Part shown: positions 1 to 64,000 of the stretch, piece by piece
Numbering within the stretch: position 1 is the stretch's first letter
Layout: each line of letters starts with the position of its first letter
Assembly (NCBI GenBank): GCA_025094145.1
Contig: JALLLS010000004.1
Span: 434,001-498,000 of the forward strand
Direction: 5' to 3'
Length of the DNA stretch: 64,000 bases
Origin: Spinellus fusiger
Lineage: Eukaryota; Mucoromycota; Mucoromycetes; Mucorales; Phycomycetaceae
Notes under the pieces: model-generated
The model's input: only the letters and a program-made list of their open reading frames with translations
Databases searched by the model: none
Told to the model about the DNA's origin: nothing
Program-made: the position numbers and the translations under genes

Positions 1-1464
<1,464 letters not shown>

Positions 1465-2963
1465 ACAATGTCCAGCTAATACACATACACATAAGAAAGA
1501 AAAGTCATAACGAGGACACTCCAGAACGCAACAACAGCATAGCAGCAGCAGATAACTCTTGTATAACTTATTGTTATTATTCTGCACCACAAGAGTCAGG
1601 CTTTGTTTACTGGATACTTACTCGAGTACTGATCCGGTGTTAATAGTTTGTTGTTCTGTAAAAGAAGTAAGTCTTTTTCACTCACCTCCAACTTGTATTC
1701 AATTTAACTCAGTCACGTTTGATTTAGTCAATTTCTTTTAGTTATCGGTAGTAGTTGTAGTGGATCATGTAAAGTATTCACCAAGGCTGTAGTATGTCTG
1801 TAGTATGTCTGTAGTATGTCTGTAGTATGTCTATGGTATATCTGTAGTATATCTATGATATTTCCATGAATACCTTATGAATTCACTAAGAAAAAAGACT
1901 GCCTCAAAGTAACTCATCAATACATTATCTTCTCTCTTGCTTCTTCCTCATATCTTTATACACCCTCCATAGTATCCTACATCAATAGTAACCGATATAT
2001 AAATATAAAGAACATGTTTTATAAGAAGAACATAATTCAATGTCTATTTGATCCACTGTTGACACACACACACACACACACAACTCCCTTTTATTTAAAG
2101 ATGAGTAAATATACAAATAGAAAAAAAGAAAAAAAACAGATATATAGTGTACATCGAACATTATACTATAGAATAAAAAGGTATCTTATGTAGACTAGGA
2201 ATATATCTCATCTCTTTTCTAATGACTGCAGTATCTTATACGTTGATGGCTATCCAATAAGTGCCCCTCTTTTGATAATTCATGCGCATACAAACAGATG
2301 GACCACCTTAAAAATAGAAAAATAGAAAACCAACCTATGGAATGATTGAATCAGCCAGTGGTATTGTCAGGTACTACTGAATTCTTTTATTTATTATGAA
2401 GATCCATTCCTTCTTCTTCTTTTCATTGGATAGATGGATAAATAGCCCTGTTTTCTATGCTTCTCTACCTTGTCTGCTTCTTCCTCATCCTCCAACTGGT
2501 TCCTTACTCTTTAGGATTCAACTTCAGTCGCCGACATCATGCAGGCCTACCCCTGCTTCTTTTGGACTTTTGGTAGTGCGAGCATGCGTTAGGAAATTGT
2601 TTATTTTGAATTTACTAAACAGACGGATCTGCCACCATATAGAGTGGATTCTATGGCACAAAAGGGATGGAGTGTTATTATTTTATCAAGGCAACTTGTC
2701 TTCTTTCGACGTCATCCCATGACATATTCATTCGTATCACAGTGTGTATCCTCTACGCTTATTCTGACTTGCCTTTTCCTTGTCCGCTTTCATTGTTATT
2801 GCAGTGAGATTGACGCTTCTTTCTCTGCTTCTTTCTCTACTTCTTATCCATTTCTCAGTGCCTCTCATTCTGTCAGTGATTCTATCCTAATAGATATTGC
2901 TCCTCTTGCTCCTATTGCTCCTCTTGTTTCTTTTGTTTCTTTTGTTATCATTGCCATTTTGAC
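1465..2963. other. Divergent intergenic region DED1 / MVP1
   Basis: This 1.5 kb stretch separates two divergent genes. I see no supported gene. It holds an 11-bp tandem repeat (1787-1857), a short CA repeat near 2062-2081 and several pyrimidine-rich tracts before the MVP1 start. Predicted reading frames here are short and pyrimidine-biased. Confidence 0.6.
1787..1857. repeat. 11-bp minisatellite
   Basis: About six tandem copies of CTGTAGTATGT; the last two copies carry substitutions. Located in the DED1 5' flank. Confidence 0.85.
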
Positions 2964-4618
2964 ATGTCCACTGTACTCGATGAAGACGATATGCTTCGGT
3001 CAGGATTCCTCGATCCTGGAGCCTCAAAGTATCTTCTAGGCACCACCTCTTCTCTCAGTCGATCTATGACTTCTCCAATTTATACCAACCACTTTGCTGA
3101 GGACGCTAACCCATGGAAGACCACCAACTCCTTTGATCCTGTAGTAGACATACGCCAGGGCTTAGCCTCTCATGATGTAGCCACTGATAATATTCTAGGT
3201 GCTGAGGTAACAGCTGCCAGTGTATTAGGTGGGTAGGCTTAGCCATAGATAGTATTATTTTCTCTTCCAGCAGAGAAAAGAAGAAAACAGTGGACATTGA
3301 CCAGCAGCTAAACACACCCCACTGTCTAGTTGGCATTGATCTGCCCGAGATATACGATACAGCCTACATACGAGCAGGACCTATCGAAGACAGAGTCAGT
3401 TTAGAATCCCTTGGAAAAGTTGTTTCCTTGGCAAGTATTCCACCTCGTATAGCAGAAAAGGTATACAAAACAAAACAAAACAAAACAAAACAAAAAACAA
3501 CAACAGACGGCCTGTCTAAAGATGGCCCTCTCAAGTCAAGTTGTAACTGACAATCCAGTGGATCTACTTTAACAGATTCTTCATACTGTAGTTCCTGCAG
3601 GTGCCTTGTATGTTACGCGTAATGAGTTTAACACTGCACTTGCTCTTGTTGCTTGTGCACAGAAGAATATGGGTAAGTTGTGATGGAGTTATGCTGCTGT
3701 TAAGAAGATGCTATGAACTTATTGTCCTTTCTCTCTCTCTCTTTTAACAATGGCTTATTAGAAACCTCTTTACAGGAAGTCTACCAGCACCGTAACGGTA
3801 ATAACAATAATAACATCTATTCACATTCTTTTCCTTTTTTTTTTACATTTTACACTTCACCACGTGCCTAGCATAGAATATGGCAACTAACATCCACTCC
3901 ACCTGCCTCTGCATTGACATTAGACTTGCCTGTGCCTATGCTCCCCAAACTCAACCAATTCCACATCAAGCGAAGTAGCCGTCAGCCTATGGCAGGGTCT
4001 GCTACTCAGAGTCAGCCCATGGATGATCCCTGGAAACTCATGCTGACACCTCCCGGAGTGACGGAGAATGAACACACTGTATCCGACTCCATCCACCACC
4101 CATCTCACCACAGCAAGGACGGTATTTTATCAGACACACCCACCCATGTCCACACTGTACACGGACGCACTCAGAGCATGGGGGTTCTCTCTCCACCGCC
4201 CTCCCTCCACCACCACCACCCACACCAGCAGCACCCAAACACATACCCTACATCTCAAGGGAGAGTGGGTGATGTCAAATCTGCCTCCTTTGCCACCCAC
4301 GATGTAAAGCCTATAGCAGAATCCCTGCAGTGGTTTCAGGATTTGGATGTGATTCAATTAACAGTGGCCCCTGAAAAAGAAGGGTTTCTCTTTAAGCATT
4401 TTAACTATGTAGTAGAGAGTCAGCAGAGGAATTCAATTGTGTTGCGTCGCTATAGTGACTTTTATTGGCTTTGGGAGACACTGATGAAGCGGTATCCATT
4501 TAGGCTAATTCCTAATCTGCCGCCTAAGAAACTTGGAGGACGTAGGTCTGACGTGTAGGCTACACAAGTGAGATGGATAAGAGAGAGAAACTTATAGAGT
4601 GTATGTTTATTGTCTATG

Positions 4619-4649
<31 letters not shown>

Positions 4650-5930
4650 GTGTGTGTGTGTCTGTGTGTCTATCCATCTATCTACAGTGGACACCACTTT
4701 TGTAGAAAGACGTCGAAAAGGACTGAGTAGATTCCTTCATGCTATTGTGCGACATCCTACACTGAAAAAAGACAAGGTGGTAGAGACATTTCTGACAGAA
4801 CCCTCGGTAAATACAAATACTAGATGTACCTAAAGATAGAGAAAAAAGAAAGAAGAAAAGAAAACGGCTTGTTATCAACAAGAAAATCACTCATTGGAAA
4901 GAGAATGGTACTTAGGAATTATTGGCTTGGCGAAAAGCAAATCCTCCGGCTGTAGACGAAGAGTTTGTGTGTGTGGATTCAGACATCAATACCTTTGAGG
5001 CCTATATTCCTCATGATCTTGAAGAACGTCTTGGAAAACTCGAAGGTGTGCTTCCAAAAATGATTGAGCATTGCCACTCCATGTGTCTTTCCATGGATAA
5101 AATGGCACGACTGGAAGAAGCGCATGGTATGGAGTTCTTACGTTATAGTAAAACCCTCAAGTAAGTAGTAGACTATTGGCTAGAAATCTTGTCTTTGTCC
5201 GTCACTAACATGGCGAGGGGGGGAAAACAATAGTAAGATGAGTGAAATCGAAAGCAATTGCTACGTTCCTGATTGCCATGGCTGTGTGCAAATGGTGCGT
5301 GGGTATGATGCTGTAGCAAAACACATGCAAAAGGCGGGTTCTATTTTGGAAGAGCAGGCAGGTTCATCCTCTGATGGGATTCTAGAGGACCTTAAACAGC
5401 ACCGTGATATTCTTATTTCTTTCCAGGCAAGTCAATACCTTTTGTAATAGAAAAAGAAAAGACTAAAGACTAACACCATTGTATCTTATAGGATATGCTT
5501 CATCGTAAACCCAAGTTATCTGCAAACCAGATGGATAGTCTTGGTAAGAAACTGATAGCAAACCAGGCCAAAGTCAACCAGCACAGAGGTGTGCCTGGAT
5601 TAGAAGCAGAAGTAGAAAGACTCGACACAGCTATTAAAAATGTAAGTCAATAAGACAAAAGAAAAGGATGTCCTTATGCTTCCTCGATTCTCATTACAAT
5701 CTTTATGTTAGGACCGGGAACGAATGGCATGGCAGCAACGTCGGGATGTTCATATTCGCTACAGTATTTCTTGTGAACTATCTTTCCTTCACAAACAGCA
5801 TTCCTTTATGTCTCTTCTTTACCAAAACTACACCCACGAACAGTTACGGTTTACACGCATCTTAGTGGATAATTGGAAGGCACTGCAAGGACTGACATGT
5901 GACATACCTGAACCTGAGGATTTTGCCTAG
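2964..5930 (+). CDS. MVP1: Sorting nexin Mvp1/SNX8 (PX-BAR)
   Basis: Ten exons: 2964-3228 (or 3232), 3291 (or 3271)-3460, 3576-3672, 3762-3797, 3924-4541, 4688-4806, 4916-5160, 5234-5426, 5492-5641, 5712-5930; about 703 residues. The first intron has two equally in-frame solutions. The N-terminal part holds an EH-like segment (NEFNTALALVACAQKNM), then a variable linker, then the PX domain from about residue 330 (QLTVAPEKEGFLFKHFNYVV, RRYSDFYWLWE, YPFRLIPNLPPKKLGG). The C-terminal helical region corresponds to the BAR domain (AWRKANPP, HRDILISFQ, YNQ-like DNWKALQG end). The family binds PI3P on endosomes and sorts cargo to vacuole or retrograde routes. The intron at 5427-5491 begins with GC (CAG|GCAAGT), a non-canonical donor. 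A TCTA/TG microsatellite (about 4621-4664) sits in intron 5. Confidence 0.92.
4621..4684. repeat. TCTA and TG microsatellite in MVP1 intron
   Basis: Runs of TATC/TCTA followed by TG repeats lie just before the acceptor of exon 6 and form part of its pyrimidine-rich tract. Confidence 0.8.
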
Positions 5931-6859
5931 CCTCTTTTTGTTTTGTTTCTTTCATTTTCTGTATTCATTTGTCTTTCCTTTCTCTTCCTCCCTGCCTTGT
6001 GCCTGATGCATCGTTTTATTTTCCTACTGTTGATCTATTTTATTCTCTTTATAAAAGGCGTGCTGCTTAGATACCATATTTATATTCAAACAGTGGTGCT
6101 TTGTATAGAAACAGAATGGTAATGAGAATGAGAAATAAGAATCTATTTGGAGTACATTAGAGATGCATAAATACCAACAAGAGAATGCAGAACAAAGTCA
6201 TTATACATGTCAATTTCATAGCAACTTTCTTTATTTGCCTATCATACCTTGTTATGAGTATCACTCTATTCGTTCTATATCTATGGGTATAGACAATGTT
6301 TCAATCTATTGAGAAATGAGTGCTTCTGTAGCAATATAAAAAATATACCTATTGTCAAATTACTTGATACTTTGAATGAACCACTTTATGCATAAAGATA
6401 TGCGTACAAGGTACTAAGTACTTTGGTAGTAAAACTCTATTTATTATTACAAAACACACACCCCTTTATTTATTGATGGATTTGATGGACTTGCTCAGAA
6501 AATGAAACGATCATCCTACAGGTAGAATAAGAATCTACAAAAAAGCATTTGGAATTTTCTTTTCTTCTTCTTTTCCTTTTAATAATAATAATAAATAATT
6601 GAAGCCCTTGTAATAAACACTCTTGACTTTTTGTTTGTTTTATTTCCTATAGAATGAAACTCTTTCAAACAGAAAGAAAAACATACATGACATATTCTGA
6701 TAAGAGAGGTGTCTTTCTCAACAATAATTAATTGTAAATCATATATTATACTTTTTCCTATTGATTCATGATATTCAAGATACTTTTTTCTTTTTCTTTT
6801 TTTCCTTTCTTTTAATAGTCTATTTCTTTTTGTAATTGTGGATAAAATAAAGTACAGTA
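5931..6859. other. AT-rich intergenic stretch, no gene seen
   Basis: Downstream of MVP1. The sequence is AT-rich with scattered short homopolymer and TTTCTT tracts. No reading frame of convincing coding character and no structural RNA was recognised on either strand. Confidence 0.5.
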
Positions 6860-6869
6860 CTGACGGTTC

Positions 6870-7930
6870 TAAATGGGCTATTTCAGATTCTACTTGCCTA
6901 TTTTAGCAATAACTATTGACTCTGCAATTTAAAAGTATAGAATTGGCTGTAAAGAGAAGAAATAGAACAAGAATCGCCCCAATATTACAACTCAGTCACT
7001 GCATTTATTGTTTAACATAATATGTTATCCTTAAGCCCACAGTATTTGCAACATAACACTGCTTAAGAAAGATGTATTACAGAACTTATAAAGTTAACTC
7101 TAGTGGTCATTGTCCATAAAAATAGAACCAAAATCACTTACATTGAGAACAGTATAGACATTTATTGAATCAATATTTATAATCACCTCAACTGTCTCAT
7201 TGTAACTAGTATTAACAATGGTGCTTGATGATTACAAAGTATTGCTTCTAATACTGTCCTTTAGGTCCAAGGTAAATAGAGTGTGAATTGTTTGACTTGT
7301 GAGTTCTATGAGTGGAGGCTAGTGTATGCCTCACCAGTATAAAGAGGGAAATTATTTGTTTTGATAATCCCGTCCTTTTGTTATTTCTCACACTGCACAT
7401 ACAACTTAACGCCTAAGTACCCATCAAGATGAACATAAATAAACAAGGTAATGTGCCATTATTAACAAAGAGAAACAATAGAAAGAGGTGATGGACATCA
7501 CCAAGGACTATTCTAGTGATAAAAAGGTAAGCAGTGTCTTCATCTGGGCTTGAGCTCATTGTAATCCATAAGGCATAGTACTGACTCTTCTTCTAATAGA
7601 TGATATATGACTCATTATTCTCAAGACAAGTATTAAGTACAAGGTAAGCATACTATCTCTCTTATTGAATTATTACTAATACACTCTTCTGTTATTAGAT
7701 AAGTAAAGACTCTTTCTCAAGTCAGTCCAAAGTGGTCTTCTTCCTTCTATACTGTCTAAGGTGTCTAGGGTGTCTAGGGTATACTCCTAAGCATAGTTAT
7801 CTATCTCCCAAGGATAAAGCACAAGGCTTTTAGGGTGTATGTTCTGTTGCTATGAAGGAATACACCTAGAACAGCAGTGGCTATAGTAATAGTATGTTAT
7901 TAGCTACAGTATTATTAGCTATATTATTAC
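6870..7930 (+). repeat. Dispersed repeat, copy A
   Basis: This segment recurs at 26440-27077 (copy B, same strand, internally deleted) and at about 31790-33000 (copy C, reverse complement). All copies share a TATAAAGAG-like box region (A and C), then ATGARCATA...CAAG followed by GTARTG, and blocks that look like exons bounded by GTAAGCA donors and TTATTAG or CTAATAG acceptors (for example 7528 GTAAGC to 7600 region). In copies A, B and C the block after the first acceptor keeps an open frame of 15 codons with mostly conservative changes, but no continuous spliced protein could be built. It may be a transposon-borne gene or a non-coding transcript unit. Limits are approximate. Confidence 0.65.
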
Positions 7931-8500
7931 GATAAACAATTTTATTCATAAACAATATATTTTACTGATAATACAATCTGATACTGAGGTATCCACAAAA
8001 GGAAATAATAATCTAGATACTTGCAAACCTTTTGATTTTAAACACAGTTCCATAAAAGGGAACTTTATATTGGGACGTAAAAGGAAGTATATATCACCGC
8101 TTAAAGGTCAGAAAAATCTCCTGGTGTGTAGAGGGTCTATAGGGGTAGATATCATACTCATCGTTAAATTTACTACGCTTGATTCTATTTTTAACAGTTG
8201 CCCAGAATTGTTCAATAGTATTTAGTTCATAAGAGTAAGGAAAAAGATAGATACATTTTTACTCTCTACTGATAATCAAATGATCAATATCTTCGTGAGT
8301 ATGAACAGGCGCATTGTCCATGACGAGGTAAGCCCTGTTCAGTTCTAGAAATTTATCCAGCTGATTTAAAGTCCCCTTCAAAGACTCAAGGTAATGGTCA
8401 GTTCTTGCACTAATTTTCTTGGAGTTTGCTTTTATATTTGAAGCTTTTCTTTTGCGAGCCCCAACGACTTTTTTTTTATTTAAAAAATTGAGCAACTCTA
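7931..8500 (-). pseudogene. IS630/Tc1-type DDE transposase remnant
   Basis: Read on the minus strand, 8259-8495 gives a frame containing YLVMDNAPVHTHEDIDHLI, and after a stop the frame continues with YLFPYSYELNTIEQFWATV and KNRIKRSKF. The pairing of MDNAPVH (second catalytic Asp) with a PYSxELNxIEQFW motif (catalytic Glu) is the signature of IS630-like DDE transposases common in Mucorales genomes. The N-terminal half is absent and the frame is broken, so it is a decayed copy. Its 3' end (VFKIKRFASI then stop, near 8010-8040) is also present in repeat copy C at about 31650-31697, so repeat A and this remnant are parts of one mobile unit. Confidence 0.75.
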
Positions 8501-10749
8501 ACTTTTATATTAACAACTTCTATTGTTAAAATTACACTAGGAATGGAATGGGATTCTGCCTTAGTGATGTAAGAGACAGCTGTGTACAGGTAGACAAAGA
8601 GTGCTGAATGTTGAGTGTATTAGACAGGAGATGGTGCAGAGTAGCATCTGATAGCAGATATCAGAATACAAATTATATTATGACAGTTAGTGGTATTTAT
8701 AATCAAGTTTTTATCCTACTATCTACTTTCCAAGTGATTAATGATACACGATAAATAAAGATAATAAGTGAGAAGGTGAGGACTGTAAATAAATTAGGAT
8801 TCTCTTTTAAAACTATGTATATGTGTTTTAAATTCACCACTGTACATATTTATTTAATTCTGCTATAGACTAGCCCCTGAATATTCCAAATATACACCAG
8901 AAGATGTTTAGGGTTTACAAGGCAAAAATTTGACTCTTCATTCATTATAGATATTGGGTTAGCTGAAAGGTATTTCTTGTCCTAAAGATAATCAGATGAA
9001 GAAATAATTTGGTCTGGTAAAGTCTTAAAAGATTATTGTTCAAACTATACTCTATTTATTTATTTTTATATACTGGCTTTATCTGTAAGTTAGTTCAATT
9101 AAATTCACCATAGTAATTTCTTTCTACACACAGACAGTCTTCTTCCATTGATTAATGTGTTTCAGGGACAGACTAATGAATTTGTAATGGTTTCTTAATA
9201 CTTATCTCAGTGTTTTTTTTTCCTATGAATTTTTAGGACTGAGATATTACCACAACAACGGCGATAAGATCAATGAAGTATCTTATGAAGAAATGAATAC
9301 AAATAGAATTGTCTCTAAAACGGGTAGCGTATCTTATTTCCAGAAGAACAAGAAAGCATACTCTTGATCAAAGATATTGGGACAAGGCATATTTATAGCC
9401 TCAGTACTACCCTTTTTTTTTTAAATATATATATAAATATATATACAATTCAATAAGCTCCAAGAGCAATCGCTTGTTCTTTGTGAAAGTAAAATAGAAT
9501 AAGTAATATAATAAGATACCTCGTCTTATTACGATTCATGTTACTATTCTCATTATATCTTATAGAAATACAATATATGCAGTGGGTATATCTATACCAT
9601 CCCAGACCACCATGAACAAACAGGGCTACCAAGTAAGACTGGGATAGAGTATATCATTCTTATCATAACTAACTCTACCTTGTTCATATATAAAGCAACA
9701 GTATATTAAATTGTTCAATTTTAATCAATTTATCAGAAGCAGGTTAAGCTAAAATATAGGTGATCATAGTCTGTAGTATTTATTAGTTTCCATATTGTAG
9801 ATAGTCTAGAGTCACAAATAATAGTGGGTCCAGTATATGATGAGATGATGATGTTTACTATAAAATATCAGCGTTTCCTGTATACTTTAGTATCTTTGTA
9901 ATTTAACACTTTCCAAGTAACAGTAGCTAAAGTAATATATCTCACAAACCAATCATTATTATCATAAACAATTATACTCTTATAAAGTCCATTTTAGTAA
10001 ATTATAGATTTGCTTTACCATTTTATAAGCATAAATTGGTTTCTTATTTAGGATACCGATTTAAAAAGTGTTTAAATACCAGAAACATAATGTTTAAGCG
10101 TGCAGCCAGCCAAGGAGTTCCTATTCAATAGCAGCAAGTTTCTCATTTGATCAGAGTCAAAAAGTTAGAAACGTAGTTCTAATAGCAATATCAAATTAAT
10201 AACTGACACACTAAACAAACAACTTGCATTTTCAAATCTTTATGAATGTGTTTCAGCCTGTTCGTATAAATAGGAGTTCAGGGTGTTGGTATTTCTCAAT
10301 CATTCATGAGTATCTATTCTACAGAGTCATTGATCATATTCATCTGAGGGCTACTGATGAAACAGCAGGAGGCAATACCAACAAAGCAATACATTTCAGA
10401 CATTGGCTGGCCTTTTCATTGGAAAATATCCAATCTCTTCTTAAACACTTTCCCCCTCATCAAACACATAAAACATAGACATTTCACAGGTCCATACTGT
10501 CTAATAGAAATATACTCTTTTATTGGATAAAATAAATAAATAAAAGAAGTAGCCTCACAAAAGACATATTGACTTGCTACGCTTCTATAAAAGACAGAGA
10601 AAAAAGTCAGACTGTTTGAATCCCCGAAAGAAAAATCACTACAGGCAAGTTTGGCTGCAGACAAGTTTGACTTGGCCACGATCAGACCTTTTTTTTTTGT
10701 CTTTTTTGTTTGAACTTGAACAATCTTGCCATTGACAATTCCTCCAGCA
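8501..10749. other. AT-rich intergenic stretch, no gene seen
   Basis: About 2.2 kb between the transposase remnant and MPS1. No supported gene, RNA or repeat element was recognised. Short open frames at 9450-9632 and 10224-10478 lack family resemblance or coding structure. Confidence 0.45.
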
Positions 10750-13700
10750 ATGCAGAACAATCAGACACTCTATAGAGGTATATCTGGTTCTTATCTATGA
10801 CCTTTCACTCTTTATAAAAGGATCTCGAAGCTCATTGCAGGCATGGCCTTTTTATAGAAACAGACGAGACAAGATCTCACACAGAGCTAAGCAGTTTTGT
10901 TGAATGGCTCGACAATGAGTTTGGAGATGTAAGTAGAGAGAGGTGAAATTATGTTTATCAGTGGAAAAAAAGAGAGAATGGGTGTATGGACATTGGATAC
11001 TTATAGGCTGATTATTTCTATTCTAGAGCAAGAGAGATACTAGTAAGAGTCCTACGGTACCTGCTTTGAATGTAATCTCCATTCATAGAGTCCCATCACC
11101 CGCTGAATCTGTAAAGATATACTGAGTTTGTCGATGGGATAATCCTCACTCTTTCTATCTTCAATAGACAGCAGAGACCACGTTGGAAATAGAACCACTC
11201 TTCCCAAGTAAACTCTACAGTAACAGGCCAAGGTACAGTAAAAAGAGGAAATCGGATAATGGCAATGGCAATAGTATTGATATTAGAAATCATTTCAAGT
11301 GATGCAGCTTTAGACCATAAGCAGCCCATTCGCCGCTTCTCTGGTAAGTGGTGTAGGTTAGTGGATAGATTGGTCAATGGCAGTGGTAACAATCATTCTC
11401 ATGTTCTCCTTCTCTTTGTGTTTGTGTTTGTGTTTGTATGGATGTGTATCACTATTGATATGGATATAACTATAAAGATCATTCATATGAGCGTACTCCA
11501 GGTCAGATACAGTATAATAAACTATAGAATGAGTTGCTTGATATTAATTATAAAAGGACTCTATAGTATCGCCAGCAAAGAGAAGAAGAGATGAGGTAAA
11601 AAGTCTATACTATAGTGTCTATTTCTTGTACTCATATTGTACAAGGGATCCAATGGTAATGATGCAATGTCCAAAAGGTTTCCATTAAGAATAAGCCCCA
11701 AAAAGAAATATGCCCTACAGGTAAATATCATAATACCTCTTTGATAATTACAGATACTAAGTTTACCTACCATTTAGCCAATTCCAGCCTTCAATCGACA
11801 TAAAGGTGAACGTGAGGTAAAAGACGCGTTCATCATGGTATATCTAACTCTTTGTTAGCAAAAACAGGCACCGTATAAAGAGGAACTTTCTGGATATCCA
11901 CCAAGAGAGATGTTTTCCAAAGAGAAATTATCTCCAAATGATACGGCCATTAGAGACATATCTTCTACACTACCCAAGCCTGTCTCTACACCACCTAGGC
12001 CTATTAGCTCACCCAAGCCTGTCTCTACACCACTCAGGCCTACTATCTCACCCAAACCAGTCTCCACACCACCCAGGCCCACTGTCTCACCCAAGCCCAC
12101 TATCTCACCCAAGCCAGTCTCTACACCACCCAGGCCCACTATCCCACCCTCTGCCTATAACTTTACACCACCCAGGCCTATTATCCCACCCTCTGCCTAT
12201 AGCTCTACACCACCCAAGCCAGTCTCCACACTACTCAAGCCAGTCTCTACACCACCCAAGCCTGCCACCCCATCCTCCGCCTATAACTTTATACCAACAA
12301 ACCCTGTTTTTATATCACCTGAAAGAAATCTCCGGAAATCTCCTGTATATCAACCTTCCACCTCAAGAGCTACCCCTCAAACCCGACCACCACCATCAGA
12401 CTACCCCCTATCTTATTCACATCCATCGTCCACCCTACCTACCCCTCATTTACCAACTGCAAAAAAGGTTGAAAGCCCGGATATCATCACTGTATGTAAA
12501 CAACACTACAAAACACAGGGATAGAAGCTAGACTATAGATATACAGAAAGTACTGATGCTACTCGCCACTTGCTAATTGTTTATTTTTTCTTTTAGGTCA
12601 AGAACACAACCTACAGAATTATTTCCTTGGCAGGCTCCGGTGGAACAAGTAAAGTATACAGCGTTATTGACGAATACAGCAAGGAACTATTTGCTATGAA
12701 AAGAATATCCATCGATACTAAAGATAAAAGTACACTGAATCTCTACATGAATGAGATCAATCTTCTGGTCTCTCTCAATACACACGAGCAGATTGTGAAG
12801 ATGCATGACTATGAAGTGAATGAACAAAAACAGGCTCTTTTTATAGTAAGTTACTGGATGCCTTTTTTTCCTCTCTTTTTTCTTTAAGAAATCTGACTCA
12901 CTCACACTCACACTATCACTATCACTATCACTTTCTCATGACCTATATAAAAGGTCATGGAATTGGGCGAGACTAATATGGACAAATTTATGCAAGCTCA
13001 AAGATTAAAAGATTTAAATTTCTCTTTTGTCCGTTACTTCTGGCAACAGGTAATCTATACACATACACACATTTATACATATACATATACATATATACAT
13101 ACACATACACACACATATACATACACATACACACATATCTATATCTATATATCTATACCTACATGCACATAAAATAGAGTAGTGACAAGTGTATTCACTA
13201 TGGATGAAATAATGTCAGATGGTTGAAGCAGTAAGAGCTGTCCACAGTATGAAAATTGTCCACTCAGACCTGAAGCCAGCAAATTTCATGCTCGTCAAAG
13301 GAAAGGTGAAGTTGATCGACTTTGGCATTGCAAATAAGATATCCAATGACACTACGAATGTCTACAGAGACCATGGTGTAAGTTGAAAGAAAGATAGAAA
13401 AAAAGAAAAAAAGAGAGGTGTACCTTTTTATATATTTATATCCATGTCCTATCCATGTCCTATCCATGTATGATGTACTTATGAATGGAGGGGGGGAATT
13501 ATTATTATTATTGTTCTTGTTCTTGTTACAATGTAGATGGGAACACCCAACTATATGCCACCAGAGTCAATGGGAGGTGCTAATGTAAAAGTATGTATTT
13601 TTCTTTTTTTTTCTTTTTTTCTTCTTTTCTTTTCTTCTTCTTTTTCATTCTTTTAGTCTACATTTAACTCACTCACTCCACACTATGAATTAGATTAGCC

Positions 13701-13999
13701 GAGCCAGTGATGTATGGTCTTTGGGGTGTATATTATATCAAATGATTTATGAGTACACCCCATTTCAACATTTAAATGTATGGCAGAAGATGACATGTAT
13801 CCCAAACGATTCCTATGAAATAGCCTATAAGAGTATAGTGACGATCAACACTCTTTCAGAAGATGGTACGGAAACAATATCAAAGGAAGTTTCGGTCGAT
13901 GAAGGAGCCCGTGATCTTATGAGAGGATGCCTTTACCGAGATCCCAAAAAGAGATTGACTTTAGAACAGATACTCGCTCATCCATTCTTAAATATGTAA
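10750..13999 (+). CDS. MPS1: Dual-specificity spindle checkpoint kinase Mps1/TTK
   Basis: Fifteen exons: 10750-10777, 10858-10928, 11027-11110, 11168-11232, 11300-11343, 11478-11501 (uncertain, 24 nt), 11567-11595, 11646-11720, 11778-11816, 11859-12491, 12597-12845, 12954-13049, 13219-13377, 13537-13590, 13694-13999; about 651 residues. The N-terminal half is disordered, with about ten copies of a [14 protein letters not shown] repeat (residues around 190-290). The kinase domain starts at about residue 367: glycine loop [16 protein letters not shown] (catalytic Lys), HSDLKPANF (the HSD form seen in TTK), IDFGIA (DFG), [10 protein letters not shown] (activation/P+1). Mps1 phosphorylates kinetochore proteins to run the spindle checkpoint. 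The start is inferred from splice continuity; a TATAAAAGG at 10812-10820 falls inside the proposed first intron, which leaves some doubt about the 5' end. Confidence 0.9.
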
Positions 14000-14879
14000 T
14001 TGTATTTAGTATATAAAGTGGATCTGTGAGGGTGGGTTGTGTTTTGAGTTCAACCGTAGTGTATGTGTGCATTTGAATTACTATTTTAGTAAGCAATATG
14101 TTTATATATTTATATAAATATATAAAAACAGAGCAGGGCAGGGCAGGGCAGAGCGGGTCAGAGCGGATCAGGGTCAGATCAGGGCTATTAGACTTGTACA
14201 GAATAAGATTTAGAAAAGAAAAAAAAAGGGAAAAAAGAAAGTTAATCATTAGAGCAGAAATGCCATTTTTAGAGATGGTCTATGCATTGTAACATCTCCG
14301 TAGTATGTGCCATAAAATGTATACTATTTGTAAACATAAGTCATGGATAGCCCTGTAGGATATTAACAATTATTTATAGACCATTGAATGAACTGTTTAT
14401 AATAAAGGTGTTTCTCATTATTGAGGATGGAGTTCATGTGGATATAGTCCAGTCTGATAAAGTGTAGACAGTGTACTACATAGTCAGAATCCAATAAAGA
14501 ATGAGTGCAATCTAAAGAAAGAGAGAGAGAGAGAGAAAGACTTCAAATATTCCTACTTATTCACTCTATAAGATGCTGCTACCGATGTTTTATCAGCCAG
14601 TGTGACTGATCTAAAGATTAAGGATCAGTAGAATTTCCCTCCTTTCTACAGTATACATTGCATTAATGTTTTACTTGCTAGTATAAAACCATTCATATTT
14701 ATATGTATGTTGGCATGAATGAATTTATAAATGTATAAATGTATAGATGTATAAATATAGAGATGTATAAATATAGAGATGTAGAGATGTAGAGATGTAG
14801 GCTGGGCTGATTGGACTGGTGGGTGGACTGGTGGGTTAGATGTGTGTTTATAGACTTGCTTTACAATACAATACACATC
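14000..14879. other. Convergent intergenic region MPS1 / LAS1
   Basis: Shared 3' flank of two convergent genes. It holds short tandem tracts (GGGCA units near 14131-14160; ATGTATAAAT and GATGTAGA units near 14725-14800) and no supported gene. Confidence 0.55.
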
Positions 14880-17032
14880 TCAGTCTTGTTCCATGGCAAT
14901 GGATTGAGGTTCAACAGGAAATACATCAAAATCAGGCACATCACCATTTGGAAGACACCCTATCGGACAACTCTTCCAAGAAGCAGCATCGTACATTGCC
15001 CATGCAGAGTCGCTGTCCACTACTATAGGCTGGGAGTAGAAGACTGCACTCTTGCTCTATCAATGTATAGTTCAATCTTTAGCAAACACATACACACTGC
15101 TTGTGCTTGGTGTACCTTTCTTGACAGCAGTACAAGTTGTTCGGAAAGAGCAGTTAGTTCATCATGCATACTGTTCTCATTCATGCTCTTCAACTTGTGG
15201 ACTTCTTCTCTAATCTGCTAGTAGAAAGAACAGGTTAGTATTGAGGAGTAGAAGGAGTATCATTGCAGGATGAGGAGTAGAGTAGCTTGCCTTTCTGTTA
15301 TTTCTTATCAACATAAGATCAATGTATTCAATGAAAGGCTTGAGTTCTATGGCATTGCTCTTTTTCAGTTCAGCAATGGCTTGAAGAACACAGCGTGTGC
15401 TATTAAAGAAAGAAAGAAGAAGATGTTTACTTTCCATGCATTTCTAGTGTTCAATGTACTATCTGATACTTACTAGTAGTTTGGATTGCGCAAACAGGAT
15501 TCCAGAATATCTTCTACTAGATCACTCTCAATGATCGCATTGGATGGGCTAGCACTGTCTTCCACAAAATATCTAAGCCAGCATGCTGTTTATTTATTTT
15601 TCCATCTTCTTGATAAGTACATATATTCTTCTTCATATTCTTCTTCCATGACTGCTGACATCCTGGTGTAGATGACTTACTTAGAGTTAAAAGATAGCTG
15701 GGTGCTTTCTGTGCTTCTTCCTTTGCCTCTGATGTTGGCTTAGTCTGTGTATATTATACACTCCTAGTGAGTCTTCTATTCCAACCATTTCACTTGATCA
15801 CTTACAGGAGTATAGGAATGATAGATAAGACTTTCATCAAGGACAAACTCTATACCAAACCATGAGTTCATTGACAGCCACCAACATTTACTGACAAGCC
15901 TACCTTCTTTCATATTCAATATCTTTAACATTTCAGTCACTAGTTCATTACTGAATCCAGGGAATTTTTCGTTGAGTGTTTGAATGAGTGGTTTCCATAG
16001 ATCAATCAATGCATCTGACAGACTCATGTTTTCTACTGAAGCTCGCTTTCTATACAACAGACAGTACAGTACACATTGAATAGTCTGCCATGCTGTCTTT
16101 TTCTTGGTGTCCTTACTTTTTGCCAACAGGCACCATGCCACCTACACTGACCAACAGATTTACAACCCCTACACTGACCATGTCTGGTGTTAGGTGTTTA
16201 AGAAGCTTGTTCAGTGCATTCTCTGTAGGAAGCTTGTTGGAGGAACCCATTGCCTTGCTCTCTAATGACACCCACCTCAAGCAAGTAAGTAAAGAGAGAG
16301 AGAGAGAGAGGAAGGAGGGGAGCATGTCTTTTGTGCATTGTCTTTTCTCTCTCTTTCTATTATCACCAAGAAATCTTTCTCTCACCTTTGATTAATGTTT
16401 TGCGGGCTTCCTTGTAAGTATTCAGCAGTGTCTTTACATGGTTCATTGCATTTTCATCCAACTCAATAGGGTTCTCGGGTGCCAATACTACTTTCCAATA
16501 GCACTCACGAATCCAGTTCAATGCCTTGTTTCATACAAATGCGTTAGTCCATGGCTGTTGATGAAAAAGAAAAGAAAGGGAGAAAGGGAATCCCAAGCCT
16601 ACAGTTCAACAATGCTGTAGACTGTAGACAGCTTACTTGGCTACAGGCATCCCTTAATGCAGCTAATCCCGGTAAATGCTCGTGGGTGCCAGCATGTCGA
16701 AGTTCAACAAACCACAGAGGAAGTCCCAATCGTTCAGCAATGGCTCCAATGGACATGGCAAATAAGCCTGTTTGTGCTGTATCTACAATACCATTGACAA
16801 ATCTAATCCATCCCCCTCACAGTTTTGAGTTTTATGTTTGCTAAGATGGTCCTACACTCTACTTACCTTATGATGGCCATACTGTACATAGTACGTAGTT
16901 CGTGCTGTGAGAGCCATTCTCCACCAAGACCATAGTGATCGCGAAGTTGGAGTTGAACCAGAAGAGCTGTCATTTCGACGGCAAGAGGAACATTGCCTCG
17001 AATAGCCCATGCCCTGACCTATACCACCCCAA

Positions 17033-17063
<31 letters not shown>

Positions 17064-17234
17064 AGAGAATGAGTCCATTTGTTCTTCTTTAATAGAGACC
17101 ATCGATGGACCTACCCTTTCAATACCGAGTTCTACATTTTCAGACAAGGTGGTTGTCTCTGCAAATAGCCACTGATACACCTGTTCGAATTCACATTCGT
17201 CTATCCAAGGAACACTACGTGCTACTCCATACAT
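14880..17234 (-). CDS. LAS1: Pre-rRNA processing endonuclease subunit Las1
   Basis: Eleven exons, 5' to 3' on the minus strand: 17115-17234, 16867-17018, 16637-16802, 16386-16524, 16117-16261, 15806-16049, 15681-15744, 15474-15585, 15291-15399, 15116-15217, 14880-15056; 509 residues. The N-terminal HEPN domain is recognisable from VPWIDECEFEQVYQWLF through AIAERLGLPLWFVELRHAGTHEHLPGL; RHAGTH (residues 126-131) matches the HEPN nuclease motif R-x4-H. A GGMVPVGKK segment and the C-terminal CPIGCLPNG also fit the family. Las1 pairs with the kinase Grc3 and cuts ITS2 during 60S ribosome maturation in the nucleus. The intron between 15291 and 15217 begins with GC (AAAG|GCAAGC), a non-canonical donor. 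It is divergent from ETT1 with 307 bp between start codons. Confidence 0.92.
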
Positions 17235-17541
17235 GATACAAAAAAAAAAGAACAGAAAAAAGAACAGAAAAAAGAACAGAAAAAAAAAGGGAGTGCGTCT
17301 ATAGCATTGAGCTTGATACTGTGCCAAGCCACTTTTCTCGCAATCCCCCTCACACTTTCCTCTATCCATGCAATAAAGAAAGAAAAAAAAAGAAAAAAAA
17401 AGAAAAAAAAAAGATATATAAAGATACCTATCTATCGATCTATACTATCTATATTATACTATCTATCTATATTATACTATACTATACTATACTATCCATA
17501 CTATACTATACTATCTATACTATATTACACTATCTATAAGC
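17235..17541. promoter_or_regulatory. Shared divergent promoter region LAS1 / ETT1-like
   Basis: Only 307 bp separate the two start codons. The interval holds four A-rich blocks (17240-17290 and 17375-17412) and a CTATA/CTATC tandem tract (about 17430-17535) that runs up to the ETT1-like start. Nothing else was recognised. A bidirectional promoter is inferred from spacing only. Confidence 0.45.
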
Positions 17542-18505
17542 ATGTCAAAACGATCTGCTGTTACGGATGACGCTGTGTGGGAGGGTGCCAAACGTACACG
17601 TCTTCTTGAACACCACGCGACAGACTGCAACGACACAGACTGCAAAGGGTGTGATGTGGGAGACATTGAAATCACCTTTGTCGATGAACAAGACAATGGC
17701 CAGCAGCAAGACCCAACAGCACAGGAGCTCTTGGCCATGGCCCTTGAGGAAGCCGCTCGACCCACGCCACAGACAGAGGTGGTCCGACGGTTGTTTGATA
17801 TGGCCGTGGACAAGTACACCACAGCCTCCCCCGAGGACCGTGTGGGCTATGCGGTGTGCCTGGTGGAGTTGGGCCAGTCGCTTCAGGTGGAGGAGAGTTT
17901 GAGAGAGGGACTGGACATACTGAGAGGACAGATCAAGTCAACAGAGCAAGTGTCTGTCCACCTTGCACTGGCCCATGCTGCTATTGCCCTGGCAGCCTTT
18001 CTTCGTCAGCAGAAGAATCGTCTGTTTGAGGACATGAGAGAGGAGTTGGTTGGATCGGATGGAGAGGAGGATGAGGTGTCTCTTGAGGAGTTGGTGAGGA
18101 AGCAGCAAGTGACAAGAGAAGAGGTCCAACTGTACAAGGAGGCTGTAAAGGCAATGGACAAGGCTGTAACGGTAACAGAGTCTTACGGTTGCATGTTCTT
18201 ATCTCTTTCTCTTTCTCTCTCTATTTCTCTACATCTTTCTCTCTCTCTCCTGGGGCGTGTTTCTTAGGAGCAAGACCACAAGGAGACGGATGTCAAGGCA
18301 GTGTACCGTGTTCTTCATCCACTCCTGTCTTATACACAGCTATTGGACTCACCAGCCCATGCAGACCATGTTCATGCACTGACAGAGGCCATCACTCGCT
18401 ACATCCAGTGTCTTTCTTATGAAAAGGATAGTAGTCTGCTGAATGTATGGGCTGCCTGTCTGCTTCATCAGCTCAAGTTTGAACAGGGTCAGGCCAAGGT
18501 AACCC

Positions 18506-18556
<51 letters not shown>

Positions 18557-19046
18557 CTTATCCATGGATCAAACAGGTACATGCCATGGGATGATGAATA
18601 AAGATGTTCTGTATAGGAAGTGTGTGACCAAACAGAGGCACTGATTCTCAAGGCAAATGCAGTCTACCAACAAGATCATCAGCAGGAGAGCCCTTGGGGA
18701 TGGGAATTGGTGAGTCTGTTCTTGTTGTTTCCCATCTGATCCCTGTGTAGTATGCAATGCTTCGACTCCACCAATCCACCATGGCTGTGGATGAGGATGA
18801 GGTGCTTGAGAAGTTCCAAGAAGCAGTGGAGACATTTAAAAAGGCTCTGGCCCTTCATCCTGGTACATACCATGGCCTACCATGGCCTACCATGAGTTAT
18901 TTGAGTATTTATTACCTTGTTCCTATTTCTCTATAGAAAACAAGGACCTCTCCAAGATGGTTTCTATGCTAGAAGGAGAAGAGGAGGAGGAGGAGGAGGA
19001 AGATGGAGAAGATGGAGAAGATGGAGAAGATGGAGAAGAAGAGTAA
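17542..19046 (+). CDS. ETT1: Ett1/Nro1-like nuclear helical-repeat protein
   Basis: Five exons: 17542-18171, 18268-18498, 18617-18709, 18751-18862, 18937-19046; 391 residues. It opens with MSKRSAVTDDAVWEGAKRTR, a basic nuclear-type start, followed by a helical body (RRLFDMAVDKYTTASPEDRV, YAVCLVELGQ, HLALAHAAIALAAFL, YKEAVKAMDKAVTV) in the style of TPR-like repeats and ends in a long acidic tail (GEEEEEEEEDGEDGED). Length, layout and the RLFDMAVDKY segment resemble Ett1 (budding yeast, translation termination) and Nro1 (fission yeast, oxygen sensing). The family call is by general resemblance, so other TPR-like nuclear proteins remain possible. A CTTT microsatellite fills intron 2. Confidence 0.6.
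18504..18557. repeat. CTTT microsatellite in ETT1-like intron 2
   Basis: About 13 uninterrupted TTTC units within the intron 18499-18616. Confidence 0.85.
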
Positions 19047-19125
19047 ACAGTAAACAGTAAATAAACACAGCCTTGGTGCCTAAGTTTCCCCCCTCCTTTC
19101 TTCTCCTTTCTCCTTTCTTCTTTAA

Positions 19126-20312
19126 TTATAATACATGCTTATACACCTGCTTCTGCCCCACCCAATGCCACTTTCTGTTCTCCAAAGGTAGGGAGTCATC
19201 CTCTCCAAGTGTCTCGCCCACTATTACTTTGCACTCTGACTGTAGCTTCTTCAGATGGAGAATGACTCCACGTGCAGCAGCCATGTGCAGTGACTGGGGA
19301 TGGTCCTTGTACATCACATCAACAATATCAAGCACACCCCACCCCTTGCTCTGGTCTGACTGAAGAATCCGAAGAATCTGGTCCTCCCGCTCTATTCTAT
19401 GGCGCAACAAGGATTGGATCTTGGCCACGCCCTCCTCCACAACAGGACCATGGCCTGGGTACAGCCGAGTGGGACAGAGAAGTGCCAAGGACGACAGACC
19501 GTGCATGTAGTCCGACAGATGATCAAACACAGTCGTCCCCTGCCCCAGGACACAGTCTCCTGTAAACACACTCTGCTCTTCTTCCAGCCACAGGGTGCAG
19601 TGGTCCTTGGTGTGTCCGGGTGTGTGGATGATCCTGAGCGTTGTGTCTTGTGCCGTGAATATCTGGTCATGGAGCATGGGGGTGATGGTTTCCATAGGGA
19701 ACTTGGTGATGCAGACATCGGAGGCCATTGGAATGCAGTACTTGTGGACCTGGATGGGATGGGCTGGAGTGTTGAGTGGGCTGGACAAGATATCAAGAAC
19801 ACCTCCACAGTGGTCTGCGTGGTGGTGGGTGAGGAGAATGTCTGATATGTAGGCATCTGGGGAAATGCTCATGAGGGAGTCTGTCAGCAGTTGGAGATAG
19901 CCGTCGATTCCCTGGCCACTGTCTATCAACATCTTCTGTGCTCCACTGCCAACCAGGTAGGTGTTGGAGCCTTGATGTTTGATACAGATGATGTTTGATA
20001 CAGATGATGACAGTTGATGTTTGATACAGATGATGACAGTTGATGTTTGATACAGATGATGACAGTTGATGTTTGATACAGATGATGACAGTTGATGTTT
20101 GATACAGATGATGACAGTTGATGTTCCATACAGATGATGTTTCATACAGAATCAAGTGCAAGGTGAGTTTGTTCTTTCTTTCTTCCATGTGAGTGCAGTG
20201 GAGGTGTCTCTCTACCTTGCAGTGTAAACTTCCCTGGGTTCAGTCCCAGCACCCTCCACACTCGCTTGGACAGTTGTTGGAATTTGGGAATATCTACAAG
20301 TACAGTCTTCAT
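19126..20312 (-). CDS. LACTB2-like metallo-beta-lactamase-fold hydrolase
   Basis: Two exons on the minus strand: 20216-20312 and 19126-19970; 313 residues. Motifs of the MBL fold are present: DSGQG, THHHADHCGG (HxHxDH zinc site), HTPGHTKDH, GDCVLGQGT and YPGHGP. The order and the N-terminal LSKRVWRVLGLNPGKFTLQG match LACTB2 and its fungal homologues, which are single-stranded RNA endonucleases in mitochondria or cytosol; some fungal relatives work in polyketide release. I chose the ATG at 20312 because a TATAAATA box lies at 20377-20384, too close to the in-frame ATG at 20372, and because LACTB2 proteins start near this point. The intron (19971-20215) is mostly a 26-bp minisatellite. Convergent with the ETT1-like gene, 79 bp apart. 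Confidence 0.85.
19975..20150. repeat. 26-bp minisatellite inside LACTB2-like intron
   Basis: Five to six copies of a unit built on TGATGTTTGATACAGATGATGACAGT (26 bp, split as TGATGTTTGATACAG plus ATGATGACAGT) fill most of the only intron. The unit length is not a multiple of three, so the long open frames across it are accidental. Confidence 0.85.
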
Positions 20313-21027
20313 TAGAGCCACTTGAATGAGTCCAGAATGAGTAAGAAGAGACTCAACAAGAGAGGATGACATCGACTATTTATAGATAGACCGATGTTTG
20401 TAAATTCATTGGCAAATGCAATGAATTACCTAATCCTATTCTAAATGTAGAATGCCGTGGTTGGGCCCCAGAGTTTATTTTATTTTATTTTATTTTTAAC
20501 GCTTAATGAAATGTTTATAAACTCCTGCCTGACGCGTATAAAGCACACTGTCATTAAGGTCAGTGATGGATGTAAAAGGAAAGTAAGTCTCAAGAGAGCA
20601 TGGAAGAGAGAGAGAGAGAAATCTCCTGGTGTGTAGCGACATAAAAGGAGATGGTGACACTAATAAATAAAATAAAATAAAAGAATAGTGCCTGTTTCAA
20701 TAGGTCGAGCTTAGCCTCTACACTACGATTCAGAAGATACCAAAGAAAGAGGATGGCTTATTATGTGTCTATCCTGCACTGCACACTCTATTCTCTAAGA
20801 ATGGCTATTGCATTTAAACTAGGCAGTGTCTCGTTGCATTTTGGGCCTACAAAGAAGCTATTCCTGCCCATCCATGGTCTATTGTTTTGTAGAAAGAGAG
20901 TAAGCAGATGGCCCCACCCTCGTGTGACTTGTCTTTACAGACCCTTTCTCCCTTTTCTCTTTTCTCTTTTCTCTTTTCTTTTCTTTTTAATGATGACTCG
21001 TCACCTTTTCTCTTTGTGTTCGTTACC
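20313..21027. other. Divergent intergenic region LACTB2-like / VPS25
   Basis: No gene supported. It holds a TTTTA run (20478-20500), AG and AAATA tracts, and the 18-base string AAATCTCCTGGTGTGTAG at 20619-20636, which also occurs in repeat A and, with one change, upstream of EMG1. A frame at 20753-21148 is pyrimidine-biased and overlaps VPS25; it is not supported. Confidence 0.5.
20377..20384 (-). promoter_or_regulatory. TATA box of LACTB2-like gene
   Basis: TATAAATA on the minus strand, 65 bp upstream of the chosen start at 20312. Confidence 0.5.
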
Positions 21028-21965
21028 ATGCCAAACACTTCTTTTGAGTTTTCTCTCTTTCATGACTTTCCTCCATTCTACACGTAAGATTCTTTTTTCT
21101 TTTCTTGTCTTTTCCATAGCCACCAGGCTCATCTCACTCATTCTATAGCCGACAGCCCACCCCCTCCAGTTGGGAGAGCCAGAAAACACAGTGGTCAGAC
21201 CTCATTTTGGGCTACACACACCACCACCGTATCTTTAAGCTTGACCTTCTGAAGAGCACAGCACCAGGAGGCTCCGAGTTGTTTGAAAACCAGCGTATCC
21301 AACGTAAGCCAGAGCACTGCACTTTCCATTCCATCCTTATTCCATTCCACCCCTCCAATGACCCCTGAATAGGTCGTCTCTCGGTGGAGACACTGCGAGA
21401 TATCATCCAATGCATGGTGGACAAAGGTAGCATGCACCCTCTATTCTCCTAGAAGCATGTCCATCATGAAAGTCATCCCCACCAACACTTACTTCTTCCT
21501 CTGTGCCACAAAGGGACGGCGGAGTGGGAGGACAAGCATCTCAGGCAACATGTCTACATCTACTGGTATGGACCCGACAAGTGGGCGTCACTGATCTGGC
21601 AGTGGGTAAGCACACCTCTCATAGCAAGCATAGGGCATTGCCGCCCACTGACTGACTGACTGACTGACTGACTGGGCGTGAGGGGCAAGTAGGTCAATGC
21701 CAATGGACTCAACAATACCATCGTCACTCTCTATGAACTCACAGAGGGCGAATTGACAGAAGATCAAGGTAAACTGGCCTGCTATAGAAAAAGAAAAAGA
21801 AAAAGAAAAGGAAAAAAGCCCTCTTGACGCCCATCCTCAGAATTCCATGGCATGGACACTGCGATTCTTGTCACTTGCCTCAAAGTCCTTGTCCAGCAAG
21901 GCCTGGCCCAACTCCTTCAGGGCACAGACAATGGCATGGGCGTCAAGTTCCTCCATGGTCCATAA
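21028..21965 (+). CDS. VPS25: ESCRT-II subunit Vps25
   Basis: Six exons: 21028-21083, 21149-21303, 21373-21426, 21514-21605, 21693-21768, 21841-21965; 185 residues, close to the 176 of the human protein. It starts MPNTSFEFSLFHDFPPFYT RQP, the PPxF/Y-TRQP motif typical of Vps25, then WSDLILGYTHHHRIFKL and the two winged-helix domains (LFENQRIQRRLSVETLRDII, MVDKGTAEW; NNTIVTLYELTEGE, EFHGMDTAIL). It ends GTDNGMGVKFLHGP, matching the usual GxGVKFF end. Two Vps25 copies join Vps22 and Vps36 in ESCRT-II and recruit Vps20 on endosomes. Every exon junction keeps the frame with GT-AG borders. Confidence 0.95.
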
Positions 21966-22156
21966 ACGTCATCCATTCTCATACTGTTCTTCGGACCTTC
22001 AATTCATCCACTGATAGACAGAGATGAACAACATAAAATAAAGAAGGGGAGGAACTCCTCTTGCCTGTCTGCTTGTCTGCCTGCTTTTCTCTCTTTCTCT
22101 TTCTCTCTTTCTCTCTTTCTCTTTCTCTCTTTTTCATAGTTTAGTATTTGTCTGTT

Positions 22157-23321
22157 ATGGAGGGGGTGCTCAAAGGAGAAGAACCCAGCCATCGTATCAT
22201 GACCCGTAGAGTGAGCCGCACAGTCCAGCCACGGTCTCCTGTGGTAAGCAAAGAAGGACCAGAGACAACACCGTCCTGTTCACCAGAGCCCACCCACAAC
22301 AACAGCAACAACAACAACAACAACAGCAACAGCAACAGCAACAGAGGAGGAGGAGTTCGGTCTGGCAGTGAAGGGAGTCCTGAACTGACACGCGATAGAA
22401 AGAGACGGCGCAAACAACACCCACAGCAAGGTAGAAAGAAGAAGCCTGCAGTGAGAGAGGACACTGACAGAGAGACACGACACACCTCCCAGCGTATGAC
22501 CAAAGAGGCAAGAGAGGCCAAAAAGGCACAGAGAGAAGCCATTGTCCAGCAGAGGTAAGGTGACTCGGGACAAACAGCACAGTCCTGACACAGAGGGACT
22601 GTCTCTCCATGGCCAGGCTGGCTGAACTGGACTCACTGGAAAAGGCAGTCCAACAGGGCACCCATCCAGACTACCTTCAGCTCCTACAGGACATTGAGGC
22701 CAAAAGAGACGAAAAGAGAACACGGGCCCATGCACGTCACACCCTCACAGGAGAGACCATTGGGAGAATCACCCAGGCACAGCACAAAATGGCCCTCGAT
22801 CAGTTCCAAGTGAGTCTACTTATTCACTGAGTCACTCACTCACTCACTCACTCACTCATTCATCCCAAAGTGGAATAAATTGGAGCTCCGGCGCACCATG
22901 ATACAGCAAATGCAGCAGAAGATCAATGCACTGGAGCAGGAGTACTACACACGCACGCACTATAAAGAAGGCAGTGACAAGAGTGCATGTGACTGGTCTG
23001 CATGGGTGCCTCCTGACAGGCCTTGTGTGATCAATATCCTTTTCTTAATGTGTGGAGGGTGACTTAGTTTCCTCCCCCCCTCTTTTATCTAACGAACTTG
23101 TCTTTAACACTGGGATGACGCCACCCCTTTTTGTTGTCTTACGCTCTCTTCCCTTGGGCCTTGGTGCACACCTTATCCAGGAGGATCTGGCAGAGGCACG
23201 GGGTGGGCGCTCCCAAGACCCACCCCCCTTTCCATCCTCTCCTCTTCACCACCACCACCACCCATATCATCGTCTTCCTACAGCAGCACTGGAGAGTGTG
23301 CGACCTCCCCCCATTGCCTAA
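22157..23321 (+). CDS. SDS3: Sds3-like subunit of Sin3 histone deacetylase complex
   Basis: Exons 22157-22554, 22617-22809, 22871 to about 23010-23060, and about 23181-23321. The N-terminus is disordered and includes a poly-Asn/Ser tract encoded by an AAC run (22300-22345). The core is a long coiled coil: RLAELDSLEKAVQQGTHPDY, LQLLQDIEAKRDEKRTRAHA, then ITQAQHKMALDQFQ WNKLELRRTMIQQMQQKI. This is the Sds3/BRMS1 pattern (PF08598). The 3' structure is unresolved: a fourth exon beginning EDLAEARGGRSQDPPPFP after the acceptor at 23179-23180 looks coding, but two or more donors fit. The family scaffolds Sin3 and Rpd3/HDAC1; SIN3 itself lies at 34690-38985. Confidence 0.8.
22300..22345 (+). repeat. 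AAC-rich coding repeat in SDS3
   Basis: Encodes alternating Asn and Ser in the disordered N-terminal part of the Sds3-like protein. Confidence 0.8.
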
Positions 23322-23487
23322 AGAAAGCAATAACAAGGAGATACTAAGGAGAGAATAACAGCCAAAAAGGGAATACTAAGGAGAGAATAACAAACAAACA
23401 ACAAAAAGACATGCAGCTTTGAGCATAGAACTTTTTAATACAATTAAAAAAGTGGCTTTTTGGTCACACTCCACACATTCCTACAGA

Positions 23488-24178
23488 TTAGTTGGTGCGA
23501 ATGGCCTTTTCCAAGACTGACTCATAATCAACCTAATAAGGAAAGATGAGCAACACGTCAGTACAAAAGAGAAGAAAAAGAGAAAGAGAATTTACCTCGG
23601 AGGCGTCTGTGCCCTGAACTTCAATGGCAATACCCTCGAGTCTTTTACGGAGAGCATCCTTACTAGCAGCGTACAACATCTTCTGACGGACCTTGGACGT
23701 ATCAGGAATCCTTTGTGGGTGGGTTGGATGAGAACAGTCAGTCCATGCAAAAGACAGGGTTTCCCCGTTCTTATTCTTATTCTACTACTCTATTTACCAG
23801 GTGTAAAAGGTAATCTTGCTTCTCAGACCCTCTCCAGGCTTCTCATAATCAAAGTCATAGACAGCATAACGAGGCTCATTGGCAGGGAGACACTCCAGGA
23901 AGGAGTTGTAGTCGCCTGCTTCTTCTTTCTTCTCAACAACGACTTCCTTGTTATCATCTATGGAGTGAAGGTGTGCCGTTCTTGCATAAACATCTCTTTC
24001 TTTCTTCTCTCTTCTTCTTATTCTCTCTCTCTTCCTTACCAGACAACTTGAAGATGATAAACTTGTACTTCTTACGCAGCTTGAAGTCTGTGTAAAAGGG
24101 AATACACTCATCACTGATAGCAACTCCAGTAGACTAAAGGTCAGTTTCATAGGAGAGGGGTGTAGGACGCCTCACCAT
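23488..24178 (-). CDS. COF1: Cofilin / actin-depolymerising factor
   Basis: Five exons on the minus strand: 24176-24178 (the ATG alone), 24040-24133, 23798-23957, 23596-23710, 23488-23532; 138 residues, the normal cofilin length. The spliced protein reads M then STGVAISDECIPFYTDFKL, RKKYKFIIFKLSDDNKEVVV, YAVYDFDYEKPGEG, SKITFYTWIPDTSKVRQKM, LYAASKDALRKRLEG and ends EKAIRTN. The N-terminal Ser next to Met is the usual phospho-regulated site, and the WIPDTSKVRQKMLYASSK-like helix is the G/F-actin binding site. Cofilin severs and depolymerises actin filaments. A first exon made only of ATG is a known feature of some cofilin/ADF genes. Convergent with SDS3. Confidence 0.95.
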
Positions 24179-24726
24179 TTTAAGTAACAAAAAGTGAGAA
24201 AGAGAAAAAAAAGGAAAAAAAAAAAAAAAAGACAAGGAAAAGAAAAAGCGCGTAAAGATCTATAATTTAAAAAAAAAGAAAAAAAAAAAAAAAGGTGATG
24301 GAGGTTGGGAATTGGAGTGGGTGAGCGGGGCCCTTGAGGGTGGCTTTGAGTGTCCGCTCTGTTCTATATGTTCTATAGGTGGAGGGGGTCCTGTTGCGTC
24401 ACTCTATGACGGGTGTCTCCATCAGCAGCGGAGGTAGATGCGGATGACAGGCCAATCCAATCCAACGCACAGGTCCAACGCTCAGGTCCAACTCAGTCCA
24501 ATCAGAGAGCGTTGTCTATCTACACACTTAAAGATCTTTAGGATATAAAAGGAAATAGTCAAACTACAATTGTTTAAGAAATGACATCGATTTGAGGTGT
24601 GAAAATAAATTATGTATTCATGTAGTTCTTAAACAAAGATTATGTAGATTTACCTGTAAATATCTGAATCCTGGAGGAAACCACCTTTGAAGTGGTGATA
24701 TGATATAATACTACGAATATCTATTC
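24179..24726. other. Cofilin 5' flank, no further gene seen
   Basis: Holds two long A-rich tracts (24205-24240 and 24268-24292), a GC-richer segment with repeated CAGGTCCAAC strings (24469-24492) and a TATAAAAGG at 24544-24552. No reading frame of interest. Confidence 0.5.
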
Positions 24727-25160
24727 TTATGCAATTGTATAGATATTCTTTGATGCATTCACATCCTTGTTCCAAACAATTCCGCAACCTTGGCAAGCGT
24801 GGATACTGTTGAAATTCACTAATACCTCGGTGAGGTTATGTGTGCTACAAGTGTGGCAGATCTTGAGAACAAAAATAAGAGGAACTGTTAGAAGAGCTTT
24901 TTATATTGGGTAAGAGGTCAATCATGTTTACATTTGATGTAAGGAACTTATCGACATCAACCACAAGAAGATCTCCATCTTTTTGTCTCTTTTTCAATGA
25001 TTGATATAAAATTCTTGTCAAACCAACACAATGGCCTTTAAACTTGGTAGCATCTTTTACCTTTATTCTTGTACCATAAGCAATTACAGGTAGTTTGGTA
25101 GGATTATACTCCAATATTCTTAGGTGCCAATACCCCTTTTCAATAATAGAATAGTAGTAA
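24727..25160 (-). pseudogene. Fanzor (eukaryotic TnpB-like) C-terminal remnant
   Basis: Two exons on the minus strand: 24933-side exon ending at 24932 (frame open upstream to beyond 25160) and 24727-24861, joined across an intron 24862-24931 (AAT|GTAAAC to CTCAAG|ATC). The spliced C-terminus reads GDLLVVDVDKFLTSN then ICHTCSTHNLTEV, ACQGCGIVWNKDVNASKNI and stop. The CxxC...CxxCG zinc ribbon followed by W-N-K-D-V-N-A-S-K-N-I is the hallmark of the TnpB/Fanzor RuvC-III region, where the Asp of RDVNA is catalytic. These are RNA-guided nucleases carried by transposons and common in Mucoromycota. No RuvC-I block, start codon or guide RNA end could be recognised, and the upstream frame degrades, so I treat it as a truncated copy. 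Confidence 0.7.
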
Positions 25161-25509
25161 AAATAATTAGTTTGAGATGTATTAATGTACTCTCTATGTG
25201 TGTGTCGTATTACCCTTGCACTGGCACCTTCTTCTTGCCTTTGCCTTTGCCTTTGTAATGGATTCACTGGGTTTGTTATAGTAAAAGAATATACAATAGA
25301 AACTGACCAACATGTAAGACATAATAAACATACACAAACACTCACCAGATCACAACTGTTGGTTTATATGCCAGACAAAGGCAAACAAGTTAAAGAGGGT
25401 AGAAGTTATGAAGAACAACAGACAGTGTGGTTGGCAGGTATTTATATCAGAACCACCAAAGTAATGCAGACTACAACAACATTTTAGAAAGAAAAAGAAT
25501 TGCTTAAAG

Positions 25510-25710
25510 AATAGTTGCCTAGTTACCCTTTGTGCTCAAATCGTGTGTTGTGTTCCTGTTCATGTACCCTCTTTGATTTCCCTAGACCAGCCTTTGTACT
25601 AATACTCTATTTCGTTGTTCCTGCTAGAGACCAAACAACTACAGATTCATCTCTCTAGTGGTCTTGTTGATAACCACAGTGCACCTTTATTGCAGAATAA
25701 AAGATATATT
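25510..25710 (+). repeat. Dispersed repeat D, copy 1
   Basis: Shares blocks with 61289-61510: AGTTGCC-TGTTACC near the left end, and at the right GCTAGAGACCAAACAACTAC (copy 2: GCTAGAGATCAAACTACTAC), then ATTCATCTCTCTAGT and ATAACCRCAGTGCA. Overall diverged, so probably an old element fragment. Confidence 0.5.
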
Positions 25711-25844
25711 TTACAAAGTTACATAGTATAGATCTTGAGGCTACTCTTATATATATCTTTTTAAGCTATAAGAACCAAAGCTATACGATAATAACATCTC
25801 AGTAAATTCAGAGATGGACTCTCTCTTCTTGTCCTATGTATGTT

Positions 25845-25997
25845 TCAAGGGAAGAGAGAAACCTTTTTTTCTTCTTCTTTTACAACAAAATCACTTTCTG
25901 GAATTCTATGGCCTTGAAATACAGGATCAAGATCATACACACTGTAGGATAAGGCAGCCACCCTTCCCAGTCTGCTTGGATGTTCTATGAGGACCAT
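25845..25997 (-). pseudogene. Unrecognised coding-like fragment
   Basis: A 50-residue frame beginning MVLIEHPSRLGRVAALSYSV and continuing YDLDPVFQGHRIPESDFVV has the composition of a folded protein, unlike the biased frames around it. The frame also stays open a few codons upstream of the Met. I do not recognise the family. It could be one exon of a small spliced gene or a relic. Confidence 0.3.
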
Positions 25998-26439
25998 ATC
26001 TATTGCTTGAGAACAGAAAAATATTCAAATTCATAGTCAAAGAAGAAATCCCAAACTAATATAAAAAGTGTAATTGTCTACATTCTTAATAAAATAGACT
26101 TTGATCCAAACAGCTTCCTAGAGTATAAACAAGATAGACTTTAAGGAATTGAGTAGCTGACTATTTCTTGTTCTCGACTTGTTTTCTTTCTTTATCTCAA
26201 CATTGGTGCCATTATTATTCCAACCATTTGTTTCCCTTCTGTCAGCCCACACCCTTCTCTTTTCTATCAATCTCCGTACGAGTAACCAGCCTACGAGGTC
26301 CTATGTGTCTCTTGTCTCATAGCAACATAATATTTCTGGGATATATAAAGAAATACATGAACAATAAAGTCATAGTATTTCTTTGGTTGGCTAATGTGTT
26401 TGGAAAGAACCTTTTCACTGTCTGTCTGTCTTAGCATTG

Positions 26440-27077
26440 ACTATGGACTGTATAATTAAACACTATAAAGTTGGATAAAAGGAAGAAGCAAACCTGACAT
26501 TACAACTCAATCACTGCATTTAATGTTTAACATGTGCTATCCTTAAGCCCACAGTATAACAATTAAGCACTCTTCAAGATGAGCATAGCTGAGCAAGGTA
26601 GTGTGCCATTATTAACAAAGAGAAACAATAGAAGGAGGTGATAGACACTATCAAAGACTATTCTAGTGATAAAAAGGTAAGCAGTGTCTTCATCTGAGCT
26701 TGATCTTAGTTTAATCCACAAGACATAGTACTGACTCTTCTACTAATAGATGATATATCACTCATTATTCTCAAGACAATTATTAAGTACAAGGTAAGCA
26801 TATCATCCCTCTTGATTGAATTATTACTAATACACTCTTCTGTTATTAGATAAATAAAGACTCTTTCTCAAGTCAGTCTCGGGTGGTCTTTTTCCTTCTA
26901 TACTGTCTAAGGTGTCTAGGCTGTCTAGAGTATACTCCTGAGCATGGTTTTCTATCTCCCAAGAATAAAACACAATACTTTTAAGGTGTATATTCTATTG
27001 CTATGAAGGAATACACCTAGAACAGTAGTGGCTATAGTAATAGTATATTATTAGCTACAGTATTATTGGCTATATTA
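26440..27077 (+). repeat. Dispersed repeat, copy B
   Basis: Same family as 6870-7930. It lacks about 370 bp present in copy A between the AAGCCCACAGTAT block and the ATGAGCATA block, and is cut at its right end, at GGCTATATTA, by LINE copy 1. Confidence 0.7.
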
Positions 27078-28322
27078 CAGTTCAAAGTATTTTTATTTTT
27101 TGGGTGTGGTTTGCTATTCGCGTATTGGGCATATCAGCCACCCTATGAGAACTTTTGGAAAAATAAGAATAAACATATAAACACTTCAAATACAAAAGTG
27201 AAAAAATAATGCAAATGAATGGGAAACAGAAAGAAAAGAGAATATAAAACCTCGATGAGGGAAAAATAAGGAAAAAAACGAAAAAAATGATTGTAAATGA
27301 GAATTATGAATAGACATCCAAAAGGCCATAAAGTCAGCAAGGAAACCAGGACACCAAAAAGATAACCATCATCCTATGATAATCTGAAATCCAACGAGGG
27401 ATACTTAGAGCAACTCGGATAATCCTGAAAATAAATACAGCAACTACACTAGCAGCTTCTGGCTTTGCTAAACAAGTTGAGAAAGTGTGGCAGAGAAAAG
27501 ATTGGAGGAAGAGTTTGTCTGTTGAAGGATTCTTTGTACTCTGTGATGTTGTTGAAGCTAACACTCAATACGCTCACCATCAGCCTCAACGAGGAAGCTA
27601 CTCACTGATGCTTTCATTATAAAATCGAGTAGATATGGCTCAATTAGTCATTTGAAGCAAAACTAAGAAGAACAAGAACATGGAGCGTCTATGATCAACG
27701 AATGTGCAAGTAATAAGGTGGTCCCGGTTGGCAAATGAGTAGTCACATTAGCAAGGAACTAGTGTTGGTGATAGCCAAGCAATCCTCTATTTTAGTAGAC
27801 AATATCCTTCTTTATGTGTGCATAATAGTAGAGGAATTTGATCACACACAAGTCTGTGGGGTTCAGTGGCTGCTGCTACCAACATATTCTTACCACACAT
27901 TAGACTAGTCATTTCATTCTGGACGTTCAAGATAAGCTACTTTTAATTGATATTTAGAAAGATTGTGAATCTGTCCTATTCTTTGAGCATTTTGCCAGAG
28001 TACATTGCCGTGTAGCTTAATTCATCTGGACTCACTCTGGGATGATTCAAGCTGCGGGACAAGGCACCAAAGGAGGGTGTCTTCAGGAAGGGTAGCTGCA
28101 CGCTCAACAAATTTGGCTTGCAGATAAAGAAAACGAGAGTATATGTTAGGGAGGGCAGCTAATTGGGCAATCTGGATCGTTCCAAACCTAGCAGCAGCAG
28201 ATCTAGCGAGACAAATTCTCAGACAAGCAGACTGACAGATTTGTAGCGGGCGGATGCCTAGTCTATTGACATTACAAATAGCCAACCCATACTCAAGGAT
28301 AGGCCAAAGGTACAGAGAAAAC
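27078..28322 (-). mobile_element. Decayed LINE (non-LTR retrotransposon), copy 1
   Basis: The 3' end is at the left (CAGTTCAAAGTATTTTTA on the plus strand), identical to the ends of LINE copies 2 and 3. Minus-strand frames contain PILEYGLAICNVNRLGIRPL and RFLYLQAKFVERAATLPEDT, matching the reverse transcriptase C-terminal part of copy 2. The 5' end is truncated near 28322 and the frame is broken many times. It is inserted in repeat copy B. No target-site duplication was found at the 5' side. Confidence 0.75.
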
Positions 28323-29639
28323 ACAGTGGACCAAGTGATCATTCAGATTCATTCTCCGTAAGCAGCAGCTATTGTGTCTATCACAGGTATCTTGAACCTT
28401 GTACCAACTGCATTACACAGAAATTGATAACAGGTGTAATTGCATTTCATTGCACTTGCTGGACACACTATACTAGTCCTAATGTGTCTGATTATGACAA
28501 GCATTGAAGTACAGTCAATACTAAATGCATTACTTTTCAATGCCAAGTCATAGGTTATATAAAGCCAATCCAACCTGGTCTATGCGTGTGTCTAATAAGT
28601 ATAGAGTGTTGAAGACAACAGTACAAAGAGAGTAGAGAGTAGCTACTACATGTGAACACTGAAAGGTGACAATAGAGTGAATTTCGATACAGCACTACTA
28701 TCAATCTTGGGGCATTTTTTCCCATGTTTACATCATACCTTGCTATGACGGTAATTGTATGGGGTCTTTAAACATAAGCATTGGATGCAATAGGTGGAAA
28801 AGACAGTGATTATTTTTTATCAGAAAATAAGGTTCAACTATGAGGCTCTTAGTAGTTTTTATGCTTATTAGTTTGTATATGTTTCAGTTAATAATTAGCT
28901 AGAAATCACAATATGTTTCATCATTTTACTAATGATAATAGTAAAGAATAAAGATAAAAGAAAATAATGCCTCTTTTTGAATAAGAGATAGACTCAGTGA
29001 GTTCAGGCGTGTATCTACCGATCAAGAAACAGTACTACAAAAAGTATGTGCTATTTAATTAAACTGTACACTCTAGTTTTTGCCTACTTTATTTGGAAGG
29101 GTTCTCCAGACACTCAGATAGGAGTAACAGAATCATAAGAAATAAAGGCTTAATGACAATATGCCCATCTTTAGTATTAATCGATACGATTTGTAAGACA
29201 ATGATCTAAGCGCACAACTATTCGGGCTTCAGTCTGATTGTAGTTCACTTATCTGCTTAGTTAATTCATCATATGCCGTGGGTTGAGTATTCATAGAGCA
29301 TTCTTTTTGTATATCTCTTCTATATTCCAAGAGATTACAGACCTGTGTGTATTATGAGACACGAATATGAAATCATAGAGATAATATAGGCCTCATTGAT
29401 AGGTTTTTTTCAATCAGAAGATGTTTCTGCACTTACTAAGAAAGAATGAGTAATAATGTCTATAGTCTAAATCAAGAGCACTGTACTCGGACACACAGGG
29501 AATGAGGCCAAGGAAAAAAAGTAAATCTTAAAAATATGTCTAGTAATATGTCTTTGACTTGTGAATTCAATGATTACCTTGTCCCTATGTAAAGTTGGAT
29601 CTGTAGAGATTGCGACACTCTAGAGATTGAAAAAAAAAG
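28323..29639. other. AT-rich stretch, no gene seen
   Basis: A 74-codon minus frame (28349-28573) has some protein-like character (KCNYTCYQFLCNAVGTRFKI) but no recognised family. Otherwise nothing supported. Confidence 0.4.
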
Positions 29640-29647
29640 TATATAAA
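29640..29647 (+). promoter_or_regulatory. TATA box of CipC-like gene
   Basis: TATATAAA lies 61 bp upstream of the split start codon at 29708. Confidence 0.5.
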
Positions 29648-29707
29648 CTGATGATTCCCGAGCTCTAATGTGTTTGTTATTACATTTCACATTAATACTT
29701 TATAAAC

Positions 29708-30344
29708 ATGTAAGAGCATCAGTGATCTAGAGCTTGACAGCCTGTGGTGCAAGATTTGTACTTATATATTGTTTTTAGGGGAGTTGCAAGATATTTCGGT
29801 CCTCAACACGAAGAGGTTTACAGCAACAAGACCTTAAACAAGGCCACTCTTACCCACAGAACTGTTGGTGGTGCTGGTAAGATATACTGAAACAAAGACA
29901 GAAGCAATTTATCTTTTATATTGTACCTAATTTTCTTTATTATTATTTTTTCATAGCTGCCTACGATGCTGTTAAAACTTTTGGCAACCACTGTCAAACA
30001 CAGGGGTAAGAACAAATCATCTTGTTGTGGAGGGGAAAAGACAAAGAAGAGTCTCTAATAGAGTATGTAGTAAACCTTCTGGACATGTCGAGGCCAAACA
30101 GCTCATTTCTGGTTTCTCTGCCGATGCTGTTGACAGGATGTACGTACACATCATCTGATTCTATGATGATCTTGATGGACTATTTGGAGGCACATGAATT
30201 AACATCCTATATAGTTTTGAAACCAAGGGTCTTGATTACCTTGACAAGCAAAAGGCCAAACAATCTGCTGAAAATCAGGCTTTTGATTTCTATGACAAGG
30301 AAATTCTTTCGGGCAATTGTACAGGAATGTGTCCCAACAAATAA
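29708..30344 (+). CDS. CipC-like small protein (DUF3759)
   Basis: Five exons: 29708-29709 (AT of the start codon), 29779-29876, 29957-30005, 30071-30139, 30215-30344; 115 residues. The frame is continuous across four GT-AG introns and gives GVARYFGPQHEEVYSNKTLN, KATLTHRTVGGAAAYDAVKT, FGNHCQTQGKPSGHVEAKQL, ISGFSADAVDRIFETKGLDY, LDKQKAKQSAENQAFDFYDK. The order H-E-x-V-Y, AAAYDA, HxxAK-LISGF-A, ETKGLDxLDKxKAK is that of CipC/DUF3759 proteins, fungal stress- or antibiotic-responsive proteins of unknown biochemistry. The start codon is itself split by intron 1 (AT|GTAAGA ... TTTTTAG|G); no other in-frame ATG exists upstream. A TATA box at 29640 fits this start. No frame breaks, so it looks intact although it lies in a transposon-rich stretch. 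Confidence 0.8.
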
Positions 30345-31560
30345 TGGAGTGATAATAAACACTTCGACCTTTGGCTACCTTTTAGTTGAAAGATGTGTAT
30401 GAGATGAGACATACATATTACTAAAGGCCTTGTAATTGAATATTATTTTTTGACAAAATAAAACACTGTTTTCTCTTTTTAAAATACAATATTGATGTCT
30501 GTCTCTATTTAATGAGGATATTGTTGCAGTAAGACATATGATGTAAATGGAAAAGGTTGCTCAGAATTTGTTATTGCTGTAGTATCTGTGTTGTATCTAG
30601 GGTTAATACAGAGATATGTCTAACATAAGTAGCACCAATCAATTGCATTAACAATGATAAGTAATTAGGGTCATGTGTGTAGACTCAACTATAGGAGACA
30701 CATAAGTGTAACTATGGCAATTGATTAGTATATAAAGAGTTGTATATTCCACTAAACAAAAGCAATCTATTCTTGGATAAAGTTCTGTCATTTCTACAGT
30801 CTCTTTATTCTTTAGTTTGAATAAAGCAGTCTGTTACTATCACCTTGTTATACCGATCTTATTCAAGGATTACACTGGCTTCAAATCTATGGAGACTTTT
30901 TTAACTTGTTTTTCTCACCTTCATATTACTATGGTTTTATGAATTCATTAGACATATCTTTTATTTAATTTGAAATGATAGAAAATGTTATCGGAGATAG
31001 TATTATTAATATTACACTATTCGATGTCTAAATATATTTATATTCCGAACTACTATTCCTACACCCTATACATATCACTTACAGAAATAACATTAATGGA
31101 TCCCAAAGTCTCATGGAACCAACTAATATTTGCTGATAACTTTTATTTTGTTTTTAATACAAAAAAACATAACATTAAAATGAAAAGATTTAAATATTAA
31201 AAAAATTGGTATTTAACTGTCTTTCTCGTCACTATTTAGATATTGAATGTTTTTGTCTTATAGAATGAAGAAAAATAAGCCTGAGGCTGCTAAGAAAAAT
31301 GTACCATTTATACTAAATCAATAGCGAATGAAGAAGATGCCTTTTGGTCACTGTAATCTACCAAGTCATTATATACTATACTCTATTAATACTCAATGGA
31401 ATAGTGACCATATAAATACTATCAAAGTATGTTCTGGTTTTACATATAGCTACAAACAACAACTGTATAGGCTAACACTCTTAAGAGAGAGTAAATTTTA
31501 TTTTCATTGTATGCACATATCAATTCGGATTTTAAATTATTCCTATTATATGGTTCTGGT
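30345..31560. other. AT-rich stretch, no gene seen
   Basis: Nothing supported. Frames at 30985-31200 and the first part of 31328-31696 are AT-biased and unrecognised. Confidence 0.45.
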
Positions 31561-33010
31561 GGTGAATCCGTTGATTAATACACACCAGGAGATTTTCTGG
31601 CCTTTAATCAGTAACACAATCATCCCTTTACGTCCATCCCAAATTTTGCCCTTATATGTAACTGTGTTTAAAATCAAAAGGTTTGCAAGTATCTAAATAA
31701 TTGTTTCCTTTTGTGGATACCTCAATATCAAATTGTATTATTAATAAAATATATTGTTTATGAATAAAATTGTTTATTATAATAATGTAGCTTATACTAT
31801 ATTATGACTATAGCTACTGTCGTAAGACTGCTTTCCAAAAATGGATGTTTCGTCATTTGTGTCCTTGAGCAACTAGAAAGGAAAATGACGAAAGGTAGTA
31901 GTGATGCGTGAGCAACACAGAATACTACAAAGCATTATGTCATTGACACTCTCGCAGCATATCAGCAAATGTATACCTGACATCATATCTTATAGTAGTA
32001 GAATAGTAAGAGAAAATAAGTATAAAAGAAGTGTACATTTGAATGAATAAAGAGCAGAGTTTAACCACACGTTAACTGGCCGGATTCCTTTGATATCTAA
32101 GATCAAAGACAACACTACTGCTTAAGTAGATTCCCTTCATAGCAATAGAATCCACACCCTAAAAGCTTTGTGCTTTATCCTTGGGAGATAGATAACTATG
32201 CTCAGGAGTATACCCTAGAGACCCTAGACAGTATAGAAGACCACCTAAGACTGACTTGAAAGGTGTCTTTATTTATTAACAATACAATGAATGTCTTGTG
32301 GATTACAATGAGCTCAAGCCCAGATGATGACACTGCTTACCTTTTTACTTTCATAATAGTCCTTGGTAGTGTCTATCACTTCCTTCTATTGTTTCTCTTT
32401 GTTAATAATAGCACATTACCTTGCTCAGCTATGCTCATCTTGATGAGTACCTAGATGTTAAGTTATATGTGCAGTGTGAGAAATAACAAAAGGACGGGAT
32501 TATCAAAAATAATTTCTCTCTTTATACTGGTGGGGTATACACTAGCCTCCACTCATAAAACTCATGCCAAATTCATGTCAAATTTACAAGTCAAACAATT
32601 CACACTCTATTTGCCTTGGGCCTAAAGTCCAGTATTAGAAACAATATCTTGTTATCATTAAGCACCACTGTTAATACCAGTTACAATAACATAGTTACTG
32701 AAGTGATTATGAATATTGAGTCAATAAATGAATACACTGTTCTTAATATAAGTAGACTTGGTTCTATTTTATGGACAATGACCACTAGAGTTAATTCAGT
32801 GTGTTCTACAATAAATATCTTTAAACATTGTTACGCTGCAAATACTATGGGCTTATAGTTAACACATTATGTTAAACAATAAATGCAGTGACTGAATTGT
32901 AATTTTGGGGTGATTCTTATACTATTTCTTGTCTTTACAGCCAATTCTATACTTTTAAATTGCAGAGTCAATAGCCATTGCTAAAATAGGTAAGTAGAGT
33001 TTGAAATTGA
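31561..33010 (-). repeat. Dispersed repeat, copy C, with transposase 3' end
   Basis: Reverse complement of 6870 to about 8130. It contains the same TATAAAGAGAG box, ATGAGCATAGCTGAGCAAG, and exon-like blocks, but a deletion removes one block. At 31590-31697 the plus strand carries the IS630-type transposase C-terminus ending VFKIKRFASI. An 80-codon plus frame at 32616-32858 is partly kept in copy A (NTSYN, VIxNIxSIN, YTVLNxS), with conservative changes. Confidence 0.65.
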
Positions 33011-33301
33011 CCATTTAGACAGCGAAAAGGCCTTTTAAAACCCCTTCGCCAATCATAAGAATATTGCAAATTTATTCTCAGTATATTTCCTTATATATCC
33101 CAAAAATCTCCTGCTGTGTAGATGTTCACTTGCTGCTCTTTTTCACAGTCCCCTTCTCTCAATGACACTACCTAAAACGGACTGCTTTATGTCGGAAAAT
33201 GAAAAAGACTACCATTTTCCACTTTTTTTTTTCTTTCCTGCGTGGCTTGTATGCTCCTGCACTTGTTCTCTTTTTTTTTCTTCTTTTTCTTTTTCTATAG
33301 C

Positions 33302-34433
33302 ATGACCGACGTCAAACGCACTGCTACTGAGGAACCTCAGAATGAGCCCAAGCGTATTCGTGTGGGAGCCACTCGCCAGCCCAATGTAGATATCCACATG
33401 GTCCCACAGGCACCCAAAATACCAAAGACAACGGTCCAGAAAGAGAACTGTCGTCGTTTAACCGTGATTCTCGAGGGAGCTACACTAGAGACCCTCAAGA
33501 TTGGCAAGAACAAAGAAGGACACTACCAGCTGCTCAATGTCGATGATCACTTGCATATCTTGAAAAAGGCAGGAAGAGAGACTTATGAGGCAAGACCCGA
33601 CATTGTTCATCAGGTAAAAATAAATAAAAAAATAGATAGATAGATAAAATAAAAAAAAGGCACCCGACATTATAAAGTAGAGGGAGGTGGATCCATGGGT
33701 AGGTTACTCACAGAAACAATAAACAATAAACAGTGTCTTCTTACTCTGTTGGACAGTCCTTTGAACAAGGCAGGTCTTTTGCAGGTCTTTATCCATACTC
33801 ACAAAAATGTATTGATTGAAGTCAATCCTCATATCCGTATTCCCAGAACATTCAAGCGTTTTGCTGGTCTTATGGGTGAGTGTTTATCTATCTAATTTTC
33901 TGTCTATCCGTCTATCTATCTATCCTATTTCTTGAGTAAGAAGAGGGGAGGACTCATCTGTGCAATCTTATGTATATTCTGCGTCTATCCCATCAGTTCA
34001 ATTACTGCACAAGTTGAGTATTCGTGCTGTCAATGGCAGTGAGAAACTCCTCAGAGTAGTGGAGAACCCAGTCTCAAAGTATCTTCCAACCAACAGCCAC
34101 AAAATAGGTAAGAAACATACAAGAAAGACAGGGTGTCTAGGAAGATGGACCTTTGATACACACACACACACACCTATATATACATATTTATTTATTCATT
34201 TATTCATAGCACTTTCTTGGGATGCTCCTACCGTCAAACTGTCAGAGTATGTGTCGACAATTCCTGAGGATAAACACTTGGTAGTGGCTATTGGTGCCAT
34301 GGCCCACGGTACAGATGACTTTGCTGATGCCTATGTGGATGACAAGATTGGTGTGTCCGAGTACTCTCTGTCTGCTTCTGTGGCCTGTGGAAAAATAGCA
34401 TGTGCAGTAGAAGAGCTCTGGGGCATTTTGTAA
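33302..34433 (+). CDS. EMG1: 18S rRNA pseudouridine N1-methyltransferase Emg1/Nep1
   Basis: Four exons: 33302-33613, 33734-33875, 33997-34107, 34210-34433; 262 residues. After a basic N-terminus the SPOUT domain is clear: [115 protein letters not shown], and the C-terminal SAM-binding knot ([40 protein letters not shown]). Nep1 methylates a pseudouridine in 18S rRNA and is needed for 40S assembly in the nucleolus. A TTTTTCTATAG just before the ATG looks like an acceptor, so a 5' UTR intron is possible. Convergent with SIN3. Confidence 0.96.
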
Positions 34434-34528
34434 ATAGTCATTGCTTATGTTATGGTTCTTTGTTGATTAGATTCTTTATTTTATTCTTTATTTTTTTTGT
34501 TTGTTTTCTTCTCCTATAATGAATTATA

Positions 34529-34563
<35 letters not shown>

Positions 34564-34689
34564 CACATGTATAAGGCAATTATCATTTTTCTCTTTATAG
34601 ATCAATAAGAGGTATGAACAAAGCCAAAAAAAATAAATAAATAAAAAAAATAAGAATAAAAAAAAGGGGAGTGAGGAGGCAACATTTAT

Positions 34690-37543
34690 CTATTGCAATC
34701 GCTGTCGTAACTGTGCTTCTACAGCATGGACATTGGAGAGAGTACGTTCACAGCGAGCAGAAAGAGCAGCAAGTGAACATCTGGCAGTATCCGCTGGAGG
34801 CTGCCTTATAAACACATCTTCTGTACCAATTAAATGGAACAAGTGGTAGGTATTGCGGCATAGTTTGTACTTTAGACCAGAGTGGGTGTAGATGGACTCA
34901 AGACTACAGGCACGAATGCCCTGTACCAGATTTCTTATCATGGAGGAAGGAAGGGGAGGGAGGAGGGATGAGTAGGGTGTGTTTGGGCTCCAGCATCCAA
35001 CAATGACAAACTTACCTATGAAGCATAGAAGGTGTTGTGGCCCTTTTATTCCCACCCTCACTGCCATGTCTCCAGTCCATAAAACTGGTGCAGTACTCTT
35101 CATAGTCATCCACAACATCTTCTTGATAGGAGGAGGAAGAGGAGGAGGAGGCTGTTCTTCTCAGCAACTGTAGGGCGAGTGTCGATGCTTGGGGATTCTT
35201 AACGTGTTGAGTGTTTTTTTCTTAGGGTGGTGGTTCACTTACATAGGCAATAGAGTAAAGGTCTTCATGGAGACCAATCCACTTCTCTGCCTTTCTTCTG
35301 TAATAGCCTAGTCTTTCATGGTCGCTGTCTGCTGCTGTTGCTGTTGCTGTTGCTGTGGATTCCTGGAATAGATCCATCCATTCTTCCATTCTCACATCAT
35401 TCACAAGAGGATAAATCTGCCGTCAAAAGAGATATTAGTCTCCCATAAAATACAGTACATACAATGGATGGAATAGACAGAAATAGATCACTTGCCTGTC
35501 GCATCATGGTAAATAGAAGTCTGTCCATCGTAAATACAGGATAGGCATGGATACCAAACACATAACGAGTTGCATTCTCAAATGTATATTGCTCAATATC
35601 CCCTTTCAACAACTTCTTCAAAAGATCCAAGAAAAGCGCATAGTAGCCCATGTCAAGATCAAGTCTAATATCTATGCAACCCATTCCATCAGCTCCACTG
35701 TCCATTCATGGAGGGTATGTTGGGTCACTTACTATCCATCTCCAGGGTCTTTGCTTCAAAACACACTTCAGCTGTTGTAGCATACTTTGCTTTCTGATCG
35801 TCTTTCTTGTACTCCAGATTTATGGCTTTGATGTTCAATAGACGATGATATACCATCTAATAAATAAGCACCCTTGTGTCTCTGTATCCTGTGCACTTAC
35901 TTGAAACAGCCGCACAAAGCAGTAAAGTCCACTCTTCCCAAAGACCATGGGCTGAGCACTCGTACCCATACCCACAGAAGCTTGTTGTGTGCTTGTCTTT
36001 CTTCCACGTACAAAGGACACCTTTTCTTTTTCTTCTCTTCTACTATTAGGAGAGTCCAACAGACCAGGAAGATCCAACAAAGCAGGAAGAAACACACACA
36101 AGAACCCTTTGATCCTTTCACAATCCTCTACTCCATACACAAGATGGTGTTCCAATACAAACAACAACAGCTTCCCAACATCTCTTAAGACTTCCTTGTC
36201 CTTCAGTTCAAATGTATACTGTGGATCAGGAGGATCACTATACCCATCTGTGGGTGTTTTCTTTAGATCTGTAGCACGCTCCAAACGAAGAGCCTCAATC
36301 TCAGTTATAAGATGCTTCACAGAAGTTGCTTTTTTATCGAGTTGTTTGAAATGAATGCCTTTGTGGTCCAAGGCTCTGTAATAATTACGCCTCTCTGTCT
36401 CCTTCCATACCAGTGCCTGCTTCTCCTACTTACCCCGGGATAGGTATTAGCCATGCTGTGATTCTATCCTATCTCTCTATTCTATCCTTGCCTTTTCTTT
36501 CTCCAGATGATAGCCCATATGCTCTAGTCGTTTAAGAACACTGGGCACTGTATGGGCTGGTTGTGTCTGAAGGGACGCATGCATCTCTTTCCCCCGTTCT
36601 TCTCCATAGGCCTTTCCAAGGGCACACAGGTAGATAAAAGGAGAAGGTCCTAGGTCTGCTGGCAGTGTGTATGTCTCTCTTTCTTCTGGCTTCATCTCTT
36701 TAAGGGTCTGTGTCACTCCTTGCAGAAACAAAATTGTTGTTGTATTGAACTGGATGTCCATATCACACGCATACCTACACAGTAACGTGCATTCATTAGA
36801 ATGAGCAGCCCTACCAAGATCACCCCCAGCAGATTCCGTCCTAGGATGAAGAACTCCTCCAACATACCGTTGTTCTTCAATACCATACAATGCCTCTTCA
36901 TACTGATTCTTCTTGGAGGCGGTGAATCCACTGTCTTCACTTGCCCAGGTAGGATGCGAGACATAATCTGTATTCAGGACTTCCCAACACAGCAGATCTT
37001 TTCCAGAACACTTTTGCTGTCTCCACTGCATACGGCATGTATATATATATATATATATACGAGAGAGAGAGAGAGAAAGAGAGAGAAGATCAGTCATCAT
37101 TTCATTTTACTCTACTCTACTCTATTTTTCTCTATTGAAAAGGAGGCTTACAGAAAGAGAAGCAATGCGGTACCCAGAGGCACCTTCATGGTCAGTGTCA
37201 GGAGTAGCAGCCCGGGCATACACGTAAAGAAGGCGGTGATCAGGCTCCTGGTAGCCCAAGAGTTGTTTGAATCTATCAAAGAGATCAGGGTTGCCTCCCA
37301 AGAACCCTTCAACACGATGGACGGCTAGAGTGGCGTCAATGATATTTTGGTTGAAGAGATTGATGACTCTGAGAAATGCATCGTAGGTGACTTTGTTGCC
37401 TATGTGTTTTTTGGCTCTTGTGAAGAAAGTGTCCTTGTCGTCTGGGGCGGGGGATGAGGATAGTTGGGAGCGTAGATCCGAGAGAGGTGCCTATAGACAT
37501 ACATATGTGCATATACAGATATATATGTGTATGTGTATGTGTA

Positions 37544-37620
<77 letters not shown>

Positions 37621-37645
37621 GTGTGTGTATGTGTATGTGCGTGTA

Positions 37646-37694
<49 letters not shown>

Positions 37695-38985
37695 GTGTGT
37701 CTGTGTAGTGTGAATATAAAGGTAAATATGGAGAAAGAAGAAAGAAGAAAGAGGTAGATGGATAGATAAAAAAGAAGAGAGATGTGGGTGGGTGTGGATC
37801 TACGCCCACATACCCATCTTCTCCCTTCTTCTCCCATCTCTCTTTCTTCTTTCTCTCTCTACCTATAACTTCTACTGATACATCTCTACTTTCTTTGACC
37901 TACCTATACACACTCTATACACACTCTACACACACTCTACACACACTCTACACACACTCTACACACACTCTACACACACTCTACACACACACCACACACC
38001 ACACACCACACACACCACACACCACACACCACACACACACACACATACACATACACATATACATGCATTGTCATTCAGCACACTCCCAATGAACAGATAA
38101 TGAATTCTAATGACATACAATGCCTTTGTCTCCACTCTCGCAATCCATCCACAAAGACTGTGCACTCTCTGGCATAAAATCACAAAATGTCTTGATTAGC
38201 TCCTCCTCCCCTTGAAATAGATGACAGATCCTCCAATGCACTTGTTGGATCGACACCTGTTTACGCTGGAATTGTCGTAATATATCAAGAAACTCCTGGT
38301 ACACACTCGTCTCATCTCCACATCTAGCCTGTAGACATGTCTCTGTTATCTCTCTCTCTTCTGTGTGTGTAGAGGATTACCTTGATCACATGAATATAGT
38401 CATAGGCCTCCTTCAGTGTCATTGGATACACTGCCTTATGTAATGGCCTGGTATTCACCACACGCACTGTCTTTGTCTCTTGTGTAGGCAGATGCACATG
38501 CACTATCAATGCATCTTTTGTATGAGAACACTTGAGACGGTATCCGGGAGGCAAAAAGGCATTGAACCCAGAAATCAACAAGGGTGCATCTTTGAAGAGA
38601 ACAGCAATATTCTCAATGACTTGAACAATCGTCAGTCTTTGTTGATATTGTTGGGAAAAGTGTGAGTTTTTCTTCTTTTTTTTGCATGTACTTTTCCTTT
38701 TTGCATGTACTTTTCTTGGACTCACTTGTTTAGCTTGAACTCTCGCATAGTCACCATCAGTCCCTGGTACACTGTATCATCCAGCGTACGTTTGACTTGC
38801 TGAAGATAGTCGAGGGCATCCACAGGGTCGAGAGGTTTATAGCCCAACACAGCTGCCTGAGTCATACGATGAGCATGAGACACCTCCATCGGCCAGGAGG
38901 AAGTGACTGCTGTTGGACTGTGGGTTCCTGGGCTCTGTGACTCGTGTGAAGGAAGAGAGACAAGCAAGGGATCATGACGTAGCAT
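34690..38985 (-). CDS. SIN3: Transcriptional corepressor Sin3
   Basis: Twelve exons: 38726-38985, 38381-38636, 38119-38328, 37152-37490, 36868-37025, 36492-36774, 35901-36416, 35733-35856, 35496-35692, 35243-35416, 35016-35167, 34690-34933; 970 residues. PAH1 (about 50-120: PLDPVDALDYLQQVK, FNAFLPPGYRL), PAH2 (about 155-225: VYQEFLDILRQFQRKQV, LFQGEEELIKTFCDFMP), PAH3 (about 255-330: TYDAFLRVINLFNQNI, FLGGNPDLFDRFKQLLGY), then the HDAC-interacting domain (DYVSHPTWASEDSGFTASKK, RNYYRALDHKGIHFKQLD). The C-terminal Sin3 region ends with LCRNTYHLFHLIGTEDVFIR. Sin3 scaffolds Rpd3-type deacetylases in the nucleus. Two introns have GC donors (36491 AAG|GCAAGG; 35495 CAG|GCAAGT). The intron 37491-38118 is filled by dinucleotide-type repeats. 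Shorter than the yeast protein, mainly by a short N-terminus. Confidence 0.95.
37040..37081. repeat. TA and GA dinucleotide repeats in SIN3 intron
   Basis: TA repeat followed by GA repeat, within the intron 37026-37151 close to the exon 5 acceptor. Confidence 0.8.
37521..38062. repeat. TGTATG hexamer and CTCTACACACA repeats in SIN3 intron 3
   Basis: 37525-37700 is a long run of TGTATG/TG units; 37911-37990 carries tandem 11- to 13-bp CTCTACACACA units; 37985-38062 continues as CA-type repeats. Together they make up most of a 628-bp intron, much longer than the typical 40-130 bp here. They generate many spurious frames. Confidence 0.9.
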
Positions 38986-39141
38986 GCTCTTCAAATAAAC
39001 AAGACAACAAAAGTATGTTAATTTTTTGAATAAATAAATAAATAAATAAAATAAAAATAAAAAATAAAATAAAAAATAAAAAAGGGCAAGCTGTGGAAGT
39101 GAGAGAAAGGGAGCGGGTGGATGGACAGAGACGGAGTTTAT

Positions 39142-40284
39142 TTATTCTTCAAATTCAATCTGTAGCAGGCCGTGGTAAATAATATAAGCAAGAACAAAAG
39201 TCACTCCTCCACCAATGGACCAGACTCGTTTACGCTCAAAGTCCAGCTGTGTTTCTGACTTCTTTTTGGCTGGTGTGGGTGGAGAGGCGTTCATTGAAAA
39301 CAGAGAGCGCCATGCCACTGTGGAGGATGTGTTGTGGACTGTGCTGGGCGTATGGAAGTGGGTGGCCTTGAATCTGTCACAGAAGCGGGCCAGTTGAGGG
39401 AACTCTACTCTGAGGATAATGCTCAGTCGGTTATGAGGGAGTTGAGGGTAGAGATGGAGGGACAGATAGCCAAACACAAGGCAGTCCAGAGTGGTGGGTG
39501 TGCCAAAGAAGTAGTCCTGCTCCAGCGCACTCTCCAATGCCGCGTAGGTGTCTCTTGCCAGTCGGTACATCTAGTGCATGGGAATCACTAAGCCATCTTC
39601 ATCCTAGAGGAGGAGGTGGTGGTGGAGGGGAAGAAAGAAGAAAGGGTACTGCTCTTACGTGGTGCCATCCTGTGCGCTGTAATTCCTTCATTTCCTCTGC
39701 TTCATTCTCGGGCAGTGTCACATCATCTCCAACAATCTCCACAGCATATTTGGCGAGTCTTGCTCCTGCGTTCTTCTTCAGCTGGAGGGGTGCCAGATAG
39801 CAGGTAGGAAAGGACAGGAGACTGGCATAGGCAGGACGAATGCACTTGATGAAGTTGGTGGTGTCTGTATACCAGGCAAACAGCTACCATGGCCCATGAA
39901 TAAGCTTCTCTCTTTCTCCATGACCCTTTACCATCACATCATGCAGTGTGTCTTGGCACAGGGCACTATAGGCTGTGCTTCTGGCCCTGTCTTTGTCAGA
40001 GAGAGACGCATCCGCATCCAGTCCCTTGCGTCTCAGGTGCTTAAGAATGCGGTCTACACCTGCCACCCACACAGCCCCATCCTTCAACAATGGCAGCTCC
40101 CCTTGGCTTGTCAGTCGCTTGTCTATGCCCTGTCTGTCAATGTACCTGTGGGACTTGTATGGGGGTCATTGCAGTGAACCACCGAGTAGTCCTGGCTCAC
40201 CAGTCTCAGGTAGGCTTCTACCACAGTGCACTTGGGGTCAATAGAAGGAGCATCAAGAGCAGGTCCCCATACATACAGCTGCAT
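39142..40284 (-). CDS. SAM37: Metaxin / Sam37-like mitochondrial outer membrane protein
   Basis: Four exons: 40146-40284, 39932-40101, 39659-39883, 39142-39570; 320 residues, near the 317 of metaxin 1. It begins MQLYVWGPALDAPSIDPKCT, the usual thioredoxin-like start of metaxin/Sam37 (LxxWGPAxGLPSxDPxCL), continues GELPLLKDGAVWVAGVDRIL, and has the GST-C-like LARDTYAALESALEQDYFFG, TTLDCLVFGYLSL. It ends with one C-terminal membrane segment (GGGVTFVLAYIIYHGLL), the tail anchor expected for this family. Sam37 works with Sam35 and Sam50 to insert beta-barrel proteins into the mitochondrial outer membrane. All introns are GT-AG. Confidence 0.9.
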
Positions 40285-40354
40285 AATGTAAATAGAACAA
40301 AATAAAACAGAAAAGAGGACAACAACAGACCAACAGTCTCAAATAGTCACGTGT

Positions 40355-40487
40355 TTATTTATCAACAACGACAGGTGTCCCCTCATTGATCTTCACATCC
40401 AAGTCCTTTTTGATCTGTGTCTCGAGATCTCTGATATCCTGTAGGGTCATTCCATACCAGCTATCCATCCAGCAGAACAATTGTCTG

Positions 40488-40518
<31 letters not shown>

Positions 40519-41682
40519 TACACTCTAGTGAGTGACTGTGTTTTGTTTCTAGACGAGCGGCGCTGTAGTGGAGCCAGGCTTACCTGTGGAATTTAATAAA
40601 CAGGTTGTGGATAGCCTTGGCAATAAAGGCTTCCACCTTTGTCTGTAGGCCAAACCACTTGAATTCAATGTACACCAGCTTATAGCAGGTCATGACAGGG
40701 TCGCAGGTCTCTTTCCAGTCTGGATCTGTCAATGGACCACGGCCTGTCTTTTCAGAGTGCACACACTTGGGATCTTCTGATGCCTTGTAGTCCTTGGCAT
40801 CAATCTTGTCATTGGCCACATCAATAATGACCACCTCACGCTTCTTGAGATCAGCCTCTGAGATGTTGAGGGCATTCTCCATGTCTCCGCGTGAATTATT
40901 GACATGCTGTGTCTCATAGACAATGGAGAAGTTGTCCTTCATCCAGCCATTCTACCCTCGTATGTCAATATATCAACCGAGGAAGGGAGGAAAAGGTTGG
41001 CCCATCGACCACAGCAAATAAAACAAAACAACAACAACAACAACAACAAAGAAACACAACTAGGCAAACACCTTGAGAATTACATTACCTTGAGAACTAT
41101 ACCCAAGATGAGATTTCATTCATACATGTCCATTACCTGTTCTACAGTGGGGATAAGCATTCCATGCCTAACAAGAACAGTGAGCAGTCATGATAAGAAA
41201 GAAAAGAAAGAAAAGATAAGAAAAAGAGAGACATACTTCTTCATACAAGTCCAGTGAGCCTGTGGGAGCAATGGCCCGCACAAATGAAGGGACTCTGGAT
41301 GTCAATCGAAAGATCTTGTAGGTGTATTGGCCCTTTTCTCCATTGTCACTCTCATAAGGCTCATTCTTCAATACTTCCACACCTTCTCCGCCTCCTGTCT
41401 GTTCCTTGGAAGACATGGCTGTGGCATAGAGCTGGGCTGTGATTCAATCAACCCCACAGGATAATAAGCAACACCACAAGAGAATCAACAAATAAAAGGC
41501 ACAAGAAGGGACTGAGCATAGGCTACATTGGACAAGGCACAGATACAACACCCATCCCTCCTTTTCTTTCTCTTCTTCCTCTTCTTCCCTTGGAATAGTC
41601 CTCTCAATCTCTACTACAACTTACCCACTTGGTACTCAGACTCAGTACAGTTGTTGATGACGCGGAATTCTTTAATGAGCAT
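40355..41682 (-). CDS. Class I phosphatidylinositol transfer protein
   Basis: Six exons: 41625-41682, 41237-41436, 41137-41167, 41089-41096 (8 nt), 40584-40951, 40355-40484; 264 residues against 270 in human PITP-alpha. It matches the StAR-like PITP fold: [116 protein letters not shown]. Class I PITPs shuttle PI and PC between membranes in the cytosol. The frame between CRT and NGWMKDNF can only be kept by an 8-nt micro-exon TTCTCAAG (encoding V-L-K with the flanking G), bordered by TATAG and GTAATG. A GT repeat sits in the last intron (40488-40516). Confidence 0.93.
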
Positions 41683-43640
41683 GGTAAAAAGAGTGGAAAA
41701 AAACAAAACAAGGCCATCTTAAGGATACCGCCTGAAATAGGACTATGCACTGGGTTCTGACTCCGAACAGCTAGAAAAGGGGACATTATGACAGCCAGTG
41801 GAGATGTAGTATCGTCTTTTGTCCTACAACAGTCACAAGATCAAGGATTTTATGGGCCATTCCATAGCAAGGACGTCATCTAGGAGAGCAACAAGTGAGG
41901 GTAAGGAAGGATAGCTTCATTTAATAAAGTATGAAAAAGGAAGGTGAGGGAATAGATAGGTTTCTATTTTAGGAACATTTATTCTATTTTAGGAAGGCGA
42001 GGAGACAGGGGTGGTGGTGGTGGTGGTCCTGTTGTTTCCTTTTTCTCTCTCTCTCCAATCTCTTTCTCTCTCTCTCCAATCTCTTTCTCTCCAATCTCTC
42101 TCTCTTTTGGTAGGTTAGTCTACTCATCAAAAGTCAGTGTGTTTTATACAAAGAGAGAAAAGAAGGGTGGGGGATCTGTTCTGATCTGTGCTTGTCTGTT
42201 TTTATTGGATGGTCTGTGGGTGGAGATCCTTGTGTTTTCATGGTCTATGCATTGGCCATTGAGTGGTGTTCTTGTGGATAGAAAAATAAAATTATAATTA
42301 GTCATTTCATCATAGGCCATTGCTAATTCACGTGCTGTTGGATACCTTTTGTTGTTGGGGGAAAGTATAGCAGGTAGTAAACAACGTGTATTGCTTGGTA
42401 TATTGTTGGAAATAGACAGGCTGTTGACAGTAGATCATGTGGTTTAATCATAGTGTTAGGAGAGATGAACCACTCAATATTGAGCAATGACAGACGTGGC
42501 TAGTGATGCATGATCCAATGCGTCTATTTAGACTGGAAATGTGTCAGATAAAGAGAGAAGGATCTCCATTCACTACAGCCAACAGTAACAAACAACTTAC
42601 AAAGTGTGTTGATGTCTATAGCCATTCTTTCCTCACTTTAGACAATGATCGTCTGAGTTATTAATCATCCCAGTTTAAGGAGGAGTCTGTAATGTGTGCT
42701 TGTCTGCTTTTATTCTTGTCCTATCTTCCTCATCATTGTCATTGCTATGGATTTATATAGATATAGATATGGATATGGATATAAAGGGGGGAATATCTAT
42801 TGAATAGCAACTTATCCCTCCTCTCCTCCCCCCAGCTCTTTATCATCCAATTGAATTGGTTTTCTATGCTACAGAATGGAACCAAAGTAATGGTGTATAT
42901 AACCAACCAATAAAGTCAGTCACATACTGCTCTCTTCTTGCTCTGCTGTAATAGACTACTATCACCAAGAAAACAATCTTTCTGTGGCTACCGTAGTTGG
43001 CACCAAAAAAAAAAGAAGAGAGCAGCTGGACATTCTACCAGTATAAACCACTCAGGAGCATAAATGACCTTGATGCTTATTCACCTTGGTAGTTGGAAAT
43101 ATATCCAAAAATACAGAACAAGGTGTGGAATACTCTTGTATTTCTGTCTCTATCTCTTAATAATATATATTGATATAAGTGTCTTGTTTTAGGCTATCGA
43201 ATCCTGTATTCTTTTTCACGACTAAAGTGTGACAGAGACTATCCCTGCCCACCCACCCGATAGAACTGCTGATTGGGCCATATCTCTCAAGGTCTTTTTC
43301 TCCATGGACAGGGAAGACGGGTTCAAAAGAATTCAATGCGTGACTAGGGAATAGAATGAGAATGCTTTGCTACGGTTGCTATGACTACTATGGTTGCTAT
43401 GAGAATGGCTAAGCTATCAAGGCATGGAATCATCGGCAGGACAAGTAAGTCACACCACTTCTTTCTATATTTCTACTCTATGCCTCATTAACAGTCTCAA
43501 CAGATACCAAACTACTATTTGCACTTATGTTTGCATTTATAAAAAGCAGTCAACCTTAAAAAGGTCTCTCTACACATACACAGATCTGTATTGTTTTTTT
43601 AAAAAAAAAAAAAAAGAAAAAAGAAAGAAAAAAAAGTACT
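41683..43640. other. Intergenic region PITP / histone H4, no gene seen
   Basis: About 2 kb with CT-rich tracts (42040-42110), GTG units (42010-42030) and scattered TATAAA-like strings. No frame, splice series or RNA gene was recognised on either strand. Confidence 0.5.
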
Positions 43641-44004
<364 letters not shown>

Positions 44005-44324
44005 AGCCTTCTCTTTAAGTGACCAATAAGGAAAACGAGTCACGGAGTCCTCAACACCAAAAAAAAAAGTCTTGCTCACTAAAAAGTAGAAATTGTAAAT
44101 TTTTTACACACTGCATTGGCCAATCAGCAGATCATTCTCTAGGGCTGGGTGTCAATTTAGCACCAATGGATATTCTAGGGAGAGAGAGGAGAGGTCAAGT
44201 GAAGGACTCTTGTCAGATAGTAAAGAGTGGTTTTGAAGTAAAAAGTGGTTTTGACCAGAGTTCTTTGCTGGAAGAGAAAAAGAGAAAAAGAATTAATTAA
44301 GAATAAGTATTTGGTAGGCTATTC

Positions 44325-44532
44325 TATTCTATTAGTATTAGTGGTAGTAGTATTATTATTAGTTGTATTATTATTAGTATTAGTATTATTATTATTAGTA
44401 TTATTATTATTAGTAGTAGTAGTATTAGTATTATTAGTAGTAGTATTTGTATCAGTATTAGCATCAGTATTAGCATCAGTATTAGCATCAGTATTAGCAT
44501 CAGTATTAGTATCAGTATTAGCATCAGCATTT
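44325..44532. repeat. Degenerate TTA/GTA/GCA trinucleotide repeat
   Basis: About 200 bp of mixed ATTAGTATT units, with six near-perfect AGTATTAGCATC dodecamers at the right end. Non-coding by context. Confidence 0.8.
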
Positions 44533-45033
44533 AGATTGAATAAGCTTAATTTAATCTCATCCAATCTAGTATTTTCCCATACAAGCTTTTTAGAATCCTT
44601 CTAAATAAAAGAATGGCTTGCAATCTCTTGTTTATTCAATTGTAGAGGTAAAAATCAGTAAAAACAATAGAGACAGCATCAAAGTGTAAGTCATTTTAAT
44701 ACTAGTATTATTTATTTATTTAATCATAGCCATTAGTCTCTGTTGGTAGAGTATGTCTTTTCTACTCATGATAATATAATTGCACTAATACTATGATAAG
44801 TATAAATAGTAGAGATAATAAATAATAAGTAATAAGTATTTAATTATTTATTTGAAAAAGTAAAGCCATTTTATACTGTTTAAAGTAGACAACTTTCTCT
44901 TTTAAAGAACATAATAAGCTTAAGCATATGACTTGTATTTGATCACTTTGTGTTTATTATAACAGCATTTTACATTAGCTAAACCAATTGCAAGGTTCAT
45001 TCATGACATTGAATTAGATAAGGAATATGCTAC

Positions 45034-45591
45034 CTAAGTCTTGAGGGATTCGCTGGCAGTGTTATTACTATCTTCATCGTCATTGTCATTATCATCGTCA
45101 TTATCATCATCATTATCCTTATTACTATCATCAATAGCAATAGTCGTGGTCGTAGTAGCAGTAGCAACATCTGCCTTTGTAGTAGCACAACTAGTCTTCT
45201 TTGATTTGATAGGAAGCAGCATAGCATGAATGTTGGGCAAGACACCACCTTGAGCAATAGTAACATTGCGCAACAATTGACTTAGTTCTTCATCATTACG
45301 GATAGCCAACTGCAAATGACGGGGAATAATACGCATCCTTTTGTTATCTTGAGCAGCATTACCAGCCAACTCGACTATCTCTGCTGTCAAGTATTCAATA
45401 ACAGCGGCCATGTAAACAGGAGCCCCTGCTGCTATACGATGGGCATAATGACCAGAACGTAGCAAACGATGCATACGGCTCACCGAGAACTGAAGACCTG
45501 CTCTGGAAGATCGTGATTTATAGAAGGTAGTCGTAGATGCACCTTTTCCTACTTTTACTCCCATCTTTCTTTCTGACTTTCTTCTGGGCAT
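45034..45591 (-). CDS. Histone H2A variant with long acidic tail
   Basis: Single exon, 185 residues against about 130 for canonical H2A. The N-terminal tail [20 protein letters not shown] is longer and different from SGRGKGGK. The histone fold is complete: [92 protein letters not shown]. The acidic-patch residues (E-Y-L-T-A-E-I-V-E and N-D-E-E) are kept. The C-terminus continues for about 65 residues with an Ala/Thr stretch and then a D/N-rich block ([14 protein letters not shown]), and has no SQ[ED] phosphorylation motif. It could replace canonical H2A in special chromatin. A TATA box lies 50 bp upstream of the start. Confidence 0.9.
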
Positions 45592-45640
45592 GGTATAATA
45601 AAGAGAGAAAATACTCAAAAAGTATCAATGCAATATGTTC

Positions 45641-45648
45641 TTTTTATA
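45641..45648 (-). promoter_or_regulatory. TATA box of H2A variant
   Basis: TATAAAAA on the minus strand, 50 bp upstream of the ATG at 45591. Confidence 0.55.
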
Positions 45649-45811
45649 CTATTGTGTGGATACACCCTATTCACCCAGTCACATTGAACAGTAATATAGT
45701 GTAGTTATTTGCACTTGAAACTACTCTTTTGCTTTCTCATTAGTACTCATCGCCTGTTTCTAGAGAAACATCATTTTGCTGATATAGAGGAATAGATTTA
45801 TTTAACTATTT

Positions 45812-47440
45812 CTACTTAGTTTTTGGTACTGAGAAGATATCAGCAATGTCGTGTTTTTCATCTGACAAAAAGTCACCCATGTCTGCATAAAAAGCATCTA
45901 GATCATCCTCCAAGCTTTCTTTTTCTATACGAGACATTAGTACTTTCTTTTTTCTTTTCTTTTTCTATAATAAAATATTACCTTTGGGTTTTTTAGCAGC
46001 TACTTGCTGCTTTCTCTCTTCTTCTTCTCTATGCTTACGTGCTTCTGCCTCTTGTTGCTCTTTCTCTTTTTGCTTTCGAATACGTTCATTGACCAGTGCT
46101 TCTGAATATTCACAGGCATAGGCATGTTTATCGCCATACGCCCATAACCCATCAGGTACATCTGCCGGTATAGCCCATTCTGATGCTACATAAACTGGCA
46201 AGAAGCTATCTGGATTTGCATAGGACACCAATACCTTGCGTCGATCCACCACAAACTGATCGCCCATTCTCTTTAGTGCTTTTGCTGCCAACTGTCTCTT
46301 TGTTTAGCCTATCTTCCATAGTTTTTCCTTTCCCCCCAATATGCAGATCTTACTTGGACACTGTTGAATTCTGCAAACGCAAATTCACAAGACATTTTTG
46401 TCAGTTTATCACGAATGAGCAACACACGATCGAGGCCTTCAAAGGGTTTAATAGCATAGAAAAGAGATTCCTCTGTAGTAAGATTATCAAGACTGCGCAC
46501 AAGGATCATGCTGCTGGGGGCAAAAGAAGCATCCCTAGAGCCGTCATTAATTTCCATGGACTCTGTTTCGTTGGAACGTGTTTGTGCCTTGGAGCCTAAC
46601 CCATGTAATAATTTAATTATTTCAGTATAACAACAACAACTCCACTCACTCACTCACTCACTCACTTACTTTCATAGGGAGCCCTGCATTCTACACATAC
46701 ACGACGGTAATCTTCATTGAACTTCTTGCACTGAAAAAAAAGTATTAGCCTTGTGTGTTTTCTCTTATTCTTTCTTACTCTTTGACATCTCCATTCGAGC
46801 TTGTTGTCCTTGACGCCATTCTTGTGGCAGTAATCCACACGTACTCTATAATCCCCCATGAAGAAATGTGGAAAGTATCTTTCAAAGAACTGAACAGCAT
46901 GGCCTACACTTGTAAACCTCACAAAAGCAAACTGACGTGATTCGCCTAAAACATAAACGGTTAGCTAAACTACAACTTTTCCACCTTTTCTTTCTTTCTC
47001 TCTCTCTTTTCTCCTCTTATTTTTTCCTCCTCTATTATATTTTCTTTCCTCATATTCCTAGACCAAAGAGGAGAAAGAAAATAGAGAGAAAGAAAGAAAA
47101 AGGGTAGTAGTAAACGTTGTGGACCTGTTTCTCGACTTCTAATCAATGTCACTTCATCAATGCTGGCTTCCATTGATTCCAGTTTTCTTTGGATCTAGAG
47201 TCAACAAAAGAGTCAGCTCTATTCTTTCTTTTTTCTTTTTCATAGCCATTCTCACCACCACCTCCCTCCTTCTCTCTCCGTTCACTCTTTAATCTAATTC
47301 CAAATCTAATTCCAAATCTAATTCCAAGCAACAGAGAGACCCACTTACATCTTTTTCCTGAGCATGGTCAGGGAGTCCACGAAGAACAATATTGATATTG
47401 GGAGGGGAGCTATCATGAGGCCTTGTGGAGTGCTTAATGG

Positions 47441-47475
<35 letters not shown>

Positions 47476-48234
47476 GAGTTTGTCAATCAAGCCATGGTTC
47501 ATTTGATTGTGTATTTATACATATATATATATATATTGCTCAAAGCAACACGTTCTTACGTCAAAGTCATTATTGTATCTTCCCGAGTACCGGTCGTCTC
47601 TACGGTCATCTCTATGGTCGTCTCTATGGTCGTCTCTGCGGTCGTCTCTGCGGTCATCTCTACGGTCGTCTCTACGGTCATCCCTACGGTCATCCCTACG
47701 GTCGTCTCTGCGGTCATCCCTACGGTCGTCTCTGCGGTCATCCCTACGGTCGTCTCTGCGGTCATCCCTACGGTCATCCTTGCGATAGACATCTTTCTCA
47801 TGATAATCATGTGTTGCCTGCCAATGAGGAGCTCTTCGGAATCCTGGCGTATTAGTTGCAGAGGGTGGTGGTGTTGAAGTGGGACTGCGGCTACGAGATC
47901 GTCTACGTTGATGGGGAGAAAAACGTGAGTGTGTGAGTGGAAAACGATTGTCGTAGGAATGAGACCGGGGTTCACTGGGAGGGAAGCGTGGATCAGCCGC
48001 AGTCTCATAGTAAAACTGAGACGCAGAAGGGGGTGCTGATGCTGATATTGTCACCGATGGTGTTGATGCTGTTGGTAGCGGTGGTGGTGGTGGTGGTAAG
48101 ACGTGTGATGAGTGCATGGAGTGCATGAAGACTGATGGTACGGACGCTTGTTGCAGAGGTACCTGGTGCATAGACACAGCATGAGTTGGGTTGGTGGGCA
48201 TTGCGTTTATTGGAGGTCGTGGAGGAAAAGACAT
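45812..48234 (-). CDS. RBM5/RBM10-like RNA-binding protein (RRM-RanBP2 zinc finger-RRM)
   Basis: Eight exons: 47560-48234, 47349-47432, 47125-47194, 46779-46945, 46670-46730, 46354-46595, 45982-46291, 45812-45924; 573 residues. The N-terminus is Pro/Ser-rich, then has a tandem RRDD tetrapeptide array (residues about 157-215). RRM1 follows (NINIVLRGLPDHAQEKD ... RQFAFVRFTSVGHAVQFF), then a RanBP2-type zinc finger WRCQRCKKFNEDYRRVCVEC, then RRM2 (SSMILVRSLDNLTTEESLFY ... CEFAFAEFNSVQLAAKAL). This order is that of RBM5/6/10 splicing regulators. The OCRE, C2H2 and G-patch domains of animal members are missing; the protein ends DAFYADMGDFLSDEKHDIAD. One intron uses a weak donor GTCCAC after 47125. 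The expected place of action is the spliceosome. Confidence 0.85.
47590..47785 (-). repeat. 12-bp coding minisatellite (RRDD array)
   Basis: About sixteen 12-bp units encoding Arg-Arg-Asp-Asp (some His-Arg-Asp-Asp) in the RBM5/10-like protein. Units differ mainly by synonymous changes. Confidence 0.9.
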
Positions 48235-49355
48235 GATGAAAAGCCAAAGAATAGAGCCTAAAATGTATTCACTTTACACTTATTTGCTCCAATGATGAAA
48301 TGTGTGACGTATCTTTAGGACAGGTAGGTGGGCTCAGTGACACGATGGTAAATGTGACGGCCATGTGAAAGGGTTTGGTTCTCTCTTTGTCTTTACTGTA
48401 AATGATGAAACCACAGTGTATTTTTTTTAGAAGAAAATCCTTAGTGAAAAAAAAAGAAAAAAGAAATACTTAAAAAAGAGTAGTTTAAAAGTTCACTGTG
48501 AATTTGCTTTATGTTTATGAAATAAATAATATTACGATTTTCATAAATACTAATGATAAAGAGATGACACATAATCTTTGATTCTAGAGGGATTATCACT
48601 GCAAATACAATCAGTGTAGCATAAGGGGGAAAGCCATTACAAGTTGGAGAAATATAAAGTAGCTCTCAATTGGAATCAAATCATATAAAACTACATTTAC
48701 CATTCTAATTAAGAACTATACATATAGCATTGTTATGATTTTTATTATCACTTACATATCTATTAAGTGTATATTTAGGGTCCATAGTATTAAGAATCCC
48801 AAAGCAAAAGGAGTGCTTATCACTATGTATATCTGTCAAAGATAGAAATGTCTAGCTTAGTTGCTGTCTTGTATACTTTTTTACCCCATGTCTCAAGGGT
48901 AACTCTCTATCTAATGTAGTTGTACGTAGAGTCTACTAGAGTAAGTCCTCGTCAGGATCAGGACTGCTATTGTCCCTATTTCCCAACAATATTTATAGTG
49001 TTAAGAATCAGAGGCAAAAGGGGTGCTTGGTAAAATAAAGGTATATTTCTCAAAGATGCAAAGTGTGCATCTGCTTTCACTATTTATGCTGTTCTAAATT
49101 TTTTACATATATAGAATTACTACAATAAGTTCTCCCAAAATAGGTGACCAGGTCTACCCATTTCCAACAATAGGATTGATAAAGTTATAATCATAATTCA
49201 GTATGAAATAAAAATAATGACTACTTGGAGTATAAGATGATGTAGTTTCAGACTCTAGCTAGTCATATAGCTATTGTAGATAGAAGTGGTAAATTGGGGT
49301 GTTGGAATAACAAGACCTTTACAATAATAGATATATTTATAAATACATGAGCTGT
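48235..49355. other. AT-rich intergenic stretch, no gene seen
   Basis: RBM5/10-like 5' flank and P450 3' flank. Two diverged 200-bp segments (48770-48910 and 49000-49150) share strings such as AGGAGTGCTT/AGGGGTGCTT and TATTTCTCAAAGAT/TCTGTCAAAGATAG, perhaps an old duplication. No gene supported. Confidence 0.45.
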
Positions 49356-51449
49356 CTAAATAAGTCTATCAGGTCGCTCAACAAATCGCACTTTGTAAGG
49401 TTTAGGATGCATAACTATCCCACAATCAACAAAATTTTCAATATCACTGTATACAAAATTCCCATTTGAATCAAGCGCTGGCTCAACAGTGCTGCGTGCC
49501 CAAAGATTGATGTATGTCAAAAACATCTCCATCTCAGCCTGTTGAAAAGCAATAAAAATACTTTGATTAGTGTGATGAAGCAATGTGTGGACCAAAAACT
49601 TCCCAGGCAACTTACCAGATAAATGCCAGGACATATGCGTCTGAATATACACATAGAATAGTATTTAAGTTACTCGGAAGCAAGCGTGGTAGTCTACTCA
49701 ATTATTTACCTTCCCCATCCAAAGTTAAACTGATCTCTTTCTTTTGTATTTCCATTGGCAGATGCATAGAATGTTGACGTATTGTTTATAAAGCGCTCGG
49801 GAATGAATTTGTCTGGATCAGGGTAGACATCAGGATTTCTATGCATGCTATACATATCACTGATCAAAACAGTGCCTTTTTTAATCTTGTAGTTATTCAC
49901 TGTGACTATACATATTGATTAGTCTTACCCCATATAATGAGACTAAAATTATACTTACAGTCCTTCTCAGCAATATGAGGACTTCCGTAAGGTGTAAGAG
50001 GATATAAACGCATGATTTCTCGTTGAACAGAGATCATGTAAGGAAATTCTTCGCGGTCTGTGAAAGTAGGTAGCCTATTATGCTTGGTAACAAAAGCATC
50101 TATCTCTGCACATATCTTTTGTTGAACTTCAGGATAATGAGACAAAACAGTAAACCCCCTTGAAACTGATAAAGTAACAGTATCTGTCCCAGCAATAATC
50201 AAGTCACCTTGAATAGAACAAACAAAAAAAGGTAAGTTTCTTTTCTAGTCTAATTTTCATTGCTAAAACTCAACTTACTAACAAGAACTATTATATCTTC
50301 TTCATCATACATGTTATTATTTTCTGAATCTCTCATTCTCTTGACAAGACAGTCCTCATCTTTTTCAATAGACTGCGCTATCAATTTCTTCATAACAGGG
50401 TCACGTAGATTAGCAATAAAGTCACGCTTTTGCTTGTCTTTATTCTGGAGATAGCCTATAAACCCGAGAGCTGGAATATATACGTCGATATTTTCATCTA
50501 CTCCCGAATATATAGCTGATGTATTAATGACTTCAAGTATATTCTTAAAGGCTGGATCTTCTTTAGATTCAAAACGAGTGCCAAGACAGACTTTTGTCAT
50601 TACATTAAGAGATCTGAATGTTAGATCATTGAAAGGGTCCACTCCTTCATCAGTATTTCCACTTCTAATCAACTGATCAACAAGATAGCTTGTCTCAATC
50701 TGGATCGCATCGCCCATTTGGTCCAATACTTTTGGTGCTAAGAACCTACTTGCTTTAATGACATATTAGTACTGTCTTCTGAAGATACATCTATTCGTAT
50801 ATCTAATTTTTTGTTTGTTTTACCAGTAAGTCTTGATTCTCTTAATTTCTTTTTATCTTTAGAAAATATTAATCCTCTAAGTGTTCATAATGTATCAAAT
50901 AAGTCATTTCATTCTCAATGCATTCATTGTTCTTTCTTACTTTCCGTTTAAACTATAATAATCACTAGTGAATTTGCTGGTGGGTCGCAAAGCAGTAATG
51001 CTGCCATTGACGTTGAATACTTCATGGGCAATAGAGGGATCAGAAATAAAGATAGCGTCTTGTATACCCATCTTGATATGAATGACGGGACCTACAAAGG
51101 TGTGAATCAAGAAGTAATAGATAAATAATTAGAGTGGTACTTACCTAGGTCTTTATGCCACTCATACATCTTTAAAAATGAATTCTCAGTAAGGTGCGGT
51201 AAATGACCTGAAAGATATAATTGTCAATGACTTATCAGTATTAGCCAAGTTCTTACCAACGTAGGGATATTTCCCTTTAGGCATGGGTATCTTGTCGAAA
51301 CCATCATGTTTCGTGTCTTTGGAGCTAGAGTAAAGTATATACAGAGCTGTACCAACAACAACAGCACTTGCACTTTGCAGAGAATAAGCTTTTAGAACAT
51401 CAATCGTATAAGATTGACTCTTAAAAAGAGAGAGATAAGTAGAGTTCAT
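49356..51449 (-). CDS. Cytochrome P450 monooxygenase
   Basis: Nine exons: 51257-51449, 51145-51207, 50941-51091, 50824-50876, 50279-50752, 49959-50207, 49710-49905, 49616-49640, 49356-49538; 528 residues. An N-terminal membrane anchor (SASAVVVGTALYILYSSS, about 28-46) is followed by the proline-rich hinge IPMPKGKYPYVGHLPHL. Hallmarks are present: I-helix AGTDTV, K-helix REIMR (ExxR), FIPERF (PERF), and the haem loop FNFGWGRRICPG with the axial Cys near residue 463. It would oxidise a hydrophobic substrate at the ER membrane with a P450 reductase; the substrate cannot be told. The style resembles the CYP509-type families expanded in Mucorales. Exon 8 is only 25 nt. Two TATAAAA boxes lie at 51496-51512. 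Confidence 0.93.
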
Positions 51450-53593
51450 TGAAGGTGAAGAGAGTATCAGAGTAAATTAATAACTAGTTATATTCTTTTA
51501 TACTCTTTTATACTCTTTTATTTTATTTTTTTATATTGAAACAAAAATATACATATATCCTATATCCTTTATAACGTACTTAAAACTGAAATCCCTTAAA
51601 CAGAATTATATAACCTTGTAGAGTAGCTATGTCTATTTTAGGAAGCCTATTTTCAGCAATAATAAACATCGAGATTGTTGCTCACACTTTCACTAAAATA
51701 AATATTATTAATTTCTTAACAAAAGATATATAAACACCTCTTCACATTTATTCAATAAAAATTGGCACCCTTTCTCGTTATTCTGTATATTATATTGTTT
51801 AAAAAAACGTAAGTGCATATGCTATTGAAAAACATATCTCTTTAACTCTGAATCTTCGCAACAAAAGTGCTGTTCATCGTCGGTTTGTCACCCAATCTAT
51901 ATTATGCTATATCTAATAGTATTCATATTTGTTTCGATTTTGGTGGCGACAATTTTTTTTAACTTTTCTTTCAGCCTCTTTTTGATCATATACTCAGATA
52001 TTACAACCACAAATAAACACTCAGTGGAGTTATTAAGAATATTTATGTATCTCATGACATAGTGATAAATATTTATGTAAAGAATCATAAGATCCCTAAC
52101 AAATGCAAAAGTTCTACTTCTATGTTTATACACACTATAATATTCTGTGCTTGCATTAATATCCATCGATCTTAGAATATAATAGAGATTTTAAATAAAA
52201 TAAACTGTAATATATATTAATTGTACCTATAAGCATGAATACTTTTAAGAGTGTGCGGCCATAGTTAAGATGATTAAGGCTCGTATACTGAAAAATAGAT
52301 GAGTGTAGCCACTGTCAAGCCTCTTTTTGTATATCTGTTTATGGTTACTATGGCTGATCTATAAAATGTTAAGGAATTTCAATATTATAAGTTTTTATAT
52401 AAATGTTTGAAGTTTTAATCAATTTTAAAGCATCAATACACCTTTATATGAATACTTATTTATTAATTTGATGAGTCAAAAAATTGTCAAGGTTTCCTAC
52501 AATATTACAGCAATAAAAATACGATCAGAGTTTTCAGATAGACTAAAAAATACTCTGGCTGTGAGTAGATTCAATGCATAAATGATAGCTAAAGAGAAGT
52601 ACTCGATCAGAAATAACAAGATATTGTTCAAAATATAGAAACAAAGGGTGTGTTTGGTAATGTAAGAGGTATATTTCGCAAAACTTTTGATGTCTAATGA
52701 ATAGCTAGCTTTTATAACTTTTCTACTTATCATAATAGTCTATATAAAAAATACTAAAGCAATTTCTTCTGAAACATTACCAAGCCTTTCCATTACATTA
52801 ACATGTTGAGTGTAAGAGGCTTCCTAATTCTCAATAATATTATATCAGAAAGATCGTCTGGTAGCACATGCAGATAGAGAGGTAGGACGAAATCTTATTT
52901 TATCTTACACATGCTTTACAAGCTACAATTGGAAAAGAGAATGAGATAGTATCTTACCTAATCTTTTGCCAAAAAGATATTTTTCATGTAATAAACAATA
53001 CGATATATTAAAAACCTAATTGTATTTGAGACTATTTGAAATCATATTCCAGTGTGTTAAGAAAACAGAAACTAATAAAGGGAAGAGTACTGAATGTAAG
53101 GAAGCCTTATAGTTGAGTATAAATGCATATCTATAATAATAAAGACGCACTATAATGAAGCTTAAGTCAGACAGCAATAGACTATGAAAAGCAAGATAGT
53201 TTGTCTTGTACAAATGAATCAGGTAAGAGCTATTTTTCTCAATAAGTAAAGTTTCTAGAAGAAAAAGTCCAGACCTGAGAAAAATAATATTCAGTTTCAC
53301 CATCTTGATTGATAGCACTGTAAGGTCTGTCGATATACTACAGCCACACCCAATTGAATTTAATACTTGCTTAAAATTTAATAAAATATACTTTTTTTTG
53401 CATAAAACACCCTCTTTTTTTCTAAATATTATTAAATTAACACACCATTTTATATATATCTTCAGAAACTCACATTCGTGGAGAATATGAAAAGACAAAA
53501 GATAGAAGATTAGGGGCATTTATTACCTGTTGAAGACTGTATTAAAATTGACTGTGATTGTGAGTGTAGTTGAGATGAAAAAGTCCATAGTTC
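51450..53593. other. AT-rich stretch with a solitary transposon end
   Basis: No gene supported. A 167-codon minus frame at 53016-53519 is AT-driven and has no recognised motif. At 53339-53372 the string TA-CAGCCACACCCAATTGA plus ATTTAATACTT resembles the terminal bases of the Tc1-like element at 63001. Confidence 0.5.
51496..51512 (-). promoter_or_regulatory. Tandem TATA boxes of P450 gene
   Basis: Two TATAAAA strings 10 bp apart on the minus strand, about 47 and 57 bp upstream of the start codon. Confidence 0.5.
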
Positions 53594-54961
53594 AAAATAG
53601 TCACATAGAAAATCTAAAATATTTTTTACATTCCGATATGATTCTTGTTTATGGAAATACTCATTCTTTGTCATAAAAACACACATTAAACACACAGTAG
53701 AGACTTGAAAATTGGATAAAGTATAAAGGTCATCAATATAATATATACAGATTTATTAGGTGGAAACCTTTAATATTTGGTGTTTTCACCCTTGGCCTCT
53801 ATCACAGCCCTACATCTCCAATGTATACTGGCAATGAGGCCATTTGTAGTATCTTTGGGGATTTTATCCCAATCTTGGATCAAGAGAGCCTTTAGATCCT
53901 GGAGAGTGCTTGATCGGATCATCTTCTTGCGGACTACTCTGTTCAACTCTTCCCAAAGATGCTCAATTGGGTTCAGGTCAGGGCTTTGAGAGGGCCACCC
54001 CTCCATAGTAGCAATCTTCCTCTCATCCTTCCATTTCCTAGTCTCCTTACTAGTATGGCAACTGGCATTGTCCTCTTGAAGAACATAGCCTACCACTAGA
54101 TTCAGTGCCGGAAGACAAGCCAGCTTGGGGCAATAGGCCGTTTCTAAAATACTGGTGTATCTGGCACTATTTATGGATCTCTCCACCATAACAAGTCTAC
54201 TAACACCTTCACCAGAGAAGAGAACACCACACCATCACCCCACCACCACCAAACTTTGTCGTTGGCTTTAAATTCTTTGGGAGAAGACCCTCCTTCTTTC
54301 TGGGCACTACTCTGGTACGGTTGCTGTTGCTCATCAACTGGTACTTTAACTTATCAGATCAGATGACCGCTTTCCAGTCTTCCTCAGTCTAATGGAAGTG
54401 GGCCTTAGCCTAAGCAAGCCTCAACTTCTTGTTTTTATTGTCAAGAGAAGGTTTCTTAATAACATTGTTAGAAGACAGACCAATCCTCTTTATCATTTTT
54501 TGGAATGTAGTCATGAACACTTGGGTGTCCATTCTCTGGTGAAGCTCCTTCATGCTCTGGAAGGAGTCCCTTGCCACCTCACGAGAAACCTCCCTCTCGT
54601 CTCTCTCCGTCAAGATAGGCTTGCGCCCAGAACCCTTTCCTGCTTTAAAATCGCCAGTTTCCCTGTACCTTTTCATGATGAGGCTGACAGCGGGCCGACT
54701 GATACTAAACATGGCTGCAATATCTGTTTGCCTGGTGCCATTTACTGTTGCTTCGTGAACAATGAGTTTACGAGTAAAATCATCAATGTTTTTCTTCTTG
54801 TTTCTAATAGGCTTGGTGGATTTTTCAGTGGTATTAGACATGATAGATTCTATAGCGGAAAAAAAAGAAATGAGGAATGAGTAAAAGAAAAAAAAGAATT
54901 ATTTTTGAGCAAAATAAAAGTCGGAAAATGGAAAAGATTATATGGTTTCCACCGGATACTG
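53594..54961 (-). mobile_element. Tc1/mariner element T1
   Basis: About 1.37 kb, same family and length as T2. The right end reads TTTCCACCGGATACTG, matching the T2 terminus; the left end is eroded (TAGTCACATAGAAAATCTAA). The flanking TA is not preserved on the right. Its 3' half is identical in protein to T2, its 5' half is clearly diverged. Confidence 0.8.
53770..54841 (-). pseudogene. Tc1-like transposase of T1, interrupted
   Basis: On the minus strand the paired helix-turn-helix part is open from 54841 (MSNTTEKSTKPIRNKKKNID, TDIAAMFSISRPAVSLIMKR) to a stop near 54410. Further stops and shifts follow before the open DDE end at 53770-54189 (LQEDNASCH, SQSPDLNPIEHLW). By count there are 35 residues between the second Asp and the Glu. 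Non-functional as read. Confidence 0.8.
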
Positions 54962-55142
54962 TGGTTTTTAAGACCTCCCCTGTTGGGCTCCAAAAAGTGT
55001 TTATGTCTATCCCATCTTTTTTTTTCTTCAAACGATCTCATAGGGTTAGTTCACTTTTAAAATTCCGGGATATTTTTATACCAAAAACAACAAACACTAT
55101 TTTTCTTTTTCTTTTTCTATAACACTACTATTTTTTTTTACA

Positions 55143-56175
55143 ATGTCTGAATCAACTAACATTAAAGACATCGCCAAAAAACCCGAGATGTATGGAAAAT
55201 ATACGCCACTAGAAACTCGTTCAGCCATCCTTCACCAGGTTCTGAACATGAACTCCACCATGGCCGAGACATCTCGCTTATTTAATGTGCCTGCTCCCAC
55301 TGTGAGAGACATTGTCAAGCACTTTAAGGAGACAGGCTTAGTGGTGCCTTCACCTAAAAGTGGTAGAAAGAGAAAACTAGATGAAAGAGCCCTTCGATGT
55401 TTGCGCAGGAATAATGTGAGTAATCCTCATCAAACCAAGGTAGCCATCAGGGCAAGCATGGCTATCAAGGTCTCAGAAAATACCCTGAGGAAGTACCTCA
55501 ATTAAGAGGAATTCTACTCATGTGGTCCATTGGTGAGGCCTTTTTTGACAAGCAAGCAAATGGAGGTAAGACTCCAGTGGGCCTGTGGGCCTGTGGGTAC
55601 ATCAACTAGACGCATGAGGAAGTCAAGGGTCGAAGCTCATAAGTTATGACAAGTGCCAAAATCATTAGTTAATATGGCATGGCCTTCAAGCTTGAGCGTG
55701 TCCTATAGACAAAGAGTTCTGAAGGTGGAGAGGCTATAGTATAGGAGTGCTTCAACAATAAAAGTTTCGAGAAATTGATTGTTGTAGCAGGCAAAAGAGA
55801 CTCTGACAAGTACATGAATGTATAGAAAGAAATAATAACATTGATAATCATTCAGCTATCATAAACACTGGTGTCAGTTACCACCAACAGTAGGACAATA
55901 CAAGACTACATTCAAGTAGAACAACTCAGCTGGAAGGCTGCAAGTAGTATAGTAATGACTCTTTACTAGCCTTCAAAAAAAACCAATCTTAGTCCAATGG
56001 AATCTCTGATAGACCCACTTCCAAAAGGCCACCAGAAAGAATAGGACATATTCCATCAAGTAAAATTTAGAGATTAGTGTGATGCTGGAGTGGAATAAAA
56101 TATCAAAAGAAGTGACAAATAACCTCGTTGCCAGTATGAGACAGAGATGCCAGACTATTATTGATACTAAAGACT
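55143..56175 (+). pseudogene. Decayed Tc1-like transposase T4
   Basis: The first 120 codons (55143-55505) are open and give an HTH region (TMAETSRLFNVPAPTVRDIV, KHFKETGLVVPSPKSGRKRK). Beyond that only fragments remain: RLQWA at about 55565, a PNLSPMESLI relic of SPDLNPIEHL at about 55990, and NNLVASMRQRCQTIIDTK at about 56120. It differs from T1/T2 in the HTH part. No terminal repeats were identified. Confidence 0.7.
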
Positions 56176-56482
56176 GGTGGGGGCTATTAAACGCTTTACA
56201 ATAAAAAAAATTACAATAAAAACACTTTTACATAGTATCAACACTCTTCTATTTATATATTGAATATTTTACATCTCTATCCGATGAATTCATAGTGATA
56301 CCTTTATTAAGAAATTATAGATATAAAAAGGCATCTATATGTCTTAAAGGTGTCGTAAAGACATTTTCTATATTTGTAATTACCACTCCTTTTGGAAATA
56401 TCAACTACGACTACTAAACTGAGAAAGGGATGCTATCGAATACTAAGGGATGATGATAGTTGATAGTATTCAATAACATACC

Positions 56483-56496
56483 TCTGAAGCTAAATA
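56483..56496. repeat. 14-bp target-site duplication, outer copy (LINE copy 2)
   Basis: TCTGAAGCTAAATA directly abuts the LINE 3' terminus (CAGTTC) and recurs exactly at 58192-58205 at the LINE 5' border. Confidence 0.8.
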
Positions 56497-58191
56497 CAGT
56501 TCAAAGTATTTTTATTTTTGGGTGTTGGTTGCTATTCGCGCATTGGGCATTTTAGCCACCCTATGAGATCGTTTGAAAAAAAAAGAATAAACATTGAAAC
56601 ACTTCAAATACATAAGTGAAAAAAATAATGCAAAGAGAGAAGAGACGGAAAGAAAAGAGAATATAAAACCTCAACGAGGGAAAAATGATGGAAAATGAGA
56701 AATGATGGTAAAATGAGAATTATGAATAGACATCCAAAAGGCCATAAAGTCAGCAAGGAAACCAGGATACCAAAAAGATAACCGTCATCCTGTGGCGATT
56801 CGAAATCCAACGAGGGATACTTAGAGCAACTCGGACAATCCTGAGGACACAAATATAGCAACTACACTAGCAGCTTCTGGCTTTGCTAAACGGGTTAAGA
56901 ATGGGTGGTAGAGGAGAGATCGGAGGAGAAGTGAGGATACAGCGTCTGTTGCTGCAGGAGTCTTTGCATTCTATGGCGGCGTTGGCGTTCCCGCTCAACA
57001 CACCCATCAGCAGCCTCAATGAGCAAGCTACCAGCTGATGGCTCTACCTTAAAGTCTCGAGTAGACGTGGCTCGATCAATGGCTTGCAGCAGTATTAACA
57101 AACTGGGCTAAAGATCTCGCCATTTAACAAAAGACTTAACCGTGCGCGGCAGAAGATTTAGACAATAGTCAATTGGATGAACGTCTTGTGGTGGTGCAGG
57201 AACCAAGAAGAACAAGAACGTAGAGCGTTCATGGTCAACGAATGTGCAAGTGAGAAAGTGGTCCCGATTGGCAGATGGGTGGCCACATTGGCAAGGAACT
57301 GAAGGTGTTGGTGGTAACCAAGCAATCCTCCATTCTAGTAGACGATATCTTTCTTTGCGCGTGCACGGTAGTAGAAGAATTGGATCCCAAACAGGTCTAC
57401 ATAGTCCATGGGCTACCGTCACCAGCGGATTCTTGCCACGTACTAGACTAGTCATTTCACTTTGAAGACGTTCAAGATAGGCTACTTTTAATGGATGTTT
57501 AGGAGGGTTGTGAGCCCGTCCTATTCTTTGAGCATTTTGCCAGAGTACATTGTCACGTAGCTTAATCCATCTGGCTTTACTCTGGGGTGCTTCAAGCTGC
57601 GGGACAAGGCACCAGAGGAGGGTGTCTTCAGGAAGGGTAGCTGCGCGCTCAACAAATTTGGCTTGCAGATAAAGAAAACGAGAGTATATGTTAGGGAGGG
57701 CAGCTAATTGGGCAACCTGGATCGTTCCAAACCTAGCAGTAGCAGATCTAGCAAGACAAAGTCTCAGACAAGCAGACTGACAGATTTGTAGCGGGCGGAT
57801 GCCTAGTCTATTGACATTACAAATAGCCAACCCATACTCAAGAATAGGCCGAACAAAAACAGTATACGCTCTTAGGGCTGCTGTAATCCCAAAGCCATAC
57901 ATGTTTACACCCATTCCTCTCAGCTTTTGCATTACTGCAATTGCCTTGACTTGTGAGTGTGAGAAAAGTGCGTCTTGGTTAATACCTTGACGTGAAAAGG
58001 GGATACCAAGGTACTTGAAAGTATCACAGGTTGGAAGCTCGTTGCCATAGAGGTAAAACGGCACATTGGCCGGGGCATTGAGTACTTCACATTTGGAGGG
58101 ACTCCATTTGTAACCAAGGAGGGTCGAGTGAATTTCGGCAAGTGCCAGCATTCGATGTATATCTTCTGGGCAGCCCATAAGAGCCACATCA
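56497..58191 (-). mobile_element. 5'-truncated LINE, copy 2
   Basis: Minus-oriented non-LTR retrotransposon of 1695 bp. Its 5' end is cut inside the reverse transcriptase catalytic motif (…DDVALMG is the first LINE-derived peptide). The frame 57108-58191 runs through the RT thumb region (PILEYGLAICNVNRLGIRPL, LYLQAKFVERAATLPEDTLL) to a C-terminal zinc-knuckle-like CQCGHPSANRDHFLTC. Exact 14-bp target-site duplications flank it. It is nearly intact over the part present, so the insertion is recent. Confidence 0.85.
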
Positions 58192-58205
58192 TCTGAAGCT
58201 AAATA
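58192..58205. repeat. 14-bp target-site duplication, inner copy, abutting T2
   Basis: Same TCTGAAGCTAAATA as 56483-56496; its last two bases are the TA that borders element T2. Confidence 0.8.
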
Positions 58206-59570
58206 CAGTGTCACATCGAAAATCTAAAATATTTTTCATTTTCCGACTCTAATTTTGCTAAAAAAGAAAATCTTTTTTTTTACACATTCCTCATTTCTTT
58301 TTTTCCGCTATCATATTTATCATGTCTAACACCACCGAACAAACCATCAGACCTTTTGGAAACAGAAAGAAAAATATCAACAACTTTACTTCTAAACTCA
58401 TTGTACACGAGGCCACTCAACATGGCACCAGCCAAGTGGAGATTGCAGCCATGTTTGGCATCAGTCATTCCACTGTCAGCCTTATCGTGAAGAAGTACAG
58501 AGAAACTGGCTGTTTCAAAGCAGGGAAGAGCTCTGGGCGCAAGTCTGTTCTGACTTAGAATGACGAGAAAGAGTTTGTATACGAGATGGAAAGGGATTCA
58601 TTTCAGACAATAGATCAACTTTGCAAGCAGATGACCACCAAAGTGTGCATGAGCACTTTTAGAGAAATGATGAAGAATCTTGGCCTTTCTTCTTTCAGGA
58701 TGGTTAAGAAACCTTCTCTCAGCATTAAAAACAAGAAGTTGAGGCTTACTTGGACTAGGACCTACCTTCATTGAACAGATGAAGACTGGATGACAGTCAT
58801 CTGGTCCGATGAGTCCAAGTACCAGCTAATGAGCAACAACCACTGCAATAGAGTAGTGCGCAAGAAGAAGGAGGGGCTTCTCCCAAAGAATTTGAAGCCT
58901 ACCATGAAGTTTGGTGGTGTTGAGGTGATGGTGTGGTGTTCTCTTCTCTGGTGAAGGTGTTAGTAGACTTGTTATGGTGGAGAGATCCATAAATAGTGCC
59001 AGATACACCAGTATTTTAGAAACGGCCTATTGCCCCAAGCTGGCTTGTCTTCCGGCACTGAATCTAGTGGTAGGCTATGTTCTTCAAGAGGACAATGCCA
59101 GTTGCCATACTAGTAAGGAGACTAGGAAATGGAAGGATGAGAGGAAGATTGCTACTATGGAGGGGTGGCCCTCTCAAAGCCCTGACCTGAACCCAATTGA
59201 GCATCTTTGGGAAGAGTTGAACAGAGTAGTCCGCAAGAAGATGATCCGATCAAGCACTCTCCAGGATCTAAAGGCTCTCTTGATCCAAGATTGGGATAAA
59301 ATCCCCAAAGATACTACAAATGGCCTCATTGCCAGTATACATTGGAGATGTAGGGCTGTGATAGAGGCCAAGGGTGAAAACACCAAATATTAAAGGTTTC
59401 TACCCAATAAATTTGAGTATAATATCCTGTCGACCTTCTTTATACTTCATCCAATTTTCAAGTTTCTATTGTGTGTTTAATGTGTGTTTTTATTAAAAGT
59501 AATAAGTATTTCCCCAAACAAGAATCCTATCGGAAAATGAAAACATTGATATGTTTTCCACCGGACACTG
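58206..59570 (+). mobile_element. Tc1/mariner element T2
   Basis: 1365 bp with ends CAGTGTC...GACACTG and TA on both sides (58204-58205 and 59571-59572), the Tc1/mariner target duplication. The inner parts of the terminal repeats share ATTTTTCATTTTCCGA-like sequence. Carries one interrupted transposase gene. LINE target duplications abut both ends. Confidence 0.9.
58322..59393 (+). pseudogene. Tc1-like transposase of T2, interrupted
   Basis: Starts MSNTTEQTIRPFGNRKKNIN with an HTH segment (VEIAAMFGISHSTVSLIVKK). An in-frame TAG follows at about 58556, then WSDESKYQL (first catalytic Asp region), a frame break near 58920, and the open end at 58974-59393 with LQEDNASCH and SQSPDLNPIEHLW. Not functional as read. 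The last 139 codons equal those of T1. Confidence 0.85.
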
Positions 59571-59582
59571 TATTGTAATATG
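59571..59582. repeat. 12-bp target-site duplication, inner copy, abutting T2
   Basis: TATTGTAATATG; begins with the TA bordering T2 and recurs with one change at 60560-60571. Confidence 0.75.
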
Positions 59583-60559
59583 AACGTCTTCAAAGTGAAA
59601 TTGCTAGTCTAGTGCGTGGCAAGAATCCGCTGGTGACGGTAGCCCATGGACTATGTAGACCTGTTTGGGATCCAATTCTTTTACTAAAATGCACGCGCAA
59701 AGAGATACATCGTCTACTAGAATGGAGGATTGCTTGGTTACCACCAACACCTTCAGTTCCTTGCCAATGTGGCCACCCATCTGCCAATCGGGACCACTTT
59801 CTCACTTGCACATTCGTTGACCATGAACGCTCTACGTTCTTGTTCTTCCTAGTTCCTGCCCCACCACAATACGTTCATCCAATTGACTATTGTCTAAATC
59901 TTCTGTCGCGCACGGTTAAGTCTTTTGTTAAATGGCGAGATCTCTGGCCCAATTTTTTAATACTGATACAAGCCATTGATCGAGCCACGTATACTCGAGG
60001 CTTTAAGGTAGAGCCATCAGCTGGTAGCTTGCTCATTGAGGCTGCTGATGGGTGTGTTGAGCGGGAACGCCAGCGCCGCCATAGAGTGCAAAGACTCCTT
60101 CAGCAACAGACGCAGTATCTTCACTTCTCCTCCGATCTCTCCTCTACCACCCATTCTTAACCCGTTTAGCAAAGCCAGAAGCTGCTATTGTAGTTGCTGT
60201 ATTTGTGTCCTCAGGATTGTCCGAGTTGCTCTAAGTATCCCTCGTTGGATTTCGAATCACCGCAGGATGACGCTTATCTTTTTGGTGTCCTGGTTTCCAT
60301 GCTGGCTTTATGGCCTTTTAGATGTCTATTCATAATTCTCATTTTACCATCATTTCTCATTTTCCATCATTTTTCCCTCGTTGAGGTTTTATATTCTCTT
60401 TTCTTTCCGTCTCTTCTCTCTTTGCATTATTTTTTTCACTTATGTATTTGAAGTGTTTCAATGTTTGTTCTTTTTTTTTCAAACGATCTCACAGGGTGGC
60501 TAATATGCCCAATGCGCGAATAGCAACCAACATGCAAAAATAAAAAATACTTTGAACTG
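59583..60559 (+). mobile_element. 5'-truncated LINE, copy 3
   Basis: 977 bp, plus orientation, the same 3' part as copy 2 (57474 down to 56497) at an estimated 95% or more identity. It contains RGKNPLVTVAHGLCRPVWDP and the CQCGHPSANRDHFLTC motif in the frame 59612-60160. The 3' terminus is TTTGAACTG. It is flanked by 12-bp duplications (59571-59582 and 60560-60571). Confidence 0.85.
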
Positions 60560-60571
60560 TATTGTGATATG
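60560..60571. repeat. 12-bp target-site duplication, outer copy (LINE copy 3)
   Basis: TATTGTGATATG next to the LINE 3' end; one mismatch to 59571-59582. Confidence 0.75.
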
Positions 60572-61288
60572 TAAAACAATTATCGCATCTTCAATTCATT
60601 GTGATCTTCTGACAAGCTGAATATTTCTTGGTTAAGATGAAATAACCAATACTCTATACAGCCTAATTAGAGCAAAGTTAAGTGTCTTTAATGATTTTTT
60701 AAAAGAATATTACTGCATCACGATAATACCAAGAGAAAGCTGTATAATTCTTTTTCAAAGTACCAACCCCTAGAGAACTTGAAAAAGAACAAGGTAAAAG
60801 ATTTACCCAATCTGATTTTAAAGACAAAGATAATGACCTAAATAATAATAAAAAACTATTATAATAACCAGGTATTGGAAAAGATAATACAAGGTCTAAC
60901 TAATCAGGGTATTTAAAGCCTGTAGAGCCTATCAATATGGATCCCTAGCTCTATTTATTTATTAATATTAAATATAATACTATAATATAGAGAATAGAAT
61001 TGATACCCAGAAAAATCCATAAGGCAATTACATGATAAAAAATCCTGGTCAACATTAATCACATCTTAATACAGTGCCCATATTTTTTTTTTTAGATAAA
61101 TCAAGATAAAGTTACTTTTCTTAAAATTATTTCTCTTTTCAGCCTGCCTTTTGTGACTGATCATAATGTTATATTATATTTTACTTATTTAATATTCATT
61201 GTAAGATTAAGATCCTAAAAATATCCCAATTTTTTTTATATTTTGTCCCAAACTTATTTCAAAAAAATGTTGTATAAAAATCTATAGT

Positions 61289-61510
61289 TGCCTTGTTACC
61301 AGTTGTGTCCATGTCGTATGTTGTATCTCCGCAACCGTATCTCAATTTACAAAAAAATACTTGTGACGTAAAAATAATAATCAGATGTACAAATCGTTTG
61401 GAATAGAAACCAATAAACTATATATTGCTATTATTGCTAGAGATCAAACTACTACCAATTCATCTCTCTAGTATTTTTTTTATAACCGCAGTGCATATTA
61501 TTATTATTTG
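61289..61510 (+). repeat. Dispersed repeat D, copy 2
   Basis: Shares several blocks with 25510-25710, listed there. Ends at the CAGTGCATATT string. Confidence 0.5.
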
Positions 61511-62166
61511 ATTGTTAAATAATTGATAATAGGAATTTATCTTTTAGTGTTCTGTTTCTCCTTATCAACATTAATACTATGGTGAATTCTTATCTTATTC
61601 AACTACTATCTATTATTTTTTCCTTCCAAGTCTGTGAATTTTCTTATTTATTTTGCGGACTACAGTTTTATATTTTGTGGATCCTATTTTTACCTTTTAT
61701 AACTAAAGCAACTGTTCCCTATATTTATTTATTATGGCACCTTTATGCTGATTTAACTTTCCCAAGTGATCTGTACGTCTCGCTCGATATAACTCAGATA
61801 ATCTTGGTGTTTATTGCTGTTACTATTCAGCACTAGTATTCAGACCTAGTTTCATTTAAATTATATTCACGTTTATTGTCCTAATTCTTTTTTTTAAAGT
61901 AAAATGACATGTAGGTAGTTGGTCACTAGAAACAATAAATTCTTTAGCACAGTAAGAAGAACTCGGTAAAGAACTGAAAACTGAGTGAAAAGGAAAAAAT
62001 GACAAATAGAAAATATGCTGTTCAAATAGGCTATACTATTTTTTAATCAAACGTGAGTCCAAATAAAAAATCAAATATATTATAACATTATTATGAAAAT
62101 AAATTGTGGTAACTGTCCAAAAATCATATAAAATACGTTTGCAGTATACGATCTGACTTATTTTAG

Positions 62167-62174
62167 TATAAAAG
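62167..62174 (+). promoter_or_regulatory. TATA box of secreted-protein gene
   Basis: TATAAAAG, 55-62 bp upstream of the ATG at 62229. Confidence 0.6.
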
Positions 62175-62228
62175 GCCACTAGATATCTTACTTTATTTTA
62201 TTACCTTACTTTTATCTTACTTACTATC

Positions 62229-62645
62229 ATGTTCTCCAACATCCTCACTCCTGCTTTCTTGCTCATTGCCAGCACCTATGCTGTTTCTTGCGGGAATAAC
62301 CACAAGGCCTGGGTTTGGAACTGTCAAACAATCTTGGACAATTGGTCTCTGGATGATAATATTATATACTCGGCCGATACTGATAACTGTCTTGCAAAAT
62401 ATAATGACAAATATGGTGGTTATGTGTGCATCTTAGCTCAAGATGACTCCTGCGCTTTGTCAATTGCTATATCGGCCAAAACTCCTGGTGGTGGTAGACA
62501 GGGAAGTGAATTGAAGCAGTTTGTACAGGATTCTATCAACCAATGTTCTTCTGGAAACCTGGTCAGCGCATCCGATGGAAACTCTATCAACTTCTACTCA
62601 CAAAAGATGTGCTTGTCAAACTCTGGAAGTACCTCAAGCTGCTAA
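62229..62645 (+). CDS. Small secreted cysteine-rich protein
   Basis: Single exon, 138 residues. It begins with a signal peptide (NILTPAFLLIASTYAVS, cleavage likely near residue 20). The mature part has eight cysteines, an even number that fits four disulfides, and ends in a Ser/Thr-rich CLSNSGSTSSC. A GGGRQGSELKQFVQDSIN helix-like segment before a Cys and a later NSINFYSQ strand recall the layout of KP4-like killer-toxin folds, but this is a weak resemblance. It could equally be another secreted defence or effector-like protein. It is well expressed in design: good TATA box, no intron, strong coding composition in a very AT-rich setting. Function unknown. Confidence 0.8.
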   Translation: MFSNILTPAFLLIASTYAVSCGNNHKAWVWNCQTILDNWSLDDNIIYSADTDNCLAKYNDKYGGYVCILAQDDSCALSIAISAKTPGGGRQGSELKQFVQDSINQCSSGNLVSASDGNSINFYSQKMCLSNSGSTSSC

Positions 62646-63000
62646 ATAAAGTGCCCGACAGAAAGAAGTCAATTTCTTTAAATATAGACTTCCTTGTTTT
62701 TCTAGTTTTATACATTATCTTAATAGTGTCATAACTTTCCTTCTTTCTTATATTTAAACATGAATTATTTAATAAATAAATAAGATGATTTGTATTCAAA
62801 AAATAGCTTTATCTCAAGATCACTTAGTAGCTACTACCAGTCCTTGACATCTATTCCAGTCTGAATTTTTTGTCCCATACAATTAATGAGGTTGCTTGCC
62901 CTTTTTCCAATACTTTATCTCATTATACTAGCATAATGAACTCAAAATATTGCTTGCTAGTAACACAGAGGGAAATAGATTTCCAGAAATTACACCCGAT
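62646..63000. other. Short AT-rich spacer, no gene seen
   Basis: 3' flank of the secreted-protein gene up to the transposon T3 end; nothing recognised. Confidence 0.5.
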
Positions 63001-64000
63001 ACAGTCACGCACCATTGAATTTAATACTTTTGAAAATAAATTTCAGGACGAAATATTTAGGATATGTTCAACATTAGATAAAACACTCCACATTTGATCT
63101 AGGACCTCCAAACTTGATCATACTAAGGCTCAACATCTTTAATTATAGAAAATAAAATAATAATAATATAATTAATATTTCGTATGGCCTCCTTTGGCAT
63201 CAATTACAGCCTGGCATCTATCTGTCATACTCAGAACTAATCGTTGTGCAAGTTCAACACCAACCCTCTCCCACTCCTCTGCAAGTAGAGCCTTCAAACT
63301 TTCTATATTGGTAATAGATACCCTTCTTTCCTCAATTAGTCTTTCCAAGGCCCACCAGATGTGTTCAATTGGGTTTAAGTCAGGACTGTGCGGGCCAGTA
63401 CTCAAAGCCCCTAATTTGATGCGTCTCTTTCCACCATCTGGCATAGGCCCCAGTATGACAACTAGCACCATCTTCTTGTAACAGAAACTCCCTATCCTTT
63501 TTCTGATGCAATTCCATGAACCAAGAATGGAACTCACCAGCCAAAATCTTGATATATTCGTCTTGGTTTACAGTGCCATCAACAAAGACTAATGGGCCAA
63601 ATCCGCCCGCTCAAAAACAGCTCCAAAGCATAACCCCTCCGCCACCAAACTTCGTTGTTAAAACAATAGGATTAGGATCATACCTTTCTCCAACTTTTCT
63701 GATTACACGGGCACCTCCATCGTTTCCTTTCACGGTGTACCTGGACTCATCAGACCAGACAACGCCTTTCCACTGGTCGTTCGTCCAATTGACATGTTCT
63801 TTAGCCCAACGAAGCCGTTTCTCTTTGTGTTTTTCAGTTAAGGCTGGCTTGTGAGCTGGAGAAAAAATCCAAACCCTAACTGCTTACAGTAACGGATAAT
63901 GGTGTTTCTAGATACATCAACCTGAATCTTCAACATTTCCAATTTCAGCTGAATATATGAGGCAAATGGATCCTCTCTAATGACCTTTTCCAGGTGTCTG
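63001..64000 (-). mobile_element. Tc1-like element T3, cut by window edge
   Basis: The left end is TA|CAGTCACGCACCATTG at 63001. The minus strand encodes a transposase whose C-terminus is at 63172 (SPDLNPIEHIW, DRCQAVIDAKGGHTKY). Upstream on the same strand are LLQEDGASCHTGAYARWW, KFGGGGVMLW and WSDESRYTVKG, then an HTH/linker part running off the right edge. At least one frameshift separates EYWPAQS from PDLNPIE near 63395, and a stop follows MLWSCF, so it is a pseudogene. It belongs to a different subfamily from T1/T2. Confidence 0.85.

What the first reader, a model, noticed from the sequence alone, without database searches (positions are those of the whole stretch)
56483..60571. Two LINE copies inserted exactly at both ends of one Tc1 element, in opposite orientation
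Tc1 element T2 (58206-59570) is bordered by TA. Directly outside its left TA lies LINE copy 2 (minus) with a 14-bp target duplication TCTGAAGCTAAATA whose inner copy ends in T2's own TA. Directly outside its right TA lies LINE copy 3 (plus) with a 12-bp duplication TATTGTRATATG that begins with T2's right TA. So both LINE insertions used the junction TA^CAG at the two inverted Tc1 termini as the priming nick. The LINE 3' end (…GAACTG|TA) also mimics the Tc1 end (…ACACTG|TA). LINE copy 1 ends at TTA^CAG too. Inference: this LINE family targets Tc1 TIR/flank junctions, or uses nicks made there by Tc1 transposase, a form of mobile-element parasitism on another element.
Basis: partly seen in the sequence, partly recalled or inferred. 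Interest (0 to 1): 0.78.

Follow-up and report, generated by a model that had tools for sequence, protein, structure and literature searches.

The report
LINE retrotransposon that targets Tc1 ends
In this probably fungal genome a jumping element of one kind (a LINE) inserts again and again at the exact outer edge of another, unrelated kind (Tc1-like DNA transposons), and in the window it has done so at both ends of the same Tc1.

Summary
Of the 69 exact copies of the LINE 5' end in the 38-Mb genome, 53 have Tc1-type transposase sequence within 0.9 kb upstream, 7 start on another LINE's 3' end and 9 show neither. At 33 sites where both duplicate copies were read, the Tc1-side copy always starts with TA, mostly after CACTG. 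The heptamer is not enough: 2 of 20 sampled CACTGTA sites, and 2 of 18 in the window, are Tc1 ends, against 44 of 47 LINE-used ACTG|TA sites (p = 2e-11 against the 20). In seven other copies of this Tc1 family, 7 of 14 ends carry a LINE. The last base of the LINE end tends to follow the target (5 of 8 against 0 of 25), the third-from-last does not (0 of 4), so reverse transcription seems to prime 1-2 bases inside the Tc1 end, close to where Tc1 transposases cut that strand. Whether the LINE's own nuclease or a transposase makes the nick is open. It is an APE-type LINE with a target class new to me; Tx1L in Xenopus is a recalled parallel.

The parts
58206..59570 (+). Tc1-like element T2 (transposase frame broken by stops; HTH and DDE_3 domains), flanked by TA at 58204-58205 and 59571-59572
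   Evidence: sequence; DDE_3 E=6e-12, HTH_28 E=5e-7 on pieces; best other copies 90% identical; only 40 of 543 candidates scored
56497..58191 (-). LINE copy 2, 5'-truncated (matches LINE nt 3509-5212, 95%), 3' end pointing away from T2
58192..58205 (.). inner copy of LINE 2 target duplication TCTGAAGCTAAATA, ends in T2's left TA
56483..56496 (.). outer copy of LINE 2 target duplication
59583..60559 (+). LINE copy 3, 5'-truncated (matches LINE nt 4228-5212, 91%), 3' end pointing away from T2
59571..59582 (.). inner copy of LINE 3 target duplication TATTGTAATATG, begins with T2's right TA
60560..60571 (.). outer copy of LINE 3 target duplication TATTGTGATATG (one mismatch)
57108..58214 (-). open frame with the ORF2 C-terminal half (RT motif reading ASDDVAL, CCHC-like knuckle, motifs named from memory); its first codons lie in the duplication and the Tc1 end
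   Evidence: no Pfam hit for this part at E 0.001
27078..28308 (-). LINE copy 1; ends GAACTG|TA but no duplication and no Tc1 found beside it

Best explanation
A 5.2-kb APE-type LINE (ORF1; ORF2 with endonuclease and reverse transcriptase), present as roughly 900 3' ends, inserts preferentially at the boundary between the end of a Tc1-like transposon and its flanking TA. Shown from sequence: the element lies outside the Tc1, 3' end outward, flanked by an 8-16 bp (mode 12) duplication whose Tc1-side copy starts with the TA. Supported by comparison: the first-strand primer carries the flank, TA and one or two bases of the Tc1 end. Inferred: the LINE's own ribonucleoprotein recognises the Tc1 terminus (CTG|TA plus further subterminal features) and its APE domain nicks at TAC(A)^; the other strand is cut about 12 bp out in the flank.
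For: 3' end pattern with up to one mismatch: 948 matches, 53 for the reversed control. 53 of 69 exact 5' ends have ACTGTA 5-20 bp upstream, reversed control 0. Full census of the 69: 53 Tc1 / 7 LINE 3' end / 9 neither; two pairs look like the same place duplicated (L043=L053, L062=L160). ACTG|TA targets that are not LINE ends: 44 of 47 Tc1, against 2 of 20 sampled CACTGTA sites, Fisher p = 2.4e-11; against 4 of 38 with the window's sites added, p = 7e-16. None of the window's 16 non-Tc1 CACTGTA sites has a LINE start within 40 bp; both Tc1 ones have. 33 duplicate-verified sites: Tc1-side copy starts with TA in 33 of 33. At -1, LINE ends that are not G have a non-G target in 5 of 8, LINE ends with G in 0 of 25, p = 2.4e-4; at -3 the LINE follows a deviating target in 0 of 4; at -4 in 1 of 5. 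T3-like (L057) and P0121-like (L048) transposases are hit besides the T1/T2 kind; T3 is 26-27% identical to T1/T2. PF03372 E=1e-6 and PF00078 E=8e-16 in ORF2 pieces. 9 of 69 insertions without detectable Tc1 argue that the LINE can nick by itself.
Against: A CACTGTA motif alone does not explain the preference and I did not identify the extra determinant. The priming point coincides with the transposase cut on that strand, which the rival predicts. Three of 8 non-G LINE ends do not match their target (L128, L129, L131); L058 follows its target at -4; L124 rests on a duplicate with a mismatch. 7 of the 33 sites come from loci picked because their LINE end was not G. Of 40 evaluable 3' ends, 18 had no duplication scoring 8, though 9 of these have transposase upstream. 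The census scores transposase nearby; that the LINE abuts the terminus was read from the printed flanks.
Confidence: 0.6

Rival explanations
1. Nick parasitism: Tc1 transposase nicks the non-transferred strand 2-3 bases inside the Tc1 end, and the LINE reverse transcriptase uses that 3'-OH (flank-TACA) as primer.
For: Priming point 1-2 bases inside the end against a transposase cut 'two to three nucleotides inside' at the 5' ends (PMC2170065, passages); Tc1 ends with different last letters (CACTG, CATTG, CACTA, GCTG) are hit at the exact end, and more than one transposase lineage; bare CACTGTA sites are avoided.
Against: 9 of 69 insertions without detectable Tc1, one (L058) with a normal 13-bp duplication; L125, with no transposase hit in 973 bp, shows the same priming pattern; the LINE carries its own APE domain. 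LINE-on-LINE stacks (7 of 69) do not decide, because re-use of the Tc1 end gives the same structure.
Confidence: 0.3
2. Reverse order: Tc1 elements insert into the TA that begins existing LINE duplications.
For: At one side only, the final structure would look the same (inference).
Against: The last LINE base tends to follow the adjoining Tc1-side base (5 of 8 against 0 of 25), so the Tc1 was probably there first; 53 of 69 LINEs would need a later Tc1 at one precise TA; both ends of one Tc1 carry separate LINEs with separate duplications (LINEs at both ends also in L002 and L006).
Confidence: 0.03
3. Composite or assembly artefact: LINE-Tc1-LINE units copied as a block, or misassembly.
For: Two pairs of places share the same upstream flank (L043=L053, L062=L160).
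Against: Flanks and duplications differ from site to site (33 sites), and LINE truncation points and Tc1 families differ.
Confidence: 0.02

Closest known systems
Tx1L of Xenopus in the DNA transposon Tx1D (recalled; the listings gave no account of its target)
   Same: As recalled: non-LTR element whose target is a DNA transposon
   Different: As recalled, Tx1L sits at one site inside one transposon family; here the target is the outer edge of several Tc1-like families, leaving them whole
Sequence-specific non-LTR elements R1, R2 and relatives in rRNA and small-RNA genes (PMC3706591, passages)
   Same: Repeated target; fixed junction
   Different: Target is a mobile element end, not a host multicopy gene; a minority of insertions lie elsewhere
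TRE5-A of Dictyostelium (PMC3706591, passages)
   Same: A non-LTR element with preferred neighbourhood, possibly through target-bound protein
   Different: TRE5-A inserts at a distance from its target; here the position is exact to the base
Mucorales LINE proteins (P0002 Lichtheimia, P0102 Rhizopus delemar)
   Same: Related reverse transcriptases from named organisms: 38% over the whole query (P0002), 34% over 72% (P0102); the best hit, P0001 (50%), is unnamed
   Different: Their insertion sites are not readable here; P0102, a Tc1-RT fused ORF, hints at the same habit

Membership tests
APE-type non-LTR retrotransposon (LINE) | ORF2 with APE endonuclease and reverse transcriptase | tested here: met
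   PF03372 E=9.9e-7 and PF00078 E=7.7e-16 on pieces of one 5.2-kb copy
APE-type non-LTR retrotransposon (LINE) | constant 3' end, variable 5' truncation, target duplications | tested here: met
   duplication found at 22 of 40 evaluable 3' ends
Site-specific LINE | insertions at one defined kind of site | tested here: met
   53 of 69 at Tc1 ends, 7 on LINE ends; 9 of 69 elsewhere, so a strong preference rather than strict specificity
Tx1 group | RT phylogeny within Tx1/L1 | not tested
   no tree built; nearest solved RTs by sequence are R2 proteins at weak E (4.7e-5)
Tc1/mariner (the target) | Tc1-like transposase, inverted ends, TA duplication | tested here: met
   T2: DDE_3 and HTH domains, TA on both sides, inverted ends (short reverse matches of the first and last 41 bases in other copies); TIR pair in the C12 copy

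The most novel reading that the evidence does not exclude
The LINE does not choose the site itself: it parasitises a nick of Tc1 transposition, priming reverse transcription from the non-transferred strand that diverse Tc1 transposases leave open, so a retrotransposon feeds on the catalytic act of unrelated DNA transposons.
Probability: 0.3. Interest if true: 0.92.

Novelty: new variant of a known kind. Interest (0 to 1): 0.77.

Why it matters
Site-specific LINEs are known from host multicopy genes, microsatellites and telomeric repeats (PMC3706591, passages). A family that uses the edges of another mobile element as its landing place, across more than one Tc1 lineage and at half the sampled ends of one family, shows how one class of transposon can set the landing pattern of another. 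The exact priming position makes it testable whether a LINE can use a transposase nick, and the natural target tolerance could inform work on target-primed insertion.

Tried and rejected
Motif-only targeting (any CACTGTA): rejected by the controls. LINE 3' end fully encoded by the LINE: rejected for many copies at the last base, kept at the third-from-last. Self-targeting of LINE ends as proof of sequence recognition: dropped, because repeated use of the same Tc1 end gives the same nested duplications (L018/L019). Pattern ACTGTAN{8,20}AACTGTA was uninformative (71 matches, 67 for the control). Pos -2 variants: only 2 places; L137 has a duplicate-like match behind CACTG (its LINE end reads ACAG) but not at the LINE boundary found, so it was not used. 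L134 looked concordant, but its match is not at the LINE boundary and it was dropped. Rows dropped: of 49 loci, 6 LINEs ran off the locus and 3 gave no chain. Of the 20 stretches fetched for 3' ends, 5 gave no usable 3' end (L085, L087, L089, L090, L091); L098, L095 and L093 gave a 3' flank that does not match the 5' copy (L093 explained by the inversion). Paper searches returned no description of a LINE targeting Tc1 ends in their listings; the library lacks most subscription papers. Opened, as passages only: PMC3706591, PMC2170065, PMC7928374, PMC5014426, PMC6895275.

Full report
What is there. The window lies in a 38-Mb genome of 197 contigs. Most named hits of the LINE reverse transcriptase are from Mucorales fungi, so the host is probably a Mucoromycota fungus; it is not named. 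T2 has DDE_3 and HTH domains in broken frames.

The LINE. One copy (L013) is 5212 bp with ORF1 (398 aa open frame), an APE endonuclease (PF03372) and a reverse transcriptase (PF00078) on pieces of a broken ORF2. The 3' end ATACTTTGAACTG is followed by TA in 26 of the first 30 copies listed. With up to one mismatch it occurs 948 times, 53 for the reversed control.

Genome-wide targeting. The LINE 5' end occurs 107 times with up to 2 mismatches, 69 times exactly. ACTGTA lies 5-20 bp upstream in 53 of these 69; reversed control 0. I fetched or already held the upstream flank of all 69 (and earlier loci; 0.7-0.9 kb, about 0.3 kb for L163). By tblastn with a small panel of Tc1 transposases, 53 of 69 have a hit, 7 of 69 begin directly after another LINE's 3' end (one of them, L071, with transposase further up), and 9 of 69 show neither. 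Two pairs (L043=L053, L062=L160) share the same flank, so about 67 are independent. Of 32 flanks with transposase among the first 40 (L071 included), the LINE is at the transposase-5' end in 21 and at the 3' end in 11.

Control for the motif. CACTGTA occurs 9558 times, its reversal 4888. Of 20 places (every fifth of the 100 listed, first 0.87 Mb of contig C1, plus strand), 2 are Tc1 ends; one of these, L104, has LINE sequence close downstream, and another control site, L117, shares 12 letters with the LINE, which chance can give. In the window, 2 of 18 are Tc1 ends, both T2's, both with a LINE start within 12 bp; none of the other 16 has one within 40 bp. Among LINE-used ACTG|TA sites that are not LINE ends, 44 of 47 have Tc1 upstream; p = 2.4e-11 against the 20, 7e-16 against all 38. 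The C1 sample is one contig and small; the excess of CACTGTA over its reversal suggests a Tc1 share of up to about half, and the preference would still be clear. Saturation: in the seven further T2-family copies that brought as loci, 7 of 14 ends have an outward LINE starting within 20 bp.

Second sample, from 3' ends (L009 and L013 are in both samples). Of 49 LINE 3' ends (30 taken as listed, 3 of the window, 16 chosen for unusual last bases), 40 could be evaluated and 22 have a duplication scoring at least 8 at the LINE boundary, where permuted pairs reach 8 in 0.4%. All 15 of these from the unselected 33 follow CACTG, ATACTG or CATTG; 10 of the 13 outside the window have transposase upstream, the other three being L025 (180 bp held), L029 and L030. 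Over all 22, 15 have transposase upstream. The 18 without duplication include loci where the LINE still abuts a Tc1-like end, for example L017 and L126. One case is explained: on contig C12 a Tc1 of 1364 bp stands between two LINEs whose inner duplications are swapped (TACTTGTTGGA and TACATTGATGTC), the mark of an inversion between inverted LINE copies.

Priming position. In 33 duplicate-verified sites (22, and 11 aligned) the Tc1-side copy starts with TA in all; the outer copy of L023 starts with TT. At the last base before the TA, the 8 LINE ends that are not G have a non-G target in 5 (L054, L123, L124, L125, L133: same letter each time) and a G target in 3; the 25 LINE ends with G all have a G target (p = 2.4e-4). 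Seven of the 33 come from loci picked for a non-G end; L054 does not. At the third-from-last base four targets have T and the LINE keeps C in all four; at the fourth, five targets differ from A and the LINE follows once (L058). So the primer seems to carry one, perhaps two, bases of the target end. Tc1-family transposases cut this strand two to three bases inside (PMC2170065, passages). This also explains part of the likeness between LINE and Tc1 ends.

Mechanism. I favour recognition by the LINE's own machinery (0.6) over transposase nick parasitism (0.3). For the first: insertions without detectable Tc1 exist, one with a 13-bp duplication in a stretch with a weak HAD-hydrolase match, E about 3e-4 and below Pfam's cut-offs (L058), and L125, without transposase in 973 bp, primes in the same place. 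My panel is small, so some of the nine may be diverged or deleted Tc1s. For the second: the match to the transposase cut, ends hit whatever their last letters, and the avoidance of bare CACTGTA. Nothing here separates them finally.

Other species. P0102 of Rhizopus delemar is one predicted protein with a Tc1 DDE_3 domain followed by a LINE reverse transcriptase. Between them, at about residue 180, it reads KATVKF; the codons of A-T-V could be GCC-ACT-GTA, i.e. a Tc1 end plus TA. This is inference from protein letters, one case, and the only one of the 9 hits with both domains. Tc1/mariner elements are reported as the largest group of transposable elements in Mucorales genomes (PMC7928374, passages).

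Comparison. The element is a LINE by the features tested. As a site-specific LINE its site class is new to me: the outer edge of Tc1-like elements. Tx1L is the parallel I recall, not verified here. Ten paper searches gave no account of such a LINE in their listings, in a library that lacks most subscription papers.

Noticed in passing
L009, L018, L028, L033: A 1.5-kb derivative keeps the LINE 5' end, the ORF1 region and about the last 220 bp but lacks ORF2 (LINE nt 1266 joined to 4967-5011 in the four copies): an ORF1-only non-autonomous family, like mammalian HAL1 (recalled). Its 5' ends are among the 69 of the census.
   Followed up: partly
G000 contig C12:38338-45417 (L093, L061, L126): LINE-Tc1-LINE unit with swapped inner duplications, as if the Tc1 was inverted by recombination between the two LINEs.
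   Followed up: yes
L022/L164 (C1:980888-980977): A 90-bp foldback made of a LINE tail preceded by an inverted copy of its own last 25 or so bases, with TA on both sides; looks like a tiny TIR element.
   Followed up: partly
L018/L019/L139 (C1:967301-974061): Two LINEs stacked head to tail at one Tc1 end with three copies of TATAAAAAAAGC.
   Followed up: partly
P0102 (Rhizopus delemar): Predicted ORF fusing Tc1 DDE_3 with a LINE reverse transcriptase; the cluster stands for 5 sequences on 5 contigs.
   Followed up: partly
window 53600-54967 and 55140-55900: Two further Tc1-like elements: T1, 78% (first frame) to 89% (C-terminal frame) protein identity to T2, and T3, 26-27% identity to T1/T2.
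   Followed up: partly
window 54995-55046: A 54-column scrap of the LINE tail (LINE nt 5105-5151, 81%) some 30 bp beyond the right end of T1, without a LINE 3' end; possibly the remnant of another insertion at a Tc1 end.
   Followed up: no
window 6868-8060, 26557-27077, 31649-33019: An interspersed repeat, 82-92% between copies, not identified.
   Followed up: no
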